Positions 1 through 43,871 of a stretch of 43,871 nucleotides of DNA are shown here, piece by piece. The DNA is from Elusimicrobiota bacterium (GTDB lineage: Bacteria > Elusimicrobiota > Elusimicrobia > Elusimicrobiales > UBA9959). The notes under the pieces were generated by a model. That model saw only the letters and a program-made list of their open reading frames with translations, had not been told where the DNA came from and searched no databases. Made by a program: the position numbers and the translations under genes. The stretch lies in NCBI GenBank assembly GCA_016209085.1, contig JACQWV010000110.1, positions 1-43,871 of the forward strand. The letters run 5' to 3'. How positions within the stretch are numbered: position 1 is the first letter of the stretch; every line of letters starts with the position of its first letter.

Positions 1-43
1 GCCTGTCTATTTCCCGATTGCTCATGGTTAAATACTCCTCCAT
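1..43 (-). CDS. N-terminal start of a probable IS transposase (partial)
   Basis: Only the first 14 codons are in the window, reading MEEYLTMSNREIDR and running off the left edge. The start is well supported: an AGGAGG ribosome-binding site lies 5 nt before the ATG on the minus strand. The N-terminus resembles the start of ISNCY-type transposases, which often begin with a 'T/MSxKEIDRL' stretch before a helix-turn-helix. Three TGACATT direct repeats just upstream fit a transposon end. The family call is an inference from very few residues; the presence of a gene start is much more certain. Confidence 0.45.
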   Translation of the reverse strand, partial: MEEYLTMSNREIDR

Positions 44-91
44 TTTTGCCTCCTATCCTTATCAGGAAAAGAGGTTTTAGCATTTTAACCA

Positions 92-141
92 TGACATTTC
101 TAAAAAACGCAATACTGACATTTTAAAAAAATTATGACATT
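92..141. repeat. Three TGACATT direct repeats, possible IS terminus
   Basis: TGACATT occurs at 92-98, 116-122 and 135-141, spaced 19-24 nt, in an AT-rich gap between the divergent transposase-like start and rplU. Several IS families carry multiple short transposase-binding motifs at their ends, so this may be the right end of the element that starts left of the window. It could also be an operator for either divergent gene. Confidence 0.4.
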
Positions 142-177
142 ATTATAACAAAATTTGCCTTTCCCCGCTTTTTTTGA

Positions 178-183
178 TAAAAT
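178..183 (+). promoter_or_regulatory. -10-like box TAAAAT directly before rplU
   Basis: TAAAAT lies 8 nt before the rplU ATG and there is no Shine-Dalgarno sequence in between. Transcription from this box would start at or within a base or two of the ATG, giving a leaderless mRNA. This is inferred from spacing only. Confidence 0.4.
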
Positions 184-191
184 AATTCATT

Positions 192-503
192 ATGTACGCT
201 ATAATTGAAACCGGCGGAAAACAGTACCGGGTTCTTCCCGGCGACATACTGAGGGTTGAAAAACTCAAGGCTGAAGAAGGCAACGAAATAACTTTTAAAG
301 CTTTATGGAGCGCGTCGGGAGACGACGCAAAACCCGCTTCTGCCCAGAATCCGACGGCTACGGTGGTGGCAGAAGTGCTCAGGCATGTCCGCGGCCCCAA
401 GATCATTGTTTTCAAAAAAAGAATTAAAAAGGCATATGAAAAGACAACGGGACACCGCCAGGAACTGACTGAAATACGGATTAAAGACATTCAGCTTTCT
501 TAA
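192..503 (+). CDS. rplU: 50S ribosomal protein L21
   Basis: Ribosomal protein L21 binds 23S rRNA in the large subunit. The protein is 103 residues, the normal length, and begins with the diagnostic MYAIIETGGKQYRV stretch; the C-terminal half carries the basic RNA-binding region (KKRIKKAYEKTTGHRQ). It is the first gene of the conserved rplU-rpmA-obg order, and both partners follow on the same strand. No ribosome-binding site is visible; a TAAAAT box sits 8 nt before the ATG, so translation may be leaderless. The call is secure. Confidence 0.97.
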   Translation: MYAIIETGGKQYRVLPGDILRVEKLKAEEGNEITFKALWSASGDDAKPASAQNPTATVVAEVLRHVRGPKIIVFKKRIKKAYEKTTGHRQELTEIRIKDIQLS

Positions 504-508
504 ACAAT

Positions 509-595
509 AGGTTAAGGTAAAGGTTAAGTTAAAGATAAGAATGGCATAAAATTAAAATTTGATTTTTTTCTCAACCTTAGCCTTAATCTTAATCT
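509..595. repeat. Long imperfect inverted repeat of TTAAGG-type units
   Basis: The rplU-rpmA gap is almost filled by one imperfect palindrome. The left arm is built from GGTTAAGGTAAAGGTTAAG and the right arm from CAACCTTAGCCTTAATCTTA; they can fold over a central AT-rich loop. There is no trailing T tract suited to termination of rplU. It looks like a small dispersed repeat unit rather than a terminator, but I see no second copy in this window. Confidence 0.5.
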
Positions 596-619
596 GCAGT
601 TAACAGAGGATTCATCTTT

Positions 620-874
620 ATGGCCAGCACAAAATCACAAGGCTCCAGTTCCAACGGCCGTGACAGCCATGGCCAGCGGCTTGGCGTAAAACGCTATGGA
701 AGCCAGCTGGTGAACGCAGGCGAGGTCATTGTCAGACAGCGCGGCACCAAGTTTTTTCCGGGTGCCAACGTCGGCAGAGCCAAAGACGACACGCTTTTTG
801 CAAAAGCCGCCGGATTAGTCAAATTTGAATGGATAAAACGCGGCAAACAGCAGATAAGCGTCTACCCGCAATAA
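620..874 (+). CDS. rpmA: 50S ribosomal protein L27
   Basis: L27 lies near the peptidyl-transferase centre of the 50S subunit. At 84 residues it has the usual length. The hallmark [20 protein letters not shown] region is present at the N-terminus, followed by [19 protein letters not shown]. An AGAGGA ribosome-binding site lies about 9 nt before the ATG. The protein begins MASTKSQG with no Firmicutes-type N-terminal extension that would need cleavage. It sits between rplU and obg, the classic order. Confidence 0.97.
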
Positions 875-906
875 CCCCTTTCCTACATACTGCGTAGAAT
901 TCACTT

Positions 907-912
907 TATAAA
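907..912 (+). promoter_or_regulatory. TATAAA box directly before obg
   Basis: TATAAA is separated from the obg ATG by 8 nt (CATTTTTT) and there is no Shine-Dalgarno. This suggests an internal promoter giving a leaderless obg mRNA in addition to read-through from rpmA. Inference from sequence only. Confidence 0.35.
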
Positions 913-920
913 CATTTTTT

Positions 921-2324
921 ATGTCCACAGAAAAAAAGCCTTCTTTTACCGACTTTACAGATATTGCAAGAATATACCTTAAGGCCGGAAAAGGCGGCGA
1001 TGGCTGCATGTCTTTCAGACGGGAAAAATACGTGCCTTTTGGCGGCCCCGACGGCGGCAACGGAGGAAAAGGCGGAGATATTTATATTGAAAGTTCTTCA
1101 AACATAACCACTCTGACTGAAATAGCCCTTCATCCTCATATAACCGCTGAAAACGGAGAACACGGAAAAGGAAAGAATCTCTATGGGAAAGCCGGAAAAG
1201 ACACTCTGATTTACGCGCCAGCCGGCACAATCATCAAAAAAAACGACCAGATTCTTGCAGACCTGCAGAAAAGCGGCGAGAGGTTTCTTGCGGCAAAAGG
1301 CGGAAGAGGCGGAAAGGGCAATGCGGCGTTTAAAACGAGATTCAACACGGCTCCAAGAATTTCCGAAAAGGGCGAACCCGGCGAAGAATTCACTTTGATG
1401 CTTGAACTGAATCTTCTGGCTGACGTGGGTCTTGTGGGGTTCCCGAATGCGGGGAAATCCACGCTATTATCTATAATATCTTCAGCAAGACCTAAAATAG
1501 CGGATTACCCTTTCACCACCCTCAAACCGAACCTCGGAGTGGTGCGGCACAAGGGACAGAGCTTTGTGGCTGCGGACATACCCGGTCTGATTGAAGGCGC
1601 TCATGAAGGAAAGGGGCTCGGAGACCTCTTTCTCAGGCATCTCATGAGAACCAGACTGCTGGTGCAGGTCATTGACCCTGAAGGCTTTAAAAACACAAAT
1701 CCGGTCTCTTCAATAAGAATCATCAGAAAAGAACTTAAAAAATTCAGCCCTGAACTCGCCGGAAGGCCGATTATAACGGCGCTCAATAAATCAGACCTCC
1801 CTTCAGCCGGAAAAGTTTTCCCGGAAATTACGAAAAAATTCAAAAATGACCGCATTTTTCTCATTTCAGCCGCAACCGGCGAAGGGATAAACAAACTTCT
1901 TGACAGGATAATAACCGTGCTTCCTAAAACAAAGATGCCTCAGATTTATGCTCCGTCTCCGCCGGAACAACCCCCTCATTTTGTAAACCCCGTTAGAAAT
2001 CCGCCCTGCCCGAAGGGCACGGCGGCAGCCCCGCCTATGGCGGGGCTTATTTCTAACGGGGTAAAGAAAATCGGCGGAGGATTCAAAATATTGCGCGCCG
2101 GAGAGAATAACTTTGAGGTCAGGGGAGAAAGCCTTAAAAAACTGATGGCAATGACGAATTTTTCCCAGCCCGAGTCAGTGGAAAGATTAAAGGGCATCTT
2201 TAAAAAAATAGGCCTTGATAAAGCCCTCAGGAGGTCAGGAGTCTCTGCGGGAGCAATTGTAACGATAGAAGGCAAAGAATTTGACTGGGAAGACGATGTC
2301 TCAAATTCCTCCTGCCGACATTGA
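921..2324 (+). CDS. obg: Obg-family GTPase (ObgE/CgtA) with in-frame palindromic insert
   Basis: Essential GTPase acting in 50S ribosome assembly and stress control. The glycine-rich Obg fold spans about residues 13-168 (KAGKGGDGCMSFRREKYVP). The G domain has G1 GFPNAGKS (173-180), the DIPGLIEG switch II region (219-226), NKSD (289-292) and SAATG (316-320). An OCT C-terminal domain lies at about 388-457. Between the G domain and OCT, residues 355-381 (NPVRN...ISNGV) are encoded by a palindromic repeat found again at 38.5 kb; the reading frame is kept. The 3' end overlaps the convergent squalene-synthase gene by 24 nt. Function is likely intact because the insert sits in an interdomain linker. 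Confidence 0.96.
   Translation: MSTEKKPSFTDFTDIARIYLKAGKGGDGCMSFRREKYVPFGGPDGGNGGKGGDIYIESSSNITTLTEIALHPHITAENGEHGKGKNLYGKAGKDTLIYAPAGTIIKKNDQILADLQKSGERFLAAKGGRGGKGNAAFKTRFNTAPRISEKGEPGEEFTLMLELNLLADVGLVGFPNAGKSTLLSIISSARPKIADYPFTTLKPNLGVVRHKGQSFVAADIPGLIEGAHEGKGLGDLFLRHLMRTRLLVQVIDPEGFKNTNPVSSIRIIRKELKKFSPELAGRPIITALNKSDLPSAGKVFPEITKKFKNDRIFLISAATGEGINKLLDRIITVLPKTKMPQIYAPSPPEQPPHFVNPVRNPPCPKGTAAAPPMAGLISNGVKKIGGGFKILRAGENNFEVRGESLKKLMAMTNFSQPESVERLKGIFKKIGLDKALRRSGVSAGAIVTIEGKEFDWEDDVSNSSCRH
1987..2062. repeat. Palindromic element family A, copy 1, inside obg
   Basis: A 76-nt element with 14-bp perfect inverted ends (ACCCCGTTAGAAAT / ATTTCTAACGGGGT) and an inner GC-rich hairpin (AGCCCCGCC TATG GGCGGGGCT type). 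It reads through in the obg frame as NPVRN...LISNGV. The same ends and most of the interior recur at 38507-38585, so this is a mobile or once-mobile unit, not part of Obg. Confidence 0.85.
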
Positions 2325-3401
2325 CACTATAAGCGTTTCCCTTCTGAACCTGTAGCCCCTCATAAAAGCGGTGTTGCTTAAGAGAAGCGGCGGCGTGGAA
2401 ATTATGGTTGAATAAATCCTGCTTTTCTTTATTTTAGGTTTAGCAGAAAAATCAAGAAGATTCGTTTTAACCGCCTCAGCCAGCGTGTCCATTGCCCAGT
2501 AAACAGGCCATATCACGGCTGCTCTTAAAGCAAGTTCTATCTTGGGTATGGAGCTTACGAATCTTTCGCTTGTGTCAAGCCTGTCTATTGCCCACATAAT
2601 CCAGTTGTAAATAACGGGCTTTAACCTGTTGATGTTGTCCGGTTTCAGCAAATCAGACGGCAGGAAATTTTTTTCAAAAAGCTGGCTTTCCGGAATGTAG
2701 CATCTGCCTCGCCTCAAGTCCTCTGCAAGGTCCTTGATTATGTTCGTGATTTGAAGCGCCTCTCCGATGACTTTCCCGTCTTCCTCGAAAAGTACTTTCC
2801 CGAGTTTAAGTTTCTTCATCCGCAAGATATCCAGATAAACCCTTGTCCAGAAAACGCCCGGAGCTCCTCCTATAAAACTGCAGTATTTTTCAAGGTCCTG
2901 AGCGGTTTTAAGAGCGCGGACGCTCGCTGTTCCGGCGCCGGCATCGCCGAAAAATTTCAAATCCATTTTCATTCCTTCTGTCACGCCCCCGACCGCTTCA
3001 AAAATCATCCGCCTGAAATTTTCCGGAAGTTTTTCATAAACTTCCAAGACTTCTTTGAAGGAATGCAGCAACTCCCTGTCAGCGGCGGCCGGGACGGCTG
3101 AACAAAGGCATTCCATTTTTTTAAAAACCTGCTCCCTGCCTACGCTGGCGTTTCGGCAGGCAGGCTTCTGGAGACTGTCAAAAACTTTCCGGAAATCGGC
3201 AAGAAAAATTTCCTTATCCGGAGATTTTATTTGAACGGAATCTATTACTGAATCAAGCGCTCTGCAAAACAGGTATGCGACTGCTATCGCTTCCTTTGCC
3301 GTGTTCGGCAGGATATTGACGCTTAAATACAGGGTTCTGGAAACTTTCTTGAAAATGGATTTTACTTCAGGAGTAAGCGAGACATCGCCGGTTTTGCTCA
3401 T
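2301..3401 (-). CDS. Squalene/phytoene synthase family protein, probably squalene synthase
   Basis: Head-to-head prenyl transferase joining two farnesyl (or geranylgeranyl) diphosphates at the membrane. The two Asp-rich metal/diphosphate motifs are present: D50-SVI-D54 and D224-LAE-D228. The region EKYCSFIGGAPGVFWTRV matches the family's YCxxVAG helix. The N-terminal SRTLYLSVNILP resembles bacterial squalene synthases more than plant-type phytoene synthases; the substrate is inferred. Residues 80-89 (PACRNASVGR) come from a 30-bp palindromic insert. It is the last gene of a minus-strand operon, 6 nt behind anmK, and no hpn or carotenoid gene lies nearby. The C-terminus overlaps obg. Confidence 0.88.
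   Translation of the reverse strand: MSKTGDVSLTPEVKSIFKKVSRTLYLSVNILPNTAKEAIAVAYLFCRALDSVIDSVQIKSPDKEIFLADFRKVFDSLQKPACRNASVGREQVFKKMECLCSAVPAAADRELLHSFKEVLEVYEKLPENFRRMIFEAVGGVTEGMKMDLKFFGDAGAGTASVRALKTAQDLEKYCSFIGGAPGVFWTRVYLDILRMKKLKLGKVLFEEDGKVIGEALQITNIIKDLAEDLRRGRCYIPESQLFEKNFLPSDLLKPDNINRLKPVIYNWIMWAIDRLDTSERFVSSIPKIELALRAAVIWPVYWAMDTLAEAVKTNLLDFSAKPKIKKSRIYSTIISTPPLLLSNTAFMRGYRFRRETLIVSMSAGGI
3135..3164. repeat. 30-bp palindromic insert in the squalene-synthase gene
   Basis: CCTGCC and GGCAGG (followed by CAGG) enclose an inner stretch; the whole unit is 30 nt, exactly 10 codons, read as PACRNASVGR on the minus strand. It interrupts an otherwise charged helix between DSLQK and EQVFKKME. 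I regard it as a short inserted palindromic repeat because of length, symmetry and poor fit to the family. Confidence 0.6.
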
Positions 3402-3407
3402 AGTTTA

Positions 3408-4655
3408 TTATTTTATTAATTTTCCGAGCACGCGCGGGCCTGCCGCGCCGGTAACCTGAGAGCAGTTGTTTATTTTTCCTTCCATGCAGAGATAAGCTAA
3501 CAAAGCAAAACATGCGGATTCCTTGGCCAGGGGGTGTATGCCGTATTCTGAAATAGAAACGACCTTTACCCCGTTAGAGACAGGTCGCGCTTGCGCGACC
3601 GTGCCTTGTAATGAATCTTTTGTCTGAGCTTTTGTAATTCGAATATTTTCAGCATTTTTCACTAATATCTTTACTGGTGTGTCTCTAACGGAGTTTACAG
3701 GGGCAAGTAATCTGCCCAAATTATTCATAAGCGTCTGATTCAAAACGCCGCCTCCGCTGACTATCAATTCCCCGGTTCCGGCAGGAGCGTGTCTCTGGAA
3801 AGCAAGCGCTATCGTAACAGCTGTAAAATAATTGAGAGTTGCCAGAAGGTCTTTGCCGCGTTTCTGCTTTAACAAAGACGAAAAATGCCTTTTAACGAAA
3901 ACGGACGCAAATTCGCTCCTGTCCAGGGATTTGGGCGGTTTCATTGCAAAAAAAGGCAGTTTCAGAAGTTTCAGTATTTTCGTATAGTCTATTTTTCCGC
4001 CTGCCGCAAGCCGGCCGTATTCATCATAATTTTTTCCGCCCCGGGTCAGGATGTAAACGGCAGCGTCCATAAGGGAATTGCCGGGCCCGGTGTCAAACCC
4101 GAAAGTTTTTACCCCCCTGCCGACAAAGGATATGTTGCCCACCCCTCCTATGTTCTGCAAAGCGACAGGGGCTCCTGAACCGAAAAGATATTCGTCCATG
4201 AAAGGTATAAGGGGCGCTCCCTGGCCTCCGGCGGACATGTCCCTCGGCCTGAAATCGCACGCGACCGGAACTCCGGCGCTTTCAGCTATAAAAGAAGCCT
4301 CTCCGATTTGCAAAGTGTTCGGGGGTTTCGCGTTCGGACAGTGGCATACCGTCTGGCCGTGGGAGCCGATTACATCAATATTTTCCAGGGGGATTTTAAA
4401 ACCGGCGCAGAATTTTTTCACATATCCCGCCCACAGCCTGCCCAGCTCAAAATTCAGTTCTGAAAGACCCCTTGTTTTAAGATTTTGCGCGTTCAAAATC
4501 CGTTTTCTCAAACCTGCGTCATAAGGATAGGTTTTATAATAGAACACTTTCAATTTTTTCTCATCCGGCAATATTTCAATCGCAGATATTGAAATGCCGT
4601 CTGCGGAAGTTCCGGACATAAGCCCGAGAGCGATAATCTTATTGCTTTTTTTCAT
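3408..4655 (-). CDS. anmK: Anhydro-N-acetylmuramic acid kinase with 42-residue insert
   Basis: AnmK phosphorylates and opens 1,6-anhydro-MurNAc during peptidoglycan recycling in the cytoplasm. It shows the family's N-terminal [12 protein letters not shown] loop, the SHGQTVCH region, the [12 protein letters not shown] stretch and the [15 protein letters not shown] motif. The protein is 415 residues; typical members are near 370. The excess is accounted for by about 42 residues between LLAP and [10 protein letters not shown], encoded by a palindromic element (about 3566-3696). The start overlaps cysE by 17 nt, so translation is probably coupled. Catalytic motifs are upstream of the insert, so activity may survive. 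Confidence 0.93.
3566..3696. repeat. Palindromic element family A, divergent long copy, inside anmK
   Basis: Ends CCGTTAGAGACA (3571-3582) and TGTCTCTAACGG (3680-3691) are perfect 12-bp inverted repeats and share CCGTTAGA with the elements in obg and at 38.5 kb. Just inside the left end is a perfect hairpin GGTCGCGC TT GCGCGACC (3583-3600). The interior differs from the other copies. It is translated in frame as about 42 residues within AnmK. Confidence 0.75.
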
Positions 4656-5259
4656 GTTTTAAATTGCCTATTTCCTTCCATAAAAGTTTTATCTGCTCTT
4701 CATAGAAATCATGGACGTCGCCATGGTCAAGCTGGGATTTTTCAGTGATGCCGCCGGTATGGGATTTGGCGGGGATGCCGAAAACAGTCGTATCAGGAGG
4801 GACTTCCTTAAGAACGACCGAGCCCGCGCCTATTCTTGACCTGTCGCCTATTCTGATGGCGCCGAGAACTATCGCGCCGGAGCCTATTACAACGCCGCTG
4901 CCGACGGTCGGGTGCCTTTTTTTCTTTTCAAGCGAGGTGCCCCCCAGAACCACTCCCTGATACATCAAAACGTCGTCGCCTATCTCGGTAGTTTCGCCTA
5001 TTACGATTCCCATTCCGTGGTCAATAAAAAAACGCCTGCCGATTTGCGCCCCGGGATGAATTTCAATGCCTGTAAGAAATCTGTTTACGTGCGAGAGGAA
5101 TCTTGCGGGAAAATGCAGTTTAAGTTTCCACAGAAAATGCGCCATTCTGTGGAGCCACATTGCATGAAGACCCGGATAGCAAAACAAAACTTCAAGGATG
5201 TTTTTTGCCGCAGGGTCTTTTAAAAAAACAGTTCTGACGTCTTCAATGAAATGTATCAC
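4639..5259 (-). CDS. cysE: Serine O-acetyltransferase
   Basis: Makes O-acetylserine from serine and acetyl-CoA, the committed step of cysteine synthesis. The 206-residue protein has the short N-terminal helical region of the EpsC/SAT type ([19 protein letters not shown]), then left-handed parallel beta-helix hexapeptide repeats from about residue 67, with catalytic His residues in EIHPGAQIG and [14 protein letters not shown], and the closing GIPAK motif. It overlaps the upstream PEBP gene by 4 nt and the downstream anmK by 17 nt, so the three genes are almost certainly one transcript. Confidence 0.95.
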
Positions 5260-5804
5260 TTTGTCCTCTTGTATAAGCCGGTTAAACTTGTTTCACCAGT
5301 AAGATGTTCCTTTATAACTTCCTCTGCGTTTGAAGCCTTTGCCTCTATCTCTACTGCATTGAGAGCGTAAAGAGTAAAAACGTACCTGTGGGTTCCTGAT
5401 GGGGGACAGGGACCGCCGTAAAAATTATCTCCGAAATCGTTCGTCAATTGCACAGTGTCCTGCCACAGAACGTCAGCTTTTTCAAGTCCATTTATATTTG
5501 CAGGAAGATTTATTACAATCCAATGAATAAAAGTTCCGTTCGGAGCATCAGGGTCTTTCACAGTAAGGGCAAAACTCTTCGCTCCTTCAGGAATCCCTTC
5601 CCATTTTAACGAAGGAGAAATGTTTTTCCCGTCGCATGTAAATTCAACGGGGATGCTCCCGCCCTCTTTGAAATCTTCGGAAAAAATTGTAAATTTCTGC
5701 CGGGACTGCGCCGACCCGGAACTTTGTTTATTCTCCATCTGCGTTCCGTTGCATCCTGCAAAAACCAGCGCGAATAAAATACCAGCGATTACTGAGGCAA
5801 ACAT
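5256..5804 (-). CDS. YbhB/YbcL (PEBP, Raf-kinase-inhibitor-like) family lipoprotein
   Basis: Phosphatidylethanolamine-binding-protein fold; bacterial members have no well-settled role. The N-terminus is a lipoprotein signal with lipobox LVFAGC, placing it in the periplasm on a membrane anchor. Family motifs include [18 protein letters not shown], the ligand-pocket [18 protein letters not shown] and [18 protein letters not shown]. First gene of the minus-strand operon, overlapping cysE by 4 nt. The upstream gap is very AT-rich, with TATATT/TATTAT boxes 4-10 nt before the ATG and no Shine-Dalgarno. Confidence 0.93.
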
Positions 5805-5859
5805 AAATAATATAATATAAAATATTTAAAGAGTTTCTATAGATACCGAGGCGACTATT

Positions 5860-6804
5860 ATGAACAAAAAAGACTTTTTAAGAGTGGCGGATTATTCAAA
5901 GGAAGACATTAAAGAGGTTTTTGAAACAGCTGAAAAAATCAAGGCAAAATTCAAAAAGGGAATAAAATACTCCCCCCTTGCCGGAAAAACGCTTGGAATG
6001 ATTTTCCAGAAATCCTCCACGAGAACGAGGGTTTCGTTTGAAGTGGGAATGTACCAGCTGGGCGGCTACCCCCTTTTTCTGAGCGCGAACGACTTGCAGC
6101 TTAAAAGGGGCGAGACAATCGGGGATACCGCGCAGGTGCTTTCCCGGATGGTTGACGCCATAATGATACGGACTTACGCGCACTCGGAAATTGAAGAACT
6201 TGCCAAACATTCCTCTGTTCCCGTCATAAACGGCCTGACAGATTTGCACCATCCCTGCCAGATAATGGCAGACATGTTCACAATCCTTGAACACAGGAAA
6301 TCCCTCAAAGGCCTGACAATCGCATGGATAGGAGACGGGAACAACGTGCTTAATTCATGGATAGAAGCCGCTCCGATGGCCGGAATGAACCTGAAAATGG
6401 CTGTTCCAAAAGGATACGAGCCGGATAAAAACATACTGGATTACGGCATTAACCTTGCAAAAAAGGAAAGGACCGGAATGCTCCTGACCAATGACCCGAT
6501 AGAAGCTGCAGAAAACGCGGATATTATTTACACTGATGTATGGACAAGCATGGGACAGGAGGCTGATAAAGAAAAAAGACTGAGGGATTTCCACGGGTTT
6601 CAGATAAATTCAGAACTTCTCAAGCACGCTTCAAAAGACGTTCTCGTCATGCACTGCCTTCCGGCTCACAGGGGAGAGGAGATAACGGACGAAGTTATGG
6701 ACGGGCCGAATTCAATAGTTTTTGACGAGGCGGAAAACCGCCTCCACGCGCAAAAGGCGATTCTGGTTCTGCACATGCTGCGCGGAAAGAAAATAAAAAT
6801 TTAA
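5860..6804 (+). CDS. argF: Ornithine carbamoyltransferase
   Basis: Forms citrulline from ornithine and carbamoyl phosphate, in arginine synthesis. At 314 residues it is full length. The carbamoyl-phosphate site STRTR is at 53-57, HPCQ at 131-134, the ornithine-side DVWTSMG (SMG loop) follows, and HCLP is at 265-268. A GAGG ribosome-binding site precedes the ATG. It is divergent from the PEBP operon across 55 nt and is followed by a strong hairpin terminator, so it appears to be a single-gene unit. No other arg gene is nearby. Confidence 0.97.
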   Translation: MNKKDFLRVADYSKEDIKEVFETAEKIKAKFKKGIKYSPLAGKTLGMIFQKSSTRTRVSFEVGMYQLGGYPLFLSANDLQLKRGETIGDTAQVLSRMVDAIMIRTYAHSEIEELAKHSSVPVINGLTDLHHPCQIMADMFTILEHRKSLKGLTIAWIGDGNNVLNSWIEAAPMAGMNLKMAVPKGYEPDKNILDYGINLAKKERTGMLLTNDPIEAAENADIIYTDVWTSMGQEADKEKRLRDFHGFQINSELLKHASKDVLVMHCLPAHRGEEITDEVMDGPNSIVFDEAENRLHAQKAILVLHMLRGKKIKI

Positions 6805-6812
6805 AAATGTAA

Positions 6813-6845
6813 AGGGCGGCGCCTTTTCAAGCGCCACCCTTTTGT
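6813..6845. terminator. Rho-independent terminator after argF
   Basis: AGGGCGGCGC (6813-6822) pairs with GCGCCACCCT (6831-6840) over an 8-nt loop and is followed by a T run. It lies 9 nt past the argF stop and 19 nt before the stop of the convergent 6864-7838 gene, so it may serve both. Confidence 0.8.
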
Positions 6846-6863
6846 AGGCCCTTTTTAATCCGG

Positions 6864-7838
6864 TCAGTTTATCCTGTAAATTTCAAGCGCCATTCCTTCC
6901 AGCAGTCTGAAGCCGAAGCTGACCTTTTCCATTTCAGGAAGAGTAACCCCGCCGGAACTTATCTTGGAAACGTCTATCATGTAATAGCTCTGCGGTTCGT
7001 CAGGCGGCACCATTGCTATGTACATTTTCTCCGTGAATCTTACTCCGCCCGGTCCCTGAAGAATTTCGTTCCCGTAGGCAAGATTGTAAAGCCGTGAAAG
7101 TTTGACGTCAAGGCTTTTGGCAGCTATGGCGTCGGCCACTTCCTTTGCGGTTTTTTTGAAAACCAGTTGTCCGTTTCTTTTTATTTCCAGAGCGCTGTTT
7201 TCAGGAGCAGACAGTTTTGCGTACGCTTTCAGGGTGTAGGTTTCGCCGTCTATGACCACATTTTTGCTCCCGCTCATGAAAATGGAAAAATTCGCTATTT
7301 CCATGGCTCTGACAAGATATGTTTCCCCCTTTTCAGTGGTAAGGGAGAGAAAGTATTTGTCCTTTTCCGCGCATTTGTTTCCGCCGTCAGGACAATTATT
7401 GGCTTTTGTGCCGCTCACATGAACCGCAGCGCCTTTTGTGGTGGTAAAAGTTATCCCGCTTTTAAGATATGCGTTCTTTATTTCCTCAAGCTTGATGGTA
7501 TAAAGAATCTCTCCTGCGGATATTGAGGATTTTGCGCCGGACTTTTCCGGCATTGCGGAAAAATCCTCAAATACCGGAGGTTCAACTTTTTTGCCTAACC
7601 GTTTTTCAAAATACTCAAACACGGCGTCCAGAGCGCCTGCTTCCGCGTCTTTTTCGCCCGCCGCCGGGACCGCGCCCATTTCAAGAGGAACAGGCATTTC
7701 AATTTTTCCGGTCAAATCCAAACTGCCGAAGGTTTTTCCAGCGTCATTTGCCTGGGCCTCAAAGCCGGAAGCGCAAATCGTTCCGGCAAAAAGCGCCGTT
7801 ACTGCAAGGGTCTTTACCATTAATTTCATCGTTTTCAT
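6864..7838 (-). CDS. Secreted protein of unknown function
   Basis: I do not recognise a family. The 324-residue product has a clear Sec signal peptide (KLMVKTLAVTALFAGTICASG, cleaved around residues 24-30) and no further membrane segment, so it should be periplasmic or exported. The centre has a CPDGGNKC pair of cysteines that could form a disulfide. The start is chosen by an AGGAGG ribosome-binding site 6 nt before the ATG. It stands alone, convergent with argF. The mixed beta-rich composition resembles the neighbouring secreted proteins at 8.4-10.1 kb only in style. Confidence 0.75.
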   Translation of the reverse strand: MKTMKLMVKTLAVTALFAGTICASGFEAQANDAGKTFGSLDLTGKIEMPVPLEMGAVPAAGEKDAEAGALDAVFEYFEKRLGKKVEPPVFEDFSAMPEKSGAKSSISAGEILYTIKLEEIKNAYLKSGITFTTTKGAAVHVSGTKANNCPDGGNKCAEKDKYFLSLTTEKGETYLVRAMEIANFSIFMSGSKNVVIDGETYTLKAYAKLSAPENSALEIKRNGQLVFKKTAKEVADAIAAKSLDVKLSRLYNLAYGNEILQGPGGVRFTEKMYIAMVPPDEPQSYYMIDVSKISSGGVTLPEMEKVSFGFRLLEGMALEIYRIN

Positions 7839-7922
7839 AAGGGCCTCCTACTTATGATTATGTTATAGCTCCTTAAACCCATATTTTTCAAGACCGGATA
7901 TACCTCAAAAATGCGGGAAAGA

Positions 7923-7960
7923 GACCCACCTCAAAATGGGTCCTTTGTTCCTTTTTTTTG
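7923..7960 (+). terminator. Terminator-like hairpin in front of the DUF1284 gene
   Basis: GACCCA (7923-7928) pairs with TGGGTC (7937-7942) over an 8-nt loop and is followed by a long T-rich run. There is no plus-strand gene upstream for it to end, so it may block stray transcription into the next gene or be a remnant. Confidence 0.5.
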
Positions 7961-7969
7961 TGGTATAAT
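7961..7969 (+). promoter_or_regulatory. Extended -10 promoter, leaderless start
   Basis: TGGTATAAT is an extended -10 element (TGn-TATAAT). The box ends 11 nt before the ATG at 7981 and no ribosome-binding site intervenes, so the transcript should begin at or close to the start codon. Confidence 0.55.
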
Positions 7970-7980
7970 CTTTAATATCT

Positions 7981-8421
7981 ATGAAGATACGCGGGCATCA
8001 TATACTCTGCATGCAGGGGTTCCAGGGCAAGGGATACGACAAAAACTTTATAGCCAACATGAGCCGCTTAACAAGAGAAATAACCCTCAAGCCCGGCGCC
8101 ATGCTCAAAGTAACGGATGAATGCGACGATATCTGCGCTTCATGCCCTTACATCTCAAATAACGCATGCGCCAGAACCTCTGTTTCCTCAAGAGAAACAA
8201 AATGCATGGATTTGAAAGTTTTCAGGAAATTAGGCATAAAAAAAGGCGCGGCATACAAAGCAGCCGCGCTTTTTGACTTGGTCAATGAAAAGATAAAAAC
8301 TGTTTCTGAGGCGGAAAAAATATGCGGAAAATGCGAATGGCAGGCTGAATGTCTCTGGTTCGCGGACCGCAAAAAAAAATATTATAAAAATTCAAAAACC
8401 GCATATACGGGGGAAAGATAA
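7981..8421 (+). CDS. DUF1284 cysteine-rich protein
   Basis: Matches the DUF1284 pattern: an N-terminal IRGHHILCMQGFQGKGY segment followed by a cysteine-rich body. Cysteines occur as CDDICASCPY, ACARTS, KCMD and a C-terminal CGKCEWQAEC, a spacing that would suit metal or iron-sulfur binding; this is inference, as no function is established for the family. At 146 residues it is the usual length. It is preceded by an extended -10 box with no ribosome-binding site. Nothing in the neighbourhood indicates a partner. Confidence 0.85.
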   Translation: MKIRGHHILCMQGFQGKGYDKNFIANMSRLTREITLKPGAMLKVTDECDDICASCPYISNNACARTSVSSRETKCMDLKVFRKLGIKKGAAYKAAALFDLVNEKIKTVSEAEKICGKCEWQAECLWFADRKKKYYKNSKTAYTGER

Positions 8422-8424
8422 TTT

Positions 8425-9159
8425 TCAAGGATAAAACACGGAACCTGAGGAAGAAGAAGGATTTAAAATTTCCCCGGAAGGAAGAATAAGCCCCCCGTTC
8501 CCTTTCAGCGTGAACTTGAATGCCCTCAGCATATTCTGATAATAATTCTGCCCGTAGCCGAAACTGAATATAAGGTCTATGCAGGCAGTCGGATTGTCAG
8601 CAACACCGCAGTTTTCTATGGAGGTTCTAGGCAGTTCCGCAAGAAGGTTCATATTGCCCGTATTCGCAGACGCAAATTTCAACGGCTTCACCCTGATGTC
8701 CGCAATGTAAGCGCCTTTTCCCTTGTATTTCCCTCCGTACCTGAAAGAAATCCTGACGGTCAAGGTTGAAGATATGACTGCGGAGTCTGCCGGCTGTTTT
8801 TTTAAACTGACATGGAAATCCGCATACCCGCTCCAGGACAAATTATTCTCCTGATAAACGCCCTGAGGCAGAACGTTTCCGCCATACATCGGCTCAAGAG
8901 AAAACACGCCGTTTTTAATCAGAATTTTGGATGCTTCCGCAAGGGGGACAGAAGGGATTCCTGCTTTCAGGCCGGTCAGGGTTTCCGGAAAACTCAAAAT
9001 CAAACCAGCGTTCTCTCCCGAAATACATGAAAGTTCGGGAAAAGCATATGCGCTAAATCCCCCTCCCAATCCCCCTTTATCAAAGGGGGAAGCAGGGGGA
9101 TTTTCCAAAGCAAGACCCGGAACAGCAAATCCCAGAATCAAATATAAAGCTAATTTCAT
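8425..9159 (-). CDS. Secreted protein, paralog of the next upstream gene
   Basis: Unrecognised family. A signal peptide (MKLALYLILGFAVPGLA) is followed by a 16-residue stretch NPPASPFDKGGLGGGF that is encoded by a palindromic repeat (9055-9103) and is not part of the ancestral protein. The C-terminal half (VRISFRYGGKYKGKGAYIADIRV ... LLAELPRTSIEN ... ACIDLIFSFGY) aligns by eye with the product of 9156-9839, so the two are tandem paralogs. The start overlaps the upstream gene by 4 nt (coupled translation). Confidence 0.72.
   Translation of the reverse strand: MKLALYLILGFAVPGLALENPPASPFDKGGLGGGFSAYAFPELSCISGENAGLILSFPETLTGLKAGIPSVPLAEASKILIKNGVFSLEPMYGGNVLPQGVYQENNLSWSGYADFHVSLKKQPADSAVISSTLTVRISFRYGGKYKGKGAYIADIRVKPLKFASANTGNMNLLAELPRTSIENCGVADNPTACIDLIFSFGYGQNYYQNMLRAFKFTLKGNGGLILPSGEILNPSSSSGSVFYP
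9055..9103. repeat. CCCCC-type palindromic repeat inside a secreted-protein gene
   Basis: AAATCCCCC (9055-9063) and GGGGGATTT (9095-9103) form the outer stem; CCCCCTTT (9071-9078) and AAAGGGGG (9082-9089) the inner stem. It reads in frame as NPPASPFDKGGLGGGF right after the signal peptide. A related palindrome lies between genes at 31086-31134. Confidence 0.75.
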
Positions 9160-9839
9160 TTTAAATCAATTATTGTGGGTTTAAAAGGTTCCTGACCGGT
9201 GTATCTGTCAATCATCCTGCCGAAACCCTGTATCTGGTATTTGTACACGGACATAGAGGGAAACATGTAGGAGACCAGCCAGCTCAAATTAAGGTCAATG
9301 CCGGCCACGGGGTTCTGCGGCGTCTGGGGACTCAGGTTTTCCATTGACGAGGGCGGCAGTTCAGCTGTCACGCTTATGCTGTGGCTGAAAGCAGTCATGC
9401 ACTTCTCGGCCACCACCTGAATGTTTCCGAGGAATTTCCCTTTTCCGTCATATTGACCGTCGTATTTGAAAGAAACCGCAATCACCGCGTCAACAGCCGT
9501 GAGACTGCCGAACATAATCGTTTTTTTGTAGTTAAACACGTAAATTGCCTGCTTTTTCCATGTAAACTGCGTCCAGTCAGCGTCTTTGGGCCACACGCAC
9601 CCGTAAGCGTTATGATTGACTATCTGTCCGCCTTTTATCACTTTGACAAGCGTAGTGCCGATAAAAGTGAGAATATTTATGATAGTTCCGGTATCAATTT
9701 TGTCGTACGGGGCGAAATCCCTGGCGAGCAGTTCTCTGGTCTCGGGAGAAAGTTCGTCGTAAGAACCAGGAGTTATCATTTCCTCCCCTTTGAAACACTC
9801 GGAATAAGCCTGATACTTTGCGGGGTCATGTTCTTCCAT
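9156..9839 (-). CDS. C-terminal part of a frameshifted secreted protein
   Basis: This reading frame stays open upstream of its first ATG, reading KISDCDKCLPLAHKPEKEIS and on into MEEHDPAKYQAYSEC; it looks like the continuation of the protein whose signal peptide is encoded at 9776-10111 in another frame. The body (SFKYDGQYDGKGKFLGNIQV ... VTAELPPSSMEN ... AGIDLNLSW) is paralogous to the downstream 8425-9159 product. Best read as one gene, 9156-10111, broken by a frameshift around 9900-9940; this may be real decay or a sequencing error. Confidence 0.7.
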   Translation of the reverse strand: MEEHDPAKYQAYSECFKGEEMITPGSYDELSPETRELLARDFAPYDKIDTGTIINILTFIGTTLVKVIKGGQIVNHNAYGCVWPKDADWTQFTWKKQAIYVFNYKKTIMFGSLTAVDAVIAVSFKYDGQYDGKGKFLGNIQVVAEKCMTAFSHSISVTAELPPSSMENLSPQTPQNPVAGIDLNLSWLVSYMFPSMSVYKYQIQGFGRMIDRYTGQEPFKPTIIDLK

Positions 9840-10111
9840 GGCTTTAAGAACGGAAGATATTTCCTTTTCCGGCTTGTGAGCCAGCGGAAGGCATTTATCA
9901 CAGTCAGATATCTTTGGTATGCTGAATAATCGGCGCCTTTGAGATTCTGCAGTTCGGCCCCGGATAATTCTTTTTGGGAGATGTAAGCCTGCGGCTGGTT
10001 TCCTGCCGCATCCTTTAATTGCTCAACCGCACGCGGGAGGCTTCCTGCAAAAGACATTGTCAGAAAACAACCGCAGATGACCCCTGCCAACATTGATTTA
10101 AAGAGTTTCAT
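9776..10111 (-). CDS. N-terminal part of the same frameshifted secreted protein
   Basis: Carries a strong GGAG ribosome-binding site and a Sec signal peptide (MKLFKSMLAGVICGCFLTMSFAG), then about 55 plausible residues up to GADYSAYQ. After that the frame turns arginine/lysine/tryptophan-rich (WLTSRKRKYLPFLKPWKN), which looks out of frame, while the neighbouring frame gives a sensible CDKC-containing continuation. I therefore treat the last 40 residues or so as artefactual and the gene as split. Confidence 0.65.
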   Translation of the reverse strand: MKLFKSMLAGVICGCFLTMSFAGSLPRAVEQLKDAAGNQPQAYISQKELSGAELQNLKGADYSAYQRYLTVINAFRWLTSRKRKYLPFLKPWKNMTPQSIRLIPSVSKGRK

Positions 10112-10177
10112 TTGTTTTCTCCTTTTTTTATTTTTAATTTAAAATTGTCTTAATAATGATTATAGCACAAAACGACA

Positions 10178-10906
10178 TCACAAACCGGAAGATTTAAGAT
10201 ACACGTTGAAAAGCGGTTTTATTTCTTCCATGGACCTGTCAAACAATTCGGTCAGATTTTTGGCGAACACGTCAAGAGTCACGACAGCGTTTAAATTCGC
10301 GTCTTTCTTGCTCAACGCGCCGAGCCGCCAGCACAGGGATTTATTCACCTTTTCAACCTCTTTGTAAAATTCCTTGAGTCCCTTTAATTCCCAATCGGGC
10401 TTTCCCCCCTCCTTTGCTATGAAATACTGCGCAAGCAGATAATTTCCGACTGAGCGGTAAATGGTCTCTTCCATGGTGGCGAACGGAAGATGAAATCTCG
10501 CCAGCGGCGCGAACTTGTTCAAAACCGGACATCCGCTTGTGGCAAAATACATTCCTATCAGGGAACCTAGAGCCCTCTGGACCGCAAGCGTTTTGGTGGT
10601 TGTCCTCTCCTGGGATTTTACCACGACTTCAACTTCTTCAATAGACAGGATGTCCTTGAATATCTCAAGTATTTCCTGAAGGGATTCCGCAGCCGGGCAG
10701 TATTTATGCGCCTTGGCGTCAAGGGTGCAGTTTTTGCAGCGCTGGAACTCCAGTTTCGTCCACTCGGACTTTTCCGACTCTGCGCGGGCCGGCTTTATCT
10801 GCTGCAATTCGGGATAAGACAGATTAAGAGTGAAATTATATGATCTGCCGTCCTTGAAGACGAATTGATAAGTGTATTGAATAACGCCTTTTCCTTTGGG
10901 AGACAT
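10178..10906 (-). CDS. Conserved-looking cytoplasmic protein of unknown function
   Basis: Not confidently recognised. It has no signal peptide or membrane segment. The N-terminus is a beta-hairpin-like QYTYQFVFKDGRSYNFTLNL, followed by a cysteine cluster RCKNCTLDAKAHKYCP (possible zinc site), an amphipathic helix LQEILEIFKDI, and a helical C-terminal half. Length is 242 residues. It follows the metallopeptidase gene by 8 nt, so they are probably co-transcribed. I cannot name a role. Confidence 0.7.
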   Translation of the reverse strand: MSPKGKGVIQYTYQFVFKDGRSYNFTLNLSYPELQQIKPARAESEKSEWTKLEFQRCKNCTLDAKAHKYCPAAESLQEILEIFKDILSIEEVEVVVKSQERTTTKTLAVQRALGSLIGMYFATSGCPVLNKFAPLARFHLPFATMEETIYRSVGNYLLAQYFIAKEGGKPDWELKGLKEFYKEVEKVNKSLCWRLGALSKKDANLNAVVTLDVFAKNLTELFDRSMEEIKPLFNVYLKSSGL

Positions 10907-10914
10907 AACAGTCG

Positions 10915-11325
10915 CTAATAGATTCCTTCTTGTTTCAATCTCTCATCAGTAATGCCGAAGTGATGGGCTATTTCGTGCATCAGCACGTGCCTAATTTCTT
11001 TTTTAATGTCTGTTTTGCCGGAACAGCGCCTCCGGCGCCACAGGTGCCGTGAGTTATACGAACGGCCGGAACAGCTTGACTCTATGTTTCTCTGAAAAAC
11101 GGTAATTTTATCCGGCATCGCGCCGGAATAAGACTGCCCCCTCTCTGCCAGGGGAATCCCTTCGTACAAACCAAGCAGATTTTTCCCGAACCTTTTTTTC
11201 TGCTTCCTGTCAGGAGTATACCGGACGGTCACAATCACGTTTTCCATCTTCTGTTTGAAATACTCCGGGAGTTCCTTTACGGCCTTGCCTGCAAGTTTTT
11301 CAAACAACCTCCGCGGGACATGCAT
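10915..11325 (-). CDS. Small zincin-like metallopeptidase (HEIAHHFG) carrying an in-frame insert
   Basis: Resembles the PF06262-type small putative metallopeptidases: LLGLYEGIPLAERG, then MPDKITVFQRNIES, then the HExxH zinc site in LMHEIAHHFGITDERL. Between IES and TDIKKE, where family members normally run straight on, lie about 20 foreign residues (SCSGRSYNSRHLWRRRRCSG) encoded by a palindromic element (11018-11071). The frame is preserved and the zinc motif is downstream and intact. The start has TATAAT 5 nt upstream and no ribosome-binding site. Substrate unknown. Confidence 0.8.
   Translation of the reverse strand: MHVPRRLFEKLAGKAVKELPEYFKQKMENVIVTVRYTPDRKQKKRFGKNLLGLYEGIPLAERGQSYSGAMPDKITVFQRNIESSCSGRSYNSRHLWRRRRCSGKTDIKKEIRHVLMHEIAHHFGITDERLKQEGIY
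11018..11071. repeat. Palindromic element family B, short form, inside the metallopeptidase gene
   Basis: 54 nt (18 codons), bounded by CCGGAA at both ends. Read on the plus strand it matches the 105-bp element at 36692 and 37853: CCGGAACA.., GCCTC, the shared GCCACAGGTG block, then a diverged tail ending CCGGAA; the central GGGGG hairpin of the long form is missing. Its orientation relative to the host gene is opposite to that in the 36-38 kb gene, yet it is still open. Confidence 0.75.
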
Positions 11326-11448
11326 ATAATATTATAAAATATAATCCCGCCAGACAAAAGTTCTACCTGAAACCCGACAAAAATGCGACCGTGTTTAGGC
11401 CTATTGCCTCATGTGTAACCATTTATAAAACATTAAACTATTCTAAAA

Positions 11449-11892
11449 ATGGAATCCAAGCGAAATAAATTCAAAATCCGCAAGGTGGCTATAGAAAACG
11501 ATGAGTGGAAAGCGCAGGCTCTTTCTGTTTATGAAAATCTCTTGTTTGTTGAACCCGCTTCAAAACACCCTCACGCCTATTTTGCGGCATACAAAGGCAG
11601 ACAAATGGCGGGACATTCCATTGTGCTTCATTCCGACGGCAGATGGATACTGGACGGCCTGAGGGTCAAGCCGGAACACAGGGAGCAGGGCATAGGCAAG
11701 GCCCTTACAGAAGCCCGCATCCGCTACGCTGTTTCCAAAGGAGCGAAAGAAATCTGGTATTGCTGTGCGGACGACAATCTGGTAACTATCTGCTGTCATG
11801 TCCGCTTCGGATTCAAAAAAATATGCCCTGCCCACCACGAATGCTCTCCCAAAACAGCCCACTGGTACAAACTTAACATAACTACTCAATAA
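11449..11892 (+). CDS. GNAT-family N-acetyltransferase
   Basis: Transfers an acetyl group from acetyl-CoA to an unknown amine. The acetyl-CoA-binding motif A is clear: LDGLRVKPEHREQGIGKALTE (Q/RxxGxG/A), followed by the beta5 region and the NLVTICCHVRFGFKKI motif B segment in which the usual Asn-x-x-A helix is modified. At 147 residues it is a complete single domain. It converges with cstA and overlaps its 3' end by 7 nt. Substrate cannot be deduced. Confidence 0.85.
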   Translation: MESKRNKFKIRKVAIENDEWKAQALSVYENLLFVEPASKHPHAYFAAYKGRQMAGHSIVLHSDGRWILDGLRVKPEHREQGIGKALTEARIRYAVSKGAKEIWYCCADDNLVTICCHVRFGFKKICPAHHECSPKTAHWYKLNITTQ

Positions 11893-13556
11893 ATCCGCCT
11901 GAGTCTCAAGAAAATGCGGCCGGTCTCTGCCAGGAGCAAAACTGTCAGGCCAAAAAGCGCGGCAGCGCCGATGCCCGATATCAGAACATTACTCCCAATC
12001 TCCACTCCGGCTGATATTCCGCGCAAAAAGGGAACCATCAGTCCGAGCAGCGACCACATCGACATAATAAGCATAAAGGCCATCGGGATTGCGGTGAATA
12101 ACGCGCTTTTTCCCTTGCGCATAAGCCAGACTGAAACTGCCAAGAGCGTAAGGCTTGCGAGCAGCTGATTGCTTGTCCCGAACAAAGCCCATGCCAGCAT
12201 GTAGCCTTTCTCTTTTGCAAACATCAGAAAGGCAAAAGGGACCGCAAGCGTCAGAAAAGCCGCAAGGACAGCGCCTCTTCTTGAAGTCCAGCCGAATAAT
12301 TCCTGCACAATGTATCTTGCAAGCCTGGTGCACACGTCCAGCGTGTCGTACACGAAAGTTGAAAAAGCCAGAAGAGCGAAAGAAATAGAGGCGTTAAAAT
12401 CCAGCCCAGCAAGTTCCATGTATCTGGCTATGCCGTTGGCATAAATCAGGTTCGGGTCGGTTTTTAAAAGTTCGGGTGATTTCGGAAGCATCATCAGGGT
12501 TGCAAGAGCAAGCACTGCCACCAGCGCCTCCAGCAGCATTGAACCGTATCCCACAGGCAGAGCGTCTTTTTCAGTCATGAGCTGTTTTGAAGTCGTGCCT
12601 GAACCCACCAGGCCGTGAAAACCCGAACAGGCCCCGCAGGCGACGGTTATAAAGAGAACGGGAAACAGAACTTTGGCATTGTCCAGCCCTTTGAGACCCG
12701 CAAGGTTTAAAGCAGGATATTCAATCTTAAACCCGCCGAAAATTCCTCCTGTCAGACACACAAAAAGGACTGAATAAAGCAGCCAGCCGCCCAGATAGCC
12801 CCTCGGCTGCAGCAGAAGCCAGACTGGAATTATTGAGGCGATAAAACAGTAGGCGAGAATAACCGCGTCCCATTGCTTTACCGTAACCCGATTCAGAAAA
12901 TCCAGAACCCCCGAAGGCATGGCTGGTCCAGCCCATATTGCTAAAAAAACCAGCGGCAGGAATATCGCTGTGGCAAATGAAAGTTTGATTTTGGAATTTT
13001 TTAAAAAAATCCCCATAAAAACCGCTATAAAAAGATACATCAAGGAAGAAGCGCTTATTCCGGCTCCTATGTTCGCCCCGTTTACGACAGCCTTGAAAGT
13101 GCCTGCCGTGATGTCGGTAAAAGCGATTATCACGTAAGTGAGGGCAAACCAGATGAACACAAGAAACAAACGGTAGGAGGTTAAAGACATGTGCTCTTTC
13201 ACTATCTCGCCTATTGAAGCGGCTTTATGCCTGACAGAAGCCACAAGGCTGGTAAAATCATGAACCCCTCCCACAAAAATTGAGCCTAACAGTATCCAGA
13301 AAACAGCGGGCAGCCAGCCGAAATATAGTCCGGCGAGAATCGGGCCGACTATGGGCCCTGCGGCTGAAATGGCTGAAAAATGCTGGCCGAGCAGGAACCG
13401 CGCTTTTGCAGGCACGAAATCCACTCCGTCGTTGACAACGCAGGCCGGAGTTTTATTTGCGTCGGATAACTCCATTCTCCGGGCTAAAAACCTGCCGTAA
13501 AACCGGTAACCCAGCAATAACGCAAAAATAGAAACCAAAATTATTATTGATATCAT
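11886..13556 (-). CDS. cstA: CstA-family carbon starvation / pyruvate transporter
   Basis: Polytopic inner-membrane protein. The N-terminal signature GVDFVPAKARFLLGQHFSAISAAGPIVGPILA and GGVHDFTSLVASVRHKAASIGEIV are diagnostic of CstA; members studied in enterobacteria take up pyruvate or peptides. About 14-16 hydrophobic segments follow, and the CGACSGFHGLVGSGTTSKQL stretch is conserved too. The 556 residues make it a short CstA lacking the longer C-terminus of E. coli CstA. A TATAAT box lies at 13576-13581 on the minus strand, with a purine-rich GGCAGGAA before the ATG. Confidence 0.95.
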   Translation of the reverse strand: MISIIILVSIFALLLGYRFYGRFLARRMELSDANKTPACVVNDGVDFVPAKARFLLGQHFSAISAAGPIVGPILAGLYFGWLPAVFWILLGSIFVGGVHDFTSLVASVRHKAASIGEIVKEHMSLTSYRLFLVFIWFALTYVIIAFTDITAGTFKAVVNGANIGAGISASSLMYLFIAVFMGIFLKNSKIKLSFATAIFLPLVFLAIWAGPAMPSGVLDFLNRVTVKQWDAVILAYCFIASIIPVWLLLQPRGYLGGWLLYSVLFVCLTGGIFGGFKIEYPALNLAGLKGLDNAKVLFPVLFITVACGACSGFHGLVGSGTTSKQLMTEKDALPVGYGSMLLEALVAVLALATLMMLPKSPELLKTDPNLIYANGIARYMELAGLDFNASISFALLAFSTFVYDTLDVCTRLARYIVQELFGWTSRRGAVLAAFLTLAVPFAFLMFAKEKGYMLAWALFGTSNQLLASLTLLAVSVWLMRKGKSALFTAIPMAFMLIMSMWSLLGLMVPFLRGISAGVEIGSNVLISGIGAAALFGLTVLLLAETGRIFLRLRRIY

Positions 13557-13760
13557 ATTCCTGCCTTTTTATGTATTATACGAAAAATTTTCGGATTGCG
13601 CCGTATCCACTGCTGCTCTATGCGCCGCAGTTATCACAGACAAAAGTCCTATAAAATCATAGGAAATTTTCCATCAAAATCAAGGGCTTTTGACTCTGCC
13701 GAAACATGCTTTAAACCTGTAAAATATCAACATATAAATTTTCAGAGGACAAAAACACGC

Positions 13761-14480
13761 ATGAAAACAATAATCATAACAGCAATACTTCTCAATTTTT
13801 TTCTTCCCGCGTCCGCTTCCGATATTGAGTCCCTCAAAAACATTGAATTCAGCAACGGCTTTTCAGTTACAATTCAAAACGAATACGTTCCGCAGCCGCA
13901 TGAAATGCTTATAGAGGAGACAAAAGCCTCCGACCCGGGCAGAACTCTGACGCAGGGAGAAACAGCTATTCTGACCGAAATCTTCGGCAGCGGAGTGGAT
14001 GATTCCAGAGTCAGGATACACAACCGCAAATACGCCTTTTTTCAGCCTTCCCAGACAGTGATGGCTCCCAACGGCAACATCTACTATCCGCCAGGACACC
14101 CCTGGTATTCCCACGACTACAGCTTGTCTTATCATGCGGGAAGCAGGCGCGGGAATTTCATACATGAAATGACGCACGTTTATCAGCATCAGCAGGGAGT
14201 ATCAGTAATCAACAGAAGACTGGAGGAGGGCGGAATATACGATTACAGAATAGAACCGGGCAAAGACCTGAACGATTACACGGTGGAACAGCAGGCAGAT
14301 ATAGTAAAGGATTACGCTTACTGCCGCTCGTCTTATGCCGACGATCCTTCAAGATGCTCCGGCAGATTTTCCCCGGCGCTTGACAACTTCATTAAAAATC
14401 CAAATTATCTGAGAAAAGCCGAACAGGAACGCCTTGAACGGCTGAACGCGCAGACAACCGGCACAACTTACCAGCCCTGA
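13761..14480 (+). CDS. Secreted HExxH zinc-peptidase-like protein
   Basis: The start is set at 13761 because it gives a signal peptide (MKTIIITAILLNFFLPASAS) with a CAGAGGA ribosome-binding site 11 nt before it; the frame is open further upstream but without such features. The mature protein contains FIHEMTHVYQHQQG, a HExxH zinc motif, preceded by a PNGNIYYPPGHPWY segment. This block resembles proteins often annotated as Vgr/Rhs-associated or DUF4157-like metallopeptidases. The C-terminal tail is charged and glutamine/arginine-rich. Substrate and location (periplasm or outside) are inferred. Confidence 0.78.
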   Translation: MKTIIITAILLNFFLPASASDIESLKNIEFSNGFSVTIQNEYVPQPHEMLIEETKASDPGRTLTQGETAILTEIFGSGVDDSRVRIHNRKYAFFQPSQTVMAPNGNIYYPPGHPWYSHDYSLSYHAGSRRGNFIHEMTHVYQHQQGVSVINRRLEEGGIYDYRIEPGKDLNDYTVEQQADIVKDYAYCRSSYADDPSRCSGRFSPALDNFIKNPNYLRKAEQERLERLNAQTTGTTYQP

Positions 14481-14486
14481 ATTTTA

Positions 14487-14553
14487 CCCCCACGCCAAAT
14501 CTCCGTTTTTAAAGCGTTAGAGTTGATGACTTTTAGTAAATTTGGCGTGGGGG
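14487..14553. terminator. Long palindrome after the HExxH gene
   Basis: CCCCCACGCCAAAT (14487-14500) and ATTTGGCGTGGGGG (14540-14553) are perfect inverted arms around a 39-nt spacer. It directly follows the peptidase stop and could end its transcription. The right arm merges into the 18-bp direct repeat that bounds the restriction island, so it may instead be part of an inserted element. Confidence 0.5.
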
Positions 14554-14565
14554 TTTACTCTATCG
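14548..14565. repeat. Left 18-bp direct repeat of the island
   Basis: TGGGGGTTTACTCTATCG, identical to 17923-17940. It starts inside the right arm of the 14487-14553 palindrome. Confidence 0.85.
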
Positions 14566-14610
14566 CAATTACTGAACGCAGTGCGAACCTACTTTGAATG
14601 GAATTGACCC

Positions 14611-14668
14611 GCCCCGCGGCTCCGCCCGCCTGCTGGAAACCCCCAGCGGATTTTTCGGGCGACGGGGC
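14611..14668. repeat. GC-rich nested palindrome at the island's left edge
   Basis: GCCCCG (14611-14616) pairs with CGGGGC (14663-14668); inner CGCCCG/CGGGCG and GCTGG/CCAGC arms nest within it. It ends 1 nt before the stop codon of the helicase remnant, so the remnant's last residues are probably junction sequence. Confidence 0.6.
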
Positions 14669-14669
14669 C

Positions 14670-15443
14670 TCAAATTGGGTGGTGGGTGGGGTTAGTATTT
14701 GAATTATTACACAAAAAATCATGTGCCTGTCTCGCGCCACCTGACTTTAGAGCGGTAAGGATATGCAAACTTTTTCTGGCGCGAGTCATTGCAACATAAA
14801 ACGCATTTTTTGTTATCCAACTCATATTTACGTTATCAAAGCCAATGATAATCACATGGTCGGCCGATAACCCCTTTGATCCAACTATTGTCATCAGTTC
14901 AACGGCACCCATCTTTCTTACCTCAATTTCTTCCAATTCTGCTTCTTCCTCGTCTTGATGTTCAATTTCCGTCACTTCTTCTTGATTGATGGACTTTCTT
15001 TCAATATCTTCTTTGAGCCGGTTTTGATCCGCCACAGCAATATAATGAGCAATGCTTTCTATTTTTTGCTCTATCGTTTGACCCTCTGCTTCCAAAATTG
15101 ACTTAATCTCATTGCATTTTTGTATCGCATTTTTAGTTTCCTCGGATTCAAGATCGCAAAAGTTTTGATTATTTTGCATGGCGCCTTCAATCAATTCATG
15201 CAATCTCGCTTCTGCAATATTTTCGTAATACAAAACTTTCCGGAAAGTGAAATTGTTTTGGGGATTATTGACGAGAGAGTAATAACTCAAAATCTTGTAG
15301 TAATCCTCTGAAACATAGCGGTTTTCTGCCTGATACTCCGCCGCAATACTCGCGATTTTTTCCTTTGATTCTCCGTAAAAATTAACTTCTTTTGCCGGAG
15401 TCAATATAAGTAGGAAAGCGTCCTTTTCTTCTCCCTCGGTCAA
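14670..15443 (-). pseudogene. UvrD/PcrA-like helicase, C-terminal remnant
   Basis: The recognisable part is the C-terminal SF1 motor domain: VELMTIVGSKGLSADHVIIIGFDN (motif V region) and NAFYVAMTRARKSLHIL (motif VI). The first part resembles the 2B insertion (SLVNNPQNNFTFRKVLYYEN). No Walker A, Q motif or DExx box is present; about the first half of a normal helicase is missing. The frame stays open upstream into the nuclease gene, so the listed ATG is only the first available one. It follows the nuclease directly. Probably a truncated partner of the restriction system, not a working helicase alone. Confidence 0.65.
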
Positions 15444-15481
15444 TTTTGCTTTTCGTTCGTCAATTGCTGTCTTATTATCTG

Positions 15482-16270
15482 CTACAAACTTTTCATTTTC
15501 TTTCCTATCTCGTCGTAAAGTTCTAATCCTGCCTGTTCAAAAACTTTCAGCAAATCTTCGTATGTGCCCTTGCCACCGAGTAAATCCCAAAATTCAACGC
15601 CAACTAAAACTTCTTCTTTCAAATCAAAAAGGCCCTGTAGCGTCCATCGCTCGTATGGCTTTGGTTCGTAGGGATTATACGGAATAGCAACAATCGTTTT
15701 AACATTCGCTTTCGGTTTTTCACTGCCGTGCATTGCAATCCAATCAAGCATTTGCTTTTTAATGCCAGTAAATTCGTTGATGTTTGGTTTCGCGGTTTTA
15801 AGTTCAAAGTAATATTCTGTTCCGTCTTTCATCTCAACAAAAAGATCAACGCGCTTTTTAAGTTTCTTTCCCATCTCGCCCTTGTCAGCAACGGCCAACA
15901 CTTCTTTTGTTTCTTTTTCCTTGTCTGGCGTTCGTGAAGCAGAGCGCAACTCACGCATTATGCTATCAATTTTCAAAACTGCCTCATTGCTAATATATCC
16001 TTCAAATTCTTTATATTGCCCGATTGCGCGTTTTGCTCTTGGCTCGGCAATTATTTTTCCAACCTGCTCAAAAATTGATGTGCCGAGCATTGTATTCACT
16101 GACTGAATAAAAGAAAATAACGCCATTCTATCTTTGCCGAGCAGACGAAAATGAAATGGCATTGAGTTCGTTTCCGGATCATAAATTGCCAATTTCTGGC
16201 GAATTTTTTCCACCAAATACTCTTTAATCTGCTTACTTTGTTGTGTTGTTAGTGCTATATTATTTTTCAT
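15482..16270 (-). CDS. TdeIII-family type II restriction endonuclease
   Basis: Resembles the TdeIII/MjaII Pfam family, whose founding members cut GGNCC; the site here is not known. The PD-(D/E)xK core is visible as KKRVDLFVEMKDGTEYYFELKTAKPNINEF (catalytic D, then E-x-K). 262 residues, normal for the family. It overlaps the upstream methyltransferase by 11 nt, the usual coupled M-R layout that ensures protection first. Cytoplasmic; cleaves unmethylated foreign DNA. Confidence 0.85.
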   Translation of the reverse strand: MKNNIALTTQQSKQIKEYLVEKIRQKLAIYDPETNSMPFHFRLLGKDRMALFSFIQSVNTMLGTSIFEQVGKIIAEPRAKRAIGQYKEFEGYISNEAVLKIDSIMRELRSASRTPDKEKETKEVLAVADKGEMGKKLKKRVDLFVEMKDGTEYYFELKTAKPNINEFTGIKKQMLDWIAMHGSEKPKANVKTIVAIPYNPYEPKPYERWTLQGLFDLKEEVLVGVEFWDLLGGKGTYEDLLKVFEQAGLELYDEIGKKMKSL

Positions 16271-17846
16271 TTTTTAAGTGAAAGATTATTTCCGAATAGG
16301 GCGACTTATCCCGTTCGGTCCTATTTAATACCGGCCGCCTGAATTGATTGATGATTTTCATCCCAGATTGCTCGGCAATAGCCGGATAAAGATTGTATTT
16401 ATCATTCGCAACAAGAAATACATCAAAATCATTCGCCAAAAACTTTCTGCAGTTGAGCAGAACTTTTGAAATTCCCTCAACATAAGACGCTCGCGCTTCT
16501 GCGCCCTGCCCTTTATAAAGGGGCCCTATTTCAAGCTCATCTCTGCGCTCAAATCCGAAAAGATCATAAGCATAAGCGTGCTGTTCATGATAATCAATCT
16601 GGCCAACATACGGCGGTGAAGTAAAAATACCATTGATTTTTTGTTTCTTCAAAATCTCATGGAATTTTTTATTTCTCTTCTCTACTTCTTTGAAAATATC
16701 CACTGTTCGGGAGTCCGCTGGAAGAACGGAGTAATAAGAGTCCGTCTTTAATTTTGCAAAAGTTTTGAGCCGATACACCGTATCAACCGCGTAACGATCA
16801 AACCACTCTTTTATTGAGAAAAGTGGTTTGCAAATCTTTTTGTGCTTCCAACAATAGTAAGTCGTTACTTGCGGTTCTTTAAGCGTGGCCAAATCTGAAT
16901 GTGTCGTAGCGCGGCATGACCTAATTGTCCGGCTCAAAATTACCGCCAAAATCTTTTTATTCTTAACGTCTTTTATCTTTTTAATTTGTTCAAAAGCAAA
17001 ATCAATCTCTCTTCGGACATTTTTGATATACCACTTATCCAAAAAGTTTTGGGCGGAAAAATGATTGAGTTCAATGCCATATTTTTTCACAAGGTCGTTA
17101 TAGACTTTTAGAAACTCTTTTTCTTTTTCCGCTGCGTGTTTATTCTCGTCTATCTGTCCTCTTTGGACTTTATATTTGAATTCTGGACTTGGAAAATATT
17201 TATTATTAAAGTCGGCCATTCTCATTAGTAGCTCGTTCTCAAAAGCTGAAATTTTGCTGTCTGCTTCGTAGTTTGCGATAGCTTGCTTTACTTTTTTTAC
17301 TTCGTCATCAAGTAAATTAAAATTGTAGGGAAGCAATTTTGTTTCCGTAATCATGCAATTGAAATGAGAAATATCAATACCTATTGAATGCATACCCATT
17401 TCATGCGCTTGCACAAGTGTTGTGCCGGAGCCAGAAAACGGATCAAGAAGTATATCGCCAGCTTTGAAGTAGATATCCTTTTTAAAATCGTCCGTGTGGT
17501 CATCAATAAAATACTGAACAAGTTGCGGGATAAACTTGCCTTTGTATGGATGTAGGCGGTGGACGTGTTTTGTTGTGTCTTTCTCGCGGAGATGGTCAAA
17601 AGATAAAGCCCAATTCAAATTGTTTCCAAGTCGTTTTTTATAATTTATCTCTCGCCAGCCGCGATAAGAATCGTAATACTGTTTTAGGTCGCCCATATCC
17701 ACAAGCACGGAATTTCCGCCATTATGCTTTCTTACCTTGCCATATTGGACTAAATACGAAATATTGGATTCGCTAACATCTCTTTTGAGAAAGTCGCTCG
17801 CCCATTGGCTGGCCTCTTTGATTGTAAGAAGTTTTGTCTGTTGCAT
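16260..17846 (-). CDS. Site-specific DNA methyltransferase (SPPY type) of the restriction system
   Basis: S-adenosylmethionine-dependent amino-methyltransferase, N4-cytosine or N6-adenine type. The SAM motif DPFSGSGTTLVQAHEMG (motif I) comes first and the catalytic TSPPYVGQIDYHEQ (motif IV) about 260 residues later, with the target-recognition part between, an alpha-like order. The N-terminal about 65 residues (LTIKEASQWASDFLKRDVSESNISYLVQYGKVRKH) look like a MerR/excisionase-type helix-turn-helix. 528 residues in all. A TAAAAT box lies 6 nt before the ATG, with no ribosome-binding site. Confidence 0.88.
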   Translation of the reverse strand: MQQTKLLTIKEASQWASDFLKRDVSESNISYLVQYGKVRKHNGGNSVLVDMGDLKQYYDSYRGWREINYKKRLGNNLNWALSFDHLREKDTTKHVHRLHPYKGKFIPQLVQYFIDDHTDDFKKDIYFKAGDILLDPFSGSGTTLVQAHEMGMHSIGIDISHFNCMITETKLLPYNFNLLDDEVKKVKQAIANYEADSKISAFENELLMRMADFNNKYFPSPEFKYKVQRGQIDENKHAAEKEKEFLKVYNDLVKKYGIELNHFSAQNFLDKWYIKNVRREIDFAFEQIKKIKDVKNKKILAVILSRTIRSCRATTHSDLATLKEPQVTTYYCWKHKKICKPLFSIKEWFDRYAVDTVYRLKTFAKLKTDSYYSVLPADSRTVDIFKEVEKRNKKFHEILKKQKINGIFTSPPYVGQIDYHEQHAYAYDLFGFERRDELEIGPLYKGQGAEARASYVEGISKVLLNCRKFLANDFDVFLVANDKYNLYPAIAEQSGMKIINQFRRPVLNRTERDKSPYSEIIFHLKNEK

Positions 17847-17850
17847 AAGT

Positions 17851-17922
17851 TTATTTTAACAAATCATCAACCCCGACTTCTAACGCTTTGGCAATCTTGC
17901 TTAGCGTTTCAATGGTTGGGTT
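17851..17922 (-). pseudogene. XRE/HTH_3 regulator, C-terminal remnant
   Basis: 24 codons read NPTIETLSKIAKALEVGVDD plus LLK and a stop, the classic last helices of an XRE-type repressor or restriction controller (C protein). The rest of the gene is cut off exactly at the right 18-bp direct repeat, which argues that the island boundary was formed by a recombination event. The stop overlaps the promoter region of the methyltransferase. Confidence 0.75.
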
Positions 17923-17940
17923 TGGGGGTTTACTCTATCG
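17923..17940. repeat. Right 18-bp direct repeat of the island
   Basis: TGGGGGTTTACTCTATCG, identical to 14548-14565. Its last 3 bp are the acceptor end of tRNA-Pro (A73, G72, C71). Confidence 0.85.
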
Positions 17941-18012
17941 GGGCGACTGGATTTGAACCAGCGACCTTCCGGTCCCAAACCGGACGCTCTAAACCAGCTG
18001 AGCTACGCCCCG
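17938..18012 (-). tRNA. tRNA-Pro (TGG anticodon)
   Basis: 75 nt on the minus strand. Seven acceptor pairs (CGGGGCG with CGCCCCG), A73 discriminator, D arm AGCTCAGCTGG, anticodon stem CCGG/CCGG with loop TTTGGGA giving anticodon TGG, and T arm CTGG-TTCAAAT-CCAG. C1-G72 is typical of bacterial tRNA-Pro. CCA is not encoded. The 3' end abuts the island repeat. Confidence 0.95.
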
Positions 18013-18089
18013 TCAGAGATTCACCAATCAAAATTTATTTCTGCTTTTTCTTTTAATATAATATCAAATACTGATAAATTAATAAAAAT

Positions 18090-18163
18090 TCCGGGATGGT
18101 GTAACGGTAGCACAAACGGCTCTGGACCGTTTTGTCTAGGTTCGAATCCTAGTCCCGGAGCCA
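18090..18163 (+). tRNA. tRNA-Gln (CTG anticodon)
   Basis: Acceptor TCCGGGA pairs with TCCCGGA, G73, and CCA is encoded. Anticodon stem AACGG/CCGTT with loop CTCTGGA gives anticodon CTG; T arm CTAGG-TTCGAAT-CCTAG. It lies divergent to tRNA-Pro, 77 nt away, and 10 nt before the ICMT-like gene. Confidence 0.95.
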
Positions 18164-18173
18164 ATTCCAGTAA

Positions 18174-18779
18174 ATGAATAAAATATTTTCATTTTTTAAA
18201 GCTTCCGCCGGCTTTCTTAAGCGCAACCGCGTCAGATTATCAACCATATTGGTAATCATACTGTTACTGGAAGACATTGTTGAAGGCGTTGTCCCGCATG
18301 ACGTGGACGGGTTTCATGATTTCCTCGGGGCAATCGGTTTGTTTTTTGTCGTATGCGGAACTTTCCTGAGGTCATGGGCCGCAGGCATCATTTCAAAAGA
18401 TAAAGTTTTATCAACTACCGGCCCTTACGCTCTCACAAGACATCCGCTATACATCGGCTCGCTTCTGATGGCATTAGGATTCTGCGCCATTATTGACGAC
18501 GGTGAAAACATATTGATTATCCTTCTGGTAATTTTTGCGGTATATTTGCCGAAAATCCGAGATGAAGAAAAATCGCTTGCTCAAATATTCGGCGAGGAAT
18601 GGAACAGATATACCAGAAACATTTCCGGATTTTTTCCGAAGCCGGCCGACATGCGCTCAAATTGGTCGTTGTCTCAGTGGATACGCAACAGGGAACACCA
18701 TACTTTTGTACTGGCATTGTCCGGATTGTTTATCTTGGAATTATGGCATGAATTCTCTCGTTACTCAGTTACTCATTGA
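18174..18779 (+). CDS. Isoprenylcysteine carboxyl methyltransferase (ICMT/PEMT)-like membrane protein
   Basis: Integral membrane methyltransferase fold. The cofactor signature GPYALTRHPLYIGSLLMALGF and the following IRDEEKSLAQIFGEEWNRYTR (E...F G..W..Y) are typical. About five hydrophobic segments, including one at the extreme C-terminus (LALSGLFILELW). The substrate in bacteria is not established. It starts 10 nt after tRNA-Gln, so it may share its transcript. Confidence 0.85.
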   Translation: MNKIFSFFKASAGFLKRNRVRLSTILVIILLLEDIVEGVVPHDVDGFHDFLGAIGLFFVVCGTFLRSWAAGIISKDKVLSTTGPYALTRHPLYIGSLLMALGFCAIIDDGENILIILLVIFAVYLPKIRDEEKSLAQIFGEEWNRYTRNISGFFPKPADMRSNWSLSQWIRNREHHTFVLALSGLFILELWHEFSRYSVTH

Positions 18780-18785
18780 ATAATC

Positions 18786-18935
18786 GTGAAGTTAAAAAAT
18801 ATTTCATTTCTTGTTCTGCTGATTATGCCAAAGAACGTGTTTTGCGCGGATTACATGCGTTCTTACGCTTTAATACACGCTTTTCCTTCGGATTTCGCGG
18901 ATCATCGTCGGCGACCAGTATTTTCTTTCGGTTAG
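18786..18935 (+). pseudogene. Duplicated 5' fragment of the C39/NlpC gene
   Basis: A GTG-started frame encodes a signal peptide KLKNISFLVLLIMPKNVFCA then DYMRSYALIHAFPSDFAD and stops soon after unrelated sequence begins. Nucleotides 18822-18902 are identical (81 bp) to 36532-36612 in the C39/NlpC gene. The match ends abruptly at GCGGAT, where the sequence turns into a reversed response-regulator fragment. This is a broken second copy of that gene's start and marks a rearrangement breakpoint. Confidence 0.8.
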
Positions 18936-18963
18936 TCTGCCGCGCTATTTCCATTTCTATCAT
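18901..18963 (-). pseudogene. Response-regulator N-terminal remnant
   Basis: On the minus strand a frame reads MIEMEIARQTNRKKILVADDD, the first beta-strand and acidic triad of a receiver domain (KKILVADDD). At 18901 it runs into the reverse side of the duplicated C39/NlpC fragment, so only the first 21 residues survive. The frame is open upstream (AFKGAGKV), so the lost gene may have been longer. Confidence 0.55.
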
Positions 18964-19006
18964 TACTTTTCCCGCACCCTTAAACGCTACCGAAGTTGTA
19001 GAACAT

Positions 19007-19378
19007 TTATTTTATTATTCTCCTTTCCAAAACTTTAATTTTTGCGACTAAAATGTCATTGCTAAAAGGTTTTGTCAGATAATCGTCGGCTCCAATCTCA
19101 TATCCTTGTATTTGATCTTCAGCGAAAGCTCTTATAGTTAGCATTAGCACCGGTATATTCTTAAACTTATCATTCCCTCTGATTTTATTTAAAAGTTGAA
19201 AACCGGTCATCACAGGCATATTCACATCTAAAACCGCCATGTCCGCGCCTTTTTCCTTAAGGAGTTTCCAACCGGCCAACCCGTCTTCAGCGCTTAATAT
19301 TTCATAGCCGGCTTCTTTTAAAACTTCTTCAACCAGATCCTTAAAGACCTTATCATCGTCAACAATTAGTATTCTCAT
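19007..19378 (-). CDS. Stand-alone receiver-domain response regulator
   Basis: A complete CheY-like receiver of 123 residues with no output domain: acidic D7-D8-D9, phospho-acceptor D51 (AVLDVNMP), T81 and K103 (YLTKPF). Such single receivers pass signals by protein contact, for example to motors or kinases, which is suggestive given the MotA/MotB cluster 12 kb away. It is followed by two more regulators in the same direction (they lie upstream on this strand). Partner inferred, not shown. Confidence 0.93.
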   Translation of the reverse strand: MRILIVDDDKVFKDLVEEVLKEAGYEILSAEDGLAGWKLLKEKGADMAVLDVNMPVMTGFQLLNKIRGNDKFKNIPVLMLTIRAFAEDQIQGYEIGADDYLTKPFSNDILVAKIKVLERRIIK

Positions 19379-19406
19379 ACGCTCGCTTTCCCCTGCTTGC
19401 CGTTCG

Positions 19407-20141
19407 CTATTTCCTTGTCCCCCATTTAGTTACTTTGCTATTTACTATTTCGCTCTTGTACATATAGCCGCGGCCATAAATGGTTTTTATGTTTCCGCAG
19501 AGCGAGTCTAATTTCTTCCTGATAAATTCTATATATTTATCCAGAGTTTGGGAATTGATTCTTTCCGCTTTTTCCTTCCATATGGTTCTAAGAATAGATT
19601 CCCTGTTCACGATTTTATTTTCGTTTGAAACCAATAAATACAAAATTGCGGCTTCTTTTTTTGTTAGCTTTATTTTACCTTTATGTTTGACGGCGACAAA
19701 CATCTCTTTTAAATTGACTTCCAACTTTCTATCGCATGTCCGGGCGATTTCCTCCATGGGAATAAGCTGTAATTTTATTCTTCTTATATAAGCGAAGATT
19801 TTCGCCGCCAGCACTCTTGGGGCAATGGTCAGGATTATATAGTCGTCAGCTCCCTTCAAAAGCAAATCTGCTATCATGGAATCATTCACAGGAATGCTTC
19901 CGACGGCGAAAAAAAGAACGCCCTTTTTGCGCCGCAGGCAATCTTCGGCTTTTTCATAGCTGCATATCTCCGGATGAATTTCAATGATTGAAAAAATATT
20001 ATTTTGGCATATTTCAATTTCTTCCTCGTACCGGAGCAAATTTTTAAAAGTTTTAAATTTAAAATTTTCGGCGGCGAAAAATTCCTGCCATTTTTTCGTT
20101 AGAATATTATCCGACAATACGCTGTAAATAATAGGCATCAT
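19407..20141 (-). CDS. OmpR-type regulator with degenerate receiver
   Basis: The C-terminal about 95 residues are a winged-helix trans_reg_C domain (KIKLTKKEAAILYLLVSNENKIVNRESILRTIW ... YIEFIRKKLDS ... IKTIYGRGYMY). The N-terminal half has receiver-like length and the KGADDYI...A...I pattern at its end but lacks the acidic pair at the start and has IIEIHPE where the phospho-Asp should be. It is therefore probably an atypical, phosphorylation-independent regulator. It lies between two intact receivers on the same strand, 28 nt upstream of the single-receiver gene. Confidence 0.85.
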   Translation of the reverse strand: MMPIIYSVLSDNILTKKWQEFFAAENFKFKTFKNLLRYEEEIEICQNNIFSIIEIHPEICSYEKAEDCLRRKKGVLFFAVGSIPVNDSMIADLLLKGADDYIILTIAPRVLAAKIFAYIRRIKLQLIPMEEIARTCDRKLEVNLKEMFVAVKHKGKIKLTKKEAAILYLLVSNENKIVNRESILRTIWKEKAERINSQTLDKYIEFIRKKLDSLCGNIKTIYGRGYMYKSEIVNSKVTKWGTRK

Positions 20142-20189
20142 ACAATAATGAATATATAAAAATCAGTATTTCTTTGTCTGCTGAATTTA

Positions 20190-20221
20190 TTCTTAAGCGA
20201 AATTTAAGATTTTCTTAAGAA
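20190..20221. promoter_or_regulatory. Inverted repeat TTCTTAAG/CTTAAGAA, possible operator
   Basis: TTCTTAAG (20190-20197) and CTTAAGAA (20214-20221) form an inverted pair in the 154-nt gap upstream of the degenerate-receiver gene, with another AATTTAAG between. Winged-helix regulators bind such repeated half-sites; autoregulation is plausible but unproven. Confidence 0.3.
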
Positions 20222-20295
20222 CCGTATAAGCTTTCAGAAGGCAACGGACAAAATGGCCAGAAAGTGTGAAGATGAAAAGGCGTATGCTGGTGCGC

Positions 20296-21006
20296 TTACG
20301 AACTAATATATCTAAAACCCTTGCCGGTAACCGCTGTTATTTTTCTTGAAATTTCGGCTGGCAGTTTCTTTTTAAGATTGTGAAGATGTATGTCCGCAAG
20401 ATTTTCAACCGAACAGGTTTTCCAGATTTTTTCAATTATGTCTTTTCTTGAAAATATGTGCGGAGAATGCCTTACGAGAGCGAAAAACAAGTCAAATTCC
20501 CTATTTGTCAAATTCTCAATCAATTCGCCTTTATAATGCGCTAAATGTTGATTCTTGTCTATTTTTAATTCTGAAACCGAGTCGACAACGATACACGAAT
20601 CGTCCGGATAGGGCGATTCTTTCAACCGCCTGAATATGGAATTTATCCACAAAATCAATTCCTTGCAATCTATGGGTTTGGTCAGATAAATGTCGGCTTC
20701 CGCGTCAAAAACGAGTTTTTTTGTAGCTAAATCTTCGTCACCCGTCAAAACAATGACCGGCATTTTTTGAAGATCCGGCGTTTTTCTCACATATTTCAGA
20801 ATTTCAATACCATTGCCGTCTGGCAATTTTAAATCCAGAATCATTATATCAGGTTGATTCTGCCTCAAATAATTAAAAGATTCGCTTATATCGCGGCAGA
20901 TGTTTATTTTATTGAATCCTTCTTCATTTAAAACGGATTCAATCAGGAAAGACATTCGCCTGTCATCTTCAACTACTGCAATATGAAGTCTCTCCGATTT
21001 ATTCAT
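20296..21006 (-). CDS. OmpR/PhoB-type response regulator
   Basis: Receiver domain with the acidic pair (VVEDD), phospho-acceptor in MILDLKLPDGNG and the TKP lysine (IYLTKPID), then a trans_reg_C winged helix (LIENLTNREFDLFFALVRHSPHIFSRKDIIEKIW ... ITAVTGKGFRYIS). I start at the ATG giving MNKSERLHIAVVEDD, because the longer frame (to 21060) would run into the divergent gene. No ribosome-binding site is evident. The start region (TTTATTCATAATTTTTTCAGGATT on the plus strand) is duplicated at 29291. Confidence 0.9.
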   Translation of the reverse strand: MNKSERLHIAVVEDDRRMSFLIESVLNEEGFNKINICRDISESFNYLRQNQPDIMILDLKLPDGNGIEILKYVRKTPDLQKMPVIVLTGDEDLATKKLVFDAEADIYLTKPIDCKELILWINSIFRRLKESPYPDDSCIVVDSVSELKIDKNQHLAHYKGELIENLTNREFDLFFALVRHSPHIFSRKDIIEKIWKTCSVENLADIHLHNLKKKLPAEISRKITAVTGKGFRYISS

Positions 21007-21101
21007 AATTTTTTCAGGATTTTCCGAATTTATTATATTATAATATCCGCATGACTGCAAAATTAAATAAACCGCGTTTCTTCACCCCTCATGGCAGAAG
21101 A

Positions 21102-22163
21102 ATGTTTACTCGCCGCTATCCGCTCTTCGCTTGCCGCTTATCATTCGTCACGCTCCTATCATTTGCCGCTATTACCAATGCTCATGCGTTGATTTCATAC
21201 GGTTCGGGTTATGAATTGTTATCTTCCGCCATAAACAGCGGCGGTCAATATCTTTCCGCAAACAATTATGAGGCAAGAGGAGCAGCCGGACAAAATATCG
21301 CTTCTTCCCCGTCGGACATAAGCAAAAACGCCGGTTTTGCAAACAGAAGCGGTTTTTACAATCCTCCTTATTTCATGTATCAAAAAAACATGCCGGTAAA
21401 TTTTGAAAACTCGTCAATAAAATTAAATGTTCCGCCGAATTATGTTGATAAAAATGTTTTTGACATATTTTTAAACGACGACGCCAATAAAAGTTCTAAG
21501 AAAGAAAAAGTGGAAGAAGCCAATTCAAAAATACAAATAAGAAAGGGAAATCTTGCATATCCGCTGATCTTCAATGAATTGTATTTTATGGATGAGGAAA
21601 ATTTCTACAAAGGCGATTTTAAACACAAAGGGGAGATTTCTTTCAAGGTTCAAGACGCCAATGGCGACGGCAATGTGGACGGAACAAATCCTCCGGTGAG
21701 ATTCTCCACATTGAGAGGATACGTGCTTGACGAGGATACCAGTATGTGGCTTAAAACCTTTAATAATGAGCTTAACGCTAATCAAACTTATATAAAATTT
21801 GCTTTTACCCGGCCGTCAATCTACGCCGTTATAGGGCAGATAGACGACATCGTCAAAGATGTTTTCGCCTATCCTGTGCCTTTCCGGCCAAACGGCCCCA
21901 ACGCCGGAAACAGCGCGGGTCAAACTGGAACAGAAGCCGAAGGCATAACATTCGCCAATATTCCCCAAACAGGGAGCATTGAAATTTACACCATTGACGG
22001 CCGGCTGGTAAGAAAAATTGAAATACCTCTAAATTTAGTCGTTTCAAAAATAAAATGGGATGTGAAAAATGCGTCTGGGGAAAAGGCTGTAAGCGGAGTT
22101 TATATTTGGCGCATTATCTCAAATGGAAACAGCAAAACCGGAAAATTGGTGATAATAAGATAA
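21102..22163 (+). CDS. Secreted protein with FlgD/T9SS-type C-terminal domain
   Basis: Begins with a signal peptide (FACRLSFVTLLSFAAITNAHA); the frame is open upstream to 21051 but that would overlap the divergent regulator's leader. The middle has an acidic stretch VQDANGDGNVDG resembling a calcium-binding dockerin-like loop. The C-terminus has the Ig-like sorting pattern: AYPVPFRPNG, then IEIYTIDGRLVRKIEIP, then GEKAVSGVYIWRI and GKLVIIR. In Bacteroidota such type A domains direct cargo through the type IX system; here that role is inferred, supported by a PorV-like gene at 29.3 kb. The stop codon is also the left target-site copy of a MITE. Confidence 0.82.
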   Translation: MFTRRYPLFACRLSFVTLLSFAAITNAHALISYGSGYELLSSAINSGGQYLSANNYEARGAAGQNIASSPSDISKNAGFANRSGFYNPPYFMYQKNMPVNFENSSIKLNVPPNYVDKNVFDIFLNDDANKSSKKEKVEEANSKIQIRKGNLAYPLIFNELYFMDEENFYKGDFKHKGEISFKVQDANGDGNVDGTNPPVRFSTLRGYVLDEDTSMWLKTFNNELNANQTYIKFAFTRPSIYAVIGQIDDIVKDVFAYPVPFRPNGPNAGNSAGQTGTEAEGITFANIPQTGSIEIYTIDGRLVRKIEIPLNLVVSKIKWDVKNASGEKAVSGVYIWRIISNGNSKTGKLVIIR

Positions 22164-22434
22164 GGGCTCGTGACAGAATAATATGAACATTTGGCTGAGC
22201 CGACCCCGCACATGATGCGGGGCAAGAAGTGAGGAGCGAGCATATCGTTTGATATGTAAGCGACGAACGACGCAGTTGCAGCCGAAAAGCGGCCAGCCCC
22301 TTTGGGGAGGCTCATATTTGGCCGTCTGCTGCGTTGCTCCTCATTCACATAGCCTATGCTATGCTCATTCGTCGCGCCTTGCATCCAATCCAAATCTGAG
22401 CCTCCAAATGTTCATATTATTCTGTCACGAGCCC
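22164..22434. mobile_element. MITE with perfect 31-bp terminal inverted repeats
   Basis: The ends 22164-22194 (GGGCTCGTGACAGAATAATA...) and 22404-22434 are perfect 31-bp inverted repeats, and the 271-bp unit is flanked by TAA on both sides (22161-22163 and 22435-22437), a probable 3-bp target duplication. The left TAA is the stop codon of the preceding gene. Inside are nested imperfect palindromes (GAGGAGCGAGC.../...GCTCCTC) but no transposase. It fills most of the 341-nt gap before the adhesin gene. Confidence 0.88.
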
Positions 22435-22504
22435 TAACGCACAAAACGCAAAAGCGCATAATCTGTTATTTTGATTTATAACGGCTGAAAATGAGGCAAT
22501 TCAT

Positions 22505-25500
22505 ATGAAAAATATAAAAAATAAAATAACAAGTCTTTATAGTTTTGCTTTAAAAATTATGTTTTTTACCTTTTTTATCTTTTCTTATCTATTTCCTCTA
22601 CTTCCCCATAACCTCTCCCCTATATCATTCCTCTATGCCGACCCCCCCATAAAATTCACCTATCAGGGCAATATCCGTCAGGACGGCATACTTATAAACG
22701 GAAATAGAACCATATCTTTTAGCGTGTATGATTCTTCTTATGCTCCCGCGGCATTATGGACAAGCAATCCTGAAAGCGTGTCAATTTCAACCGGAGTTTT
22801 CAGGCTTGAACTTGAGCCAAACATAAATACTCAAGACTGGAATAAGGAATTATGGCTTGAAATGGAAATACAAGGCGTGAAATTAAGTCCGCGCGAAAAA
22901 ATAAATTCGTCCATTTATTCCATCAATACCCTGCTTCATTCAGGAAAAAAATATACCACTTCTGCAACCCAGCCTTCGTCGCCGTCCCTTGGAGACCTAT
23001 GGATGGATACTGCCACAAATACGCTCAAATTCTACAATGGTTCCGGGTGGACATCAACCGCAGGCTCTGGCGCTCCACACGCAACTACCCATGCACAAGG
23101 AGGCGGCGATGCCATAACAAACCTTGGGTCTCACACTGTTACAGGAGACATTACATTAACCGGTCAGATAACCGCGTCTTCTTTTACTGCTACAAGCGCT
23201 TTAGGCGCAAAAATTGCAAGGATAGAATACGGAACAAATATAGCGGTCTCATCAGCCGCTGCGGCAAACTATGGCGGGGTATATATTTCAACCCATGCTT
23301 ATTTAAACGGCGATTTACATGCCATTAAATTATTTGGGGACATATCCGGAACTTCAGGTTTGCCGTCTGGCGACAATTTGGGAAATCATGTGGCTACCAC
23401 AACACTGAAAATGGCTGGCTTTGGTATTCTTAACAGCGGTAACGTAAGCGCTTCCTCTTTCACGGCAACAGGCACAGGCGTGTCTGCCGCGCAACTGCGG
23501 CTGGCGGACAATGTGCTGGTGTCTTCCGAAGCGCTTTCTTCTCTTGGCGCGGGCGTGCGCGTATCCACCAATATGTATATAGTGGGTTTCTCCTCGGCCG
23601 CCAAGTATTACGGCGACGGTTCAGGGCTTACCAATCTCCCAGCAGGACCCGGCGACAATCTCGGCAATCATACAGCCTCGCAGAATTTAAGCATGGCAGG
23701 ATTTGACATTGTCAATGTGGACACAATAACCGCGCAGACGCAGGGGATTTACTTAGGAACGCATGTGTTTGTAACCCAGGGCAACTTAGGAATCGGAACG
23801 ACAAGTCCTGGAGCAAAACTTGATATCGCCGGCCAGGTAAAAATAACCGGCGGATCCCCCGGGTCAGGCAAGGTGCTTACATCAGACGCTGCAGGCCTGG
23901 CCACATGGGGCACGGCAGCAGTCGCCGATAACCTTGGCAATCATGTGGCTACGACAACATTGAACATGGCGGGATTTAATATTACGAGCGTTTCAACCAT
24001 CACAGTAAGTTCAATAACCACAACCGTAGCAAGCGTAACATTCAGCACGAATGTCTATATAGTAGGGTTCTCCTCGGCTGCCAAGTATTATGGCGACGGT
24101 TCAGCGCTTACCAATCTTCCAGCTGGACCTGGCGATAACTTAGGCAGTCATATTGCCACAACAACTTTGGATATGGCCGGGTTTAATATTGTTAAAGCTG
24201 CTACGATTACGGCAAGCGGGCAGGGAGTATATTTAGGAACGCATGTTTTTGTAACGCAGGGCAACTTCGGCATCGGAACCACGAATCCAAGCACAAAACT
24301 GGAAGTTAAAGGACAAGTAAAGATTGTGGATGCCAGCCAGGGAGCGGGCAAAGTTTTAACATCAGATGCAAATGGTTTAGCCAGCTGGCAGACTCCCGGG
24401 GCAGGTTCGGGCGACAATTTGGGAAATCATGTGGCTACGACAACCTTACAGATGGGCGCTTACGGCGTGAACACCTCCAGCCACATCAGCGCAGCTGCCT
24501 TTCAAATAAAGGGCAGCACAATGGTGGCTGTATTGCCCGGTATAGACAGTATTGCTTACGGCGTATATGCAGGAACCAGCAATATAACAGGCGGGGATTA
24601 TAATGTTTTTATCGGAAATTATGCAGGAACATCCAACACGAACGGAAATAATAACACGGCGAACGGTTATTTTGCACTCCGCTCCAACACCACCGGTAAT
24701 GGTAACACAGCGAACGGCGTTTCTGTTCTCTACTTCAATACAACGGGCAATTACAACACCGCGAACGGCTATGCTGCCCTCTACTCCAACACGAGCGGCA
24801 TTTATAATACAGTGAACGGTATGGGTGCCCTCTACTACAACACGACCGGCTCCGATAACACCGCGAACGGTTATAAAGCTTTTTACTTCAATCAAACAGG
24901 TTCTGCTAATTCTGTTGTAGGTTATCAAGCTGCTTATGGCGTATCCGGGAATTCCTTTTCAAGCTCAACGATTATGGGTTATCAGGCAGGGTATGGTCTG
25001 ACTACCGGTTCTGATAACACTTTCTTTGGCTGGCAGGCAGGGTACAATGTAACAAGCGGAACAGGCAACATAATTATTGGATATAACCAAAATGCGCCAT
25101 TAGCGACAACTAATAATTTCCTTAACATCGGCGGCGTACTTTACGGCGACTTGTCAGCAAAGACCATAGGGATAAGCACCCGCGCGCCGCAGGCCGCGCT
25201 GGACATTGTTTCCACCGGCACTGCTGCAAATCAGATGGCGCAAATCTGGCGGGACGGTTCAGGCGTGATAGTCGGCTCTATGTCGGCTACCGGCGTGTTT
25301 AAAGCGGTAAAACTTTTGGGCGACGGCTCAGGGCTTACCAATCTCCCAGCGGGACCCGGCGACAATCTGGGCAATCATACGGCCACGACAACATTAAACA
25401 TGGCTAATTATGGAATAATAAATGTCTCAACTTCTACTTTTAATGGATATATAGATGTAAAAAGTACAGAGGGATACAAAATAGATGGTGTTACTGTACT

Positions 25501-27316
25501 TAGAAGTTCTTCTGCTTTAAATAGCACTTTTATAGGACAAAATGCAGGTAGGATAAATACCGGGAACTCTAATACTTTTGCAGGCTATAATGCAGGCTAC
25601 AATAACACTACGGGCAGTGAGAACGCCTTTTTTGGTCTTAACACAGGCCTATATAATACTACGGGCGCTAATAACGCCTTTTTTGGTTCTTATGTAGGCC
25701 GCGCTAACACTACAGGCGGTATGAACGCCTTTGTAGGTTCTCTTGCAGGCTACCTTAACACTGAAGGTGGGGGGAACTCCATTTTAGGTGCTTATGCAGG
25801 CTACGAAAACACTACAGGCTCTTATAACTCTATTGTGGGTTATTATGCAGGCTTAAGAAATCAAACAGGTAACTATAATTGTATATTTGGCTCTCTTGCT
25901 GGCGGTTCTGCTGGTAGTGCTAATTCTTTTTCAAGCTCAACGATTATGGGATATAAGGCAGGCTATAACCTAACCACTGGAAGCGATAATTTGCTTTTGG
26001 GATTTCAGTCAGGGGACAGTTTAACCACAGGTTCAAGGAATATAATCATCGGTTACAATACAGATGCTCCCTTGGCAACGACAAATGACCACATGAACAT
26101 CGGTAATTTAGTATACGGTAATTTGTCCATCGGCAACGTGGGAATCGGAACGACCGACCCATTAGCAAAACTTGAAGTAGCCGGTCAGATTAAAATCACC
26201 GGCGGAACGCCTGGCGCAAATAAGGTTCTTACCTCTGATGCAGCGGGTTTGGCAACATGGCAAACGCCAGCCAGTGGTGCGGGTGACAATTTAGGAAATC
26301 ACATAGCAACAACTACATTAAGCATGGCTGGATTTAATATAACCAACATCGCCACAATGACTGCAAGCGGCCAAGGCATCTACTTGGGCACGCATGTGTT
26401 TGTAACCCAGGGTAATCTTGGCATTGGCACAACAGCAACGGCCTATAAACTGGATGTCCAAGGTCCTATTAATTTAAATGATTTCACCGACTTCAACAAC
26501 GGCAGCACAGGGAGAATCACTTGGGGCAGTGGCCAGTTCATAATGACATCCAAAGGCATTTATGACATGGTATTGGCGACGAATGACTCATTGGTTCGTT
26601 TAATAATCAAAAAGGACAGCGGCAATGTCGGCATCGGGACGACGGGGCCGGACCAGAAACTGACTGTGGCCGGAAACATCAGCCAGACAGGCGTGCTGAT
26701 CTCCAGCGGCACAGGAAACAACTATTTCGCCGGCAACATCGGCATTGGGACCACGGATCCTGGAGCGAAATTGCAAGTCGGCGATGGTAGCGCCGATATA
26801 CGGACACTGGTCAAATCGAATAACTCATATCAGTTTGGAGCCATGAATTCTTCCGGAAATGCTTTCTATTATGGCGTGACTCAAGACGTAATTCCTAATG
26901 GTGTTATTAGCAATTATGCCGGTACAGCGATAATTACTTTTCTCAATAACGGCAATGTCGGCATCGGGACGACGGGGCCGGGAAGCAGGTTTGAGGTAGT
27001 AGGCGGCAGTTCAACATTCAGAGGCAGTGACAGTAATTCAGCGATAGCAGGGTTTACGGATGCGGGCGGGAATTACAGGGTAATGATTTCAACAACAGGC
27101 AACGTCGGCATCGGTACGACGAGTCCTCAAAGTACTCTTCATGTTCCTGATGGGAAGTATGCGCAGTTTGAGGATAACAACGCCGGAGTTCCTCCAGCCG
27201 CGGATTGTGATGCGGATGCTGAGAGAGGACGATTCAGTATTGACACAACAAATAACAGACTCTATATATGCAATGGAGCAACAAGAGGCTGGGATTATAT
27301 TACGTTGACGGATTAG
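22505..27316 (+). CDS. Giant tail-fibre/YadA-like repeat surface protein
   Basis: 1603 residues. A long hydrophobic signal region (about 1-46) precedes a domain reading KFTYQGNIRQDG ... SFSVYDSS ... VSISTGVFRLELEPN ... KLSPREKINSSIYSI, the N-terminal module common in secreted proteins with fibre-like tails. Then come repeated units: YYGDGSGLTNLPAGPGDNLG, NHVATTTLxMAGFxI, and GIGTTxPxAKLxIxGQVKI. Two blocks (about 679-810 and 1002-1142) are YadA-head-like (NTTGSDNTANGYKAxx). No outer-membrane anchor, chaperone peptidase or sorting domain is visible at the end (ICNGATRGWDYITLTD). A GAGG ribosome-binding site precedes the ATG. Likely a trimeric beta-rich fibre on the cell surface; the function in adhesion is inferred. 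Confidence 0.88.
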   Translation: MKNIKNKITSLYSFALKIMFFTFFIFSYLFPLLPHNLSPISFLYADPPIKFTYQGNIRQDGILINGNRTISFSVYDSSYAPAALWTSNPESVSISTGVFRLELEPNINTQDWNKELWLEMEIQGVKLSPREKINSSIYSINTLLHSGKKYTTSATQPSSPSLGDLWMDTATNTLKFYNGSGWTSTAGSGAPHATTHAQGGGDAITNLGSHTVTGDITLTGQITASSFTATSALGAKIARIEYGTNIAVSSAAAANYGGVYISTHAYLNGDLHAIKLFGDISGTSGLPSGDNLGNHVATTTLKMAGFGILNSGNVSASSFTATGTGVSAAQLRLADNVLVSSEALSSLGAGVRVSTNMYIVGFSSAAKYYGDGSGLTNLPAGPGDNLGNHTASQNLSMAGFDIVNVDTITAQTQGIYLGTHVFVTQGNLGIGTTSPGAKLDIAGQVKITGGSPGSGKVLTSDAAGLATWGTAAVADNLGNHVATTTLNMAGFNITSVSTITVSSITTTVASVTFSTNVYIVGFSSAAKYYGDGSALTNLPAGPGDNLGSHIATTTLDMAGFNIVKAATITASGQGVYLGTHVFVTQGNFGIGTTNPSTKLEVKGQVKIVDASQGAGKVLTSDANGLASWQTPGAGSGDNLGNHVATTTLQMGAYGVNTSSHISAAAFQIKGSTMVAVLPGIDSIAYGVYAGTSNITGGDYNVFIGNYAGTSNTNGNNNTANGYFALRSNTTGNGNTANGVSVLYFNTTGNYNTANGYAALYSNTSGIYNTVNGMGALYYNTTGSDNTANGYKAFYFNQTGSANSVVGYQAAYGVSGNSFSSSTIMGYQAGYGLTTGSDNTFFGWQAGYNVTSGTGNIIIGYNQNAPLATTNNFLNIGGVLYGDLSAKTIGISTRAPQAALDIVSTGTAANQMAQIWRDGSGVIVGSMSATGVFKAVKLLGDGSGLTNLPAGPGDNLGNHTATTTLNMANYGIINVSTSTFNGYIDVKSTEGYKIDGVTVLRSSSALNSTFIGQNAGRINTGNSNTFAGYNAGYNNTTGSENAFFGLNTGLYNTTGANNAFFGSYVGRANTTGGMNAFVGSLAGYLNTEGGGNSILGAYAGYENTTGSYNSIVGYYAGLRNQTGNYNCIFGSLAGGSAGSANSFSSSTIMGYKAGYNLTTGSDNLLLGFQSGDSLTTGSRNIIIGYNTDAPLATTNDHMNIGNLVYGNLSIGNVGIGTTDPLAKLEVAGQIKITGGTPGANKVLTSDAAGLATWQTPASGAGDNLGNHIATTTLSMAGFNITNIATMTASGQGIYLGTHVFVTQGNLGIGTTATAYKLDVQGPINLNDFTDFNNGSTGRITWGSGQFIMTSKGIYDMVLATNDSLVRLIIKKDSGNVGIGTTGPDQKLTVAGNISQTGVLISSGTGNNYFAGNIGIGTTDPGAKLQVGDGSADIRTLVKSNNSYQFGAMNSSGNAFYYGVTQDVIPNGVISNYAGTAIITFLNNGNVGIGTTGPGSRFEVVGGSSTFRGSDSNSAIAGFTDAGGNYRVMISTTGNVGIGTTSPQSTLHVPDGKYAQFEDNNAGVPPAADCDADAERGRFSIDTTNNRLYICNGATRGWDYITLTD
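24541..24930 (+). repeat. YadA-head-like repeat block 1 in the surface protein
   Basis: Repeats of about 16-20 residues of the form N-T-T-G-x-x-N-T-A-N-G-Y-x-A-L, encoded by partly conserved nucleotide units (AACACGACCGGC..., GCGAACGG). Typical of trimeric left-handed beta-roll heads. Confidence 0.75.
25510..25930 (+). repeat. YadA-head-like repeat block 2 in the surface protein
   Basis: A second set with a different consensus, N-T-T-G-x-x-N-A-F-F-G-x-x-x-G-x-x, encoded with lower GC and different codons from block 1. Suggests separate origin or rapid divergence of the two blocks. Confidence 0.7.
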
Positions 27317-27559
27317 GGAAGAAAAATGATTTAAAAATCCACCTCCCGAGTTTTGAGGCAGGATTTAAATATTTAGATGATTTTTATAAATTACCCTTAA
27401 ATTATGGGGTCATTTGTAAATAATATGGCGTAAGGGGAGTAAAATAAAGAGGAAAAAAGGCATCGATTGCCAATGAAAACCTGATATGATTTGTTTGTAA
27501 AAACATAAAGAAATCAAGGATGCAATTCATTAAGCCCGCTTCTTAACGACAGGGACAGC

Positions 27560-27946
27560 GTGAAAATATATTACGGTTTTTATGACACGCGGGAAATACA
27601 ACGTGGAGATATAGCGGTTTTGCGCGCAGCTTCCCGCACTGACCCCATTATAAATATCGTGCGCGCCGTGCCAGGCGACAGATTTGAATTAAAAGACCTG
27701 GAGGAAGGCGGCACCCTGCTGCTGATAAACGGCGCCGAACTTAAAAATTCAGCCGGCCGGCCGTATAAATTCAGCGGGAAAAGAAAACAGATGCTTTCGC
27801 TTTATGAACGGGATTACAAAGGCGTAATTCCCGCAAACAGTTATCTTTTGCTTGGGAATCTTGCCGAAGGCTCGCTTGACAGCAGCCGCTTCGGCCTTGT
27901 GGAGAAAGCGGCTATAATAGGCAAAGCGTCGTCCAGCGACAAATAA
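27560..27946 (+). CDS. Degenerate signal peptidase I-like (S26) protein
   Basis: The product matches the catalytic-domain region of type I signal peptidases (REIQRGDIAVLRA, IVRAVPGDRFELKD, VIPANSYLLLGN, GSLDSSRFGLVEKA). Upstream of the GTG start the same frame reads GCNSLSPLLNDRDSV, like the SMSPL serine box, but a stop codon precedes it and no membrane anchor can be made. The catalytic Lys of the KRVVGLPGD box is Val here and GDNR has become GNLA. I judge it inactive or a remnant. It lies between the surface protein and an ATPase gene and might once have processed surface-protein precursors. Confidence 0.7.
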   Translation: MKIYYGFYDTREIQRGDIAVLRAASRTDPIINIVRAVPGDRFELKDLEEGGTLLLINGAELKNSAGRPYKFSGKRKQMLSLYERDYKGVIPANSYLLLGNLAEGSLDSSRFGLVEKAAIIGKASSSDK

Positions 27947-28022
27947 AGAATAAAGGGGACATAGGCTGCTTTTTTAAGGAAGGAGGGGATGTTGTGGGAT
28001 CAGGTTTTGAATTTTTGTCTGC

Positions 28023-28051
28023 TTGACTATTATAATATTATATATTAAAAT
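28023..28051 (+). promoter_or_regulatory. Promoter TTGACT-17 nt-TAAAAT before the ATPase gene
   Basis: TTGACT (28023-28028) and TAAAAT (28046-28051) with an optimal 17-nt spacer. The -10 box ends 8 nt before the ATG, implying a leaderless or near-leaderless transcript. One of the clearest promoters in the window. Confidence 0.6.
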
Positions 28052-28059
28052 ACCTTAAT

Positions 28060-29217
28060 ATGTATATAAAAAGATTGATAGAAAAAACAATTGAACAGGT
28101 CAGGACCACTTTTCCGGCTGTAGTCATTACAGGTCCTCGGCAATCAGGTAAAAGCACGCTTCTTAAACATATTATCCAAGATCCAGACCGCATTGTTACT
28201 CTTGAAAATCCCGATGTGCGTTTGCTGATAATGGAAGACCCATTGTTTTTTCTTCAGTCGCGCAAAAAACCGCTTGTCCTTGACGAGATTCAGTATCTTC
28301 CCATTATTACAACGTATCTAAAAATCTTCATAGACAAGGAAAGGATTCCGGGGCAATGGTTTATTACCGGCTCACAGCAGTTTTCCGTTATGAAAAATGT
28401 TTCGGAATCTCTTGCAGGCAGGGCCGCTATTCTTGTTCTTCCGCCGTTCCATCTCCAGGAACGAAAAGATGTTAAGAATCTCGGGGATTTTATGTTTTCA
28501 AGCAGCTATCCCGAACTTTGTGTGAAGAAAAATATAAACAGAACAATCTGGTTTTCCAGTTATCTTCAGACATATCTGGAAAGGGATTTGCGTGCATTGA
28601 TTAATGTAAACGACCTCAAAGATTTTGAACAGTTTCTCCGCTTGCTTGCCGCCCGCGCGGGGCAGATACTTAATCTTTCCGGGATTTCAGCTGAGATGGG
28701 CATAAGCGTGCCTACTGTGAAAAGGTGGGTATCTGCTCTTGAGGCAAGTTATATCGTTTATCTCCTGCCTCCGCTCTACAATAACTACGGAAAACGGATA
28801 ATAAAATCGCCTAAATTGTATTTTTACGATATGGGGCTATTGAATTATCTTTTAAGGATGCCGGACGCACAAACCCTTCTGAATTCCCCGTTGGCCGGGG
28901 CGCTGTTTGAAAATGCAGTAGTATCCGAGATACTTAAAAAAAAATTAGCCGAAGGAATACAGCCGGAACTTTATTTTTGGCGTTCCCAGAGCGGAGTGGA
29001 AATAGATTTAATAACCAGGGAAAATGGAAGGTTTATTCCTTATGAGATTAAATTGTCCTCCATTATTCGGCCGCAGTTTTTTAAAAATCTGGCATACTGG
29101 CTGGCGCTGGAAAAAGACGGAGGGCCTGGCCGTCTTATCACAAATTGCTCGCAAGACTTACCTATGCCTCATGGCATTAAAAATATTCATTGGGAAAATC
29201 TGGGGTTAGGGGGGTAG
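28060..29217 (+). CDS. AAA-type ATPase with DUF4143 domain
   Basis: The N-terminal AAA_14-like ATPase has Walker A GPRQSGKSTLL (about residues 25-35) and Walker B KPLVLDEIQYLP. The C-terminal DUF4143 part (SSYLQTYLERDLRALINV, SVPTVKRWVSALEASYIVYLLPP, LYFYDMGLLNYLL, YFWRSQSGVEIDLI) includes a nuclease-like D...E-x-K pattern typical of this widespread family. Cellular role is unknown; the family is scattered and often laterally transferred. It stands as its own unit with its own promoter. Confidence 0.92.
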   Translation: MYIKRLIEKTIEQVRTTFPAVVITGPRQSGKSTLLKHIIQDPDRIVTLENPDVRLLIMEDPLFFLQSRKKPLVLDEIQYLPIITTYLKIFIDKERIPGQWFITGSQQFSVMKNVSESLAGRAAILVLPPFHLQERKDVKNLGDFMFSSSYPELCVKKNINRTIWFSSYLQTYLERDLRALINVNDLKDFEQFLRLLAARAGQILNLSGISAEMGISVPTVKRWVSALEASYIVYLLPPLYNNYGKRIIKSPKLYFYDMGLLNYLLRMPDAQTLLNSPLAGALFENAVVSEILKKKLAEGIQPELYFWRSQSGVEIDLITRENGRFIPYEIKLSSIIRPQFFKNLAYWLALEKDGGPGRLITNCSQDLPMPHGIKNIHWENLGLGG

Positions 29218-29290
29218 GAAAATAGGAAAATGGGACGGTTCTATTTTATTGGCGGCAGATAACCGGAAAGCCGCAATTGTAGCCTTCGGG

Positions 29291-29314
29291 TTTATTCATA
29301 ATTTTTTCAGGATT
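29291..29314. repeat. 24-bp duplicate of a response-regulator start region
   Basis: 24 bp identical to 20998-21021, which covers the ATG and leader of the response regulator at 20296-21006. Here, on the minus strand, it gives only a 17-codon dead-end frame (MNKPEGYNCGF...). Likely a relic of a rearrangement. Confidence 0.6.
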
Positions 29315-29343
29315 GCAGCGCTCTTTCATTGTAAAATATTAAT

Positions 29344-31074
29344 ATGAATAAAACATGGAGACGTGCTTTTATCTTATCGGCAGCCGGGGTTTTGCTATTC
29401 GGCTTTTCCTTGTTGAAAGCCGGAAGTCCGGGTTCAAGCGGAGGATTGTTTTTAAATTATTCTCCTGGTCCAAGGGGCTCGGCTATGGCGGACGCTTTCA
29501 GTTCAATAACCGACGACGCTTACGCAAGTTATTTTAATCCAGCTGGTTTGAGTGATGTTGAAAACTTTCAGTTTGGCACTACCTATAATTTGTCGTTTGA
29601 AGGGATTAGACATCAATATCTTGTTTTCGCTTACCCTTATAAACCCGGAAATGTGTTTACTTTGAACTACAACGGTTTATCTTATGGCAATATAGACGGT
29701 TATGACGCCGTCGGAACAACGAAATGGAATATAGACGCGGGAGATTTCTCTCTGGGCTTTTCTTACGGGAAAACTCTGACAAAAGACGAGATTGAAAGGC
29801 CGGTTTTAAACGCCGGGGGAACGTTTAAATATATAAATGAAAAATTGGACAATGTCTCAGCAAGAACTTTTGCTTTTGATTTAGGGGCAGTTTACGCTTT
29901 GCGCCCTGATAAATACTGGCTTAAAAAAATTCAGGCGCAAGAATTCAGATTTTCCGCCGTCGCCAAAAATATAGGGCCAGGACTTAAGTTTGATAAAGAG
30001 TCTTCTCCTTTGCCAATGTCTTTTATTTTGGGCTCTTCGTGGCATATGCATCCATGGGGAAGCCATAAATTAATACTCGCTTTGGATAATGTTTTCGCGG
30101 TTGATGATAAATATAAAATTTGTTTCGGCGCGGAATATTTTCTCTTTCAACTGTTGGGGGTGAGATTTGGATATGAAACCAATAAATACATAGGTTCAAA
30201 ATTCAGATTTGGCGTGGGTTTCAGGCTTTCTTTTGTGGACATTGATTATTCCATGACTCCTTTCGGCGAATTGGGCAATATGCAGAAAATAGGAATTTTG
30301 GCGAGATTCGGATATAAAAAAGAGAAACAGCCTTTAAAAGGCGAAATTATGAGGGTTGAAGACGCTAAAGTTGTCGCTCCCAGAGAAAAAATTGAAGAGC
30401 TTCAAACATTCGCCGCGGATTTTACTAAATTGGCGGAAAAGAATATTGTAGAACGCGACTATCTATCGGCCGAACAAAACTTAAAGAAAGCTTTTAATCT
30501 GGAGCCGAATTTGAGAAATGACAAATGGGGGAAAATAGAAAAAAATCTAAGCGAGATAAACAAGGAAATGAAATTTGAGGAAATGCCCGAAAAACTCGGG
30601 GTTTTAAAAGGCGGCGGAGAACAGGCGGATTTGGCGCACAGAACCATAAGAAATTTTATAAATGGCGAAAACGACAAGGCGTATCTTCTTGCTCATATAA
30701 CTTATGGAACGGACCTAAATGGAAATACAATTTATGAGGAATTGTTGAACGCTATTTGCAAATTTTTGGGAAGAGGCGTCACAAGAGACGCAATATTGCC
30801 GGAAAAGTCCTGGATAACGCAAAAATCTAAAAGTTCGGCAAGTTATTTCTACACCAGGGAGTTTAACAAGGTCGTTCGGGAATGCGAGGAAATTATTTTG
30901 ATTGACGACTCAAATTATATCGTCTGGTCAAGGTTAGGTTCGGCTTATTATATGCTCGGAGATTATGAAAAAGCGAAAAAAGCGTATTTGAAAGCGGTTG
31001 AGATAAATCCCTCAGACGGGGCTACCTTGGAGTTTTTGAAAGAAAAAGGATGGATGAAAGATAAGGCAGAATGA
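29344..31074 (+). CDS. PorV/FadL-like outer-membrane barrel with C-terminal TPR region
   Basis: A signal peptide is followed by the PorV/UPF0164 hallmark GPRGSAMADAFSSITDDAYASYFNPAGLS, then about 300 residues of alternating beta-strand sequence ending near ILARFGYKK (residue about 327), giving a beta-barrel. The remaining 240 residues are helical, with TPR units including YIVWSRLGSAYYMLGDYEKAKKAYLKAVEINP, facing the periplasm or surface. In Bacteroidota PorV shuttles type IX cargo. The barrel-TPR fusion could link the outer membrane to the motor genes downstream. A TAAAAT box lies 6 nt before the ATG with no ribosome-binding site. Confidence 0.85.
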   Translation: MNKTWRRAFILSAAGVLLFGFSLLKAGSPGSSGGLFLNYSPGPRGSAMADAFSSITDDAYASYFNPAGLSDVENFQFGTTYNLSFEGIRHQYLVFAYPYKPGNVFTLNYNGLSYGNIDGYDAVGTTKWNIDAGDFSLGFSYGKTLTKDEIERPVLNAGGTFKYINEKLDNVSARTFAFDLGAVYALRPDKYWLKKIQAQEFRFSAVAKNIGPGLKFDKESSPLPMSFILGSSWHMHPWGSHKLILALDNVFAVDDKYKICFGAEYFLFQLLGVRFGYETNKYIGSKFRFGVGFRLSFVDIDYSMTPFGELGNMQKIGILARFGYKKEKQPLKGEIMRVEDAKVVAPREKIEELQTFAADFTKLAEKNIVERDYLSAEQNLKKAFNLEPNLRNDKWGKIEKNLSEINKEMKFEEMPEKLGVLKGGGEQADLAHRTIRNFINGENDKAYLLAHITYGTDLNGNTIYEELLNAICKFLGRGVTRDAILPEKSWITQKSKSSASYFYTREFNKVVRECEEIILIDDSNYIVWSRLGSAYYMLGDYEKAKKAYLKAVEINPSDGATLEFLKEKGWMKDKAE

Positions 31075-31085
31075 TAAGTGGATTT

Positions 31086-31134
31086 ACCCCCTCTCCGTCT
31101 CCCCCTTTGTTTAAGGGGGAGAATAAGCGGGGGT
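31086..31134. repeat. CCCCC-type palindromic repeat between genes
   Basis: Outer ACCCCC/GGGGGT and inner CCCCCTT/AAGGGGG stems, related to the in-gene element at 9055-9103. It lies 11 nt past the PorV-like stop and could act as a terminator, though no T run follows. Confidence 0.65.
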
Positions 31135-31197
31135 GATCCTTTATGGGGCAATCCACTTCCGCAATTAACGGAGTAGTGCTATATACTTTACACTTAT

Positions 31198-32136
31198 ATG
31201 GAAATATTTTTTGTCATAGGGATACCGGTATTGATGCTGGTTCTTGGAGGCGCCTTTCTGGCAGTTGTCAAGACAACCGGTTTTCTTGAATCAAGTTATT
31301 TTAACACAAGACAAAAAATTTCAAACGCGGTGATACAAAATTATATGCAGGTAATAGGCATGGCTCAGACTCAAATATATCAAAGAAGCAAAGAACTTGA
31401 ATTTATCAGTCAGAAACTGGCTTTGAGCAATGAGGAATTGGCGAGATTGAACGATATGAAGTCTAAATTTTTATCCATGGTTGTGCACGACGTGCGCAGC
31501 CCGCTGGCTTCAATTAAAGGTTTCAGCGAATTGCTGATGAAAATAAGAACGGATGAGAAAAGCAAAATATATGCGGATAATGTAATAAAGGCTTCCGAAC
31601 ACATGGCAAGGCTCGTTTCCGATTTGACGGATTTGGCCATGATAGAAGCTGGAAAACTAAGAATAGAAAAAAGCCTTTTTCACTTTCCCGATGCGGCGAC
31701 TTACATCCTGCCTTCAATGAGAGTGCATGCGGAAAAACAGGGAGTAATTTTAATTGAACATCCTTTGCTGGAAGGAATTTATGTGAACGGAGACAGATTT
31801 AGACTTTCTCAGGTTCTTATGAACTTGCTTAATAACGCGATTAAATTTACTCCAGCTGGCAAGACTGTTGAACTTATGTTCAGAAAAGAAGGGCAGAGTG
31901 TTTTGACTATAGTCAAAGATTCGGGTATTGGGCTGCATCCGAGCGATATTCAAAAAGTTTTTGAAAAATTTTATCAAGCACAACATCAAAAAGACGAGAA
32001 TTTGAGAGAAAAAGGTTGGGGACTCGGTTTGTCCATAGCGCAAGAGATTGTTCACGCGCATAAAGGAGAAATCTGGGTTAACAGCAAGGGGCTCGGCAAA
32101 GGCTCCACTTTTATTTTTAAGGTGCCAATGGCGTAA
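31198..32136 (+). CDS. Membrane-anchored sensor histidine kinase
   Basis: 312 residues: one N-terminal membrane helix (about 2-24), a coiled linker, HisKA with phospho-acceptor H97 (SMVVHDVRSPLASIKGFSELL), and HATPase_c with N box LMNLLNNAIKF, G1 DSGIGL and G2 GWGLGLSIAQEIV. There is no recognisable periplasmic sensor domain, so the input is probably membrane- or contact-based. It is followed 42 nt later by motA and is the likely partner of one of the response regulators at 19-21 kb. A TATACT box lies 10 nt before the ATG with no ribosome-binding site. Confidence 0.93.
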   Translation: MEIFFVIGIPVLMLVLGGAFLAVVKTTGFLESSYFNTRQKISNAVIQNYMQVIGMAQTQIYQRSKELEFISQKLALSNEELARLNDMKSKFLSMVVHDVRSPLASIKGFSELLMKIRTDEKSKIYADNVIKASEHMARLVSDLTDLAMIEAGKLRIEKSLFHFPDAATYILPSMRVHAEKQGVILIEHPLLEGIYVNGDRFRLSQVLMNLLNNAIKFTPAGKTVELMFRKEGQSVLTIVKDSGIGLHPSDIQKVFEKFYQAQHQKDENLREKGWGLGLSIAQEIVHAHKGEIWVNSKGLGKGSTFIFKVPMA

Positions 32137-32178
32137 AATAGCCAATAGCGAAATAGGGAATTGCAGTTAAGGAGAAAC

Positions 32179-32919
32179 ATGGACTTAATGAGTTTAAGCG
32201 GAATAACTATATTCGCGATTATATTTGGAGCGGGCGTAATTTTAGGCGAATTCACCAAAGTTTTTCTAAATATTCACGCTTTTCTCATTGTCATCGGAGG
32301 GACTCTGGCCGCCACCCTGATAAACACGCCTTTTAAGTATATAAAAAAATCTCTGGATGGATTGAAATTGATTTTTTGGGGAAGCGACTCCGAATCTGCT
32401 GATAAAACAATTTTGTATATGGTGGAATTGGCGGAAAATGTTAAAAGAAATGGATTCAAAGTCTTTAAAGATGTAGATGAGAATATGGCGGGCGGGTTTC
32501 TCAAACAAGTATGCGAAGCCGCCATTGAATACAGCGATTCGCAATTCGTCAAAAAAGTGATTGAGGACGAGATAAATTATTCTTTTGACGAAGCCAACGA
32601 GATAAGCAATGTTTTCAGAACGATGTCTCTGCTCTCTCCTATGTTTGGTTTGGTAGGCACTTTGATAGGAATTATAGCGGTGCTAAAAGAACTTTCAAAT
32701 CCGGAAAGCGTGGGCCCGGCTATGGCGGTAGCGATAACGAGCGCATTTTACGGAATCATTTTTTCCAATCTCGTTTTTATACCGATAGCGGGGAAAATAA
32801 GAATAAAGTCCATAATGCGAGTGAAAATGAAAATAATGATTTTGGAGGGAGTTCTTGAAATGATGAAAGGCAGTATTCCCATAATGGTGGAAAGGAGATT
32901 GAAGGCTTTTAATAAATAA
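32179..32919 (+). CDS. motA: MotA-like stator protein
   Basis: Inner-membrane stator subunit that forms an ion channel with MotB. Start at 32179 because AAGGAG lies just before it. Four membrane segments: two near the N-terminus (ITIFAIIFGAGVILG; AFLIVIGGTLAATLI), then a cytoplasmic loop, then LLSPMFGLVGTLIGIIAVL and AMAVAITSAFYGIIFSNLVFIPIAG. The RTMSLLSPMFGLVGTLIG stretch is the MotA/TolQ/ExbB core with the MotA-type proline. 246 residues. It is the first motor gene of a cluster with a FliF-FliG fusion and MotB, which argues for rotor-stator work rather than TonB energising. Confidence 0.93.
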   Translation: MDLMSLSGITIFAIIFGAGVILGEFTKVFLNIHAFLIVIGGTLAATLINTPFKYIKKSLDGLKLIFWGSDSESADKTILYMVELAENVKRNGFKVFKDVDENMAGGFLKQVCEAAIEYSDSQFVKKVIEDEINYSFDEANEISNVFRTMSLLSPMFGLVGTLIGIIAVLKELSNPESVGPAMAVAITSAFYGIIFSNLVFIPIAGKIRIKSIMRVKMKIMILEGVLEMMKGSIPIMVERRLKAFNK

Positions 32920-32940
32920 CGGCGCCACGGGACGCCGTTA
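32917..32940. terminator. Hairpin after motA
   Basis: TAACGGCG (32917-32924, starting at the stop codon) pairs with CGCCGTTA (32933-32940) over an 8-nt loop. No T run follows, so it is more likely an attenuating or mRNA-stabilising structure between motA and the next gene than a full terminator. Confidence 0.5.
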
Positions 32941-33034
32941 ACCGAACGCCAAATACCGGATACTCCAGTGTAATAGCAACTGACTATAAGAAATAATTGT
33001 TTAATATTCTTGAAAGGATTATGAATGGCTTATT

Positions 33035-34594
33035 ATGTACAATAAGCGAGGATTTATGCGCGAAATAACATTAGTGTTTTTATTGTTTTTGTTTTTTCCC
33101 GTCATGAGTATATATTCTCAAGATGACTTGCCGTTTCAATATAAAGCCAAATACGAAGAATTTTTGGCGAAAAAAGCAGACGATGTTTTGGTTAAAATAC
33201 TGGGGCCGAATCAGGCGAAAGTGATAATTGAAACGGTAATGGATTTTACAAAGACTGAAAAAGTTGAATATGAAAAGGATAAAAAGAAAGAAAAAACATC
33301 TTTTAAGATGGAAGGGGAAGCAGGAGACATAAGCGCCATTGAATATTTGATGCCGGGTTTCGGTATTCCCGGCGCGGAATCTAAAAATGAAAACAAATCA
33401 TACGTGAAACAATTCTCTTATCCGCGTTTTTTTATACAGAAAATAAAAGCCACGATATTGGTAAACAAGAGTTTAAGCGAAGAAGAAATTCTTAATATTC
33501 AAAATATGGTATCCGAAATTCTTACTCTGGACAGGAAAAGGGGAGATGAAATGGTAGTTGTGAGAGCGATATTCGCTCCTTTTTGGAAAACGATATGGTA
33601 TAACCCGGAATCCATGAATTTTATAGTAAAATACGTCATTCTGAGCATATTGGGCGTGATAGGTCTCCTTGTTGTGGCGGCGGGATTTTTAAAATTGGCC
33701 GGCGCCATGAACACTATGACAAAAGTTCAGCAGTCTCATCAGATAACCATGGATTTGGCGGGCGGTTCGCCTTTGCCCGGACAGAATCAAAATCTTGGAA
33801 CACTTTCGTTTATAGAGGAAAAAAAAGACGAAAAAGAAAAGAAAGAACATGAACCGCGAGTTTCTGACGATAAAATTTATTTTGATATCAAACCGCATCA
33901 GATAGACGCTCTTGTCAGCATTATGGTCAATGAAGACCCTTCCAATGTGGCTATAGTGGCGGATCATCTGAGGGAAGATGTGAAAAAAGATTTTTTTGCC
34001 AGACTCCCGCCGGATTTCGCCGCGGATGTGGTCGCCGGGCTTTCAAAAATGAGATTTCTTGAAAACGATGTCGTGCTTAAGTTTAAAGATGAACTGGAAA
34101 CGAGACTTTCCGGCGTGATGGGAGGACTCCAGAACGCTTTGTCCGTTTTTCAGAGATTGAGCGCGAGAGGAAAGTCGGAAATGATTAAAAATCTGGAACA
34201 AAAACATCCGCAATTGTCTCTGGAATTGAGAAAAAGAGTTTTTATATTTGAGGATATAAAATTACTGGATGACAACGATTTGTCACTGCTTGTTTCCGCC
34301 GTAGACATAAACGACTTGACGAAAGTTTATAAGGTTATAGACGAAGAGTTTAAGTCAAAAATAAAATCCCAGCTTTCGCAAACCGCGTGGAGAATAATAG
34401 AGGAAAGAAATTTGTATGAAAGCTATTCGGAAGAAAAAATAGACGATTCTATAAATAATATAAGCGCGCAAGCGAATAAACTTTTTGAAGACGGAAAAAT
34501 TAAAAAACCGGATATTCAATCAGAATACGCGGCGATTGAAGCGAATAATGAAATTGTTCCATTGAAAAAATTACAAGACGCAGGCAATACTTAG
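33035..34594 (+). CDS. Natural FliF(C-terminal ring domain)-FliG fusion, rotor protein
   Basis: 519 residues uniting two flagellar-type modules. After a signal-anchor (8-28), residues 38-183 match the last periplasmic ring domain of FliF: ILGPNQAKVIIETVMDF, a low-complexity loop, then QKIKATILVNKSLSEEEILNIQ and RGDEMVVVRAIFAPF. A membrane helix (196-222) follows, then a charged linker, then FliG (284-492): NEDPSNVAIVADHL, LPPDFAADVVAGLSKM, and the torque domain FIFEDIKLLDD (403-413). FliF's N-terminal ring domains are absent. A rotor ring anchored in the membrane and driven by the adjacent MotA/MotB is the obvious inference. The ribosome-binding site fits a 16-codon frame at 33021 better than this ATG; 33056 is another candidate start. 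Confidence 0.9.
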   Translation: MYNKRGFMREITLVFLLFLFFPVMSIYSQDDLPFQYKAKYEEFLAKKADDVLVKILGPNQAKVIIETVMDFTKTEKVEYEKDKKKEKTSFKMEGEAGDISAIEYLMPGFGIPGAESKNENKSYVKQFSYPRFFIQKIKATILVNKSLSEEEILNIQNMVSEILTLDRKRGDEMVVVRAIFAPFWKTIWYNPESMNFIVKYVILSILGVIGLLVVAAGFLKLAGAMNTMTKVQQSHQITMDLAGGSPLPGQNQNLGTLSFIEEKKDEKEKKEHEPRVSDDKIYFDIKPHQIDALVSIMVNEDPSNVAIVADHLREDVKKDFFARLPPDFAADVVAGLSKMRFLENDVVLKFKDELETRLSGVMGGLQNALSVFQRLSARGKSEMIKNLEQKHPQLSLELRKRVFIFEDIKLLDDNDLSLLVSAVDINDLTKVYKVIDEEFKSKIKSQLSQTAWRIIEERNLYESYSEEKIDDSINNISAQANKLFEDGKIKKPDIQSEYAAIEANNEIVPLKKLQDAGNT

Positions 34595-34627
34595 AAATTT
34601 TATACATATTTCAAAACCGGAGACAGT

Positions 34628-35704
34628 ATGGATAGAGAAGAGAAAAAGTCTATTTTTTCATCTATATCCGACGCGGATAAAGCGCGGGAAAATTTTTCTA
34701 AGTTTTCGCAGGATTCCGCCTCAAACGCGGATATAATTTCAATTAAAAAAAATCTGGAGAACATGGAAAGAACATTGGCAAAGTTGGACGATATTGACAA
34801 ACAATTTCTGTTGATTGGAGACAAGCTTAGTGAAAATGAAAAAAAGCTGGGACAATATAAGGCGATTTTTGAAAATGGTTCCAAAATCGCCGGTAATCCC
34901 GGCAATGAAACGGCTGCGAAAATAAACAGGTTGGAAGAAAAACTGAGTTTTTTCTGCGATAAGATAAGCAAAACAATTTCAAATTTCATAGCGAACGATA
35001 GGGTTCAAGAAATAATAGATTTTGAAAAAAACATTATCCGTGATATCGCTTATCTAAAAGAGGAAATATCCTCCACAAATCGGAAAATTGCGGATGGAGG
35101 GAAAGATTCCGGAGCAGAAATTTTAAACCGTCTTTTGGAGTCAAATAATATTTTGGAATCGCGGGAATCTTCGCTTGAAAAAGCCCTTAAAGCTTATATG
35201 GAAAACACGGTTTCTGAATTGGGCAAAATAAAAGAAAACATGTCTCAATTGCTGAACAATTCAAAAACAGATGCCTCAAAAGAAGCCCTTGAGAAAATCT
35301 CATCTTCTATCAGTTCTGAATTGTCCGAGCAGATTTCGCAATTTCATGAAAACAACAAAAAAGATATCTTGAAAGGACACGAAGACCTAAAAGACGAAAT
35401 ATTTTTATTTCTCAAAGAGTTCTTTTTTGGGGCGGAGACGATAACCGACTTTAAGAACCTGTTTTTTTCAACACTTTCCATTTATAAACTCAACAATGAA
35501 CTAATAACGGCTATGGATAAAATGGTTTCCGATATTGACATATTCATTGACATTGCAGAGCAGAAACTCCCGCTCTCCGCGAATGATCTGCTTCTGAGGA
35601 AAAATCATATAAATTTTAAAAAAGCTTTTATAATTTATAAACAGAAAGTTGAAGATTTCGGCGGATTGAAGGAAAAAATATCCAAATATATAAAGACTCC
35701 ATAA
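34628..35704 (+). CDS. Cytoplasmic coiled-coil protein of the motor cluster
   Basis: 358 residues, highly charged, no signal peptide or membrane segment. Two heptad-rich stretches (about 38-85 and 145-225) predict long coiled coils; the C-terminal third (LKEFFFGAETITDFKNLFFSTLSIYKLNNELITAMDKM) is a more compact helical domain. I recognise no family. The position between the rotor fusion and MotB, with 33-nt and 7-nt gaps, means co-expression with the motor; a linker, regulator or FliH-like scaffold role is possible but not shown. Confidence 0.85.
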   Translation: MDREEKKSIFSSISDADKARENFSKFSQDSASNADIISIKKNLENMERTLAKLDDIDKQFLLIGDKLSENEKKLGQYKAIFENGSKIAGNPGNETAAKINRLEEKLSFFCDKISKTISNFIANDRVQEIIDFEKNIIRDIAYLKEEISSTNRKIADGGKDSGAEILNRLLESNNILESRESSLEKALKAYMENTVSELGKIKENMSQLLNNSKTDASKEALEKISSSISSELSEQISQFHENNKKDILKGHEDLKDEIFLFLKEFFFGAETITDFKNLFFSTLSIYKLNNELITAMDKMVSDIDIFIDIAEQKLPLSANDLLLRKNHINFKKAFIIYKQKVEDFGGLKEKISKYIKTP

Positions 35705-35711
35705 AGTAATT

Positions 35712-36404
35712 ATGCCTGTTTACAGAATAAGAAGAGACGAACTTGAAAATCAATTAAACAAAAGCGCTCTATGGGCGGTAACTTATGGAGATTTGATGAG
35801 TTATTTGATGATACTTTTTTTAGTTCTGTTTTCTTTCAGTCTGGTGAAATCGGACAGGGCAAAAAGCCGGAAATACGAGGAGTCTCTTTCCAGCATACAA
35901 AAGGTGTTCGGAGGAGAAGAAAGCAAGGAAAGATTGGCAAGAGTCAAAGCAATGGAATGCGAGGATACGGTTGTCAGCGGTTTGCAAAAATCGCTTGAAA
36001 CCAACGCGCTTAAAAATCTGGTAAAAATGGAATTAAACGAAAGCAGGGTAAAACTGATTTTGTCTGAGGCAATTATTTTTGATTCCGGCAAAGCCGATTT
36101 AAAAGAAACCGCCAAAAATGTTTTGACGCCTATAATTGAAGAACTGAAAAAAGTGCCAAATGGTATTATAGTAGAAGGACATACTGATATGCTCCAGATA
36201 AAAAGCGGAAAATATAAAAACAATTGGGAACTTTCAATGGCAAGAGCCTACGCGGTTATAGAGTTTATGGAAAACGCTGGCATAGATTCTAAAAGACTGG
36301 CAGGCATAGGGTATGGACCAAATAGACCTGTAGAGGATAATTCAACGCCAGAAGGCAGAACGAAAAACCGCAGAATAGAGATTTCTCTTATTAAAACACA
36401 ATAA
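35712..36404 (+). CDS. motB: MotB-like stator protein with OmpA-type peptidoglycan-binding domain
   Basis: 230 residues. A single membrane helix (20-44) carries the MotB signature WAVTYGDLMSYLMILFLVLFS with the ion-binding aspartate D27. A plug/linker follows, then an OmpA-like domain (about 115-228): IIFDSGKADL, VEGHTDM, ELSMARAYAVIEFM, RLAGIGYGPNRPV, RTKNRRIEI, which anchors the stator to peptidoglycan. The universal Asp is intact, so ion-driven function is likely. The start lies 7 nt after the coiled-coil gene's stop. Confidence 0.95.
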   Translation: MPVYRIRRDELENQLNKSALWAVTYGDLMSYLMILFLVLFSFSLVKSDRAKSRKYEESLSSIQKVFGGEESKERLARVKAMECEDTVVSGLQKSLETNALKNLVKMELNESRVKLILSEAIIFDSGKADLKETAKNVLTPIIEELKKVPNGIIVEGHTDMLQIKSGKYKNNWELSMARAYAVIEFMENAGIDSKRLAGIGYGPNRPVEDNSTPEGRTKNRRIEISLIKTQ

Positions 36405-36429
36405 TGTTTATCCGGATTTGTTAGGAGAA

Positions 36430-38754
36430 ATGAGTTTGGATGGCTTTTCCATTCTGCTTGGAGACAGGCAAGTGGGGAAAAATTTTTTGTTAGAACAAAT
36501 TGTGAGAAAAGTTTTATTTGCTCTTTTTTTAATTATGCCAAAGAACGTGTTTTGCGCGGATTACATGCGTTCTTACGCTTTAATACACGCTTTTCCTTCG
36601 GATTTCGCGGATTTTAAAAAAGAAAATCTTGACGAGGTAGAATTTCCGAAAGGTCTTTTTTCCGTCCGGCAGTCAAGTCAAAGCGTTTCAACCGGAACAG
36701 CCGCACTGCGGCCGGAACAACGAGCCTCTGGCTCATCAAGTGCAGGGGGCTCTGTCCCCCTGCCACAGGTGTCGGAGGCTATGCCGACGACCGGAACCCT
36801 GACCTCTCCTGAAATAAAAGCCATATTTCCGTTTGACAGGATTATTCTTTCCGCAAACGCGGTTCTGGCAGGAGAGGATTCCATGACCCTGGAAATCCAG
36901 ATAAAAAATTCAAAAGAGCAATGGAGCAGGTGGTTTAACGCCGGCATTTTCCGGGGGAATGGCCAGTCTGAAAGCCAAAAGGAACAGGAAGACGGGTCCG
37001 GGAAAATGGAAGTGGATGTTTTGAAGTTAAACGGTACTTCGGAATATTTCCGTTATAAAATAACGTTCAAATCCGGCGGAGCGGATTCCCCTGCTGTGTT
37101 GAAACTGGCTGCGATAACTTACGCAAATTCCTTAAGAACATACTATGAAAAAGCGGCTCTGGAAAAATCAAAGAACTTCAGGCCGGTCAAACTGGATGTG
37201 CCGAAAATTTCGCAGGCGATTCAGCAGGTAAATTACAAAGGCGACATCTGCAGTCCGGTTTCTCTTGCTATGGTTTTAAGTTATTACGGAATATATGAAA
37301 ATCCCATTGATGTCGCGGCAAAAGTCTACGACAAACCGGAGAACATTTACGGGAACTGGGTATTTAATACGGCTTATGCCGGAACAATGAGCCTTTATTC
37401 TTTTGTCGCCGCTATAAATACGCTGCAGGAAGCTGAAAAACTCCTGATGAAGGGAATACCCTTGATAGCGAGCATAACTTTCGGCCCTGATGAATTGAAA
37501 AACTCGCCCATGAACAATACAAAAGGCCATCTGCTCGTGATTAAGGGATTTGACAAAAAGGGCAATGTGATAACAAACGACCCTGCGGCTCCTGAAGAAA
37601 AAACCGTTGAAAGGGTCTATGACAGGGCTGAATTTGCAAGGGCATGGCTGAAAAATAAATTCGGAGTATCCTATATCATTAATCCGCGATTTTTTGACGA
37701 AGTGACTGTAAAATCGTCTTATGCCGATATATATTCGGAAAACGGGGTTCCAAAACTCATTGAAACGCAGGCTCTTATGAACGAGAAACTGAGACTTCTT
37801 GAAACACATGGAGACCGGGCCAGAGTTGAAGCTCTTGAGCAGACGACAATGGCCGGAACAGCCGCACTGCGGCCGGAACAACGAGCCTCTGGCTCATCAA
37901 GTGCAGGGGGCTCTGTCCCCCTGCCAAAGGTGTCGGAGGCTATGCCGACGACCGGAAAAAACTCAAAAAAACTCGTTCCTTACGCGGGTTGGATTCAATT
38001 AAAAAATCTTGCCGTTGACATGGCCGGCGGATTTGACCCGTTCGGCTCTGCTCAGGGTTACTGCGTAGTAAAAGACAAAATCGCTGAAATAGAGCCGGAC
38101 AATAACGGGAATAAAAAAATCACGGTTTCAGCCGGAACGAAATTCAGGATTCTTGAGAAAACAGGCGCAAAATTAAAAATCATGATTCCGGGCGGGAAAT
38201 CCGGGTTCATAAACGAAAAACATGTAAACTATCTGAATAAACCGCTTCCTTCAGCAGAAATCCTAAGGAAAAAAATCATTGAAGCGACAAGGCAGTTCCT
38301 GGGCGACAAATATTACTGGGGAGGGCGATCCGGGTTCGGAATTGACTGCTCCGGCCTTGTAAATATTGTTTACAGGATTAACGGGATTGAACTTTCAAGG
38401 AACGCAGACGACCAGTTTTCTGCCGCGAAATCCATTTCAAGAGAAAATTTAAAACCCGGAGATTTAATATTCTCCACAGGCGAAACAAATCACGCCTCTA
38501 AGGGGGTTCACCCCGTTAGAAATCCGCCCTGCCCGAAGGGCACGGCGGCAGCCGCCTCGGGGCGGCTTATTTCTAACGGGGTGAATCACGTAATGCTTTA
38601 CGCCGGAAACGGCAGACTCATAGAAGCGACGCAGGACGCCGGCTCCGTGAGGGAAATATCTTTCATGGAAAAATTCGGAATTGATTTTGCAAAAGCCAAA
38701 AACGGAATGACCATAAACGGAAGAAAGATATATTTTAGAACTGTATTTAAATAA
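36430..38754 (+). CDS. Exported double cysteine-peptidase: C39-like plus SH3-like plus NlpC/P60
   Basis: Residues are numbered from 36418. A signal peptide (KVLFALFLIMPKNVFCA) is followed by a linker, a C39-like papain fold with C278 (GDICSPVSLAM) and H371 (TKGHLLVIKGF), an SH3-like segment (SAGTKFRILEKTGAKLKIMI) and an NlpC/P60 domain with C644 (GIDCSGLVN) and H724 (NHVMLYAG). Expected to cut peptidoglycan stem peptides or cross-links in the periplasm. Three palindromic elements are translated within it: two 105-bp copies (92-126, 479-513) and one family-A copy between the NlpC Cys and His (697-723). I take ATG 36430 (TAGGAG before it); GTG 36502 is favoured by the duplicated 5' fragment at 18786. 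It follows motB closely. Confidence 0.88.
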   Translation: MSLDGFSILLGDRQVGKNFLLEQIVRKVLFALFLIMPKNVFCADYMRSYALIHAFPSDFADFKKENLDEVEFPKGLFSVRQSSQSVSTGTAALRPEQRASGSSSAGGSVPLPQVSEAMPTTGTLTSPEIKAIFPFDRIILSANAVLAGEDSMTLEIQIKNSKEQWSRWFNAGIFRGNGQSESQKEQEDGSGKMEVDVLKLNGTSEYFRYKITFKSGGADSPAVLKLAAITYANSLRTYYEKAALEKSKNFRPVKLDVPKISQAIQQVNYKGDICSPVSLAMVLSYYGIYENPIDVAAKVYDKPENIYGNWVFNTAYAGTMSLYSFVAAINTLQEAEKLLMKGIPLIASITFGPDELKNSPMNNTKGHLLVIKGFDKKGNVITNDPAAPEEKTVERVYDRAEFARAWLKNKFGVSYIINPRFFDEVTVKSSYADIYSENGVPKLIETQALMNEKLRLLETHGDRARVEALEQTTMAGTAALRPEQRASGSSSAGGSVPLPKVSEAMPTTGKNSKKLVPYAGWIQLKNLAVDMAGGFDPFGSAQGYCVVKDKIAEIEPDNNGNKKITVSAGTKFRILEKTGAKLKIMIPGGKSGFINEKHVNYLNKPLPSAEILRKKIIEATRQFLGDKYYWGGRSGFGIDCSGLVNIVYRINGIELSRNADDQFSAAKSISRENLKPGDLIFSTGETNHASKGVHPVRNPPCPKGTAAAASGRLISNGVNHVMLYAGNGRLIEATQDAGSVREISFMEKFGIDFAKAKNGMTINGRKIYFRTVFK
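36692..36796. repeat. Palindromic element family B, 105 bp, copy 1
   Basis: Starts and ends with CCGGAA, contains a GGGGGCTCTGTCCCCC hairpin and spans exactly 35 codons (TGTAALRPEQ...SEAMPTTG). It differs from 37853-37957 at a single base. Confidence 0.9.
37853..37957. repeat. Palindromic element family B, 105 bp, copy 2
   Basis: 104 of 105 bases match copy 1 (CACAGG becomes CAAAGG, Q to K), in the same frame and orientation, placed between the C39-like and SH3-like domains. Near-identity implies recent spread or gene conversion. Confidence 0.9.
38507..38585. repeat. Palindromic element family A inside the NlpC/P60 domain
   Basis: 17-bp perfect inverted ends (TTCACCCCGTTAGAAAT / ATTTCTAACGGGGTGAA) and the same GCCCTGCCCGAAGGGCACGG interior as the obg copy. 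It reads HPVRN...LISNGV, inserted between ASKGV and NHVMLYAG of the catalytic domain. Confidence 0.88.
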
Positions 38755-38769
38755 CCGCAGGGAGGTTTA

Positions 38770-40500
38770 ATGCAAAAAATTATTTTTTTAGTTTTAGCTT
38801 TTATGCCCTCATCTTCAGCCGCGATTGTGAAAAATCCGGATACTCTTGTCTATGCCCACATGGGCGAGATAACCACGCTGGATCCGATTTATTCCTACGA
38901 CGCTATCACGCACGGAATGATTTTCAACGTTTATGAAACGCTCATAGGATTCAAAGGCGACTCTCTGACTGTTTTTGAGCCTCTCCTGGCTGAGAAAGTT
39001 CCCTCTGTTGCCAACAGGCTTATATCCAATGACGGACTTGTGTACAAATTCCCCGTAAAAAAGAACGTAAAGTTTCATAACGGCAAAATAATGTCTGCCG
39101 AAGACGTCAAATATTCTATTTTAAGATTCATGCTGATTGACCCTCCGGGCGGACCTGCTTCGCTTCTGCTTGAGCCTGTTTTCGGGATTTCCTCAACAAG
39201 GGATTCTTCGGGCAAAATAACCGTTTCAAAGGAAGAATTTGAAAACGCGGTAAAAACAGAAGGCGGAATGGTCGTGATAAAACTCAAAAAGCCGTTTGCC
39301 CCTTTCCTTTCCATAATGGCCAGATGGTCGTATATAATCAACAAGGAATGGTGCGTTTCCGGCGGGGAATGGGACGGGACTTTTGAAACGCTGGCAAAAT
39401 TCAACAACAGGCCCAAAGAAAGCTCGTTTCTTTTTAAAACCATGAACGGCACGGGACCGTTCAAATTTGAAAGATGGGATTTGAATTCCAAACAGCTCCT
39501 GCTCGGCAGGTTTGACGGCTACTGGAGAAAGCCCGCGAAACTAAAAAGAGTAATAATGAAAACAGTGCCTGAATTCGGGACGAGACGGCTGATGCTTGAA
39601 GCAGGCGACGCGGACATAATAGACGTGCCGCGTCCTTTTGAGCCCCAGGTAAAAGGCCTTAACGGCGTGCGTGTCTTTGACAACCTGCCGCGGCTTATGA
39701 CGGATCCCGTGTTTTTCTTCACTTTCAAGGTGAATCCGATAGCCAACCCCGACATGGGGTCCGGGAAGCTTGACGGCGAAGGCATCCCTCCGGATTTTTT
39801 CAGCGATATAAACGCAAGAAAAGCCTTTTGCCATGCATTTGACTATGAGGGATTTTTAAACCAGGCTCTGAAAGGAAAGGCCTTTGCGGCAAAAGGCTCA
39901 ATCCCGCCCGGCATATTCGGATACGACCCGAAAATCCCGTCATGCAAATTTGACAAACAGAAAGCGACCGAATATTTTATGAAGGCTTTTAACGGCCATG
40001 TATGGGAAAAAGGCTTTAAATTCACGCTCACATACAATACCGGCGGAGACGTGAGGCAGCTGGCCTGCGAAGTCTTAAAGCGCAATGTTGAATCCATAAA
40101 TCCGAAATTCCGGATAGAACTCCGCGGAGTTGACTGGCCGATTTACCTTGAAAAGACCCAGAACAAAAAAATGCCGCTTTTTACCAGAGGCTGGACCGGA
40201 GACTATCCTGATGCTCATAATTTTATTTTCCCGTTTTATCACTCAAACGGAAGATATCCGATAGCACAGGCATATTCCAACCCGGAAATGGATAAAATGA
40301 TTGAACTCGCGGTTACAGAAACGAATACGGCGAAAAGAAGAGAACTGTATTCAAAAATACAGAAAAAGGCTTTTGAAGAGACCGTGCAGATTTACGCAGT
40401 GCATCCGCAGGGGCTTGCGGTAATGCGGGACTGGGTAAAAGGATTTTTAGATAACCCGGTTTTCATGGGAATTTATTTTTATCCTCTGAGCAAACGATAA
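38770..40500 (+). CDS. ABC-type oligopeptide/dipeptide substrate-binding protein (SBP_bac_5)
   Basis: Periplasmic solute-binding protein of the OppA/DppA class. A signal peptide (MQKIIFLVLAFMPSSSAA) leads into TLVYAHMGEITTLDPIYSYDAITHGMIFNVYETL; the family pattern LVYKFPVKKNVKFHNGKIMSAEDVKYSILR follows, and TRGWTGDYPDAHNFIFPFYHS is conserved near the end. There is no lipobox. 576 residues, normal length. A strong GGAGGT ribosome-binding site precedes the ATG. No permease or ATPase gene of the transporter is in the window. Being next to a cell-wall peptidase, uptake of murein peptides is a reasonable guess. Confidence 0.93.
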   Translation: MQKIIFLVLAFMPSSSAAIVKNPDTLVYAHMGEITTLDPIYSYDAITHGMIFNVYETLIGFKGDSLTVFEPLLAEKVPSVANRLISNDGLVYKFPVKKNVKFHNGKIMSAEDVKYSILRFMLIDPPGGPASLLLEPVFGISSTRDSSGKITVSKEEFENAVKTEGGMVVIKLKKPFAPFLSIMARWSYIINKEWCVSGGEWDGTFETLAKFNNRPKESSFLFKTMNGTGPFKFERWDLNSKQLLLGRFDGYWRKPAKLKRVIMKTVPEFGTRRLMLEAGDADIIDVPRPFEPQVKGLNGVRVFDNLPRLMTDPVFFFTFKVNPIANPDMGSGKLDGEGIPPDFFSDINARKAFCHAFDYEGFLNQALKGKAFAAKGSIPPGIFGYDPKIPSCKFDKQKATEYFMKAFNGHVWEKGFKFTLTYNTGGDVRQLACEVLKRNVESINPKFRIELRGVDWPIYLEKTQNKKMPLFTRGWTGDYPDAHNFIFPFYHSNGRYPIAQAYSNPEMDKMIELAVTETNTAKRRELYSKIQKKAFEETVQIYAVHPQGLAVMRDWVKGFLDNPVFMGIYFYPLSKR

Positions 40501-40534
40501 CAGCAGTGAACAGTGATTAAGTAATTCAAAATCA

Positions 40535-40555
40535 AAAAGGTAACTGTTACCTTTT
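40535..40555. terminator. Hairpin between the binding protein and nth
   Basis: AAAAGGTAA (40535-40543) and TTACCTTTT (40547-40555) with a 3-nt loop form a perfect stem that can terminate in either direction. It ends 4 nt before the nth ATG, so it could also hide or define the nth start. Confidence 0.6.
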
Positions 40556-40559
40556 ATAT

Positions 40560-41189
40560 ATGATTGAAAAGGAACGAATAAAAAAAATCATAGAAATTCT
40601 CAGGAAACTTTATCCTGAAGCTGAAACTGCCTTAAAACACCAAAACCCTTTCCAACTGCTCATCGCCACAATTCTTTCAGCGCAATGCACCGACGAAAGG
40701 GTAAACATGGTAACGCCGGTCCTGTTTAAGAAATATCCGAAACCCGAAAGCCTTGCTCAAGCAGGCGCCGGAGAAATTGAAAACATAATACGCTCAACCG
40801 GGTTTTACAAAAACAAGGCGCTTTCCATAAAAGAATCTTCAAAAACAATTGTTGATAAATTCGGCGGGGAAGTTCCGAAAACCATGGAGGAACTTCTGAC
40901 TTTAAGGGGAGTGGCGAGAAAAACCGCAAACGTGGTTCTCGGTTCCGCCTTTGGCATAACGTCTGGAATAGTAGTGGACACGCATGTAAAGCGGCTTTCG
41001 TTCAGGCTGGGATTTACAAAAGAAACCAATCCTGAAAAAATAGAATCGGATTTGACGAAAATTATAGACAAGAAAGACTGGATATGGTTCAGCCACGGCC
41101 TGATATGGCACGGAAGAAAAATCTGTATGGCGAGAAAACCGTTTTGTTCAGAGTGCAAATTGAATGAAGCGTGTCCAAAACTATTTTAA
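40560..41189 (+). CDS. nth: Endonuclease III, DNA glycosylase/AP lyase
   Basis: Base-excision repair enzyme removing oxidised pyrimidines. Helix-hairpin-helix LTLRGVARKTANVVLG with catalytic Lys121 and Asp140 in VVDTHVKRLSFRLG. The iron-sulfur loop is complete: C189-x6-C196-x2-C199-x5-C205. 209 residues, full length. No ribosome-binding site is visible because a hairpin occupies the region up to 4 nt before the ATG. It overlaps the convergent phosphodiesterase gene by 9 nt. Confidence 0.97.
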   Translation: MIEKERIKKIIEILRKLYPEAETALKHQNPFQLLIATILSAQCTDERVNMVTPVLFKKYPKPESLAQAGAGEIENIIRSTGFYKNKALSIKESSKTIVDKFGGEVPKTMEELLTLRGVARKTANVVLGSAFGITSGIVVDTHVKRLSFRLGFTKETNPEKIESDLTKIIDKKDWIWFSHGLIWHGRKICMARKPFCSECKLNEACPKLF

Positions 41190-42890
41190 AAGAGATTTGA
41201 AAATTCCGTTCAGTCCTCTTGCGTCAAAAAAAGATTCCGGATTCACGGGAGCAATTCGGGGGTCATAAATAATGAAAGGATGCATCTGTTCCCCGCCTAT
41301 CCCGCCGTGTTCCGATATAAGCGTGTATTTTATGTTGTAATCTATGGTCTTTCCGTTTTCATAAGGCGCAAAAATCACTATGTCGCCTGACTCTTCAAGC
41401 TCCAAATAGTCTTTTATCTGCGCCGCAAGTATGTCTCTGCTCATCCTCGCGTCAAGATAGGGCGCAAGCGGGTCATTTCCTTCTGACGAATATCCGGCCG
41501 CGCTGATGACTGCCCTTCCGTTTTTTGAAATGAGAATTATGCCGCCTGAATCCCTCAAAGCGGCCATGCCTACGCCCTGATGGCTGACAAGTTTTTCAAT
41601 GATTCCGGGATGGTTTTTTTTTATCTCAGCCGCGCCGGCATGTCCGGAAACATTTTTGAGATAAATATTCCCCATTGAATAAACTTGGGAAAACACCAAA
41701 TCGCCGTTTTTGTACATTGAATCCGTCTGCTTTCCGAGTTCATCCAGAAAATCCTGCGGTTTTTTGCCGAACTTGCCGACAAATGTTTCTGAAGGAGTCT
41801 GGCCGTGGTCGGAAAATACAAAAACCCGGCCTCCGTATTTGCGGGCAGTCTCCATGATTTCGCCTATATTTTTGTCTATCCTGTCCAGCTCCGTAAATGC
41901 CTGGTCCGAGGAATATCCGTAATAATGGGCCTTTTCGTCATAGCCTGAAAAGTCCGCGTAAACCGACGGGGCTTCCTCTATAATGGCCTTTTTCAACCCC
42001 TCGGTCGCCACCGATGCCGCAAAATTATTCAACATTGAGATGTAAACCGGAGCGTATTTATCGGTTTCAGTTTCATAATTTTTCTCTGCAAAATCTTTTT
42101 TCATCTGCCGCCATTCTTTCCAGAAAGTGATTCCGGGAAACTTCATGCCCCTTACAAGATAGGGTATGCTCCGTCCTATTTCTCTTATCTTGCTCCAGAA
42201 ACCCCCGTATTTTTCAGAATCTTTGTCTATCCATACCCTGACATTAGCGCCTTTCTGCGCCCCCCCTGAAAGCTCGCTCAGGAATGCCCGTCCTTTATGC
42301 AGAAGTCCGGCATTAGACGGAAGTCCCTCTTCCACAATCGCTCCGGTTACTTCTTTGTTTCTGGTTTTGCTGAACCATTCATTGCCGGGCAGTTTCCTGT
42401 TGAAAAACATCTGGGACTGGATTGACATGGTCACAGTAGGCACTCCGCAGAAATAGGGAGAAGCAACGAATCCTTTGTTTTTAATCATTTCCGCGATATT
42501 TCCGGCGTAACCTTTGGATATCGCTTCCTGCAGTCTGTTATAGGAAAGCCCGTCAATCTGTATGAGAACCAGTGTCCCCCCGCCTGAAACCGCGGGAGGA
42601 GCGAAATCGCCTGAATCTGCTTTTAATTCCTGAAGAACCACAGGAGACTGTTCTCTGCCGCGAATATCCGGGAAAACCGGCAGAACACTCTCCCCCGGTT
42701 TCGGCAGGCCTGCCGCGCCGTCAAATCCTGCCTGGAGACGCAGGGCAGCGTCAACGGGATTTCTGGCAGCCTCGTATTCCAATGCTGAAACGTTTTCAGG
42801 AGCAAGGAGAGCGTTTTCACTGGCTGAAAAAACAGGGGCCGTAAGAGTCAAACAGAATGTAAACAACGCCGAAAATTTGAAGATTGTCAT
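41181..42890 (-). CDS. Secreted alkaline-phosphatase-superfamily phosphodiesterase
   Basis: Type I phosphodiesterase/nucleotide pyrophosphatase fold with a signal peptide (FSALFTFCLTLTAPVFS). Two-metal site residues are visible: LIQIDGLSY (Asp), GVPTVTMSIQ with the nucleophile Thr, DFSGYDEKAHYYG (Asp/His), FVFSDHGQT (Asp-His) and EHGGIGGEQMHPF (His). 569 residues. Substrate unknown; could be nucleotides, phospholipid head groups or glycerol phosphates in the periplasm. TATAAT lies 7 nt before the ATG. preA lies upstream on the same strand. Confidence 0.88.
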   Translation of the reverse strand: MTIFKFSALFTFCLTLTAPVFSASENALLAPENVSALEYEAARNPVDAALRLQAGFDGAAGLPKPGESVLPVFPDIRGREQSPVVLQELKADSGDFAPPAVSGGGTLVLIQIDGLSYNRLQEAISKGYAGNIAEMIKNKGFVASPYFCGVPTVTMSIQSQMFFNRKLPGNEWFSKTRNKEVTGAIVEEGLPSNAGLLHKGRAFLSELSGGAQKGANVRVWIDKDSEKYGGFWSKIREIGRSIPYLVRGMKFPGITFWKEWRQMKKDFAEKNYETETDKYAPVYISMLNNFAASVATEGLKKAIIEEAPSVYADFSGYDEKAHYYGYSSDQAFTELDRIDKNIGEIMETARKYGGRVFVFSDHGQTPSETFVGKFGKKPQDFLDELGKQTDSMYKNGDLVFSQVYSMGNIYLKNVSGHAGAAEIKKNHPGIIEKLVSHQGVGMAALRDSGGIILISKNGRAVISAAGYSSEGNDPLAPYLDARMSRDILAAQIKDYLELEESGDIVIFAPYENGKTIDYNIKYTLISEHGGIGGEQMHPFIIYDPRIAPVNPESFFDARGLNGIFKSLLK

Positions 42891-42897
42891 ATAATTT

Positions 42898-42903
42898 ATT
42901 ATA
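42898..42903 (-). promoter_or_regulatory. -10-like TATAAT box before the phosphodiesterase gene
   Basis: A perfect TATAAT on the minus strand, 7 nt before the ATG and without a ribosome-binding site between; fits the leaderless pattern seen elsewhere in the window. Confidence 0.5.
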
Positions 42904-42985
42904 AATCATGGCGGGTGGAATAAGTAGAGTCAAAAGACCTAAAAAACAGGAATATTATGGCTTATCAGAAATTAGGACCCGGTAA

Positions 42986-43871
42986 TCATCCCATGGTCAG
43001 AGTTTTACGGCGCTTCCATGTTTTGGGCATTTCTTTGAAAGTGATGAGATCGTGCACGGGACATATGAAACTGCAGACCATGCAGCTCAGGCATCTGTCT
43101 TCATTCAGGACGGGCCGGCGTTTTTTCTTGTCCCACTTAAGCGCCGAGCCTCCTGCATCCCTGCACACAATGTAACACTGGCCGCAGCCCACGCATCGGT
43201 TCATATCGTAGCGCGCTATCCCCTGGCGCCGCACGTCAAAATCAGAAGTCTCATGGATATTTGCAACTGCCCTGCCGACAAGGTCAGTCACGCTCCTGAT
43301 TTTCCTCTGCGCCATGTAGTCAGAAAGCCCTTCAATCATGTCTTCAACGATGCGGTAGCCGTAATGGATAATGCCGGTAGTGACCTGGACAGTGGTTGCG
43401 CCCAATAGAATATATTCCAGGGCATCAACCCAGGTTTCAATGCCGCCTATGCCGGAGAGCGGAAGCCCTAATTCTTTATTCTTTGCCATTTGTGCGATGA
43501 ACCTGAGTCCGATGGGTTTTATAGCGGGCCCGGAAAAGCCGCTGATGGCTCCTTTTCCGAAAACATCAGGCTTGGGAATGAAATTATCCAGATCCACCTC
43601 AGAGAGCCCGGCAACTGTGTTGATGGCAGATATTGCGTTTGCGCCGCCTTTTTTCGCTGCCATGGCTGGCTCGTTCATGTCCGCCACGTTCGGCGTGAGT
43701 TTTGCCACCAATGGGAGCCGGGTCACGTTCCTGACGGTTTCGGTGAACTTGCGCACCAGGTCATGCGTCTGCCCTACCTTGGCGCCTGAGCCCTCAACTG
43801 CCATGTGCGGACAGGAAAAGTTCATTTCTAACATATCCGCGCCTGCGTCAGTGCAGGCTTTTGCCAGTTCA
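42986..43871 (-). CDS. preA: PreA-type dihydropyrimidine dehydrogenase subunit (3' part)
   Basis: The frame is open to the window edge (ELAKACTDAGAD before the first visible Met), so the N-terminus is missing. The FMN-binding TIM barrel part shows EMNFSCPHM, AISAINTV, GFSGPAIKPIGLRFI and GIGGIETWVDALEYILLGA. The C-terminus holds two 4Fe-4S clusters: CVGCGQCYIVC and CLSCMVCSFICP. Such proteins, with PreT, reduce uracil/thymine using NAD(P)H. PreT is not in view. The C-terminal end (KTWKRRKTLTMG) is natural. Confidence 0.94.
   Translation of the reverse strand, partial: ELAKACTDAGADMLEMNFSCPHMAVEGSGAKVGQTHDLVRKFTETVRNVTRLPLVAKLTPNVADMNEPAMAAKKGGANAISAINTVAGLSEVDLDNFIPKPDVFGKGAISGFSGPAIKPIGLRFIAQMAKNKELGLPLSGIGGIETWVDALEYILLGATTVQVTTGIIHYGYRIVEDMIEGLSDYMAQRKIRSVTDLVGRAVANIHETSDFDVRRQGIARYDMNRCVGCGQCYIVCRDAGGSALKWDKKKRRPVLNEDRCLSCMVCSFICPVHDLITFKEMPKTWKRRKTLTMG

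Follow-up and report, generated by a model that had tools for sequence, protein, structure and literature searches.

Gene organization of the locus

We analysed a stretch of 43,871 nucleotides of an Elusimicrobiota bacterium (contig JACQWV010000110.1, assembly GCA_016209085.1), referred to here as the window. The genome has a size of 2.35 Mb and is 98% complete. The ORF at 33035-34594 encodes a protein of 519 residues which joins parts of the flagellar rotor proteins FliF and FliG in one polypeptide. It lies in a group of genes which are all encoded on the + strand:

29344-31074 (+), PorV/PorQ-family outer-membrane protein with C-terminal TPR (NF033709, 142 bits against a cut-off of 90)
31198-32136 (+), membrane-anchored histidine kinase (HisKA, HATPase_c)
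32161-32919 (+), MotA stator subunit (PF01618, 4e-18; best NCBIfam match flagellar motor protein, 151 bits); listed with a TTG start, but MDLM... at 32179 is likelier
33035-34594 (+), FliF(RBM3)-FliG(M,C) fusion, the proposed rotor subunit; the likelier start is the ATG at 33056
34628-35704 (+), cytoplasmic coiled-coil protein without a membrane helix, found at the same place in relatives and fast-evolving
35712-36404 (+), MotB stator subunit with plug and OmpA-like peptidoglycan-binding domain (PF13677, PF00691)
36418-38754 (+), C39-like/NlpC-P60 peptidase, 13 bases after MotB; not conserved in relatives, so that its membership in the system is uncertain

Two further features were noticed upstream of the motor genes: a secreted repeat protein of 1603 residues (22505-27316) without Pfam or NCBIfam match, and an ATPase gene (28060-29217) similar to three ATPase genes in a row at another locus (L005, 15008-18946), which look like the AAA/DUF4143 type by eye.

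Domain architecture of the FliF-FliG fusion protein

The fusion protein is composed of the following parts:

33035-33118 (+), N-terminal signal peptide or hydrophobic helix (residues 1-28)
33131-33568 (+), FliF ring-building motif 3 (RBM3; residues 33-178), alpha-beta-beta-alpha-beta, with a short, poorly modelled insert (residues 73-130) where FliF has its beta-collar
33635-33691 (+), single transmembrane helix (residues 201-219; helix 191-242 in the model)
33908-34120 (+), FliG middle domain (residues 292-362)
34187-34501 (+), FliG C-terminal, stator-facing domain (residues 385-489)

Pfam analysis identified YscJ_FliF_C (PF08345) at residues 52-178 (E 1.4e-8), FliG_M (PF14841) at residues 292-362 (4e-7) and FliG_C (PF01706) at residues 385-489 (3.6e-14), all above the curated cut-offs. 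FliG_M and FliG_C were found in 24 of 24 aligned members. A profile of 24 relatives, searched against solved structures, matched FliG with an E-value of 2.4e-50 and FliF with 3e-6. The AlphaFold model shows the RBM order helix-strand-strand-helix-strand (residues 33-56, 61-70, 133-144, 149-163 and 172-178), followed by the long helix 191-242 and by the FliG helices from residue 287. A Foldseek search with the full model gave FliG MC first (2e-10) and FliF RBM3 next. For a model of residues 29-245, the first 18 hits were FliF RBM3/collar structures (E 5.5e-8 to 1.7e-6), while SpoIIIAG (3e-3) and PrgK/EscJ (about 1e-2) came far behind, so that an assignment of the N-terminal part to SpoIIIAG or SctJ was rejected. 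The models are of moderate confidence (mean pLDDT 73 and 70), and the segment 73-130 is not resolved.

The initial annotation described a natural fusion of the FliF C-terminal ring domain to FliG, and this observation is confirmed. However, its statement that a full FliG is present is wrong. The FliG family model matches only from position 118 of 338, and only about 42 disordered, low-confidence residues lie between the membrane helix and the FliG helices, so FliG_N, the domain that normally holds FliF, is missing. Weak PF14842 hits in some members overlap the M domain. The FliF ring domains RBM1 and RBM2 (YscJ_FliF, PF01514) are absent from the protein. In addition, the N-terminus contains an extra helix (residues about 10-28) which looks like a cleavable signal peptide according to hydropathy; in many relatives the segment ends in A-x-A followed by Q. 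The in-frame ATG at 33056 has GAGG a few bases upstream and is the likely start. The natural fusion has thus removed both sides of the normal FliF-FliG contact and replaced them with a covalent linker.

Placement of the N-terminal part in an unrelated family and joining of two genes by an assembly frameshift had been named beforehand as possible refutations, and neither came true. The N-terminal part is placed in FliF RBM3 and in no other family. A frameshift or chimera is excluded, as three paralogues in the same genome have the same architecture, and so do about 30 relatives with open frames, almost all without stops. Identity to the closest relative dips only in the linker and at the two ends, and we found no evidence in favour of an artefact.

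Four fusion genes and two types of gene cluster

While the initial annotation covered a single fusion, the genome carries four, each in its own gene cluster. The additional copies are located on the contigs C103 (35% identity), C85 and C52. The alignment of the four paralogues lacks conserved stretches suitable for a DNA-pattern scan. The genome has three MotA genes for the four fusions, and the C103 paralogue has no MotA/MotB beside it. PorV-family proteins are located beside every cluster, and the match is above the cut-off for three of the four clusters.

In ten relatives of the same family, PorV, histidine kinase, MotA, fusion and MotB are present in 10 of 10 loci, in the same order and mostly with one or more ORFs of coiled-coil length between fusion and MotB. 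In one locus (L090, on contig C46 of genome G122), two fusion genes of the window type flank a single MotA gene.

The second type, represented by C52, adds a C-terminal TPR to the fusion. Its order is giant surface protein, PorV/TPR, fusion, coiled coil, FlbD, MotA, MotB and lipoprotein, and the conserved cluster contains no kinase. The giant protein (about 2,600 residues, with an FlgD_ig-like C-terminus) is found directly upstream in most loci (L051, 2-7753, and homologues; L007, 14059-15222, in the genome of the window). FlbD (L007, 7105-7377; PF06289, 3.7e-26) is otherwise tied to flagella. MotA is found in 29 of 33 loci of this type. Of the other four, L052 and L053 are short contigs which end before it, and L068 and L100 lack it within the stretch examined. 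Large or secreted proteins with FlgD_ig or CHU_C type-IX-like C-termini are located beside two of the clusters in the genome. A further fusion of 946 residues (L101, 7035-9875) has about 320 extra residues before the RBM3 domain, without Pfam match to the extra part.

Flagellar and type IX components

FliM/FliN, FlhA of the type III export gate, and the FliF N-terminal ring family were not detected anywhere in the genome. The lack of rod, hook and filament proteins is inferred from these absences. In the phylum, FlhA was found in 5 of 336 genomes (G110, G116, G166, G168 and G187). G110 has a full flagellar and chemotaxis cluster on one contig (C78; loci L095 and L096) and a fusion cluster on another, so the two are different systems, although contamination of that bin cannot be excluded. 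The flagellar genes in these few genomes stand against published statements that flagellar genes are absent from Elusimicrobiota (PMC11257099, PMC7031533); here too, bin contamination is not excluded.

A diverged SprA/Sov-like protein (L083, 158-5560), not linked to the cluster, is present in the genome with 118 bits in three stretches, below the family cut-off of 200. Similar proteins occur in 289 of 336 genomes of the phylum, including gut lineages that lack the fusion. GldM was found in 0 of 31 genomes of relatives.

Distribution and phylogeny

The fusion profile matches 154 of 341 genomes in Elusimicrobiota (177 matches less 23 outside the phylum). At least two of these, G116 and G166, are explained by separate flagellar FliG, and a few others are partial, so that the fusion occurs in about 150 genomes. 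The small-genome lineages f2/g14 and f2/g18 are not among the matches. The 29 named loci of the C52 type all come from Elusimicrobia/Elusimicrobiota records or from records titled only 'bacterium', so that sequence relatives, too, place the genome in Elusimicrobiota by inference. Outside the phylum, 23 of about 53 sampled genomes match. All but one are matches to the FliG part alone, nearly all in frames of about 340 residues, with separate FliF frames seen in several. The exception, G383 from another phylum, has both halves of a divergent fusion in one frame of 655 residues (L137, 8822-10777), part of which is masked in the data, next to small outer-membrane-like proteins and a TPR-like lipoprotein. 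The fusion is therefore not strictly private to Elusimicrobiota.

A tree of FliG M-C domains groups the window/C103 type and the C52 type in two well-supported clades, with the flagellar FliG of G110 and G116 outside both. The tree did not resolve whether the fusion arose once: a single origin is not rejected (p 0.22), several branches are long, and two rows labelled canonical are Elusimicrobiota ORFs, of which L119 starts at a contig end and L128 is short.

Conservation of functional residues

The ion-binding Asp of MotB (D32 in E. coli) and the channel prolines of MotA (Pro173 and Pro222) are present in every aligned copy. In contrast, the E. coli torque pairs (MotA R90 with FliG D288/D289, MotA E98 with FliG R281; PMC12505986) are not preserved. 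MotA of the window type has mostly Arg or Lys at position 90 and Lys at position 98 (Arg in one). In FliG of this type, positions 281, 288 and 289 are mostly K/T, Q/E and T/S/K/R. The C52 type has Lys90 and mostly Glu98 in MotA, against Gly, Glu and Ile at the three FliG positions. Torque by the known contact is thus not demonstrated. The EHPQ motif, which binds FliM in flagella, has become E-D/E-P-x in most copies, in keeping with the absence of FliM.

Proposed function

The simplest reading, which we hold with moderate confidence, is that the protein is the rotor subunit of a non-flagellar, ion-driven rotary motor. In this view, many copies form a ring in which the RBM3 domains pack side by side in the periplasm, the single helix crosses the inner membrane, and the attached FliG M-C domains form a cytoplasmic ring, with the fusion replacing the usual contact between the FliF tail and FliG_N. 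The neighbouring MotA and MotB would form the stator, with MotB anchored to peptidoglycan, and ions passing the MotB Asp would turn MotA against FliG_C. With no FliM/FliN there would be no classical switch, and with no export gate, rod or hook, rotation would not be used to build or turn a filament. The periplasmic ring would most likely pass it to the co-encoded PorV/TPR outer-membrane protein and large secreted surface proteins, either to drag adhesins along the cell (gliding) or to energise their export and placement. Our data establish the architecture, the domain homology, the multiplicity, the synteny, the conserved ion-path residues and the absence of those core flagellar families that were searched, whereas ring formation, rotation, coupling to PorV and the output of the motor are inferred. 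Laboratory FliF-FliG fusions assemble and rotate (PMC10128058), and a proton-dependent motor drives adhesin movement and secretion in Flavobacterium (PMC8986121), a precedent for the proposed output. We found no isolate or phenotype for this lineage.

The interpretation in the initial annotation, a motor that no longer builds a filament, is supported by the absence of FliM/FliN, FlhA and the FliF N-terminal ring family. Its wording, however, implies descent from a flagellum by loss, which our tree neither shows nor excludes.

Alternatively, the motor may be mainly the energiser of a type-IX-like secretion system, taking the place of the absent GldL/GldM motor and having no motility role. The PorV-family proteins of the clusters, the type-IX-like C-termini of neighbouring secreted proteins, the diverged SprA-like protein and the lack of GldM in 31 relatives would fit, but this remains a less likely possibility: the SprA match is below the cut-off, and SprA-like genes occur in most genomes with or without the fusion, so secretion through SprA cannot depend generally on this motor and any link to type-IX-like machinery may be indirect. 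A non-rotating use, with the ring as a static scaffold or envelope sensor feeding the histidine kinase and MotA/MotB as a gated ion channel or load sensor, appears improbable. The kinase is a fixed neighbour in the window type, the E. coli torque charges are lost and switch proteins are missing, yet FliG_C and both stator subunits are kept with their ion-path residues across the phylum, and the second type retains MotA/MotB without a kinase in the conserved cluster. A functionless remnant of a decaying flagellum is very unlikely. Although the protein is a subset of flagellar parts, such decay is contradicted by four paralogues, open frames and strict synteny across a phylum, and recent decay is not favoured, given the rarity of FlhA and the coexistence of flagellar and fusion clusters in G110.

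Comparison with known systems

The flagellar MS-ring and C-ring rotor (FliF and FliG of Salmonella and Vibrio) shares the RBM3 fold, the membrane helix, the FliG M and C domains and the partnership with MotA/MotB. The fusion differs from it in being one polypeptide without FliF RBM1/RBM2, without the first FliF membrane anchor in the usual place, without FliG_N and FliM/FliN, and with no export gate detected. Laboratory fusions (Salmonella; Vibrio FliFG, PMC11481574, PMC6079021) have the same covalent join, which keeps a 1:1 ratio, but are artificial joins of flagellar proteins (a full-frame fusion in the Salmonella case), whereas the present one is natural and trimmed of the interface on both sides. 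The GldL/GldM motor of type IX secretion and gliding in Bacteroidota (PMC8986121) also combines an ion-driven MotA/MotB-like stator with PorV-type and large surface proteins. GldM was not found here, and the MotA of the window is nearest to flagellar MotA models. GldLM is not known to have a FliF/FliG rotor. The Agl/Glt gliding machinery of Myxococcus is another non-flagellar use of a MotA/TolQ-family motor for surface movement, with no FliG or FliF rotor parts known. SpoIIIAG and SctJ/PrgK ring proteins share the RBM fold, but show a much weaker structural match than FliF RBM3 and have no FliG.

Literature searches for a natural FliF-FliG fusion or an Elusimicrobiota motor, restricted to open-licence papers, revealed only artificial fusions and no earlier description, and a recent MotAB survey (PMC12505986) does not mention this phylum in its main text. 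We regard the protein as a variant of the flagellar rotor-stator, with a real chance that it is the motor of a new machine. More tentatively, it may represent a new class of envelope-spanning rotary machine, widespread in Elusimicrobiota, in which a ring of fused FliF-FliG driven by MotA/MotB moves giant surface adhesins through PorV-type outer-membrane proteins, giving flagellum-free surface movement, with up to four different versions in one cell.

FliG-driven rotors are not known outside flagella. A trimmed rotor-stator set that is conserved across a phylum described as lacking flagella and non-motile (PMC11257099, PMC7031533) would show that the flagellar torque generator can work apart from the export gate and filament. 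It would bear on how the motor and export parts of flagella came together, and it offers a minimal rotor of one polypeptide for structural work.

Follow-up and report, generated by a model that had tools for sequence, protein, structure and literature searches.

Miniature double-hairpin elements, probably mobile and kept codon-compatible by selection on survivors, in the genes of an Elusimicrobiota bacterium

In the genome of an Elusimicrobiota bacterium we found a gene-dwelling family of modular double hairpins, which is most probably a miniature, non-autonomous mobile family that became codon-compatible through selection on survivors. This reading draws on the architecture of the element, the compensatory changes in its hairpins, the empty sites recorded by nesting, the absence of inserts from relatives and the statistics of frame and stop usage, all of which were observed. 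The family was met as two copies in one gene of the window, meaning the whole stretch of DNA that was analysed (43,871 nucleotides, contig JACQWV010000110.1 of assembly GCA_016209085.1); its genome is labelled G000, and G012 and G017 are relatives. The host gene (36418-38754, plus strand, with a TTG start as listed), defined by its ORF, its translation and Pfam, encodes 778 amino acids with a hydrophobic segment at the N-terminus, followed by a Peptidase_C39_2 domain (aa 260-390), an SH3 match that lies under the curated Pfam cut-off (aa 551-604) and an NLPC_P60 domain (aa 629-692). The original prediction of two 105-nt, in-frame elements that differ by one base and have CCGGAA at either end held for both copies (36692-36796 and 37853-37957), which are 99% identical, the single difference being C/A. 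The predicted length of 35 codons is right for the 105-nt span, whereas the net insertion is 99 nt, or 33 codons, because the terminal CCGGAA is common to both ends. The net elements occupy 36693-36791 (aa 92-125) and 37854-37952 (aa 479-512), both on the plus strand, and their predicted placement also held, copy 1 being N-terminal, before Peptidase_C39_2, and copy 2 lying between Peptidase_C39_2 and SH3/NLPC_P60.

Homologs of the host gene are present in 58 of the 59 genomes of the family, and in the 24 same-family homologs that were aligned both copies and a third insert are missing, with the flanks aligning across the junctions. The third insert (plus strand, about 38488-38590, core 38510-38582) is likewise in frame, lies within the NLPC_P60 region and contains AATCACG twice, 96 nt apart. 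It belongs to another palindromic family, ACCCCGTTAGAAAT...TTTCTAACGGGGT, whose core is about 73-76 nt and which has about 30 copies in the genome, including 1978-2071 of the window. A search with the 105-nt sequence gave 42 matches in the genome (best E=1e-49), which, together with the pattern searches described below, excludes chance. That the duplication was made by assembly is scarcely credible: the genome is a draft of 140 contigs, and repeats of about 100 bp are an assembly hazard, but each copy has unique flanks, dozens more copies lie on other contigs, and related elements are found in independent named assemblies. The window holds other repeats as well. The segment 18797-18902, directly downstream of the ORF at 18174-18779, is 91% identical over 106 nt to 36507-36612 in the N-terminal part of the C39/NlpC gene, and may be a gene fragment or a duplicated signal-peptide region. 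A MITE-like structure at 22163-22435, with perfect 32-bp inverted repeat arms and 209 nt between them, adjoins the 3' end of the ORF at 21051-22163, and a repeat-rich ORF of 1603 aa (22505-27316) contains many internal repeats, of 51 nt and about 280 nt.

The 99-mer is a composite, in which a 51-nt module B is nested in a 48-nt module A after hairpin 1 of the latter. Solitary module A consists of CGGAACA, a 5-bp hairpin, a linker and the hairpin GTCG-GA-GGC-TAT-GCC-GA-CGAC, and module B of CGGAACAAC, the hairpin GAGCC-TCT-GGCTC, a linker and a variable 8-bp hairpin. In copy 1 the 5' part of module A (36693-36712, plus strand), supported by alignment and compensatory changes, comprises the invariant leader CGGAACA and hairpin 1, GCCGC-ACT-GCGGC; module B (36713-36763, plus strand) follows with its GAGCC/GGCTC hairpin and, after the linker, the hairpin GCAGGGGG/CCCCCTGC; and the 3' part of module A (36764-36791, plus strand) consists of the linker CACAGGT and hairpin 2, which reaches right up to the element's 3' end. 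The same three parts of copy 2 are at 37854-37873, 37874-37924 and 37925-37952 on the plus strand. Right of each copy (36792-36796 and 37953-37957, plus strand) stands CGGAA, which repeats the first bases of the element and is found at a subset of insertion sites. The stems covary in both modules: 98.6-99.4% of cells are paired, changes on both sides of a pair were seen in 23 cells in module B and 14 in module A, and the covariation score was unmatched by 500 shuffles. Hairpin 1 of module B has an invariant stem and so is uninformative on covariation.

Nesting provides an internal record of empty sites. Composites of 99, 129, 147 and 177 nt were seen, and module A was also found in module B, at GAGCCTCTGG|CTCATCA. 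At these nested sites, where 48 or 99 nt stand between GAGCCTCTGG and CTCATCA, removal of the insert restores the outer module exactly, which shows that nested insertion duplicates no target sequence. Insertion was seen in both orientations, into other copies and into ordinary genes. Some copies carry a 30-nt palindrome inserted in hairpin 2, and the modules, at 48, 51 and 30 nt, are all codon multiples. This palindrome, CCTGCCTGCGCCGAGGCTTCGGCAGGCAGG, stands in frame at the same hairpin 2 site in two host genes (locus L111, 14857-15034, and locus L122, 3373-3502). A further outer module, GTCGCAGAGCTC ... GCACCGACTGCGGGCAATGCCGCCCTGTTCCGG, surrounds modules A or B at L152 (G000:C112, near 27768) and at L213, L217 and L220 in G017; it looks like an inverted element that shares the CGGAACA and CGAC ends.

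The census of the genome is based on searches and on stretches totalling about 660 kb. Pattern searches returned 55 module A sites and 45 module B sites, with 0 for the reversed controls, and the sites merged into about 81 loci in the stretches read. Complete copies measure exactly 48 nt in 19 cases and exactly 99 nt in 17. Lengths of 67, 68, 79, 80, 106 and 118 were excluded from the tally of multiples of three, their anchors lying in different nested modules or spanning an N gap, and the frame of such copies was still tested where they had coding flanks. Coding calls were made with a home-made codon model, for which long ORFs of this genome served as the training set, and not with a trained gene finder. 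Counted by whole ORFs, 68 of the 81 copies (~84%) are inside genes, 47 in sense and 21 in antisense orientation. Random positions fall in genes in 76% of cases under the same rule, and the excess for the element is slight (p = 0.06), indicating that genes are not avoided. The second palindromic family served as a control, with 12 of 29 copies in genes (Fisher p = 4e-5 against the element). Where both flanks were coding on one strand, 45 of 47 copies are in frame and contain no stop (p about 1e-19 against an expectation of 1/3); the two exceptions, on contigs C112 and C128, arose because their boundaries fell inside a larger nested element.

The host proteins are unrelated to one another. In BipA/TypA the insert separates the GTPase domain from domain 2, and in Era it separates the GTPase domain from the KH domain. 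Other hosts include an AMP-binding enzyme, a MalK-type ABC ATPase, a PDZ-containing S41 peptidase, MltA, QueG, a cobalamin adenosyltransferase, a TauE transporter and a UvrD-like helicase, which carries two inserts. Among the 20 host ORFs scanned, the inserts are mostly outside or between Pfam domains and few are within one. This placement, and the lack of depletion in genes, would also be expected if the inserts were kept because a flexible linker benefits the host protein, or if the element were targeted to coding sequence. We consider that quite unlikely, as the hosts are so diverse, the two sense and two antisense frames in use yield different peptides, and relatives do without the insert, all of which is what neutral tolerance would give.

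Frame and stop usage bear on how the inserts are tolerated. The sense strand of modules A and B and of the 99-mers contains no TAA, TAG or TGA in any frame, and the antisense strand contains one to four stop trinucleotides. About 7% of mononucleotide shuffles of a single 99-mer would also be free of stops, which makes this weak evidence when taken alone. Antisense copies use only the stop-free frames, none of the 18 falling in the frame with stops, and the sense frames are used 16, 14 and 1 times, the third, Cys/Arg-rich frame being that of the single copy (1/31, p = 6e-5). Judged from these frame and stop statistics, the inserts probably behave as translated sequence. If they were removed from the mRNA in an intron-like manner, or skipped by the ribosome as in bypassing, stops and any frame would be tolerated, and the avoidance of the antisense stop frame and of the sense Cys/Arg-rich frame therefore makes such a route very improbable. 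The strong predicted RNA fold (-50.4 kcal/mol, z = -2.9) and the conserved genes among the insertion hosts would suit it, but an Rfam scan of the window gene gave nothing above threshold, only a sub-threshold hit.

The exact codon-multiple length had originally been ascribed either to selection on survivors or to a dedicated protein-friendly design. The first is supported by the in-frame, stop-free copies, the empty antisense stop frame and the near-empty Cys/Arg-rich frame; the second also describes the element, with its codon-multiple modules, stop-free sense strand and clean insertion, and is likely the result of the first. In the mechanism that we propose, a 48-nt module A, a 51-nt module B or a nested composite would insert in either orientation, leaving no target-site duplication, and translation would then make it a segment of the host protein. 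In a genome that is mostly coding, spread would be open only to lineages with a length of 3n and a stop-free sense strand, and this restriction would mean that selection on survivors made the codon-friendly element. Such an origin is what we infer from the bias in frame usage together with a stop-containing intergenic variant in a relative: in G012 none of the 7 examined copies is in a gene, and the common variant ...CTATGTGAACGACC has TGA. In G017, 9 of 14 examined copies are in genes. A comparison of lengths modulo 3 inside and outside genes, which the original prediction called for, could be followed only part of the way, as very few copies lie outside genes and the clearest intergenic one is degenerate; this copy, in G000, is nested in a GTAG palindrome and has a net length of 50 nt. 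The 50-nt copy and the G012 stop variant fit a relaxed constraint outside genes, in very few cases.

Elements of the IS200/IS605 group are characterised by subterminal hairpins, lack of target duplication, a preference for a tetranucleotide at the left flank and single-strand transposition. The absence of target-site duplication was seen here at nested sites. At the left flank, position -4 is C in 28 of 40 cases (p about 1e-10), with CYTT at one site class; a second site class, to which both window copies belong, has CGGA(A) on the right. The element terminus is CGAC or CGGC. Since there is no target duplication, the hairpins are conserved, the left flank prefers CYTT at one class of sites and the terminus is CGAC, movement may tentatively be attributed to an enzyme that recognises folded single strands and acts in trans, like the Y1 transposases of IS200/IS605 or RAYT. 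Most copies have no trailing CGGAA and nested copies show none, and CCGGAA was accordingly rejected as a target-site duplication in general. A classic MITE was also rejected, as there are no terminal inverted repeats with target-site duplication. None of the nine Y1 transposase genes of G000, and none of the Y1 loci scanned in relatives, is bracketed by the element. The half-matches viewed in the search for an autonomous parent were degenerate copies, interrupted copies or full double hairpins of which one half had diverged, and none encloses a gene; the genome yielded no parent insertion sequence ending like the element. Several of the nine Y1 loci carry GTAG-type hairpins instead. At one of them (L121, G000:C36, 2844-3389), the Y1 transposase gene itself carries several GTAG-tagged hairpins in frame, and a module B copy, the only element copy near a Y1 gene, is nested in a GTAG palindrome directly upstream of it.

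These features raise the question of REPs and REPINs moved by the genome's own RAYT transposases, with a share of insertions landing in genes by chance. The element shares with the REP/BIME/REPIN class its paired hairpins and compensatory stems, the lack of target duplication and occasional in-gene copies, which are known for REPs (PMC3733652), and the genome has nine Y1_Tnp genes. The modules lack the organisation of either REP type, however. In the module A and B alignments there is no GTAG at the hairpin foot, and the GTAG type was rejected. The CGTC type, with its CGTC tag, 8-9 bp stem, A/T pairs at the first two positions, 4-5 nt loop and CCA tail (PMC3733652), was considered since the reverse complement has GTCGTCGG, and was rejected as the stems begin with G-C pairs. 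In addition, the Y1 genes are flanked by other hairpins and not by the element, no RAYT gene is bracketed, and REPs are mostly intergenic whereas the element is mostly intragenic. Membership of the REP/REPIN class is thus improbable, although less so than the other alternatives weighed above.

With non-autonomous, palindrome-associated elements derived from IS200/IS605, the family has in common a left and a right hairpin, a leader that is short and conserved, insertion with no target duplication and possibly a left tetranucleotide preference. Fungal mitochondrial double-hairpin elements and yeast GC clusters likewise spread through compact genomes as short double hairpins; unlike the present element they are organellar, and we know of no systematic codon-multiple in-frame insertion of such extent among them. 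The closest likeness is to the Rickettsia palindromic elements (RPEs) and the Wolbachia palindromic elements. These too are short palindromic repeats that follow the reading frame of the unrelated genes they occupy, and for three RPE families close to half of the copies are reported to lie in genes (PMC2229807, PMC3767692, PMC10969869). No mobiliser is known for them either. The Elusimicrobiota family has the same functional hallmarks, namely several near-identical palindromic copies in frame in unrelated protein genes, and orthologs without the insert that align across the junction (one gene, three inserts, 24 homologs). Compared by description only, RPEs are about 100-150 bp long, with long stem-loops and terminal inverted repeats, and occur partly in genes of obligate intracellular bacteria, whereas the present element has two small hairpins and nesting modules of 48 and 51 nt, is GC-rich and lies in genes at about 84%. 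It is a family that works like the RPEs and differs from them in its anatomy, its nesting, its fixed codon-multiple modules and its host phylum. Enterobacterial ERIC, Yersinia YPAL and the 107-bp Correia element of Neisseria are also miniature elements with a stop-free frame and are found fused to genes (PMC2229807), but most of them have terminal inverted repeats and target duplications and they are mainly intergenic.

Of the phylum's 340 genomes, 7 contain the core pattern of module B; these belong without exception to the window's own family and represent five genera; named records with the core include Elusimicrobia bacterium X2_MetaBAT.4 and CG08_land_8_20_14_0_20_51_18. In a search of genome contigs the pattern was confined to Elusimicrobia records, and a search of viral contigs gave no match. 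A literature search found no papers on palindromic repeats of Elusimicrobia.

It is possible, if somewhat short of probable, that we are looking at a class of mobile element specialised for coding sequence, built of codon-multiple, stop-free units with frame-safe nesting, moved by a structure-recognising enzyme and spreading through the proteome by 16- or 33-residue additions to housekeeping proteins. Each insertion would add 16 or 33 amino acids rather than breaking the protein. Palindromic inserts in frame have so far been known chiefly from Rickettsia and Wolbachia, for which relaxed selection in small intracellular populations is a ready explanation; the Elusimicrobia system is cleaner, with fixed 48- and 51-nt modules, nesting as an internal empty-site record, both orientations and measurable frame preferences. 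Whether coding-compatible mobile DNA reflects survivors only or an evolved lifestyle thus becomes testable in one bacterial family, where the element occurs both between genes (G012) and within them (G000, G017). The element also constitutes a natural insertional scan for the sites at which conserved proteins tolerate 16-33 extra residues.
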